From Verrucomicrobiota bacterium (lineage in GTDB: Bacteria; Verrucomicrobiota; Verrucomicrobiia; JABWAM01; JAHFSZ01): DNA of 32,087 nucleotides. The first letter of the stretch is position 1. Every line of letters starts with the position of its first letter. The translations under genes were made by a program, and so were the position numbers. The notes under the pieces are model-generated. The model was not told the DNA's origin, searched no databases, and saw only the letters and a program-made list of their open reading frames with translations. The DNA lies in NCBI GenBank assembly GCA_023265515.1, contig JAHFSZ010000022.1, positions 2,067-34,153 of the forward strand, read 5' to 3'. Positions 1-32,087 of the stretch are shown in pieces.

Positions 1-214
1 GCCCGCCGCCCGCCTCGGGGATTTTGGCATGGGCCTCCTGGATCTTGTTTTCACCGAAAATCTTCATGCCCAGCGCGGCGGCCGCCCGCACCACTTCAGG
101 GGGATGCGTTTTGGTGACTGCCACGATCTCGACCTCGGAGCGCTTTCGTGCCGCACGATCGCATGCCGCTGCAATGCGCTTCTCGACTTCGCGAAGGTTT
201 TGTTCCAAATCCAT
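1..214 (-). CDS. yggS: YggS/PLPBP family PLP homeostasis protein, 5' part only (cut by window edge)
   Basis: The reading frame starts at an ATG at 214 and stays open to the window edge, giving the first 71 residues of a protein of normally about 230. The segment VAVTKTHPPEVVRAA followed by FGENKIQEAHAK is the usual N-terminal signature of the YggS/PROSC family. The lysine in VTK (residue 35) fits the residue that binds pyridoxal phosphate in E. coli YggS (Lys36). The family is a single-domain PLP-binding TIM barrel without known catalysis that buffers PLP and affects amino acid pools. It begins 2 bp after the murI stop, so it is probably the last visible gene of the sqs-amidase-murI-yggS operon. 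The fold is clear; the C-terminal half lies outside the window. Confidence 0.9.
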   Translation of the reverse strand, partial: MDLEQNLREVEKRIAAACDRAARKRSEVEIVAVTKTHPPEVVRAAAALGMKIFGENKIQEAHAKIPEAGGG

Positions 215-216
215 TC

Positions 217-1014
217 CTAAATTTGCCTGGCCATGGGAGCCCGGTTTCCCAGAAAGAGTTTGGCGCTCTTCGAGAAGGAAAACGGCCGGTCAGTGACGAA
301 CAGCTCCAATTTCCCCTCGCTTCGCTTTGCCGTTCCTTTTCCACTTTCGCCCAGAAATTGCCGGACGGCGATCGCGCAATTCTCGGCGGAATCCACCAAT
401 CGGATGCGGCGTCCAACCACCCGCGCGATGGCGGGCTTGAGCAAGGGGTAGTGGGTGCAGCCGAGGATCAGTGTATCGATGCGACGCGCGAGAATCGGCC
501 GCAGGTAGTGGCGGACAATGTCGCGGGTCAGCCGGATGTTTCCCCAGCCCTCCTCGACGAGCGGGACAAGAAGCGGACACGCACTGGAAAAAATGCGGCA
601 GGCCCGGTCCAGTTTGCGAATCTCTTTTTCGTAGGCGTGACTTTGTATGGTGGCGGCGGTCGCGATGACGCCGATCCGTCCATTGCGCGTCTCGCGTATC
701 GCGGCTTCCGCGCCCGGACGCACCACGCCGATGAACGGGCAGTCGAATTTTTCCTGAAGGTGATCGAGGGCCAGCGCGGTGGAAGTGTTACAGGCAACGA
801 CAACCAGCTTCACGCGGCGCCTGATCAGAAAGAGCGAGTCCTCCCTGGAAAACTGCTGGATGGTTTCCCGCGATTTGTTGCCGTAGGGAACGCGCGCGGT
901 GTCTCCCAGATAGATCAGGCGCTCCCGTGGCAGGAGTCGCCGAAGCTGGCGCACCACGGTCAGTCCGCCCAGTCCTGAATCAAAAATTCCAATGGGTTTG
1001 TCGGAATGCTTCAT
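217..1014 (-). CDS. murI: Glutamate racemase
   Basis: Interconverts L- and D-glutamate in the cytoplasm, supplying D-Glu for peptidoglycan. The 265-residue length is normal for the family. The start shows IGIFDSGLGGLTVV (residues 8-21) with Asp12. The two catalytic cysteines lie in VVACNTST (Cys75) and LGCTHYPLL (Cys186). The ATG at 1014 was chosen because the family motif begins eight codons later; the frame stays open to 1242, but that extension is not family-like and runs into the amidase gene. No clear ribosome binding site is visible. It lies 65 bp after the amidase stop and 2 bp before yggS on the same strand, so cell-wall hydrolysis, D-Glu synthesis and PLP homeostasis genes are probably cotranscribed. 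Another racemase, alr, lies about 19 kb away. Confidence 0.95.
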   Translation of the reverse strand: MKHSDKPIGIFDSGLGGLTVVRQLRRLLPRERLIYLGDTARVPYGNKSRETIQQFSREDSLFLIRRRVKLVVVACNTSTALALDHLQEKFDCPFIGVVRPGAEAAIRETRNGRIGVIATAATIQSHAYEKEIRKLDRACRIFSSACPLLVPLVEEGWGNIRLTRDIVRHYLRPILARRIDTLILGCTHYPLLKPAIARVVGRRIRLVDSAENCAIAVRQFLGESGKGTAKRSEGKLELFVTDRPFSFSKSAKLFLGNRAPMARQI

Positions 1015-1079
1015 GTCGAATGTCGAAGCCTCGGCTAGTTCTGAGATAGGTTCAAATCTAAATTGGCGGATACGGAGTT

Positions 1080-2126
1080 TCAGGAGGCATCCCGCAGCTT
1101 CAGCGGGCCGGCAGCCGGCTTCTTCGGGCTGACGTAGCTGATGAATTTCAAAATTCCCTGGCAGATGCTCCGGGCCAGTTTCTCGCGGTGCGCGGGAGCG
1201 CGGATGCGGCTTTGCTCCGAGGGGTTGCTGAGGAATCCGCACTCAACGAGGATGGAGGTTTTGTTGGTCTCCTTGATCACGACGAAACGGGCCCGCTTCA
1301 CACCGCGGTCGCTGACGTCCAGGTTTTGGATGATTGATTGGTGGACGCAATAGGCGAGCAGCATGTTGGAGGCATCCCTCTTATTGCCCGGATTGGACTG
1401 ATAGTCGGAGATCTGGTCCCCCAAATTGCCTGTCGACGGCGCGCCGGCAGGTGTCAAACAGTAGGTTTCCACTCCGCTGGGTCCGCGATCGGGGCTGGCT
1501 GAGTTAAAATGGATGCTGATCAAAAGATCGGCCGAGCTGACGTTGGCCTGCTCAGCGCGGTCTTCAAGCGAGATATACTCGTCCTCGCGACGTGTCATCA
1601 GCGTGTGATAGCCGGCCAATTTGAGGAACCGCTCGAGTCGCTTTGCCGTGTCCAGCGAATATGTTTTCTCCATGACTCCGGGGGTGACTCCCAGCGTGCC
1701 CCTGTCGAAGCCGCCATGTCCCGCGTCGATCAAGACCGTCCGCACCTTGAACTCGGCGACGGACCAGGGCCGAAGGACTGGATCCAGCGTCTTGATGACG
1801 TCGAGTTCCGAAATCATGATCTCCCCGTCTTGCTCCATGGGCGCGAAGTTGAGATGCAGGCGGATCTCCTGGTGATCGCGGTTGAGTACCGCCTCCCGGC
1901 TGTCCATTTTCAACTGAAGGCTGAGATATTTTTTCTTCAGGAGGATGGTCTGCTGATTCCGGCTCCATTTTCGGCCGAAACCGTAGAAGCCGCCGAATTC
2001 CCGAAGAGTGACATAATTGCGGCCGTCGACACGCCTGGTCGTGAACCGCGGCGCCGCTGCGGAACATGGCAAGGCGCCGACCAAAATGAACAGAGCGATC
2101 AAGCTGACGAACCTGCTGGCAATCAT
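1080..2126 (-). CDS. N-acetylmuramoyl-L-alanine amidase (Amidase_3 family), exported
   Basis: Predicted zinc amidase that cleaves the bond between MurNAc and the stem peptide in peptidoglycan. The 348-residue protein starts with a signal peptide (hydrophobic core around residues 6-20, cleavage probably after CSAAA). Residues 30-120 form a beta-rich N-terminal domain, and the catalytic domain starts near residue 130. Zinc ligands fit His137 (IDAGHGG), Glu153 (MEKTYS) and His206 (SIHFNS); Glu295 in LVECGFLSN fits the catalytic glutamate. No LysM or SPOR module is visible, so targeting probably depends on the N-terminal domain. It starts 27 bp after the squalene/phytoene synthase stop and precedes murI, consistent with one envelope operon. 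The AmiA, AmiB or AmiC subtype cannot be assigned from sequence alone. Confidence 0.92.
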   Translation of the reverse strand: MIASRFVSLIALFILVGALPCSAAAPRFTTRRVDGRNYVTLREFGGFYGFGRKWSRNQQTILLKKKYLSLQLKMDSREAVLNRDHQEIRLHLNFAPMEQDGEIMISELDVIKTLDPVLRPWSVAEFKVRTVLIDAGHGGFDRGTLGVTPGVMEKTYSLDTAKRLERFLKLAGYHTLMTRREDEYISLEDRAEQANVSSADLLISIHFNSASPDRGPSGVETYCLTPAGAPSTGNLGDQISDYQSNPGNKRDASNMLLAYCVHQSIIQNLDVSDRGVKRARFVVIKETNKTSILVECGFLSNPSEQSRIRAPAHREKLARSICQGILKFISYVSPKKPAAGPLKLRDAS

Positions 2127-2153
2127 CGGATCTCAAATCTCAAAGGACTTTTT

Positions 2154-3233
2154 TCAAGCTCCATCACGGGCCTGCTGCAGAAGGCGCTCGAATCGGCGGC
2201 TCAACAACCGGTCCGACCCGATCGTGAGGACGCTCGCGGTCGTAACGGCGTAAATCCGGACGCGGGGAATTTTGATGACTTCTTCCGGATCCAGGAAATT
2301 TTCGGATCGCCTCAGCAAGGAAAGCGTTTCGAGCCCGATCCAAATGGGCCAGATGCAGGCCAGGCGGAGGCGGTGCTCGCGATGGGGGATCGACATCGTG
2401 TAATCCCACGCGGCAAGGTAATGGCCGAGGGCGACGTCGAGCCAGTGCGCGAGGACCGGCCGGACCCGATACGCGTTGGATGGATCGAGCAGGTCGCGCG
2501 GCGCAAGTCCAGCGGCCGCCAGCTCGCAGGAGGGAAGGTAGCAGCGGCCGATGCGCAGGTCGCGCGGGATGTCGCGCAGAACGTTTGTCAGTTGGAGCGC
2601 CTTGCCGAAACGGATGCCGATGTCGGAGTATTTTTCGACGTCCCAGGCCGAAAGCGATGGCAGATGAGCGTGCGCCATCCGTGTCCAGAACGGACCGACG
2701 CACCCGGCAACAAGATAAGTGTATTCGTCGAGCTCCAAGGGGGTGTCGAGACACCTGAGATCGGCGGCATTCTGGCCGGGAAACCTCTTCAAGTCCTTCT
2801 CCATGCCGGTCGTCAGGATTTCGAGAAGCGAACGGATTTGTTCCCGGTCGCCGGTGGGAAATGAAGCCAGCATCGCGAAGCAGCGATCGATATTTTCCAG
2901 GAGGGTCCGCTCCGCAGGATGCCGGGTTGTTTCCAGCAGGGCGCCTTGAATGATCCGGATCCGGCCAGGGTCGGGTTCTCCATGAAACAGATTCCGAAAG
3001 CGAACCAGGTGATCGAGCCGCTCGCCGAGGCTCATTATGGGGGTATCCGCAATCGTGTCGGCTGCCCGCGCCATTAGGTAGGCCAGGCCGATGGCGGGAC
3101 GCAGGGGAGCCGGCAGGATCCGGAGGGTCAGGTAAAACGAGCGCGACACGCGGCGCAGGATATCGACGATGAGAAACCGAATCTCCTCCATGTCGAGCGG
3201 CGCCAGATTGGGTTCGCGGGCGGTTTCGGGCAT
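2154..3233 (-). CDS. Squalene/phytoene synthase family prenyltransferase
   Basis: Head-to-head prenyltransferase, 359 residues. The first aspartate motif is D59TIAD63 (in MARAADTIADT) and the second is D221IPRD225 (in LRDIPRDLRIGRCYLP); both bind the diphosphates through Mg2+. SRSFYLTLRILP (residues 30-41) and YLVAGCVG (173-180) are further conserved family elements. The product could be squalene (from two FPP), a dehydrosqualene or phytoene (from two GGPP), and the sequence alone does not settle this. No desaturase or cyclase gene is in the window. It is the first gene of a minus-strand operon with the amidase, murI and yggS, which suggests a link to envelope lipids. Transcription diverges from nadE across about 100 bp. 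Confidence 0.88.
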   Translation of the reverse strand: MPETAREPNLAPLDMEEIRFLIVDILRRVSRSFYLTLRILPAPLRPAIGLAYLMARAADTIADTPIMSLGERLDHLVRFRNLFHGEPDPGRIRIIQGALLETTRHPAERTLLENIDRCFAMLASFPTGDREQIRSLLEILTTGMEKDLKRFPGQNAADLRCLDTPLELDEYTYLVAGCVGPFWTRMAHAHLPSLSAWDVEKYSDIGIRFGKALQLTNVLRDIPRDLRIGRCYLPSCELAAAGLAPRDLLDPSNAYRVRPVLAHWLDVALGHYLAAWDYTMSIPHREHRLRLACIWPIWIGLETLSLLRRSENFLDPEEVIKIPRVRIYAVTTASVLTIGSDRLLSRRFERLLQQARDGA

Positions 3234-3243
3234 TCGACCGAAA

Positions 3244-3273
3244 GGGTCAAGGGGCTGGAGGTTTGGGTCAAGG
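3244..3273. repeat. Pair of 9-bp direct repeats in the divergent sqs/nadE promoter region
   Basis: GGGTCAAGG occurs at 3244-3252 and again at 3265-3273, 21 bp apart start to start, about two helical turns. The pair lies between the start codons of the divergent squalene/phytoene synthase and nadE genes. This spacing would suit a dimeric regulator, but no known operator is recognised and chance is possible. Confidence 0.3.
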
Positions 3274-3334
3274 AATTTTTCGAGTGAGAAGAAGATTGGA
3301 AGTCAGCAAGCACTTCATGTTAAAAGGGAACTTC

Positions 3335-4981
3335 ATGAAGATCGCGTTGGCACAGATCAACACCACGGTCGGCGACCTGGCGGGCAACGGCCGGAAGATC
3401 GTCGACTTCTACCGGCGCGCCGTCCAACAGGGCGCGGAAATGGTGGTATTTCCGGAGCTTTGCATGACGGGTTATCCGCCGCGCGACCTGCTTCTCCGCC
3501 GGCAATTCATTTCCGACAACCTCGCCGCCCTTCAGACCGTCGCTTCGCAGACAGGCGAGGTCCCGGCGCTGGTCGGATTCGTCGATACCGTCAGCGCCCC
3601 ATCGGGCTCCAACATTGCCAACGCCGCTGCGCTCCTTCGAGGGGGCAGGGTGGCGGAGAAGATCCATAAAACGCTCCTGCCGACGTACGATGTCTTCGAC
3701 GAGGACCGCTATTTTCGGGCGGGCGAAAAGAACAGCCCGATCCTTGTCGGCGGCTTGAAAATCGGCGTGACGATCTGCGAGGACATCTGGAACGATGCCG
3801 ACTTCTGGCCGAAGAGATTCTATGACCGCGACCCGGTGGCGGAACTCAGGCGCGAGGGGGCCCAGATGATCGTCAATCTTTCGGCCTCACCCTGGAATCT
3901 TGGCAAGCTGAAGATACGCCGCGACATGATGCGGACGATCTCGCAAAAAGACCGCCTGCCGGTCGCCTACTGCAACGCGGTTGGAGGCAACGATGAGCTG
4001 ATCTTCGATGGTTCGAGCATCGTGTTCAACGCGTCCGGTGAGCTGGTTGCCTTCGGAAAACGTTTTGAAGAGGATCTGATCCTCGTCGACGCCGCCACGG
4101 CGAAACCCGCGCCGTTTACGGAGATGGCCGACGTGGAGAAGTTGTTTCGTGCACTGACGCTTGGTCTGAAGGATTATGTGGTCAAATGCGGATTTCAATC
4201 CGTCGTGCTCGGCCTGAGCGGCGGCATCGATTCGGCAGTCGCAGCCGCGCTGGCCGCTCACGCGCTCGGTCCGCAAAACGTGATGGGCGTCGCGATGCCT
4301 TCGAAATATTCGTCAGACCACAGTGTGAAGGACGCGCAAGAACTCGCGAAAAATCTCGGCATCCGCTTTGAAATCGTCCCGATTCAGGAGCCGGTGGATG
4401 CCGTCTACGGATTTTTGAAGGCTATTTTCGCCGGCCGCCCGGAAGATGCGACGGAGGAAAACATCCAGTCGCGCATGAGGGGGCTGATCTTGATGGCGAT
4501 CTCGAACAAGCTTGGATCGCTCCTCTTGACCACGGGCAACAAGAGTGAGCTGGCCACCGGCTACTGCACGCTTTACGGCGACATGTGCGGGGGTCTGGCG
4601 GTCATCTCGGATGTGCCAAAAATGATGGTCTACGAGCTGGCCAGCTTCATCAACCGCGGCAGCGAGTTGATTCCGAAAAACAGCATCGCCAAGCCGCCCT
4701 CGGCCGAGCTCAAACCCAACCAGACCGACCAGGACACCCTTCCGCCTTATCGTGTCTTGGACAAGGTTCTGAAAGCCTATGTCGAGGACCACCGGCCTGT
4801 GCAGGACATCGTCGGCGACGGACTGACCCGGGAGCTCGTGGCGGACCTCGTCAGAAAAATCGACCACAATGAATACAAACGGCGGCAGGCCGCTCCCGGA
4901 CTCAAGGTGACCTCGACAGCATTCGGCATCGGCCGCCGAATGCCGATTGCTCAGAAGTATCGGGAGGAAAAAGGATCGTGA
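3335..4981 (+). CDS. nadE: Glutamine-dependent NAD+ synthetase
   Basis: Makes NAD+ from nicotinic acid adenine dinucleotide, ATP and glutamine in the cytoplasm. The 548-residue protein has two domains. The N-terminal nitrilase-type glutaminase (1 to about 260) carries a Glu41-Lys112-Cys148 triad (PELCMTGYPP, HKTLLPTYD, ITICEDIW). The C-terminal synthetase carries the ATP-binding SGGIDS loop at about residues 295-300. The ATG at 3335 was chosen because KIALAQIN is the usual family start and AAGGGA precedes it at a suitable distance; in-frame upstream starts at 3317 and 3263 are less likely. The length is typical of the two-domain enzyme, so ammonia can be drawn from glutamine. A palindromic repeat and hemL follow. 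Confidence 0.96.
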   Translation: MKIALAQINTTVGDLAGNGRKIVDFYRRAVQQGAEMVVFPELCMTGYPPRDLLLRRQFISDNLAALQTVASQTGEVPALVGFVDTVSAPSGSNIANAAALLRGGRVAEKIHKTLLPTYDVFDEDRYFRAGEKNSPILVGGLKIGVTICEDIWNDADFWPKRFYDRDPVAELRREGAQMIVNLSASPWNLGKLKIRRDMMRTISQKDRLPVAYCNAVGGNDELIFDGSSIVFNASGELVAFGKRFEEDLILVDAATAKPAPFTEMADVEKLFRALTLGLKDYVVKCGFQSVVLGLSGGIDSAVAAALAAHALGPQNVMGVAMPSKYSSDHSVKDAQELAKNLGIRFEIVPIQEPVDAVYGFLKAIFAGRPEDATEENIQSRMRGLILMAISNKLGSLLLTTGNKSELATGYCTLYGDMCGGLAVISDVPKMMVYELASFINRGSELIPKNSIAKPPSAELKPNQTDQDTLPPYRVLDKVLKAYVEDHRPVQDIVGDGLTRELVADLVRKIDHNEYKRRQAAPGLKVTSTAFGIGRRMPIAQKYREEKGS

Positions 4982-4983
4982 TC

Positions 4984-5057
4984 TCACGCGAAGCCGCCAA
5001 GGCGCGAAGGCTGTCTTGGTTTGCATGTGTTCTTGGCGTCTTTGCGCCTTTGCGTGA
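4984..5057. repeat. Imperfect inverted repeat with 8-bp internal periodicity
   Basis: Between nadE and hemL the left arm (4984-5010) and the right arm (5031-5057) are imperfect reverse complements: 21 of 27 positions match by hand. Each arm is built from CGCnAAGn octamers, and all mismatches fall in the n positions. The spacer is about 20 nt. It looks like a mobile or extragenic palindromic repeat unit of the CGCAAAG type. It fills almost the whole intergenic gap, so hemL has no clear separate promoter or ribosome binding site. Confidence 0.75.
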
Positions 5058-5066
5058 TGCAATGAA

Positions 5067-6350
5067 ATGAATTACGAGCTCTCACATCAACTATTTCAAG
5101 AAGCCCTCCGATACATTCCCGGCGGAGTGAATTCGCCCGTGCGCGCTTTTCGCGCTGTTGGGGGCGAGCCTTTTTTCGCCAGCCGGGCCTCTGGGGCGAG
5201 GATCTACGATGTCGACGGCAATGAATACATCGACTACGTGGGCACGTGGGGCCCCGCCATCCTCGGCCACGCGCCGGAGGCCGTCGTGAAGGCCGTCGTT
5301 GACGCGGCAAAACGCGGAACCAGCTTTGGTATTCCCAACCCGCTCGAAGTCCGGCTCGCGCAACGCGTGGTCGAGGCGGTGCCTTCGGTCGAAAAGGTCC
5401 GCTTCTGCAACAGCGGAACCGAGGCGACGATGTCGTGCATCCGGCTGGCGCGCGGATTCACTGGGCGCAGCCGGATCATCAAATTTTCCGGTTGTTACCA
5501 CGGCCACGTTGATTCGTTATTGGTGAAAGCCGGCTCCGGCGCACTCACGTTTGGCCAGCCCGACAGCGCTGGCATTCCAATGGAATTGACCCGGTTGACG
5601 ACGGTCCTGCCGTTCAACGACGCCGAGGCGGTTCGCGCAGCCGTCCGCGAGATCGGCAAGGAGCTCGCCGCCATCATCCTGGAGCCCATTCCGGCCAATG
5701 CGGGTCTCTATCTGCCTGTGCCCGGTTATTTGGAGCTCCTGCGCAAGCTGGCCTCATCGTGCGGCGCTGTGCTGATTTTTGACGAGGTCATGACCGGCTT
5801 CCGGCTGGCGAAGGGGGGTGCGCAGGAAATCTACGGGATCCGGCCCGACCTCTCTGCCTTTGGCAAGGTGATCGGTGGAGGACTGCCCGTGGGCGCCTTC
5901 GGGGGACGCGCGGACATCATGGATCAGCTGGCTCCGCTCGGGCCGGTCTATCAGGCGGGCACACTTTCGGGCAATCCGCTGGCGATGGCCGCGGGGCTGG
6001 CGACCCTCGAGGAACTTTGGGCGCGGGACGGCTACCGCGTTTTGGGCGAAGTCACTCGTGAGATGTGCGACGAAATCCGGGTGGCGGCTCATCAATGCAA
6101 CATTCCCTTGCTTGTCTCGCAGATCGGATCGATGTTTTGCTGTTATTTCACGGACGGGGAAGTCCGGAATGTCGAGGACTCGAAGAGGAGCGATACAAAG
6201 CGGTTTGCAAAATTCTTCCACGGCATGCTGGAGAAGGGGGTCTATCTGGCCCCGTCGCAGTTCGAGGCGGGCTTTGTCTCCCTGGCCCATGGCCAGGTCG
6301 AAATCTCGAGGACGCTCGATGCCGTCCGCGAGGTGTTCAAGCAATTATAA
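5067..6350 (+). CDS. hemL: Glutamate-1-semialdehyde 2,1-aminomutase
   Basis: PLP enzyme that converts glutamate-1-semialdehyde to 5-aminolevulinate, the second step of the C5 tetrapyrrole pathway. The 427 residues match the usual family length. PGGVNSPVRAF at the start, FCNSGTEATMSCIRLARG, and IFDEVMTGFRLAKGG are typical GSAM segments. Lys267 in FGKVIGGGLPVGAFGG is the expected Schiff-base lysine. The GSAM annotation is preferred over other class III aminotransferases because of this start and the GGGLPVGAFGG context. The start codon lies 9 bp after the palindromic repeat, with no obvious Shine-Dalgarno sequence. It is followed after 17 bp by the S55 gene on the same strand; a functional link between them is not evident. 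Confidence 0.96.
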   Translation: MNYELSHQLFQEALRYIPGGVNSPVRAFRAVGGEPFFASRASGARIYDVDGNEYIDYVGTWGPAILGHAPEAVVKAVVDAAKRGTSFGIPNPLEVRLAQRVVEAVPSVEKVRFCNSGTEATMSCIRLARGFTGRSRIIKFSGCYHGHVDSLLVKAGSGALTFGQPDSAGIPMELTRLTTVLPFNDAEAVRAAVREIGKELAAIILEPIPANAGLYLPVPGYLELLRKLASSCGAVLIFDEVMTGFRLAKGGAQEIYGIRPDLSAFGKVIGGGLPVGAFGGRADIMDQLAPLGPVYQAGTLSGNPLAMAAGLATLEELWARDGYRVLGEVTREMCDEIRVAAHQCNIPLLVSQIGSMFCCYFTDGEVRNVEDSKRSDTKRFAKFFHGMLEKGVYLAPSQFEAGFVSLAHGQVEISRTLDAVREVFKQL

Positions 6351-6367
6351 GTATTTATACTTGTGAT

Positions 6368-8176
6368 ATGAAACGCTTTACGTTTCTCGCTTTACGCTTT
6401 ACGCGGCCGGCAGCAAGCATCATGTGTCTGGTGGTCGCTGCGGTCCTGCCGGCCGATGCTGCGACCCCAATCCTGCCGATCAATGATGTGAAGCCCGGAA
6501 TGATCGGTGAATGCCGCACGGTCTTCAGCGGCACGAAGATCGAAACCTTTCGCTTCCGAGTCGAGGGAATCGGCTGGGATCACATCGGTCCGGGCCGGCA
6601 CACGATCTGGTGCCGGATGCTGAATGATCCAACCGGCGGGATGGTGATCGCCGCGGGCATGAGTGGGAGTCCGTGCACCGTCGACGGCAAGCTGATGGGA
6701 GCCTTGGCCTATGGCTGGGAGTTTAACAAGGACGCCAAATTCGGCGTCCAGCCGATCGAGTCGATGCTTGAGGTCCAGAAGGACTACGGGCAGGTTTTCA
6801 AAAGGCGCGGCGCCAGGCCAGGCGCAAAGAGATCGTCGGGGGCGGAGAACTGGTCCCTGACCTCGCTGAAAAACCCTCTGGCGGCGATTTTAAGGCCGCG
6901 GCTGGAAACCGAAATTCCGATTCTGATTCAGCTGGGCCGGCTGCATCCGCTGGTGGCGGAACGGATCCTGGGAGACTGGCGGCAGGCGGGGCTTTTCCCG
7001 CTGCAGGGCAACTCGGGATCGGCGCGCGGCAAGATCAAGGCCGAACTGGTGCCTGGCGCGGCCGCGGCCGGTGTTTTGGCGAAGGGCGATTTCACGGCGG
7101 CCGCCACCGGCACGCTTACCTGGCGCGAGGGGGATAAAATCATGGCGTTTGGCCATGCCTTCACGAACCGGGGTGAGGTGGAAATCCCGCTGGCCAGCTC
7201 GGAGATCATCAGCGTCGTGAGCAGCTACGACCGGTCGTTCAAGATGGCCAACCTCGGCGAAATCGTGGGAACGATCAACAAGGATCGGATGTCGGCCGTG
7301 GCGGGGATGCTTGGACCCCGGCCGGCGATGGTCCCGATGACCGTCAGGGTGCGCTACCCAAAGGACTCCAAGGAGTATCATCTCGAGTTCATCAATGACC
7401 GGGGCTTCGCTCCGTTGATTTACTTGACGGCATTGACCGACTTCCTTGCCGAGACGATGGAACAAAGTTCGGAGGCCACCGTTCGCGTCCGCGGCAGGAT
7501 CGAGGTGAAGGGTTTCCCGGAGGTGAAGATTGACCGGCTCTTTTCCGGGGAGAATTTCGGATGGCTCTATGACCTCGTCCTCGATTCGAACCAGGAGATC
7601 AACGCACTTTATAACAACGAGGTCCAGGACTTCGAGATCCAATCGGTCGAACTGGACGTGAGTGTCGAGCCCGTCTACCGTACCTTCACGATCGAGCAGG
7701 TGGATGCCTACCCGACCGAGATCAAGCCCGGGGGAACCGTCGAGGGCTGGGTGACGCTGCGCTGCCCGCGCGAGCCGGCCAAAACCATTCCTTTCAAGCT
7801 GAAAATTCCCGAAGAGGTGAAGTCCGGCGATCTCGAGATCCAGGTGCTCGACGCAAAAAACGCCGACAGGATCGAAGATCGTTCGCTGGGGTTCAGCCCG
7901 ATTCCTCCGGCCACTGGCGGGGAACTGATCGGTATTCTCAACGACCGGCATGAGCCTGGCCGTTTGTACTTTTACGTTGTGCAAAAGGCGCCCGGCCTTA
8001 TTTTACAGAACGAACGGCTCCCTTCGCTTCCGGGATCCATCCGGCAGCAGCTGGATGACGATCAGTCGCGGACCGACATCAAGCCGATCCAGAACGCGCT
8101 GATCCTCAAGGAAAGCAAGGACGCTGGTGCGAAAGTTCAGGGCAGCGGCAAAATCAAGATCAAGATCCAATCATGA
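6368..8176 (+). CDS. SpoIVB peptidase S55 domain-containing exported protein
   Basis: 602 residues with an N-terminal signal sequence (hydrophobic segment about residues 16-30, ending ADAATP). INDVKPGMIGECRTVFSGT then AAGMSGSPCTVDGKLMGALAYGW places the presumed nucleophile in MSGSP (residues 98-102), as in SpoIVB. GDKIMAFGHAFTNRGEVEIPL and a DRMSAVAGMLGPRPAMVP segment are typical of the long S55-domain proteins of non-sporulating bacteria, whose substrates are unknown. The C-terminal half is beta-rich with no recognised domain. The ATG at 6368 was chosen because it gives a signal peptide; the frame is open upstream, but there it overlaps hemL. The first codons contain a 7-bp tandem repeat. 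The stop overlaps the start of the propeller gene (ATGA), so the two are translationally coupled. Whether it cleaves proteins is not established. Confidence 0.8.
   Translation: MKRFTFLALRFTRPAASIMCLVVAAVLPADAATPILPINDVKPGMIGECRTVFSGTKIETFRFRVEGIGWDHIGPGRHTIWCRMLNDPTGGMVIAAGMSGSPCTVDGKLMGALAYGWEFNKDAKFGVQPIESMLEVQKDYGQVFKRRGARPGAKRSSGAENWSLTSLKNPLAAILRPRLETEIPILIQLGRLHPLVAERILGDWRQAGLFPLQGNSGSARGKIKAELVPGAAAAGVLAKGDFTAAATGTLTWREGDKIMAFGHAFTNRGEVEIPLASSEIISVVSSYDRSFKMANLGEIVGTINKDRMSAVAGMLGPRPAMVPMTVRVRYPKDSKEYHLEFINDRGFAPLIYLTALTDFLAETMEQSSEATVRVRGRIEVKGFPEVKIDRLFSGENFGWLYDLVLDSNQEINALYNNEVQDFEIQSVELDVSVEPVYRTFTIEQVDAYPTEIKPGGTVEGWVTLRCPREPAKTIPFKLKIPEEVKSGDLEIQVLDAKNADRIEDRSLGFSPIPPATGGELIGILNDRHEPGRLYFYVVQKAPGLILQNERLPSLPGSIRQQLDDDQSRTDIKPIQNALILKESKDAGAKVQGSGKIKIKIQS
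6374..6401 (+). repeat. 7-bp tandem repeat within the start of the S55 gene
   Basis: Four consecutive heptamers read CGCTTTA, CGTTTCT, CGCTTTA, CGCTTTA, followed by CGCGG. They encode part of the signal peptide n-region of the S55 protein. A 14-bp AT-rich inverted repeat (AAGTAT-TT-ATACTT, 6349-6362) lies just upstream. Confidence 0.6.
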
Positions 8177-10392
8177 AAACGAACTGGTCGATCCTCTTAT
8201 TGTGCGGCCTGCTGGCCTGCCCGCGCGCGTTCGCCGTGAAAAGCCAATGGTCGACCGACCATTCCTTTGAGGATTTCGTGGCAGGCGAGACCCGGCAGAT
8301 TCAGGTCACTCAGGATGGCTTTCTCAAGCTTGGGCCTACCGCGACGAAGTGGGTTTCGTTTCAGGATTCGATCATCTGGGATGTCGAGTCCGATCGAAAG
8401 GACGGCTACTACGTTTCGGTTGGCAACGAGGGGAAGATTTTCCATGTCGACAGCGGCGGCAGATCAAAGCTCTTCCACCAGACGAAGGAACTGAACGTTT
8501 ACGCGCTGGCGGTCGATGCCGATGGCAATCTCTTCGCCGGCGGCTCGCCCAACGGCAAGGTCTACAAGATTTCGAAGGATGGGAAAGCCGAGTCCTGGTT
8601 CGAACCGGGCCAGAAATACATCTGGTCGCTGCAGTTCGACGGCGAAGGGCGATTGTTTGCCGGTACCGGGGAAAAGGGGGTCCTCTACCGGGTGGTGGGA
8701 AAGTCGCAGGGGGAGGTTGTGTTCGACAGCGACGAAAAACACATTCGCACCCTGTTTCTGGATTCCAAGAAGAGGCTTTGGGCCGGCAGCGAACCGGACG
8801 GCATTGTCTATTGTTTCGATCACCCGGAAATCAAATCCCCGGATGTGCGCGTGGTCTACGAGTCGAAATTCCGGGAGGTGAAAGCGATCACGGAGGACGA
8901 CAAGGGCAACGTCTATGCCGCGATCATGGGGGGCAAGGTGAAGGGGAAAACGCCGGCGCCCGGCATCGGCGCCAAGGAGCTCTTCGAAGGGCTCAAGGAT
9001 GTGCTGAAAGAGGAGGATACCGCCGTGACAATGATGATGGGCGAAGGCGCCGCCGCGCCCGCGGAAAAGCCGCGTCGCCGGGCACGCGAGACGGGCGAGG
9101 AAGCCAGCGAGGTGGTGAGGGTGTCGCCGTCCGGGGAGGTGGAAAATTGGGGTTCGGACACCGACGGCATCTATGCCCTTGCTCCGGCCGGAGGTGAACG
9201 GGTCTGGGTGGCAACCGGCGACCAGGCGAAGTTCTACGAGGTCAACGGCAAGCGCCAGTACACGTTTCTCGGCCAGCTCGAGTCGGCCGGCGAGGCTGTG
9301 GGCCTGGTAATGGCGCCGGCCAGGAACGGAACCGCGGTGATGGCCTCAAGCCACCCGGCCGCGCTCTGGCAGATATCGACTGCCGCATCCCAATCGGGCG
9401 AATTCCAATCGGATGTGATCGACGCGCAGACGTTTTCGCGCTGGGGGCGGCTGGATGCAGCGGGCAATACCGACGGCATGAAATGGTGGAGCCGGGCGGG
9501 CAACACCAGCGAGCCGGACAAGAGCTGGTCGCCGTGGGTGGAAACGACCGGAGGCAGCATCCGGAGCCTGCCTTCCCGTTATTTGCAATACAAACTTGAG
9601 ATGAATTCCTCCAAAAATTACGTCGAGGAAGTCCGCGTTTTCTACCTGCCATTCAATCAGCGGCCAGGCGTGGTGAGCATCCAAATCAACCCGCCCGGCA
9701 TCGAGCTGGCCAAGATGACCCGGCCCGACTTTCCGCCGGTGCTCGGCGGTTTTGGCAGTTCCAGCCCGAAACCGGCAAAGGGAGCTGGTGCCGCGACCGA
9801 CCTTGGCGCACTGGCAGGCTTTGGTAGCCCTGGCGTCGGAGCCTCGATGATGCCTGTTCGGAAACCGGGCTTCCGTTCCGCCAACTGGCAGGCCAAGGAC
9901 CCGAATAATGACACGTTAAGCTACGATGTCTTCTACCGGGCCGCCGGCGATGATTCCTGGAGGCCGCTTGAGAAGGAACTCAAGGACAATTTCATCTCCT
10001 GGGATGCATCCACCTGGCCGGACGGCGAATATCATCTGAAAGTCCGGGCAAGCGACGCGCCAAGCAATCCGAAGGGCGAGGAAAAGACCGATGACATGAT
10101 CAGCGATGTTTTCCTGGTCGACAACACGGCGCCAGTTGTCGAAGGAAGCGCGTCAGGCGATTCGGTCAAGTTTACCACCAAGGATGCCAGCTCGGTCATC
10201 GTCTACGCCGAGGTCTCGGTCGATGGCAAGGACTGGGCGCCGATCGTTTCCGATGACGGCATTCTGGACCAGAAGGAAGAGAGCTTTACGGTGCCCACCA
10301 AGGAGCTGAAGCCGGGCGGCCACCATGTGATTTTGAGGGTGAAAGACCGGGCTGATCATGATGCGACTGTGACAGTAAAATTTAAGAGATAG
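8173..10392 (+). CDS. Exported beta-propeller protein with C-terminal Ig/FN3-like region, unknown function
   Basis: 739 residues with a clear signal peptide (hydrophobic residues about 5-17, then PRAFA). From about residue 40 to 420 there are repeating short beta motifs such as YALAVDADGNLFAGGSPNGKVYKI, LRTLFLDSKKRLWAGSEPDG-like units and IYALAPAGG, typical of an NHL or PQQ-like propeller. An alanine/arginine-rich insertion interrupts it near residues 285-315. A proline- and glycine-rich linker (about 520-570) leads to a C-terminal part with DPNNDTLSYDVFYR and DGEYHLKVRASD, which looks like one or two fibronectin-III or Ig-like domains. The start overlaps the S55 stop by 4 bp, so both are probably made together and act in the periplasm or outside. 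No catalytic motif was recognised. Transcription converges on recD2, 20 bp away. Confidence 0.8.
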   Translation: MKTNWSILLLCGLLACPRAFAVKSQWSTDHSFEDFVAGETRQIQVTQDGFLKLGPTATKWVSFQDSIIWDVESDRKDGYYVSVGNEGKIFHVDSGGRSKLFHQTKELNVYALAVDADGNLFAGGSPNGKVYKISKDGKAESWFEPGQKYIWSLQFDGEGRLFAGTGEKGVLYRVVGKSQGEVVFDSDEKHIRTLFLDSKKRLWAGSEPDGIVYCFDHPEIKSPDVRVVYESKFREVKAITEDDKGNVYAAIMGGKVKGKTPAPGIGAKELFEGLKDVLKEEDTAVTMMMGEGAAAPAEKPRRRARETGEEASEVVRVSPSGEVENWGSDTDGIYALAPAGGERVWVATGDQAKFYEVNGKRQYTFLGQLESAGEAVGLVMAPARNGTAVMASSHPAALWQISTAASQSGEFQSDVIDAQTFSRWGRLDAAGNTDGMKWWSRAGNTSEPDKSWSPWVETTGGSIRSLPSRYLQYKLEMNSSKNYVEEVRVFYLPFNQRPGVVSIQINPPGIELAKMTRPDFPPVLGGFGSSSPKPAKGAGAATDLGALAGFGSPGVGASMMPVRKPGFRSANWQAKDPNNDTLSYDVFYRAAGDDSWRPLEKELKDNFISWDASTWPDGEYHLKVRASDAPSNPKGEEKTDDMISDVFLVDNTAPVVEGSASGDSVKFTTKDASSVIVYAEVSVDGKDWAPIVSDDGILDQKEESFTVPTKELKPGGHHVILRVKDRADHDATVTVKFKR

Positions 10393-10412
10393 CTTTCTTC
10401 AAGTGCAATGGA

Positions 10413-12614
10413 TCACACCAGCTCCCCGGTGAGCCGTTGCTTCAGCAATCCAAACCGCGCGGCCGTTTTGTTGTTGGCGATGGCGATGGCGAGCGCTTTC
10501 TTGGTGCCGACCATGACGACGAGCCGGCGGCCGCGCGTGATGGCGGTGTAGATGAGATTCCTCTGGAGCATCACATAGTGCTGGGTGAGGATCGGGATGA
10601 TGACGCATGGATACTCCGAGCCCTGTGATTTGTGGATGGTGGTGGCGTAGGCGGGGATGACCTCGTCGAGGTCTGAAAATTCGAATTCCACGTCGACCTC
10701 GTCAAACCGTATGCCCATCGTGCTGTTCTCCTTGTCGATCGACTGGATGATGCCGAGGTCGCCGTTGAAGACCGCCTTGTCGTAGTCGTTCACCAGCTGC
10801 ATGACCTTGTCGCCGACGCGATAGATCTTTCCGAAGCGCTCCAGCTCGCAATCCTTCCCGTTGAAGCCCTCGCGCCTTGGATTGACGGCCTTCTGGAGCT
10901 CCCTGTTCAGGTTTTCCACGCCGGCGATGCCCTTGTGCATCGGAGCCAGGACCTGGATATCGCGAACAGGGTCAAATCCGAATTTTTGCGGAATCCGCTG
11001 GGTGGTCAGCTCGATGATGGTCTTTGCCACGTCCTCGGGATCCTCCTTCTGGAGAAAATGAAAATCCGACGAGCCATCCGTCGACTCGCTGAAATCGGGC
11101 ATGACACCTTCGTTGATCCGGTGCGCGTTGGAGACGATCCGGCTGTGTGCCGCCTGACGGAAAATCTCATTCAGGCGCGCGACGGGAGCGACCTTCGAGT
11201 CAATGATGTCTCTTAAGACATTTCCCGGGCCGACTGAAGGCAGCTGGTCGACGTCACCGACGAGGACGACGCTGGCGGTTGGTGGAATCGCGTTGAACAA
11301 ATTATATGCGAGGGAGATGTCCAGCATCGAAGTTTCGTCGACAACGACAAGGTTGGCATCGAGAGGATTCTTTTGGTTGAAAGTGAAGGAATGGGTGGAG
11401 GGATCAAATCTCAACATACGGTGGATGGTCTTGGCCGGCCATGAACAGCTTTCGCCGAGGCGCTTGGCCGCGCGGCCCGTCGGGGCGCAAAGCAGGATCT
11501 TCGCTTTCTTTTGCGCGAGGATTCGGACCACGTTGCGGATAATGGTCGTCTTGCCGACGCCGGGACCGCCGGTGATGACCGTCAGTTTTGTGGTAAGGGC
11601 CTTTTTCACCGCCTCGCATTGGGCGGGCGTCATTGAAAAGCCGCTCTTTTCGGTGACCCATTCGATTGCCTTGTCGAGGAGGATGGGAGGCAGGGAGCAT
11701 GGCTCGGAAACGAGGCGCAGGATCAGATCTGCGAGATTTTTTTCACAGTGATGAAGCGAAGCCAGATAAACGAGGTTTTCCTGTGGTTCGACCGTGATCT
11801 CCAGCTGGTGCGTCAGGTTGAGGATCTGCTGGGCGACAAGGGTCTGGTCGACATCGAGCATTTGCGCCGTTTCCTCGACGAGTGCATCGTGGGGGTATCC
11901 TGTGTGGCCGACCGTTGTGAGCTCCTGAAGATGGAAAAGGACGCCGGCCTGGACACGGTGGGCCGAGTCGTTTGGAATTCCGAGGTTCTTGGCGATCTGA
12001 TCAGCGGTTTTGAACCCGATCCCGACAATGTCACGGGCGAGGCGGTAGGGATTTTCCTTCACGACCTGCGCCGCCTGCTCACCGTAAGTTTTGTAGATTT
12101 TGGAGGCCTGGCCGGGGGTGATGCCGTAGCTTTGAAGAAAAATCATGATGTCCCGGACCGCCTTTTGCTCAACCCATGCGGCGCGGATGCCGGCAGCGCG
12201 CTCCCGGCCGATGCCAGGGACCTCTCGGAGTCGCGAGGAGAACCCGTCGATGATACTGAGTGTTTCCAGGCCGAAATGGTCGACAATCTTCCCGGCGTAC
12301 TTTTTGCCAATTCCTTTGACGAGACCCGATCCGAGATATTTTTTCAGGCCGTGGACGGTGGAGGGGAGAATCGATTCGAAGCGCGTGACCCTGAACTGAC
12401 GGCCGAACTGAGGGTGGACGATCCACTCACCTTCGAGCTTGAGCACCTCGCCGCATTGGACGCCGACGAGATTGCCGACGATGGTCACCTGGTCGCGGGG
12501 ACCGCTTTCAGGCGCGAGCATTGCCACGGTGTAATGGCTCTCTTCGTTGTTGTAGATGAACTTTTCCAGGGTTCCTTGGATCCATTCGTTTTCCACGGCG
12601 AGAGAAGCTATCAA
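10413..12614 (-). CDS. recD2: RecD2-type ATP-dependent DNA helicase
   Basis: 733-residue SF1B 5'-3' helicase not bound to RecBC. The N-terminal part has RecD2-type helix-hairpin-helix segments (GLVKGIGKKYAGKIVDHFG and VPGIGRERAAGI). Walker A is GGPGVGKTT near residues 348-356, Walker B is VVDETSMLD, and the C-terminal motif is ATTIHKSQGSEYP followed by LIYTAITRGRR. The long N-terminal domain and the absence of recB or recC nearby support RecD2 over RecD. The start is uncertain: the longest frame begins with TTG at 12614, while a GTG at 12596 gives VENEWIQGTLEKF, closer to where family proteins begin; neither has a clear ribosome binding site. It is probably involved in DNA repair, and it diverges from the DUF4412-like gene. 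Confidence 0.93.
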   Translation of the reverse strand: MIASLAVENEWIQGTLEKFIYNNEESHYTVAMLAPESGPRDQVTIVGNLVGVQCGEVLKLEGEWIVHPQFGRQFRVTRFESILPSTVHGLKKYLGSGLVKGIGKKYAGKIVDHFGLETLSIIDGFSSRLREVPGIGRERAAGIRAAWVEQKAVRDIMIFLQSYGITPGQASKIYKTYGEQAAQVVKENPYRLARDIVGIGFKTADQIAKNLGIPNDSAHRVQAGVLFHLQELTTVGHTGYPHDALVEETAQMLDVDQTLVAQQILNLTHQLEITVEPQENLVYLASLHHCEKNLADLILRLVSEPCSLPPILLDKAIEWVTEKSGFSMTPAQCEAVKKALTTKLTVITGGPGVGKTTIIRNVVRILAQKKAKILLCAPTGRAAKRLGESCSWPAKTIHRMLRFDPSTHSFTFNQKNPLDANLVVVDETSMLDISLAYNLFNAIPPTASVVLVGDVDQLPSVGPGNVLRDIIDSKVAPVARLNEIFRQAAHSRIVSNAHRINEGVMPDFSESTDGSSDFHFLQKEDPEDVAKTIIELTTQRIPQKFGFDPVRDIQVLAPMHKGIAGVENLNRELQKAVNPRREGFNGKDCELERFGKIYRVGDKVMQLVNDYDKAVFNGDLGIIQSIDKENSTMGIRFDEVDVEFEFSDLDEVIPAYATTIHKSQGSEYPCVIIPILTQHYVMLQRNLIYTAITRGRRLVVMVGTKKALAIAIANNKTAARFGLLKQRLTGELV

Positions 12615-12703
12615 ACGCGAGACGCGGGAACAAGAAATGAGTCAGACCACTTGGTCGGTTTTCATGACTTGCTTTTGGCGCCAGATTTGACAGCATTTTT
12701 TTG

Positions 12704-13471
12704 ATGCGCGCGCGCCGGTTTTTTCTCTTCTTCTTGGGCTTCCTTTCCCCGGTCGGGGCCGACGTGATGCTGACCCAGAGCGTCCAGCCGATCGATCCCG
12801 TCGGGGGTCCTCAGCCGGCTCGTGAGATGACCATTTACCTGACGGGTGACAAGCTCCGTCTGGACTCCGGAGATATCTCGAGTATCATCCGGGCGGACCA
12901 GCAAATGACCTACTCCATCCTTCATGCGGACCGGGTGTTTGTGGCGATGCCTCACTCGAACCCGGCCATCCGCTTGAGTGCGCCTGCTGAAGAGCCGGAG
13001 CCGGTTCGGGTGAGCGCAACCGGAAAGACCGATAAGATCAACGGGTTCCACTGCACGGAAATCGAAGTCGAACAGTCCGACGGTACCGTCCTCGATGAAT
13101 GGCTGACCCGGGATTCGGAAGCGGTCAAGGCGCTGGATTCACTCAAGGCCTGGCAGACGGGAGAATACGCGTCGGTGCTCGCTGGCATGGGGATTCAGTC
13201 TCGAAAGACCCTGCCTGGAATGGAAGGCATGCCGATTCGCACGACGGTCCTGGGGGCTGGGCGGAAACCGACGGTTCGAGTCGAGATCAAGCAGGTGAAC
13301 AACGCCTTGATTCGCGCGGAGCACTTCGAGCCACCGCCCGGTTACCGGGAAGTGTCGATGGACGAAATCAATGCGGTGGCGGCGCCGGAAACCTCGGCCG
13401 ATCTTGAGAAGCAATTGAAGGCGCTCGATTCGGCCGGCGTACCCCACAAGAAACCCGATGCAAAACCTTAG
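12704..13471 (+). CDS. Exported DUF4412-like protein
   Basis: 255 residues with a signal peptide (RARRFFLFFLGFLSPVGA). The body, with EMTIYLTGDKLRLDSGDIS, then IIRADQQMTYSILHADRVFVAMP, then TGKTDKINGFHCTEIEVE and DEWLTRDSEAV, resembles DUF4412 proteins, periplasmic beta-structured proteins of unknown function. The ATG at 12704 is preferred; a TTG directly before it would add one residue. The C-terminal tail (about 225-255) is charged and probably disordered. The last 14 bp overlap the start of the fumarate hydratase alpha gene in another frame, which suggests coupled expression although the two products act in different compartments. Function is unknown. Confidence 0.75.
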   Translation: MRARRFFLFFLGFLSPVGADVMLTQSVQPIDPVGGPQPAREMTIYLTGDKLRLDSGDISSIIRADQQMTYSILHADRVFVAMPHSNPAIRLSAPAEEPEPVRVSATGKTDKINGFHCTEIEVEQSDGTVLDEWLTRDSEAVKALDSLKAWQTGEYASVLAGMGIQSRKTLPGMEGMPIRTTVLGAGRKPTVRVEIKQVNNALIRAEHFEPPPGYREVSMDEINAVAAPETSADLEKQLKALDSAGVPHKKPDAKP

Positions 13472-14336
13472 AGTCAATTTAATCGAACTGATCCGCCGGA
13501 CGTCCTCGGATCTTCCTGATGACGTCCAGAAGACGATCATTGCCTCGCTCAAAAAAGAAGCGAAAAAGTCTCTGGCCGAGCAGACACTTCTGATCATCAG
13601 AAAAAACATCGAGATGGCCGAGCAAAAGTCCCAGCCCATCTGCCAGGACACCGGCTCCATTCTCTTTTTCATCCGCGCGCCGGTCGGTTTTGATGTGCTG
13701 AAGCTCGAGGCGGAGACGCGCAAGGCCGTCGCGGATTCGACCAGGATGGGTTACCTCAGGCAAAACTCGGTCGATTCGCTCACGGGCCACAACAGCGGCA
13801 ACAATCTCGGACCCGGCACGCCTGCATTTCACTATGAGTTTTGGCGCAAGCCGCAGGCTGATGTCCGCCTGATCCTCAAGGGCGGCGGCTGCGAGAACGT
13901 CGGCGCTCAATACTCGCTGCCGAACTCGGCGCTGAACGCGAATCGCGACTTGGATGGGTGCCGCAGGGTGATTCTCGACTCGGTGCTCCAGGCGCAGGGC
14001 AAGGGATGCGGACCCGGCATCCTCGGCGTCGGCATCGGCGGCGATCGGACGACTGGAGCCATCATCGCCAAGGAGCAGTTCCTGCGAAAATTGAACGACC
14101 GCAACCCGAACCTGGATCTTGACCGGCTTGAATTGGACATCGTGAACACGGCCAACCGCCTTGGGATTGGTCCGATGGGATTCGGCGGAACGACGACCCT
14201 GCTTGGCTGCAAGATCGGTGTGCTCAACCGCCTGCCAGCCTCCTTTTTTGTCACCATCTCATATATGTGCTGGGCGTACCGGCGGCAGGGATTTCTGCTG
14301 AACACCCGCGGCAATATCTTGAAGTGGCTTTATTAA
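13458..14336 (+). CDS. Class I fumarate hydratase, alpha subunit (FumA N-terminal/TtdA type)
   Basis: 292 residues, the iron-sulfur half of a two-subunit class I fumarase or L-tartrate dehydratase. Cys62 (PICQDTGS), Cys145 (GGGCENVG) and Cys184 (GKGCGPGILGVGIGGDR) are the three cysteines expected to hold the catalytic [4Fe-4S] cluster. SLTGHNSGNNLGPGTP is also conserved. With the beta subunit it reversibly hydrates fumarate to malate in the TCA cycle. Fumarase is more likely than tartrate dehydratase because no tartrate gene is nearby, but the sequence does not prove it. The start overlaps the DUF4412-like gene by 14 bp, and the beta gene begins 3 bp after the stop. The C-terminus from about residue 262 (FVTISYMCWAYRRQG) matches the family ending. 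Confidence 0.93.
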   Translation: MQNLRVNLIELIRRTSSDLPDDVQKTIIASLKKEAKKSLAEQTLLIIRKNIEMAEQKSQPICQDTGSILFFIRAPVGFDVLKLEAETRKAVADSTRMGYLRQNSVDSLTGHNSGNNLGPGTPAFHYEFWRKPQADVRLILKGGGCENVGAQYSLPNSALNANRDLDGCRRVILDSVLQAQGKGCGPGILGVGIGGDRTTGAIIAKEQFLRKLNDRNPNLDLDRLELDIVNTANRLGIGPMGFGGTTTLLGCKIGVLNRLPASFFVTISYMCWAYRRQGFLLNTRGNILKWLY

Positions 14337-14339
14337 AAG

Positions 14340-14912
14340 ATGAAGACGATCCACCTCGACCATCCCTACACGGAACAGAAAATCCGGGACTTGAAAATCA
14401 GTGATCACGTTCTGATTTCCGGGTTGATCTACACGGGTCGCGACGCCGTCCACAAGTACCTTTTTGACGGAGGAAAGTCGCCCGTGTCACTCCGCGATCA
14501 GATCCTCTATCACTGTGGCCCGGTTGTTATGCGCGACGGCAAGCGATGGAAGGTGACGGCGGCGGGCCCGACCACCTCGACGCGCGAGGAACCTTACCAG
14601 GCTGAGATCATCAAAAACCACGGGATTCGGGGCGTCATCGGCAAGGGGGGGATGGGACCCATGACCGTTGAGGCATGCAAATTGTTCGGCTGCGTCTACC
14701 TGCATGCGGTCGGCGGGGCGGCCCAGGTGCTGGCCGAATGCATCCAGGAGGTGAAGGGCGTCCATATGATGGAGAAGTTCGGCACGCCGGAGGCGATCTG
14801 GGAGTTCGTGGTGAAAGATTTCCCGGCGACCGTGACGATTGACGCTCACGGCAACTCCCTGCACAAGGACGTTTTCGAGAGGTCGAAGCAGGCGCTCGAG
14901 AAATACCTGTGA
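14340..14912 (+). CDS. Class I fumarate hydratase, beta subunit (FumA C-terminal/TtdB type)
   Basis: 190 residues, matching the usual length of the separate beta subunit. ISGLIYTGRDAVHKYL, then LYHCGPVV, then AAGPTTSTREEPYQAEIIKNHG (about residues 74-95) and GVIGKGGMG are the standard signature and form the substrate pocket against the cluster of the alpha subunit. It starts 3 bp after the alpha stop, so the two are clearly coexpressed. Many bacteria fuse these halves in one chain; the split form here is common in anaerobes, archaea and several PVC bacteria. The start of the FHA gene follows after 43 bp. Confidence 0.94.
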   Translation: MKTIHLDHPYTEQKIRDLKISDHVLISGLIYTGRDAVHKYLFDGGKSPVSLRDQILYHCGPVVMRDGKRWKVTAAGPTTSTREEPYQAEIIKNHGIRGVIGKGGMGPMTVEACKLFGCVYLHAVGGAAQVLAECIQEVKGVHMMEKFGTPEAIWEFVVKDFPATVTIDAHGNSLHKDVFERSKQALEKYL

Positions 14913-14955
14913 TCCAGTTGGTTTCCCCGGTGTTCTTCCGTTAGGATCATCCGCG

Positions 14956-15699
14956 ATGGCCAAGCCTTATTTTCTCCTCACCTCCGACGGGCAATACCAG
15001 TTGTTGTCCGCCCATGACGAATTTACCATCGGCCGCGGGGTCGACAATCACCTCGTGCTCGAGGATTCCGCGGTTTCGCGAAAACACTGCACCCTTACGA
15101 AGAAGGAGAACACCTGCCTGCTCAAGGACCTGAACAGCAGCAATGGCACATTTGTGAATGCGATCAGCGTCAAAGAGGCGATCCTGAGACACGGTGATGT
15201 GATCCAGATTGGGAAGTTTATTTTCGAGCTGCGCGAGGGGGAGGAAGGGGACATCCGCGAATACCTCAAAAAGCGCGCCGGCAAGATCCGCGAGGACCAG
15301 CCGACATCGGTCCTCGGCAAGTTTCATTATCTTCGCGAGGAGAAGATCTCCGGCGAACTGGAGGATTTTCACATCGTGCCGATCGTCCAGGCGCTCATCA
15401 TCGAAAGGAAGACGGGAATTTTTCGGGTAACATTCCAAAACGAGTTCATCGGCGCATTGTATTTCATGAATGGCCAGATCATCGATGCGGAATGCCCGCC
15501 TGCGCCCGAAGGACGTCTCGCGGTCTTCGAGTTGCTCCGGCACAAGCGCGGGCGTTTCGCCTTTGACGCTTCCATGGTGCCGCGCCCGCCGCTCATCGAC
15601 GAGGACGCGACGCGGCTCCTGCTCGAAGGCTGCCGGCGGATGGACGAGAAAGAGGGCGATGAGGGCGATGAGGGCGAGGAGGATTCTCAGGAGCCTTGA
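14956..15699 (+). CDS. FHA domain protein with C-terminal DUF4388 (PATAN-like) domain
   Basis: 247 residues, cytoplasmic. The FHA domain (about 1-95) has the phosphothreonine-binding elements IGRG (25-28), SRKH (41-44) and NSSNGTFVN (60-68). After a charged linker, residues about 140-230 (LEDFHIVPIVQALIIERKTGIFRV and GALYFMNGQIIDAECPP) fit DUF4388, a domain found in bacterial signalling proteins. The tail is strongly acidic and ends in a 9-bp tandem repeat. The ATG at 14956 was chosen because the family-like sequence begins there; the open frame extends upstream into the fumarase beta gene. It is likely a reader of Ser/Thr phosphorylation, and two Ser/Thr kinases are encoded about 7 kb downstream, but a direct link is an inference. 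The pgm-like gene follows after 32 bp. Confidence 0.88.
   Translation: MAKPYFLLTSDGQYQLLSAHDEFTIGRGVDNHLVLEDSAVSRKHCTLTKKENTCLLKDLNSSNGTFVNAISVKEAILRHGDVIQIGKFIFELREGEEGDIREYLKKRAGKIREDQPTSVLGKFHYLREEKISGELEDFHIVPIVQALIIERKTGIFRVTFQNEFIGALYFMNGQIIDAECPPAPEGRLAVFELLRHKRGRFAFDASMVPRPPLIDEDATRLLLEGCRRMDEKEGDEGDEGEEDSQEP
15652..15678 (+). repeat. 9-bp tandem repeat in the acidic tail of the FHA gene
   Basis: Three consecutive copies of GAGGGCGA followed by T, T and G encode EGD-EGD-EGE. The copies are identical except for the last base, so copy number could vary by slippage without a frameshift. Confidence 0.75.
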
Positions 15700-15731
15700 C
15701 CCCCTGCTGTTCGGACACGTAAACTCCACAA

Positions 15732-17780
15732 ATGAGCCAGACCTTGGCGAAGGGAAAAAATACCGCTGCGTCAAACGATGGGTTCACCGTGCGGAATGCC
15801 CTCGAAGCCGCCCGGAAACGCGGCGACATCCTGAAGGAGACCTGCGACAACATCCTCCATTTCCTGGATCAAAATTCCGAGAAGTGGATGGCGGAGAGCC
15901 TTGCCGAGCTGGTGGAGTCGAAGAGCTGGACGGAGCTGAACGACCGTTTTTTCAAGAGCCTCGCTTTTGGAACCGGCGGCCTGCGAGGCCGGACGATCGG
16001 CAACGTCGTTACGGAAGCGGAGCGGGGCAAGGTCCACCCCTCGTCCCGCGACCACGGGATCGAGACAGGCGCGCTTGGACGGCCCGAGCGGCCCGCAGTC
16101 GGAACCAATTGCCTCAATGACGCCAACGTCCGGCGCGCGACGCAGGGATTGGTCGATTACGTCGTTTCCTGGAAGAGGAAAAACGGACCGGATACGCCTC
16201 CGGTGCTGGTCTTCGCCCACGACACACGCCATTTTTCCCGCGAGTTTGCCGAGCTCGCGGCCCGGACGGTTGCGGAAAACGGCGGCACCGCCTGGCTGTT
16301 TGAAAGCGAGCGCTCAACGCCCGAATTGAGCTTCGCTGTCCGCCAGCTCGAGGCCGACGCCGGGGTCGTCATCACGGCCAGTCACAACCCGCCCTATGAC
16401 AACGGCTACAAAGCGTACTTTTGCGACGGGGCCCAGGTGGTGGCCCCGCATGCCGACGGCATCATCGAATGCGTGAACAACGCCCAGGGAGCGACGGCGC
16501 GAGCCGGAGGCAGCGTCAAAACGGTGAGCATGGACATCGACCGGCTCTACGTGGAGCGGCTGAAAACCCTGCTGCTTGAACCGGAGCTAATTCGCAGGGA
16601 GGGCGGCAAGCTCAAGATCGTCTACACGCCATTGCACGGAACCGGCATCAAGATCATTCCGGAAATGCTCAAAGATTTGGGTTTCAACATCATCGTCGTG
16701 CCTGAGCAGGCAACAGGCGACGGGCGTTTCCCCACGGTCAAATCTCCCAATCCCGAAAACAGCGAGGCCCTCGCGCTCGGTATCCAGCTGGCGGAAAAAG
16801 AAAGGGCAGGCCTTGTCATCGCCACCGATCCTGACGCTGACCGGATGGGCGTCGCCGTCCGCACGGGCGACGGGAAGATGGAGCTTCTGACTGGCAACCA
16901 GATTGGCTCAATCCTCGCCAACTACCGCCTGGACCGAATGTTTGAAAATCACGTCCTCAACACCACCAACAACAGCCGCGCCTGCCTGATCAAAACGTTC
17001 GTCACGACCGACCTGCAGCGCGCGATCGCCGAGAAGCACCACGTCCGGATTGTCGAGACGCTGACCGGCTTCAAGTACATCGGCCAGAAACTCAAGAAAT
17101 ACGAGGAGATGGCCGTGGCCGCATGGAAAGAGGCCGGGACGCAGAGCCGTGAGAAATGGAAGGACCTGAGCGAGGAGAGAAAGCGGGCGCTGCTGCTCGA
17201 TTTCTCCTATTACTATGTCTTTGGCGGCGAAGAAAGCTATGGCTATTCGGCCAGCGATTTTGTCCGTGATAAGGACGCCAACGCCGCCGCACTGATGTTC
17301 TCGGAAGTCGCCGTCTTCGCGCTCTCCCGGGGCATGAGCGTTGCCGACTATCTGCAGGGGATCTACCGGACCCATGGTTATTATCACGAAAAGCTCGGCC
17401 AGCTCGTCTACACCGGCGCCGAGGGGGCGGCCAAGATCAAAAAATTGCTCCGCTCCTACCAGGAAAACCCGCCGAAGAAGATCCACGGCCTCGAGGTGGT
17501 CGGGTTCCAGAATCATGCCAGGGATGAAATCGTCGACATCGACGGCGACGAGCTGCCGAAGGAATTGATGTTTTTCCTGAAGCTTTCCAACGGCACCAGG
17601 TTCGCCGTTCGCGGCTCCGGCACCGAGCCCAAAATCAAGTTTTACTTTTTCGCTTCCCGCCGCCCCGAACATGGCCAGCTGACCGATGAACAGGTCAACC
17701 GGGCGAAGCAGGAGCTGCCGAAGGAGTTGGATGCCCTCTGGGAAGCGGTCAAAGCCGACGCCGAGGACCGCTGCAGATAA
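15732..17780 (+). CDS. Phospho-sugar mutase (phosphoglucomutase/phosphomannomutase family)
   Basis: 682 residues of the alpha-D-phosphohexomutase superfamily, interconverting hexose 1- and 6-phosphates. The phosphoserine loop is TASHNPP with Ser217, the metal loop is DPDAD (366-370), the sugar-binding loop is GGEES (498-502), and GTEPKIKFYF near the C-terminus is the phosphate-binding loop. FGTGGLRGR (79-87) marks the N-terminal domain. At 682 residues it is about 100 longer than typical family members. Candidate insertions are the stretch around residues 95-127 and the lysine-rich helix between the domain 3 motifs and GGEES (about 450-490). Substrate (glucose or mannose phosphate, or phosphopentose) cannot be set from sequence. 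It is the last plus-strand gene of the fumarase-FHA cluster and converges with elbB, 16 bp away. Confidence 0.9.
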   Translation: MSQTLAKGKNTAASNDGFTVRNALEAARKRGDILKETCDNILHFLDQNSEKWMAESLAELVESKSWTELNDRFFKSLAFGTGGLRGRTIGNVVTEAERGKVHPSSRDHGIETGALGRPERPAVGTNCLNDANVRRATQGLVDYVVSWKRKNGPDTPPVLVFAHDTRHFSREFAELAARTVAENGGTAWLFESERSTPELSFAVRQLEADAGVVITASHNPPYDNGYKAYFCDGAQVVAPHADGIIECVNNAQGATARAGGSVKTVSMDIDRLYVERLKTLLLEPELIRREGGKLKIVYTPLHGTGIKIIPEMLKDLGFNIIVVPEQATGDGRFPTVKSPNPENSEALALGIQLAEKERAGLVIATDPDADRMGVAVRTGDGKMELLTGNQIGSILANYRLDRMFENHVLNTTNNSRACLIKTFVTTDLQRAIAEKHHVRIVETLTGFKYIGQKLKKYEEMAVAAWKEAGTQSREKWKDLSEERKRALLLDFSYYYVFGGEESYGYSASDFVRDKDANAAALMFSEVAVFALSRGMSVADYLQGIYRTHGYYHEKLGQLVYTGAEGAAKIKKLLRSYQENPPKKIHGLEVVGFQNHARDEIVDIDGDELPKELMFFLKLSNGTRFAVRGSGTEPKIKFYFFASRRPEHGQLTDEQVNRAKQELPKELDALWEAVKADAEDRCR

Positions 17781-17796
17781 GCGTCAACGCACTCAT

Positions 17797-18483
17797 CTAA
17801 TGCTTTGCCTCGGCCGGCAACTTTTTATCCGCCATTTTGAGCACCGCGTTGACCAGCGCCTCAATGCCCGCGGATGCCTCCGAAATTCGCCTGGCGAGCA
17901 TGTAGGCCGGGGTCGAAACTACGCGGTTCTTCTTGTCGACGACGATTTCGTTGACGGCGGAGTTTTCGTGGCTGGCCCCCATGGCGGTGAGCTTCTGAAT
18001 GGTGCTCTTGTCATTGCCAATGGTCAGCTTCACTCCGAGTCCGCCGAGGATCCTGGCGCAGATGGCCGGGGCGATGCAGATGAAGCCGATCGGTTTGGCG
18101 GCCGCGTGCATGGCCCTGACCAGCCTCTCAACGTCCGCGTTGACCCCGCACTTTTCCGCTTCGACGGCGAACGTGCAGAGATTCTTGGCGGCGCCGAAGC
18201 CTCCGGGAAAAATGAGCGCATCGATCTCCTCGGCCTTGACATGGGCGATGTCGTGGATCTTGCCACGGGCGATCCGCGCTGACTCGTTCAGGACGTTTCG
18301 GACAGCGCCCTCGTCCGGCTCGCTCGTGAGGTGATTGATGACGTGCATCTGCTTGATATTGGGCGCCATGCAGACCGCTTCCGCGGAGGCGCGGTCGATG
18401 GCCAGAAGCGCCAGGACGGATTCATGGATTTCTGAGCCGTCCATGACGCCACAACCTGAAAGAACCAGACCGACTTTTTTCAT
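17797..18483 (-). CDS. elbB: ElbB/ES1 family glyoxalase-like protein
   Basis: 228 residues of the DJ-1/PfpI-like class I glutamine amidotransferase superfamily. KKVGLVLSGCGVMDGSEIHE at the start, IDALIFPGGFGAAKNL (about 89-104) and KPIGFICIAPAICARILGG are characteristic of ElbB (isoprenoid biosynthesis glyoxalase ElbB; ES1 in animals). E. coli ElbB has weak glyoxalase activity and is linked historically to isoprenoid synthesis; its true role is unclear. The cysteine in the nucleophile-elbow region (ICIAP) is in place. It is monocistronic: it converges with the mutase gene and diverges from mazG with only 35-53 bp between starts, so the two promoters must overlap. Confidence 0.92.
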   Translation of the reverse strand: MKKVGLVLSGCGVMDGSEIHESVLALLAIDRASAEAVCMAPNIKQMHVINHLTSEPDEGAVRNVLNESARIARGKIHDIAHVKAEEIDALIFPGGFGAAKNLCTFAVEAEKCGVNADVERLVRAMHAAAKPIGFICIAPAICARILGGLGVKLTIGNDKSTIQKLTAMGASHENSAVNEIVVDKKNRVVSTPAYMLARRISEASAGIEALVNAVLKMADKKLPAEAKH

Positions 18484-18518
18484 AGGGAATTTCTTTTGTT
18501 TGGAATTAAGCCCAGTTT

Positions 18519-19256
18519 ATGGTTTTTCAGTCTCGCATGCCTAGGAAAAAAAGAAAACAAGCCCAATCCATCGATCCGCTGCTCGAAATCATGGCCCGAC
18601 TGCGGTCTCCAGACGGCTGTCCATGGGACCGCGAGCAGGACCACGACTCGATCAAGCAGTGCCTGATCGAGGAGGCCTACGAGGTCGTTGAGGCGATCGA
18701 GTTGGGGGATAGGGACATGCTGTGCGACGAGCTGGGTGATTTGCTCCTGCAGGTTGTCTTCCATTCACAGCTTGCCAGCGAGAGGAAGGACTTCGGATTT
18801 TTCGACGTGGTGGACCGGATTTCAGATAAGCTGGTGCGGCGCCATCCACATGTTTTCGGCAAAAGCAGGCTCAGCAATTCGGATATGGTGCTGGCGCAAT
18901 GGGAAAAGATCAAGGTTGGCGAGCGGCAGAGGGTGGGCAAGAAAACCCGCAGCGCGCTCGACCACATCCCATCCCATTTGCCTGCGCTCATGCGGGCTGA
19001 GAAGCTTCTGAAGAAGGCCGCAAAGGCGGGCTTGCATCCGAAGAAGGCCGGGGACATCTACAAACGGCTCAAGAGCCGCAACGGAGTGCTTGGCGGGAGG
19101 GCGGCCGCTTCAGAGAAATTGGGCGATTTACTGCTGCATTTGGCGGACATGGCGCGCCAGCTCAGGCTCGAGCCGGAGCAGCTGCTGCGTGATGCGAACA
19201 AAAGGTTCGAGCGGAGGATTAGGAAGCGCGAAAGGCTTACAGGTAAACCCGCTTAA
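18519..19256 (+). CDS. mazG: Nucleoside triphosphate pyrophosphohydrolase MazG
   Basis: Hydrolyses (d)NTPs to NMP and pyrophosphate and may limit damaged nucleotides or lower ppGpp. The 245-residue length is close to E. coli MazG (263). The N-terminal repeat has RLRSPDGCPWDREQ, the metal-binding LIEEAYEVVEAIE and DELGDLLLQVVFHSQ. The second MazG repeat is shorter but recognisable around KLGDLLLHLADMAR. An alternative ATG at 18537 (PRKKRKQ) would remove six residues; no ribosome binding site decides between them. The last 20 bp overlap the end of the convergent alr gene. The toxin-antitoxin genes mazEF, which adjoin mazG in E. coli, are absent here. Confidence 0.94.
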   Translation: MVFQSRMPRKKRKQAQSIDPLLEIMARLRSPDGCPWDREQDHDSIKQCLIEEAYEVVEAIELGDRDMLCDELGDLLLQVVFHSQLASERKDFGFFDVVDRISDKLVRRHPHVFGKSRLSNSDMVLAQWEKIKVGERQRVGKKTRSALDHIPSHLPALMRAEKLLKKAAKAGLHPKKAGDIYKRLKSRNGVLGGRAAASEKLGDLLLHLADMARQLRLEPEQLLRDANKRFERRIRKRERLTGKPA

Positions 19257-20352
19257 CGCGTTTCGAGATGCTCGTCAGAATTTCCCATGGGATGGTTCCC
19301 GCCAGCCTCGCCAGTTCATGGGCCGTGATCGACTCGTGGCCTTCCTCGCCCAGCAGGGTGACAGTGTCGCCCCAGCGGGCCTCCGGGACGTGCGTCAGGT
19401 CGACCATGATTTCATCCATCGTGACGCGGCCAAGCTGGCGGCAGCGCCTGCCGTGGACAAGGACGTCGGCGCGGTTGGTGAGATGGATGTTGTACCCGTC
19501 GGCATAGCCCGCCGAAATCGTTCCAACGCGCATCCGGCGCGGCGCCCGGAACAAACTGTCGTAGCTGAGCGGCCTCCCCTTTTGAATCTCCTTGATCAGC
19601 GTGATCCGGCTTTTGAGGCTGAGGATCGGTTTCAGCGGAAAATGGCCGTGGATGGGTGAAAGGCCGTAGATGGCGAGCCCCGGCCGGACAAAGTTGAAGC
19701 CGGTCTGTGGAAGAGCCAGCGTCGCCGCGCTGTTGGCGTAGTGAAGCATCCGCGGCCGGATTTCTTCGCGCGAAAGGGCGCGCAGGACCTTGTGAAGCCG
19801 TTTCAACTGTGTGACGGCAAAACCGCGGTGCGAATCGGCGGTTGCCAGGTGCGTGTAGATGCCGTCCAGCTTCAAGCCGGGCGTTGCTGCGACCCTGCGA
19901 ATGAGGACCAGCGCCGCGGAATGCCAGATGCCCAGCCGGCCCATGCCGGTGTCGATTTTTACATGGACGAGGACCGTGCGTTTCATCTTTCGCGCGGCGC
20001 GCGCGAACGCCTCCGCCTCGTACCAGCTGGAAATCGTCGGGACGATGCCGCCGCGGATGATCTCGGGGATTTCCCCCTTCACCGATCCGCTGAGCAGAAG
20101 AATCGTGCCGTTGCGGGCGGCGGCGCGCGCTTCCAAGGCCTCACTGGGGCTGGCGACGCCGAAGTGTCCGATGCCAAGCCGCGAGAGGCCGCTCGCAATG
20201 GGCCCCATCCCATGGCCGTAACCATTGGCCTTGATCACGGCAATGATCTTGCGCCCGCGGCCGATTTTTTTGCGAAGAAAACGGATATTGGATGCGAGCC
20301 TCCCCTGGTGGATTTCGGCCCAGCAGCGAAGTTTTTCGGTTCCAGGTCTCAT
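19237..20352 (-). CDS. alr: Alanine racemase
   Basis: PLP enzyme producing D-alanine for peptidoglycan. 371 residues with an N-terminal TIM barrel and C-terminal beta domain. Lys41 in AVIKANGYGHG is the PLP lysine and Tyr264 in LSYDSLF fits the second catalytic base; VKIDTGMGRLG is also conserved. The ATG at 20352, 7 bp after the tsaB stop, was chosen because CWAEIHQGRLASNIR is a normal alr start; the open frame continues to 20490, but that region encodes tsaB. It is the last gene of a thiL-tsaE-tsaB-alr operon. An alr-tsaE or alr-tsaB association occurs in other bacteria. The 3' end overlaps mazG on the opposite strand by 20 bp. Confidence 0.95.
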   Translation of the reverse strand: MRPGTEKLRCWAEIHQGRLASNIRFLRKKIGRGRKIIAVIKANGYGHGMGPIASGLSRLGIGHFGVASPSEALEARAAARNGTILLLSGSVKGEIPEIIRGGIVPTISSWYEAEAFARAARKMKRTVLVHVKIDTGMGRLGIWHSAALVLIRRVAATPGLKLDGIYTHLATADSHRGFAVTQLKRLHKVLRALSREEIRPRMLHYANSAATLALPQTGFNFVRPGLAIYGLSPIHGHFPLKPILSLKSRITLIKEIQKGRPLSYDSLFRAPRRMRVGTISAGYADGYNIHLTNRADVLVHGRRCRQLGRVTMDEIMVDLTHVPEARWGDTVTLLGEEGHESITAHELARLAGTIPWEILTSISKRVKRVYL

Positions 20353-20359
20353 GGGTGTG

Positions 20360-20959
20360 TCATACGGGTGGGCGGAGATACCGGGGCTCAAGAAGGATCT
20401 TTTCCGAAGGCTCTCTTTCCAGTTCCGGACGTCCCAGGCGCACGAGCGCGGCTGCGTCCGGGTAGGCGACCGGGAAGCCTTCCACCTCATAACTCAGCCA
20501 CGCGATTTCGGGGGAATCGATGCCGGAAATCTGCTCGATGCGCTCGACCATCCCTTCTTCTATGAGCTTTGGTCCCGCGTTTTCCAACCGAAACTTTCCG
20601 AAAAAAAAGCTGTTCTTCCGGGCGTTGAGAATCGCGCCCCGCATTTCCGGGCCTTCGACACCGGAGACCATGGCTGCGAGACTGCTGACTTTCACCGCAC
20701 GCCTCGGCCTTGGGATCAGAAGCCCGTGGAGCGTGGCAAAACCGCTGCGCAAACCGTTGTATGAGCCGGGGCCTTCACCGATGACAAAGCCATCGATCTG
20801 CCGCAGGCCCAGGCCAGCGCCTTTCAACGTCTTTTCGATGCAGGATATCAGCTGCACCGATGGACTGCCGATCTCATCGGTCTTGGAGAGGACCCGGTCG
20901 GAGTCCGCGACTGCGACGCTGATCCGCGGCGAGGAAGTATCGATGGCGAGAATTTTCAT
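20360..20959 (-). CDS. tsaB: tRNA threonylcarbamoyladenosine biosynthesis protein TsaB
   Basis: 199 residues of the ASKHA fold, the partner of TsaD in making the t6A37 modification of ANN-decoding tRNAs. The start KILAIDTSSPRISVAV and the signature GPGSYNGLRSGFATLHGL (about 63-80) are characteristic; the common SFTGLR is SYNGLR here, a conservative change. The C-terminus LEPRYLRPPV is typical. tsaE precedes it with an ATGA overlap and alr follows after 7 bp. TsaD and TsaC are not in this window and must be encoded elsewhere for the pathway to work. Confidence 0.94.
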   Translation of the reverse strand: MKILAIDTSSPRISVAVADSDRVLSKTDEIGSPSVQLISCIEKTLKGAGLGLRQIDGFVIGEGPGSYNGLRSGFATLHGLLIPRPRRAVKVSSLAAMVSGVEGPEMRGAILNARKNSFFFGKFRLENAGPKLIEEGMVERIEQISGIDSPEIAWLSYEVEGFPVAYPDAAALVRLGRPELEREPSEKILLEPRYLRPPV

Positions 20960-21384
20960 GCGTCCTTGAATTCGACGGTGATCTTGCGCTCATCCATTTT
21001 TTCGGCAATCAGCTCGAACCTGATCCGGATCACGTTGTCCGGAAGCCGTTGTTCCATCAGCTCCGGCCATTCGACCACGACGATGTCATCCGGAACAGCA
21101 CCGATTTCCAGATCGTCCAGCTCGCTGGCCAAACGGATCCGGTAGAGATCGAAATGGCGGATTCGCCCCGCCGGGCCGCTGTAGTGGTGAACGAGGGTGA
21201 ATGTGGGACTGGTGACGAGATCCTCGGAACCGAGCCCGCGAACCAGGCCTTTGACGAAGCAGGTTTTGCCGGAACCGAGATCACCGTAGAGGGCGACCGT
21301 TGCTGGAGGCTCGAGTGCCGTCGCCATGCTTTCCGCAAAGGAGGCGGTTTCAGCGGGACTATGCGTGGTGACGGAAGTGATCAT
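20956..21384 (-). CDS. tsaE: tRNA threonylcarbamoyladenosine biosynthesis ATPase TsaE
   Basis: 142-residue P-loop ATPase that regulates the TsaB-TsaD complex in t6A synthesis. Walker A is YGDLGSGKTCFVKGL; SPTFTLVHHY and HFDLYRI are family motifs, and VVEWPE follows in the expected position. The ATG at 21384 was chosen because MITSVTTHSPAET matches a normal start; a TTG at 21402 would extend it further into thiL. The start lies inside the thiL 3' end (26 bp overlap) and the stop shares ATGA with tsaB, so translation is probably coupled along thiL-tsaE-tsaB. Confidence 0.94.
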   Translation of the reverse strand: MITSVTTHSPAETASFAESMATALEPPATVALYGDLGSGKTCFVKGLVRGLGSEDLVTSPTFTLVHHYSGPAGRIRHFDLYRIRLASELDDLEIGAVPDDIVVVEWPELMEQRLPDNVIRIRFELIAEKMDERKITVEFKDA

Positions 21385-22267
21385 GGGACGTGCGAATCGC
21401 AACGCGGCGGCCCGAGGAAGTCGTGAGCCGGAGACCGAAGGCGCGCGGGCGGACGATGCCGATCCAGGTGAGCGGAAGTTTGAAATGTTTTCTCCACGCT
21501 TTCATGAGTGCAGCCGACTGTGAGGGGGGCACCGTGAACAAAAGCTCGTAATCCTCGCCATCGTAGAGGGCCTGGCGGAGCGAGCAGCCGCGTGAAACGG
21601 GAACCGCCGCCGCGAGGATCTCAAAGCCGGCGCCGGACTGATCGGAAAGGCGGCGCAAATCGCTGCCCAGCCCGTCGCTCAGGTCGATGCAGGCCGACGG
21701 TTTGAAATATCGGGCGAGCCACCTTGACTGCGCCATTCTGGGCTCGAATAAAAGGTGTTTTCCTTTGATGCTTCCACCGAGCCTGCCGGTGACATACACA
21801 TGATCTCCTTTTCTGGCTCCGGATCGCGTGAGGAGCCTGTTTTTTTCCACCTCTCCATAAACGAAGACCGATATGAACAGGCCGGATCGTGATCGCGACG
21901 TGTCCCCTCCAATGATTTCGCAGCCATGACGGCGGGCGGCGGCGGTCAGGCCGCGATAGAGTTTTTTTCTTCCCGCATCGGGAATCCTGTCGGGCAACGC
22001 GGCGGAAACCAGAGCAAAACGAGGAGTACCGCCCATCGAGGCGATGTCGCTGATGTTCCGGGACATCACCTTGCGGCCGACGAGATCCAGCGGCGTTTTC
22101 CGCGTGAAATGAATGCCCTCGACGCACGCATCGCACTTTAAAAGCCCAAAAAGACCGGGTTTCGCCGCGTTGATCACCGCGCAATCGTCGCCGATTCCGA
22201 TCCGGACATCGCCCGGCAGTTTCTGGAGCCGTTGCCAGAGCGCAATCCATTCGAACTCGCTTTTCAC
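21359..22267 (-). CDS. thiL: Thiamine-monophosphate kinase
   Basis: Phosphorylates thiamine monophosphate to thiamine diphosphate with ATP. 302 residues of the PurM-like fold. GIGDDCAVI carries the metal-binding aspartates, RNISDIASMGGTPRFALVS and GGDTSRSRSG are family motifs, and CIDLSDGLGSDL marks the C-terminal domain. The GTG at 22267 was chosen because KSEFEWIALWQRL matches the usual ThiL start; an ATG at 22360 opens the frame but adds 31 arginine-rich residues unlike the family. No Shine-Dalgarno sequence is visible for either. It is the first gene of the operon thiL-tsaE-tsaB-alr and diverges from the kinase cluster. No TPP riboswitch was recognised upstream. Confidence 0.93.
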   Translation of the reverse strand: MKSEFEWIALWQRLQKLPGDVRIGIGDDCAVINAAKPGLFGLLKCDACVEGIHFTRKTPLDLVGRKVMSRNISDIASMGGTPRFALVSAALPDRIPDAGRKKLYRGLTAAARRHGCEIIGGDTSRSRSGLFISVFVYGEVEKNRLLTRSGARKGDHVYVTGRLGGSIKGKHLLFEPRMAQSRWLARYFKPSACIDLSDGLGSDLRRLSDQSGAGFEILAAAVPVSRGCSLRQALYDGEDYELLFTVPPSQSAALMKAWRKHFKLPLTWIGIVRPRAFGLRLTTSSGRRVAIRTSHDHFRHHA

Positions 22268-22483
22268 GGCTGCATCATGTGGTTTTTGAGGGTGGCCGCG
22301 CAAACGATTTTTCACCCCGCGGCCACGCCTTGCCCACCGGTCGTGGCGCTCGCAACGCATGCCCCGATAGTTTTGGGATAGGTTCTATGCCAATGAATAT
22401 AAACAATGCCTATTCGCGAGGGAGGGGTGAGCCACAAAAATCGCGTGACCCTGCGAATATTGCGGGTTATCAGTAGAAAGAGA

Positions 22484-24676
22484 ATGGGTGACGACGAGCA
22501 GTCTCTTCAGGGCGGGGATGGGGAAGTCGCGGGACAGCCGGCGGGAGAGGAGGTCGCCTATGTGGATCCCTGGGTCGGCCAGTACCTCGCTGACTACTAT
22601 ATCATCCGGCGTCTCGGTGAGGGCGGCATGGGGATTGTCTACCTGGCGCGCCACCAATCCCTGGACCGCCTGGCAGCCGTTAAGTTCCTTGGCGCCCACA
22701 TGGTCGACGACAAAGGCTACATCGAGCGTTTTCTCAACGAGGCGAGGGGCGCGGCCAAGCTCAACCATCCGAACATCGTGGCCGTCTACGACGCAGGCTC
22801 CATGGGGGAGAACATCTACTATTTCATCATGGAGTACATCGAAGGACAGGACCTCGGAACGCTCCTGAGGGAGCGGCACATCTTCCCGGTTCCCGAGGCC
22901 GTCGGCTATATCCGTCAGGCTGCCGTCGCGCTTGGCTATGCCCATAAGAAGAGAATCATCCATCGGGATATCAAGCCGGATAACCTGATGCTGACCCATG
23001 AAGGCACGATCAAGGTCGGCGACCTCGGTCTTGCCAAGTGGATGAGCGACGATGGCAGCGGGGGCATGACCCAATCGGGTGTTGTCATGGGCACGCCATT
23101 CTACATTTCGCCGGAACAGGTGCGCGGCTCGCGCGACGTTGACTGGCGCTCGGACATTTATTCGCTTGGCGCCACGCTGCATCATATGGTCACCGGGCGA
23201 ATTCCCTACGAAGGCACGTCGCCCGCGGTGATCATGGCCATGCACCTCAACAGTCCGGTGCCGGAGCCGAACCGCGCCAATCCCTCCCTTGACGCGGATG
23301 TTTGCGCAATCATCAGGAAGATGATGGCCAAGAACGTGGAGGACCGCTTCCAAACGATGGAGGATGTGGACGCCGCGCTGGCGGAATACCAGGCGGGGAA
23401 GATGCGGTCGGCCCAATTCGCTCCCGGGGCGGTGTCTCCGTTGCCCGCCCAGCCTCCGACCGAGCCGCAGCGGCTTCCGACCGAGCCTCCCGAGCGCATC
23501 CGTCTGCCGATCATGGTCCAATCGGAACCTGGCGCACCGGTCAAGATTGCCACGATCATCGGAGTGAGCATCATCGCTGCCGCGGTGATCCTCGGATTGT
23601 TTCTCTCGTCAGTCCTCAAATTCAAGGCCGGGGAGACGGCGGGCGCGGCCCAGCCGCGGACCGCCTCGGAAACGACCCAGCCGCGGGCGAACGTTGCCGT
23701 GGATGGAAAGCCGATTGAAATCAAACTGCCGGAGGTTGTTCCGGCCGTTCCACCCCAGCCAACCGCGGCCAATGCGGAGGTGGCGGCTCAGAATCCCGAG
23801 CCGCCGCCGTCCCGTCCTCCGCCCGACGTTCCGCCGCGGCCAACGCCTGCCATCGAGCAAGCCTCACAACCGCCTCAGAACGAGGGGCTTTTTGAAATGG
23901 CGCGGACACAGACCCCGCCGGCCGAGGTTCAGCCTTTCGTCGGCTCGCCCAGCTCCGACATGCATGGCCAGCCCTCCGGACCGCCGGAAATGGTGATCAT
24001 CATGGCGGATGGCACCGAGCATGTTCTGCCGGAGAAAATGCAGGAGCTGCTCCGCAGCCCGGACCGGATCAAACGGGCCTTTTACGCACAGCCTTTTAAC
24101 GCAGCCGAACCCGGCGTCCTTCCCAAGGGCGTCGAGTGCATGCTGGTCGAACCGGGCGGCCGAAGCAAACCCATCATCGTCGGTCCCGCCGGCTTCAAAA
24201 GCCAAAAGCCTTTTTGCGAAGCAAACTGGGGGTTTGAGAAGGATGACAACGACCTGGGCCGGCCCTGCCTGAAACTCCGGCATGAGACGGAGGTGAACCA
24301 GTGGATCCTCGGGATCAAATTCAACCTGCCCTCGCCGGTGCGAGGCAAAAAATTCTGGGTGACGTACACACTCCGTGCCGGCAACCCCTCTCCGAGAATT
24401 GAACTGGCCACCGAGCCCGAATCCGGTTTTCTCCCCAAGCTCCAGCTGAGCGACCGTTGGAAAACCTATATTGTTCCCATGCCGCTTCTGGCCAGATCGG
24501 AACTCAGAAGCATCCTGATCGGGATGCAGGGAACAGGCGAACTGCAAATCGCGGAGGTCCGGGTCGAACCCATTCCAGAAGCGATGAAATTCCTTTCCGA
24601 GAAATTCCAGTCCAGGCAGGGTCCGCAGACGCCCACGGGATCGGGGAACAGCACTTTTGGCAAAAGGAGGCGGTGA
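22484..24676 (+). CDS. Membrane Ser/Thr protein kinase with extracytoplasmic domain
   Basis: 730 residues. Cytoplasmic Hanks-type kinase domain at about 38-310: glycine loop GEGGMG (45-50), Lys67 in AAVKFLG, catalytic HRDIKPDN with Asp162 and Asn167, and DLG in place of DFG (Asp180), a common PVC variant. SPEQVRGSRDVDWRSDIYSLG fits the APE region. A single transmembrane segment lies at about 353-376, followed by a proline-rich linker (to about 500) and a beta-rich C-terminal domain with no recognised family. The ATG at 22484 was chosen because its numbering then matches the downstream kinase exactly; an ATG at 22406 would add 26 residues and is not excluded. It is followed by a second kinase with stop and start overlapping by 1 nt. 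Probably senses an envelope signal. Confidence 0.9.
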   Translation: MGDDEQSLQGGDGEVAGQPAGEEVAYVDPWVGQYLADYYIIRRLGEGGMGIVYLARHQSLDRLAAVKFLGAHMVDDKGYIERFLNEARGAAKLNHPNIVAVYDAGSMGENIYYFIMEYIEGQDLGTLLRERHIFPVPEAVGYIRQAAVALGYAHKKRIIHRDIKPDNLMLTHEGTIKVGDLGLAKWMSDDGSGGMTQSGVVMGTPFYISPEQVRGSRDVDWRSDIYSLGATLHHMVTGRIPYEGTSPAVIMAMHLNSPVPEPNRANPSLDADVCAIIRKMMAKNVEDRFQTMEDVDAALAEYQAGKMRSAQFAPGAVSPLPAQPPTEPQRLPTEPPERIRLPIMVQSEPGAPVKIATIIGVSIIAAAVILGLFLSSVLKFKAGETAGAAQPRTASETTQPRANVAVDGKPIEIKLPEVVPAVPPQPTAANAEVAAQNPEPPPSRPPPDVPPRPTPAIEQASQPPQNEGLFEMARTQTPPAEVQPFVGSPSSDMHGQPSGPPEMVIIMADGTEHVLPEKMQELLRSPDRIKRAFYAQPFNAAEPGVLPKGVECMLVEPGGRSKPIIVGPAGFKSQKPFCEANWGFEKDDNDLGRPCLKLRHETEVNQWILGIKFNLPSPVRGKKFWVTYTLRAGNPSPRIELATEPESGFLPKLQLSDRWKTYIVPMPLLARSELRSILIGMQGTGELQIAEVRVEPIPEAMKFLSEKFQSRQGPQTPTGSGNSTFGKRRR
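24662..24670 (+). promoter_or_regulatory. Strong ribosome binding site of the second kinase
   Basis: AAAAGGAGG sits 5 nt before the ATG at 24676 and lies inside the end of the first kinase gene. It is one of the clearest Shine-Dalgarno sequences in the window and fixes the start of the second kinase. The TGATG overlap suggests reinitiation or coupled translation. Confidence 0.8.
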
Positions 24677-25869
24677 TGAGCGATACAGATCCAATGCTTT
24701 CCGGAGGTGATCCGGAGACTCCCGTCGCCCCGCAGGAGGACGAGGGCGAATTCATCGATCCGTGGATCGGACAGGATCTTGCAGGCTACACGATCGTGGA
24801 GCGCATCGGGGAGGGCGGGATGGGAATCGTCTACCTCGGCCGCCACGAATCGCTGGGCCGCCTCGCGGCGGTCAAATTCCTCGGCGCCCATATGGTCAAT
24901 GACAAGGCCTATATCGAGCGTTTTCTTCATGAGGCCCGGGGCGCGGCAAAACTCAACCACCCCAACATTGTCCAGGTCTACGACTCGGGCGCGCTGGAAG
25001 GCGATGTGTATTATTTCATCATGGAATACGTCGCGGGCAAGGATCTCGGGACGCTCCTGCGTGAGAGGCATATCTTTTCAGTGCCCGAAGCGGTTGGCTA
25101 TGTGCGTCAGGCGGCCTCGGCCCTCGGCTACGCCCATCAGAAACAAACCATCCACCGCGACGTGAAGCCCGACAACTTGATGCTGACCGCGGACAACGTC
25201 ATCAAGGTCGGCGACCTCGGGCTCGCGAAATGGACGGGTGACGAGGACGGCGCCGGCGTGACCCAAACCGGTGTGGTGATGGGCACGCCATTCTACATTT
25301 CGCCGGAGCAGGTGAGGGGATCCCGTGATGTCAGCTCGAGGTCCGACATTTACTCGCTCGGCGCGACGTTCTACCATCTTGTTACAAGTAAAATTCCTTA
25401 TGATGGTTCCTCGCCGGCGGTGATCATGTCGATGCACCTGAACAATCCCGTTCCGGAGCCAAGCAAGGTAAACCCGGCACTGGACCGCGACATCTGCGCC
25501 ATCATCAAGAAGATGATGGCCAAGAATCCGGACGACCGTTACCAGACGATGGATGAAGTGGACACCGTTTTGGCCGAATACCTCTCCAGAAGTTCGCACC
25601 CAACCCAGATCCTTTCGAAGATTTCACTCGCCGGCCAGACGAAGCCGGTGGAGACGGTCACACCCTTCCGGGGCTGGGATCCGCAAGTGATCGCCCAGTC
25701 GGAAGGGGGCTCTCCGGCCAAAGTCGGCCTCGCGGTGGGGATCAGCATGCTCGTCGCTGCCATCCTGCTGGGTTTGACCATCACCGCGATCAGCCACCGC
25801 CATCCAGCCAACGGCGCCGCGGCCGCGGCATTTCCGGCAAAAGCCGATGCCAAGACGCCGCCGCCCTGA
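24676..25869 (+). CDS. Membrane Ser/Thr protein kinase, short paralogue
   Basis: 397 residues and a close paralogue of the preceding kinase. Kinase domain with GEGGMG (45-50), Lys67, HRDVKPDN with Asp162 and Asn167, DLG (Asp180) and MGTPFYISPEQVRGSRDV; the numbering equals that of the first kinase through the domain. After a juxtamembrane segment it has one transmembrane helix (about 355-380, GLAVGISMLVAAILLGLT) and only a short tail ending in KTPPP, so the large outer domain of its neighbour is missing. No frameshift or remnant of that domain is visible downstream, since the next gene starts within 40 bp. All catalytic residues are intact. It may act as a partner or signal spreader for the first kinase; this is inferred from the layout. 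Confidence 0.92.
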   Translation: MSDTDPMLSGGDPETPVAPQEDEGEFIDPWIGQDLAGYTIVERIGEGGMGIVYLGRHESLGRLAAVKFLGAHMVNDKAYIERFLHEARGAAKLNHPNIVQVYDSGALEGDVYYFIMEYVAGKDLGTLLRERHIFSVPEAVGYVRQAASALGYAHQKQTIHRDVKPDNLMLTADNVIKVGDLGLAKWTGDEDGAGVTQTGVVMGTPFYISPEQVRGSRDVSSRSDIYSLGATFYHLVTSKIPYDGSSPAVIMSMHLNNPVPEPSKVNPALDRDICAIIKKMMAKNPDDRYQTMDEVDTVLAEYLSRSSHPTQILSKISLAGQTKPVETVTPFRGWDPQVIAQSEGGSPAKVGLAVGISMLVAAILLGLTITAISHRHPANGAAAAAFPAKADAKTPPP

Positions 25870-25907
25870 GCTTGCTTTCCCCAGCGACCAATCTGGATGA
25901 TCGAACC

Positions 25908-27446
25908 ATGGATGGAGTGATCCAAAGCGCGCACCGCGTGTTCCCGCCTCCACACCCCGGGGCAGGAGCTGTGATTTTCGAGGATGTCCATCTTCTGGCC
26001 GTGAACAAGCCGGCGGGAATTCCGACGCATACTCCCGAGCCCGGGCTTTGCTGGGGGTGGTACGAATACTTTCATTGGAGGAACCCAGGTTCCACAAAAC
26101 TGCGCCTTTTGCACAGGCTTGACCGGGAGACTTCGGGTGTTCTGTTGCTCGCCAAAAGCGGGGAGGCAAGCCGCGAGTTGGCGAGCCAGTGGGAAGCCGG
26201 GTCGGTGTTCAAGCGCTACCTTTTCGCGGCCCGGCGCAAACCGCAAAAAACGACCTGGAAGGTGGAGCAAATGATCGGCGGCCAAAGGGCGGTTACTGAA
26301 TTCCGCGCTCTGGATCGGCATGGGGAATTTTACAGGATTGAGGCCTATCCGAAAACCGGCCGGACGCACCAAGTCCGTCTCCACGCCGCGGCTTCCGGCG
26401 TACCGGTCGTCGGAGACCGCGAGCATGGCGAGCCGCGGGACGATTGGCCGCTCCTTCTCCATGCCGCGGAGATCGGCTGCCGCCCGCCTGGTGCGAAGGC
26501 CGATGCGCGTTTCTCCGCGCCATTGCCTGAAACGCTTTCAGCCGTCTCCGCCACGGAGGCCTGGTGGATGCGGGCCGGCTTGTTGAGAGAGGCGATGGCC
26601 GGGGATGCGGAGGCTGTGCGATGGATCCATGGCGCCGCGGATGGTTTTCCGGAACAGACGGTGGATCGTTACGCAGAGGTATGGGTGTTGTCGAATTTCT
26701 CGGAAATACGCGACGATTTTTTGAGAAGGAAACTTACCGGCCGAAAAATGATCGTCAAGCGGTACCAGGGCCAGGGCCGCGTAAAAAATGTCGGAAATGC
26801 GGCGGCAGTTACCGTGACTGAAAACGGTTTGCGCTATGAAATCCAGTTTGGTGAGGCGACCACCACCGGGCTCTTTCTCGACCAACGGGAAAACCGCCTG
26901 TGGCTGAAACGTCTGCTTCCCGTCCTGCCGCCCGGATCGGTGCTGAACTGCTTTGCCCATACCTGCTCTTTTTCCGTGGTCGCGGCTCGCGCAGGCCGGA
27001 TGACGGCCAGCATTGACCTGTCGCCCAAGTATCTGGAATGGGGAAAAAGAAATTTTGTTCTCAACGGCGTGGACCCCGAGGCGCACCGATGGCTGCGCGG
27101 CGAGGCAGGGGATTGGATCAAGCGGCTGAAAAAGAAAGGGGAGAGATTTGCGGCAGTGATTCTCGATCCGCCCAGCTTTTCGCGGAGCAAACGGGGTGTT
27201 TTCCGGGTGGAGCGGGACCTTGAGCCGCTGGTCCGCGAGGCCGCATCGCTGGTTGCGCCGGGCGGTGGGATGTTCATCGCGACCAATTACCAGAAATGGT
27301 CCCAGAAGGCCCTGGTTTCGACCGTACGCAGGGCGTTTCAGGGAAGGAAGATTGTTCTCAAGTCCGTTCCACTGCCGCCGGATTTCCCTTATCAGGCCGG
27401 CGCGCCGCTTTGGATGAAGTCTGTGTGGGCGGCGTTTCAGGGATAA
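25908..27446 (+). CDS. Fusion of RluA-type pseudouridine synthase and RlmI-like rRNA methyltransferase
   Basis: 512 residues with two RNA-modifying halves in one intact frame. Residues about 20-215 are an RluA-family synthase: VNKPAGIPTH, catalytic HRLDRETSG with Asp72 and KTGRTHQVRLH (149-159). Residues about 230-512 resemble RlmI/RlmK SAM-dependent methyltransferases for 23S rRNA cytosine: RWIHGAADGFPEQTVDRY, TTGLFLDQRENR, VLNCFAHTCSFSVVAARAG (SAM site) and LDPPSFSRSK (419-428). The N-terminal PUA domain of RlmI is absent, and the synthase takes its place. The ATG at 25908 was chosen over the TTG at 25872. The gene follows the second kinase by 38 bp. Which rRNA positions are modified cannot be read from the sequence. 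Confidence 0.88.
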   Translation: MDGVIQSAHRVFPPPHPGAGAVIFEDVHLLAVNKPAGIPTHTPEPGLCWGWYEYFHWRNPGSTKLRLLHRLDRETSGVLLLAKSGEASRELASQWEAGSVFKRYLFAARRKPQKTTWKVEQMIGGQRAVTEFRALDRHGEFYRIEAYPKTGRTHQVRLHAAASGVPVVGDREHGEPRDDWPLLLHAAEIGCRPPGAKADARFSAPLPETLSAVSATEAWWMRAGLLREAMAGDAEAVRWIHGAADGFPEQTVDRYAEVWVLSNFSEIRDDFLRRKLTGRKMIVKRYQGQGRVKNVGNAAAVTVTENGLRYEIQFGEATTTGLFLDQRENRLWLKRLLPVLPPGSVLNCFAHTCSFSVVAARAGRMTASIDLSPKYLEWGKRNFVLNGVDPEAHRWLRGEAGDWIKRLKKKGERFAAVILDPPSFSRSKRGVFRVERDLEPLVREAASLVAPGGGMFIATNYQKWSQKALVSTVRRAFQGRKIVLKSVPLPPDFPYQAGAPLWMKSVWAAFQG

Positions 27447-27484
27447 AAGAAACCGCGGGAACCTTCACAGATCCCCGCGGTTTC
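27445..27484 (-). terminator. Intrinsic terminator of glnK1
   Basis: A perfect 11-bp stem GAAACCGCGGG (27449-27459) and CCCGCGGTTTC (27474-27484) with a 14-nt loop. On the minus strand it is followed by TTTT after the stem's own TTTC, so it fits a rho-independent terminator for the amt1-glnK1 transcript. Its T tail overlaps the stop codon of the convergent fusion gene (27444-27446). Confidence 0.75.
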
Positions 27485-27506
27485 ACGTTGTCCAATTCGC
27501 TGCCGC

Positions 27507-27866
<360 letters not shown>

Positions 27867-29285
27867 TTAGGAGTTGTAGGCTTCTTCGCCATGCTGCGTC
27901 ACGTCAAGGCCTTGAGTTTCCTGTTCCTCCGCCACGCGCAGGCCGATCGTTGCGTCCACGATCTTCAGGATGATGAACGTCGCGAGGCCGGCCAGAATCC
28001 AGCTGGTTCCAACGGCTTTCGCCTGGTTCAGGAGCTGGGCCATGCCTCCTTCGAATTTGCCCGCGATCGCGCTGTTCACAGCACCGCTTGCAAAGACTCC
28101 GGTCAGGAGCGCACCGATGGTTCCTCCGATTCCGTGAACGCCGAATGCGTCAAGGGAGTCGTCATAACCCAAGGCGTGCTTGAGCTTTGAAACCGCCAGG
28201 TAGCAAAACACACCAGCCGCCGTCCCGATGACGAGCGCCGCCGGCACCGACACGAAGCCGGACGCCGGAGTGATCGCCACCAGGCCTGCCACCATTCCGG
28301 AAGCAAGACCCAAGACACTCGGCTTTCCCTTCAGGATCCACTCAGCGCATGCCCAGCCCAGGGCCGCTGCGGCCGTCGCAAAGTGCGTTGCCGCGAAGGC
28401 GCTGGAGGCCATGATGCCCGCATTCAGCGCGCTGCCGGCGTTGAAACCGAACCAGCCGACCCAGAGGAGGGCCGCGCCGATGAGGCTCAGCACCACATTG
28501 TGCGGCAGCATCGGCTGTGCCGGATAGCCCAGGCGCTTGCCGAGCACGAGCGCGCAGACCAGCGCGGAGACGCCCGAACTGATGTGCACCACGGTGCCAC
28601 CTGCGTAGTCGAGCGCGGGAATCTTTCCGCCCGCCGCCCAGTTGAACAGACCGCCGTCACCCCAGACCATGTGGGCCAGCGGGAAATAGACGATCGTGGA
28701 CCAGAGGATCATAAAGACCGCGAACGCGCTGAACTTCATTCGCTCCGCGAATGCGCCGCTGATCAAAGCCGGGGTGATGATTGCGAACATCAGCTGGAAG
28801 AGCATGAACGTTTGCTGAGGAATGGTCCCCGAGTAGGTGGCGTTGGGAGCCGCGCCCACGCCGTCGAGCATGAAATAATGCTTCAAGCTCCCGAAAAACA
28901 CATTCCCAGGCGCAAAGGCCATGCTGTAGCCGTAGATGACCCATAGAACCGAAACCAGCGCCATGAGAAACAGGCTGTGCATCATCGTCGAGAGAACGTT
29001 CTTACTGCGGACGAGGCCGCCATAGAAGAGCGCCAATCCCGGACCTGTCATCATCAGAACGAGCGCCGAGCTCGTCAGCACCCAGGCGTTATCGCCCGCG
29101 CTGATGCTGACTTTCGCCCCACGGTTATCAGCCGATGGCGCCGACTGGTTCATGACCGATTCGATGTCGGTGACGCGCTCTTCCAGCGTGGGATCACGCG
29201 GTTTTGCGCCCGTCTCTTGCGCAGATGCGCACGGCGCGACCAGCGCCGCCGCAAAACAACAGAGCATGAGGAGGAGTTTTTTCAT
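27867..29285 (-). CDS. amt: Ammonium transporter 1 (AmtB family)
   Basis: 472 residues, inner membrane trimeric NH4+/NH3 channel with a cleavable signal peptide (KKLLLMLCCFAAALVAPCASA) and 11 expected transmembrane helices. Compared with E. coli AmtB, Asp226 and His234 (LDYAGGTVVHI) fit Asp160 and His168, His384 (FGVHGIGG) fits His318, and Phe167 and Phe281 fit the gate phenylalanines. A polar segment of about 40 residues (24-62) separates the signal peptide from the first helix, longer than usual. The tail GLDVTQHGEEAY is the PII-interacting C-terminus. The ATG at 29285 was chosen because it gives the signal peptide and has AAGGA 9 nt upstream; the frame is open to 29381. Followed by glnK1. 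Confidence 0.95.
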   Translation of the reverse strand: MKKLLLMLCCFAAALVAPCASAQETGAKPRDPTLEERVTDIESVMNQSAPSADNRGAKVSISAGDNAWVLTSSALVLMMTGPGLALFYGGLVRSKNVLSTMMHSLFLMALVSVLWVIYGYSMAFAPGNVFFGSLKHYFMLDGVGAAPNATYSGTIPQQTFMLFQLMFAIITPALISGAFAERMKFSAFAVFMILWSTIVYFPLAHMVWGDGGLFNWAAGGKIPALDYAGGTVVHISSGVSALVCALVLGKRLGYPAQPMLPHNVVLSLIGAALLWVGWFGFNAGSALNAGIMASSAFAATHFATAAAALGWACAEWILKGKPSVLGLASGMVAGLVAITPASGFVSVPAALVIGTAAGVFCYLAVSKLKHALGYDDSLDAFGVHGIGGTIGALLTGVFASGAVNSAIAGKFEGGMAQLLNQAKAVGTSWILAGLATFIILKIVDATIGLRVAEEQETQGLDVTQHGEEAYNS

Positions 29286-29413
29286 TCTGGATTGTCCTTG
29301 GTTGTTGGAGGGGGTTTCCGATTGGGTTCGGACTGCAGTCTTAAGTCGGTAAGGTTTAGGAACGTCTTCGGATTTGGTCAACTCCAGATTCAGAGAGAAT
29401 TGTCAATATGCAC

Positions 29414-29450
29414 AAAAAAAACCGCGGGGACCTCCCCCAGGTCCCCGCGG
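29414..29450 (-). terminator. Strong intrinsic terminator of glnK2
   Basis: A perfect 12-bp stem CCGCGGGGACCT (29422-29433) and AGGTCCCCGCGG (29439-29450) with a 5-nt loop, followed on the minus strand by eight T (A run 29414-29421). It is the best terminator in the window and separates the glnK3-amt2-glnK2 unit from amt1-glnK1. It resembles the glnK1 terminator in stem sequence, consistent with common origin. Confidence 0.92.
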
Positions 29451-29481
29451 CCTTGCGTTGTCTCATCCGGGATTGAGCCGC

Positions 29482-29823
<342 letters not shown>

Positions 29824-29837
29824 TTAGACCCTTTCTT

Positions 29838-31274
29838 TCAACCATGGGTTGCGGGTTGGAAATCCGGGTAGGCTTCCTGGCCATGTTCGCCAAGATCCAG
29901 ACCTTCCGTTTCTTCCTCTTCAGCGACGCGCAGGCCCATGACCGCCTTGATTACGTACCAGACGATCAGACCGCCGAACAATGTGAAGAGGCCGACCCAG
30001 AATACGCCTGTCGCTTGGTTGACCAGCTGCGTGATCCCGCCCCCATTGAAGAGGCCGAAGCCCGGGCCAGTCTTGCCATCCGTCCAGTTGGGGTGCGCGA
30101 ACAACCCGAGGGACAGTGTCCCCCAAACGCCGTTGACCAGGTGGACTGACAACGCGCCGACCGGGTCATCCAGTCGCAGCTTATCGAACATGATCACCGC
30201 GAAGACCACGAGAACGCCGGCGATCAAACCGATGACGATCGATGCGGGGGTGCTTACCCAGGCGCAAGGGCAGGTGATGGCCACCAGACCGGCAAGACAA
30301 CCATTCAGCGTCATGCTCAGATCGGGTTTCTTCAACATCAACCAGGCGGTTGCCATGGCGCCGATGCAGCCAGCCGCCGCCGCCGTATTGGTGGTGACGA
30401 AGATATGCGCGATCAGCTTGCCGTCGCCCACGCCCATCGTGGAGCCCGGGTTAAACCCAAACCAGCCCAGCCAGAGGACGAAGCAGCCGATAAAGGCTGA
30501 CGTCATGCTGTGGCCTGGGATCGGATGAACCTGCCCATCTTTGCCGAATTTTCCAAGCCGCGGTCCCAGGGCAATGACACCTGCGAGCGCCGCCCAACCT
30601 CCCACCGAGTGGACGACCGTGGATCCCGCAAAGTCCCAGACCCCTTTCTGGGCCAGAAACCCGCCTCCCCAGAGCCAGTGGCCGGTGATCGGGTACATCA
30701 CCGCGACCAGGACCGCCGAGAAGAGGATGAACGAGATGTACTTGATTCGTTCGGCCACCGCTCCCGAAACGATCGTGGCCGCCGTGCCGGCGAATACCAG
30801 CTGGAAGAAGAATTTCGCTTCCAGCGGAACGCCTGTCCAGTTGATCGACGTATAAACACCCTTGTAAGCGTCACCGGTCGCGGGCGAGTTGTCGCCCCCG
30901 AGCAGACACCAGAGGCCTTTCAAGCCAAAATACGGAGTTCCTTCACCGAACATCAGTCCCCATCCCAGCACATAAAACGAAATGGATGAGATCGCGAAGA
31001 CGATGAAGTTCTTCGACAGGATGTTGACGCAGTTCTTGGAACGGCACAGGCCGGACTCCACGAGACCGAAGCCCGTGTTCATGAAGAACACGAGGCCGGC
31101 CGTGAGAAGTACCCAGACCGTGTCCATTGCCACCTTGGCGGTCATCGAGCTGGACTCCAGCGCGCTGACCTGATCCGCCAGCGAAGGAGCCGCGGCTGCG
31201 GCTTCTTGCGCGAATGCATGCGGCGCGGCAAGCGCCGCCGCGAAACAACAGAGCATGAGGATGAGTTTTTTCAT
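29838..31274 (-). CDS. amt: Ammonium transporter 2 (Amt family)
   Basis: 478 residues with signal peptide (KKLILMLCCFAAALAAPHAFA) and a divergent Amt body. NTGFGLVESGLCRSKN (66-81) in the first helix replaces the GPGLALFYGGLVRSKN of amt1 and is typical of the other Amt subgroup seen in cyanobacteria and PVC bacteria. Asp214 and His222 (WDFAGSTVVHS), His378 (LSVHLVNG) and Phe161 and Phe274 match the channel residues of AmtB. The tail EGLDLGEHGQEAY is the PII-binding end, with a short extra DFQPATHG. Its first 24 residues and leader DNA resemble those of amt1 much more than the rest. The ATG at 31274 has AAGGA upstream. It is flanked by glnK2 and glnK3. Confidence 0.95.
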   Translation of the reverse strand: MKKLILMLCCFAAALAAPHAFAQEAAAAAPSLADQVSALESSSMTAKVAMDTVWVLLTAGLVFFMNTGFGLVESGLCRSKNCVNILSKNFIVFAISSISFYVLGWGLMFGEGTPYFGLKGLWCLLGGDNSPATGDAYKGVYTSINWTGVPLEAKFFFQLVFAGTAATIVSGAVAERIKYISFILFSAVLVAVMYPITGHWLWGGGFLAQKGVWDFAGSTVVHSVGGWAALAGVIALGPRLGKFGKDGQVHPIPGHSMTSAFIGCFVLWLGWFGFNPGSTMGVGDGKLIAHIFVTTNTAAAAGCIGAMATAWLMLKKPDLSMTLNGCLAGLVAITCPCAWVSTPASIVIGLIAGVLVVFAVIMFDKLRLDDPVGALSVHLVNGVWGTLSLGLFAHPNWTDGKTGPGFGLFNGGGITQLVNQATGVFWVGLFTLFGGLIVWYVIKAVMGLRVAEEEETEGLDLGEHGQEAYPDFQPATHG

Positions 31275-31392
31275 AGTGATTGTCCTTGGTTGGATGTGGA
31301 ATCAGCTCCCCGGAATAAGAGCAGGGGGCGTGCGTGATGATGAGCAGGAACTTCGAGGGGATTTGATGAATCCGACAGGACCCTAAGAAACG

Positions 31393-31407
31393 CGCGGTTT
31401 CACCGCG
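31393..31407 (-). terminator. Possible weak terminator or hairpin after glnK3
   Basis: A 6-bp GC-rich stem CGCGGT-TTC-ACCGCG lies 16 bp past the glnK3 stop, followed on the minus strand by CGTTTCTT. The short T stretch makes termination partial at best. It may reduce readthrough from glnK3 into amt2. The 148-bp gap between the two genes otherwise holds the amt2 leader. Confidence 0.35.
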
Positions 31408-31422
31408 TATTACGGCAAGACG

Positions 31423-31817
<395 letters not shown>

Positions 31818-31840
31818 CGGCAATCATGCGGGTGACCAGT

Positions 31841-31880
31841 TGAGGGTCCATTCAGGCTGTTGCAATCCGATGGACCCTCA
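31841..31880 (+). terminator. Perfect 11-bp inverted repeat, terminator-like on the plus strand
   Basis: TGAGGGTCCAT (31841-31851) and ATGGACCCTCA (31870-31880) are exact reverse complements with an 18-nt loop. On the plus strand they are followed by TGTTCCTTTTCTTTTTTGCC, which fits an intrinsic terminator, although no plus-strand gene ends here. On the minus strand it would be a hairpin or an operator upstream of glnK3. Confidence 0.5.
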
Positions 31881-32087
31881 TGTTCCTTTTCTTTTTTGCC
31901 TTTCTCCGGTTTCTGCACTCGCAGTCCAGCAGGCTGACAGGGAGATAGCACCGCCCGTGCCAAGTCTTCGGAAACTGGAAAAAAATCCAAAACAGCCGGA
32001 TAATCCAACTCAAACAATAAGATTCGAACGACCCAGGGCGAGGTTGTGGGCTCAAAAGATGCGCAAAAAAAGACAGGATGCCTAAAT

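What the first reader, a model, noticed from the sequence alone, without database searches (positions are those of the whole stretch)
25908..27446. RluA pseudouridine synthase fused to an RlmI-like methyltransferase lacking its PUA domain
One intact frame joins two rRNA-modification enzymes. The RluA active site (HRLDRETSG, Asp72) and the RlmI motifs (TTGLFLDQRENR, LDPPSFSRSK) are both complete. The RlmI central hairpin region is kept while its N-terminal RNA-binding PUA domain is replaced by the synthase, which suggests that the synthase supplies RNA binding for the methyltransferase. The two marks may be placed on neighbouring nucleotides. I do not know of a characterised fusion of this type.
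Basis: partly seen in the sequence, partly recalled or inferred. Interest (0 to 1): 0.62.

Follow-up and report, generated by a model that had tools for sequence, protein, structure and literature searches.

The report
Fused pseudouridine synthase and RNA methyltransferase
A single bacterial protein joins two RNA-modifying enzymes, one making pseudouridine and one that probably methylates guanine (not cytosine, as first thought), and the same uncharacterised fusion turns up in three bacterial phyla, so it is a real conserved enzyme that probably marks the ribosome's RNA at two places.

Summary
The fusion is real. One intact frame (25872/25908-27446, +) carries PseudoU_synth_2 (residues 40-174) and Methyltrans_SAM (289-488). 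At least 24 of 57 relatives have it, in 11 families, with differing neighbouring genes. The same architecture occurs in Bdellovibrionota (at least 50 of 99 genomes) and Myxococcota (23 of 141), so it is neither an assembly error nor confined to PVC. Key active-site residues of both halves are conserved.

RlmI's catalytic Cys is Asn in 38 of 39 fusions tested, as in RlmK (m7G2069) and the RlmQ-type proteins of Bacilli. RlmI forms a separate, fully supported clade. I predict a guanine-N7-type methyltransferase. The synthase need not be a substitute for the PUA domain: free-standing orthologues in the same class lack both.

The fused synthases form their own RluA subfamily, distinct from RluA, RluC, RluD and TruC. 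Target nucleotides are unknown; 23S rRNA is most likely. This is a new variant of a known kind; I found no paper on it.

The parts
25872..27446 (+). Whole fusion gene (524 aa from TTG 25872; ATG at 25908 gives 512 aa; GTG at 25971 is a third possible start, matching where homologues begin)
25962..26528 (+). RluA-family pseudouridine synthase domain, residues 31-219; no S4 domain
   Evidence: Pfam; AlphaFold2 model; Foldseek to RluC/RluA
26115..26135 (+). RLDRETS (residues 82-88 of HRLDRETSG) with catalytic Asp84, invariant in 22 fusions
26529..26600 (+). Low-confidence linker, residues 220-243
   Evidence: pLDDT below 50
26601..26858 (+). Central domain of the RlmI/RlmK/RlmQ type, residues 244-329 (VRWIHGAADGFPEQTVDRY); no PUA domain precedes it
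   Evidence: profile match to 2b78 and 3vse from their residue 80 on; model
26859..27443 (+). Class I SAM methyltransferase domain, residues 330-524 (TGLFLDQRENR, LNCFAHTCSF, DPPSF)
27285..27287 (+). Asn472, at the position of RlmI's catalytic Cys (IATNYQKW against TFSCSGLM)

Best explanation
A bifunctional rRNA-modification enzyme. The N-terminal domain isomerises a uridine to pseudouridine through Asp84, as in the RluA family (inferred from conserved residues). The C-terminal half binds SAM and methylates a second nucleotide without a catalytic cysteine, most likely a guanine N7, as RlmK and RlmQ do (inferred). The substrate is most likely 23S rRNA during early 50S assembly, by analogy with the characterised relatives RlmI, RlmK, RlmO, RlmQ and RluC. 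Tethering probably lets one binding event serve both reactions, as in RlmKL. Shown: the architecture, its conservation in three phyla, the Cys-to-Asn state, and separation from RlmI and RluC in trees. Not shown: either activity, the sites, and any coupling.
For: Both Pfam domains in all 16 members scanned, from two phyla. Active-site residues of both halves invariant or nearly so. Asn at the RlmI Cys position: 23/24 Verrucomicrobiota fusions (1 Ser), 15/15 Bdellovibrionota fusions, 19/19 solo orthologues, 6/7 RlmK-type, and S. aureus 3vse and S. mutans 2b78; RlmI-type proteins 16/16 Cys. RlmO, an m5C enzyme, has Cys. The main ~400-aa Bacilli relatives show Asn in the 18 of 20 that could be read, and B. 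subtilis ywbD is RlmQ, forming m7G2574 (title cited in PMC12805891). E. coli RlmKL's best match in most fusion-bearing relatives is the fusion's methyltransferase half. Best fold matches are 3vse/3ldf for the methyltransferase and RluC/RluA for the synthase. Fused synthases from Verrucomicrobiota and Bdellovibrionota lie on one side of a branch, apart from all free-standing ones sampled, and one clade for these methyltransferase halves is not rejected (p-AU 0.435). Precedents: RlmKL cooperativity (PMC11194073) and TrcP, an RluA-type domain fused to a deaminase (PMC9553926).
Against: No activity data. Asn marks the absence of the m5C nucleophile but does not itself prove m7G; one RlmK-like row has His. 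That ywbD is of the Asn type was not checked on its own sequence. The methyltransferase tree is weakly resolved deep down, and in one version Bdellovibrionota fusions group with RlmK/RlmQ rather than with Verrucomicrobiota fusions. On one fusion (L040) NCBIfam scores an m5C2499 model, which also covers the central domain, above RlmKL. Solo methyltransferases show that coupling is dispensable.
Confidence: 0.6

Rival explanations
1. One reading: an RlmI-type m5C methyltransferase whose PUA domain was replaced by a synthase that supplies RNA binding.
For: Pfam family and fold are shared with RlmI, and the central domain is kept. NCBIfam m5C models match below their cut-offs.
Against: Catalytic Cys replaced by Asn. 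RlmI and RlmI-like proteins form a 100-supported clade without the fusions. This genome has its own separate PUA- and Cys-bearing RlmI-like protein (L039). Solo orthologues lack both PUA and synthase.
Confidence: 0.08
2. Both domains are active but act independently on unrelated sites or RNAs (for example tRNA for the synthase, 23S rRNA for the methyltransferase); the fusion only fixes their stoichiometry.
For: Akkermansiaceae and others keep only the methyltransferase. The synthase lacks an S4 domain, as do E. coli RluA and TruC, which act on tRNA (RluA also on 23S). The linker looks flexible.
Against: The pairing is retained in three phyla and no free-standing member of the fused synthase clade was found, which suggests the tether matters.
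Confidence: 0.22
3. One half acts mainly as an RNA-binding or assembly platform while the other is the working enzyme.
For: In five Bdellovibrionota genomes a second fusion copy has a degenerate methyltransferase (DPP motif and Asn lost, L193-L197) with the synthase Asp kept. E. coli RlmL helps assembly without its activity (PMC11194073).
Against: In the window and in the main family both active sites are conserved; mean pairwise identity is 51% in the synthase and 55% in the methyltransferase.
Confidence: 0.1

Closest known systems
RlmKL (E. coli YcbY; m7G2069 and m2G2445)
   Same: A PUA-less Asn-type methyltransferase domain of the same family fused C-terminally to a second 23S rRNA modification enzyme; DPPTFS motif.
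   Different: The partner is a THUMP-RlmL methyltransferase, not a pseudouridine synthase. RlmK has LDHR and SNNKR motifs; Bdellovibrionota carry a separate RlmK-like protein besides the fusion.
RlmQ (B. subtilis ywbD; m7G2574), probably S. aureus 3vse and S. mutans 2b78
   Same: 3vse and 2b78 are the closest solved structures by profile and fold; DPPSFARNKK and TN motifs.
   Different: Keep about 80 N-terminal residues (PUA-type) and have no synthase; not shown to be orthologous.
RlmI / RlmO (m5C1962 / m5C1942)
   Same: Same superfamily, central domain and SAM fold.
   Different: Have the catalytic CS motif and a PUA domain; RlmI is a separate clade.
RluC / RluA / TruC / RluD
   Same: Same synthase fold and active-site motifs; RluC is the best solved match by sequence.
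   Different: Fused synthases form a separate branch; no S4 domain, unlike RluC and RluD.
TrcP (Vibrio cholerae, PMC9553926)
   Same: An RluA-family domain fused to another RNA-modifying enzyme, both active on one RNA.
   Different: The partner is a cytidine deaminase at the N-terminus and the substrate is tRNA-Tyr.

Membership tests
RluA-family pseudouridine synthase | HRLDxxTSG with catalytic Asp | tested here: met
   Asp84 invariant in 22 fusions and across two phyla; Pfam
RluA-family pseudouridine synthase | Conserved Tyr and THQxR motifs | tested here: met
   Y116, H166, Q167 and R169 invariant
RluC (Psi 955/2504/2580) | Groups with E. coli RluC; S4 domain | tested here: not met
   RluC forms its own clade (100 and 97) away from the fusions; no S4 domain
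RlmI / m5C methyltransferase | Catalytic Cys in motif VI | tested here: not met
   Asn472; 16/16 RlmI-type proteins have Cys; RlmO also Cys
RlmI / m5C methyltransferase | N-terminal PUA domain | tested here: not met
   Synthase occupies the N-terminus
RlmI / m5C methyltransferase | Groups with E. coli RlmI in a tree | tested here: not met
   RlmI clade, support 100, excludes the fusions
RlmK (m7G2069) | Asn-type motif VI, DPP[ST]FS motif IV, no PUA | tested here: met
RlmK (m7G2069) | Orthology to E. coli RlmK | tested here: inconclusive
   Best match of E. coli RlmKL in most fusion-bearing relatives, but outside the RlmK clade, and Bdellovibrionota have both
RlmQ (m7G2574) | Asn-type motif VI and close profile similarity | tested here: met
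   Profile 242 and 226 bits to 2b78 and 3vse, against 206 to RlmI; that these two are RlmQ is itself an inference
RlmQ (m7G2574) | PUA-type N-terminus | tested here: not met
m7G methyltransferase | Product is 7-methylguanosine | not testable with these tools
   needs biochemistry

The most novel reading that the evidence does not exclude
A single enzyme that installs pseudouridine and m7G at neighbouring nucleotides of the peptidyl-transferase region in one binding event, for example in helix 90, where RlmQ methylates G2574 and RluC makes Psi2580 in other bacteria.
Probability: 0.15. Interest if true: 0.72.

Novelty: new variant of a known kind. Interest (0 to 1): 0.48.

Why it matters
rRNA modification enzymes are usually one polypeptide with one kind of chemistry; RlmKL is the well-known fusion of two methyltransferases. 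A conserved fusion of a pseudouridine synthase with a methyltransferase in three phyla, including relatives of predatory Bdellovibrio, would be a second kind of coupled rRNA modification and predicts two paired marks that can be looked for directly. It also warns that annotating such proteins as RlmI/m5C would be wrong, since one motif position separates the m5C enzymes from the Cys-less relatives.

Tried and rejected
Assembly artefact merging two genes: rejected. Operon-driven accidental fusion: neighbouring genes differ between families (HIT and NrdR-like genes in one, a FabI-like gene in another, a protein kinase in the window) and no shared context was found within about 1.5 kb. RlmI/m5C: rejected on the Cys position and the tree. 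RluC orthology: rejected. Strict RlmK orthology: undecided. A first genome-contig scan with the single sequence found nothing; the alignment scan did. No fusion was seen in 200 Pseudomonadota at E 1e-70, nor in the sampled Verrucomicrobiota genomes outside the window's class. The RlmQ (S. aureus) and RlmKL structure papers are not in the library. Literature searches for such a fusion gave nothing relevant. A reading of L026 and some Bdellovibrionota proteins as Cys-bearing was dropped: their Cys is one position before the catalytic one.

Full report
WHAT IS THERE. The frame 25872-27446 (+) encodes 524 aa without a stop. Pfam places PseudoU_synth_2 at 40-174 and Methyltrans_SAM at 289-488. AlphaFold2 gives confident globular parts (mean pLDDT 82.4) joined by a weakly predicted linker at 220-243; residues 1-30 are disordered. 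Foldseek finds S. aureus 3vse, S. mutans 3ldf/2b78, RlmI, RlmO and RlmKL for the C-terminal part, and RluC and RluA for the N-terminal part. The start codon is uncertain: TTG 25872, ATG 25908, or a GTG at 25971 that matches where homologues begin.

IS IT REAL. The window lies in a 2.2-Mb, 103-contig genome, 88.5% complete. At least 24 of 57 searched relatives, in 11 families of the class, carry the same architecture at about 40% identity. Named homologues are Verrucomicrobia (L040, L041), and L041 is practically identical to the relative L024 in the trees. The organism is therefore most likely a verrucomicrobiote. A Pseudobdellovibrio contig (L042) has it too, and a search of that genome's order found it in at least 50 of 99 genomes. 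Myxococcota have it in 23 of 141. None of 200 Pseudomonadota has it at E 1e-70. Within the phylum it was seen only in the window's class (388 genomes). Neighbouring genes differ between families, so the fusion is not a shadow of a conserved operon.

THE SYNTHASE HALF. Asp84, Lys114, Tyr116 and the HQxR residues are conserved across two phyla. In trees with E. coli RluA, RluC, RluD and TruC, this genome's other synthases and 28-40 free-standing relatives, all 44 fused synthases of Verrucomicrobiota and Bdellovibrionota lie on one side of a branch (support 98, then 84 with more rows). When four Myxococcota rows were added only the summary table was printed, which does not tell whether all fusions stay together, so the place of the Myxococcota synthases is open. 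No free-standing member of the fused clade was found among the rows tested.

THE METHYLTRANSFERASE HALF. The central domain and SAM fold are kept but there is no PUA domain. At RlmI's catalytic Cys the fusions have Asn (38 of 39; one Ser), as do 19/19 solo orthologues, 6/7 RlmK-type proteins, 3vse and 2b78, whereas 16/16 RlmI-type proteins have Cys; RlmO and TTHA1280 also have Cys. The usual ~400-aa relatives in an order of Bacilli show Asn wherever it could be read (18 of 20), and B. subtilis ywbD is reported as RlmQ, forming m7G2574 (title cited in PMC12805891); S. aureus carries m7G at the same place in helix 90 (PMC12149560). RlmK forms m7G2069 (PMC11194073). I infer an m7G-type enzyme. 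That the RlmI Cys is the m5C nucleophile rests on established knowledge of the family (Sunita et al. 2008, from memory), not on a test here. RlmI-type proteins form a clade with support 100. Solo orthologues of about 300-340 aa without PUA or synthase occur in Akkermansiaceae and others, so the synthase is not a necessary RNA-binding substitute.

ORIGIN. Holding the Verrucomicrobiota (fused and solo) and Bdellovibrionota methyltransferases together as one clade is not rejected (p-AU 0.435). The methyltransferase tree is weak at depth, so one origin with transfer or loss, and repeated fusion, both remain open.

MECHANISM. Most likely both reactions act on 23S rRNA early in assembly, with tethering as in RlmKL, where the K domain enhances the L domain's activity (PMC11194073). 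TrcP shows that an RluA-type domain can be fused to a second catalytic domain acting on the same RNA (PMC9553926). Neither the sites nor the coupling is shown.

VERDICT. Observation confirmed. Interpretation partly supported: the fusion stands, the RlmI/m5C identity does not, and the PUA-replacement idea is not needed. New variant of a known kind.

Noticed in passing
L193-L197 (G512, G478, G520, G518, G495): Five Bdellovibrionota genomes carry a second fusion paralogue whose methyltransferase motifs are degenerate (DPP to DAP, EIP, DTP or DVP; Asn lost) while the synthase Asp is kept: a natural case of a synthase tethered to a probably dead methyltransferase.
   Followed up: partly
L039 (G000:C18:29065-29706): The window's genome has a separate 438-aa PUA-type RlmI-like protein with a CCS motif, a better candidate for the m5C enzyme.
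   Followed up: partly
window 22406-25869: Two consecutive, similar serine/threonine protein kinase genes, the second ending about 40 bases upstream of the fusion's ATG on the same strand.
   Followed up: no
window 27507-31274 (-): Two nearly identical PII (GlnB-like) genes, each next to an ammonium-transporter (AmtB-like) gene, look like a duplicated nitrogen-regulation pair.
   Followed up: no
L033, L034, L036: Free-standing Asn-type methyltransferases in families without the fusion; the window's methyltransferase half groups with these three rather than with other fusions (support 83 and 94), which hints at loss or gain of the synthase within the class.
   Followed up: partly
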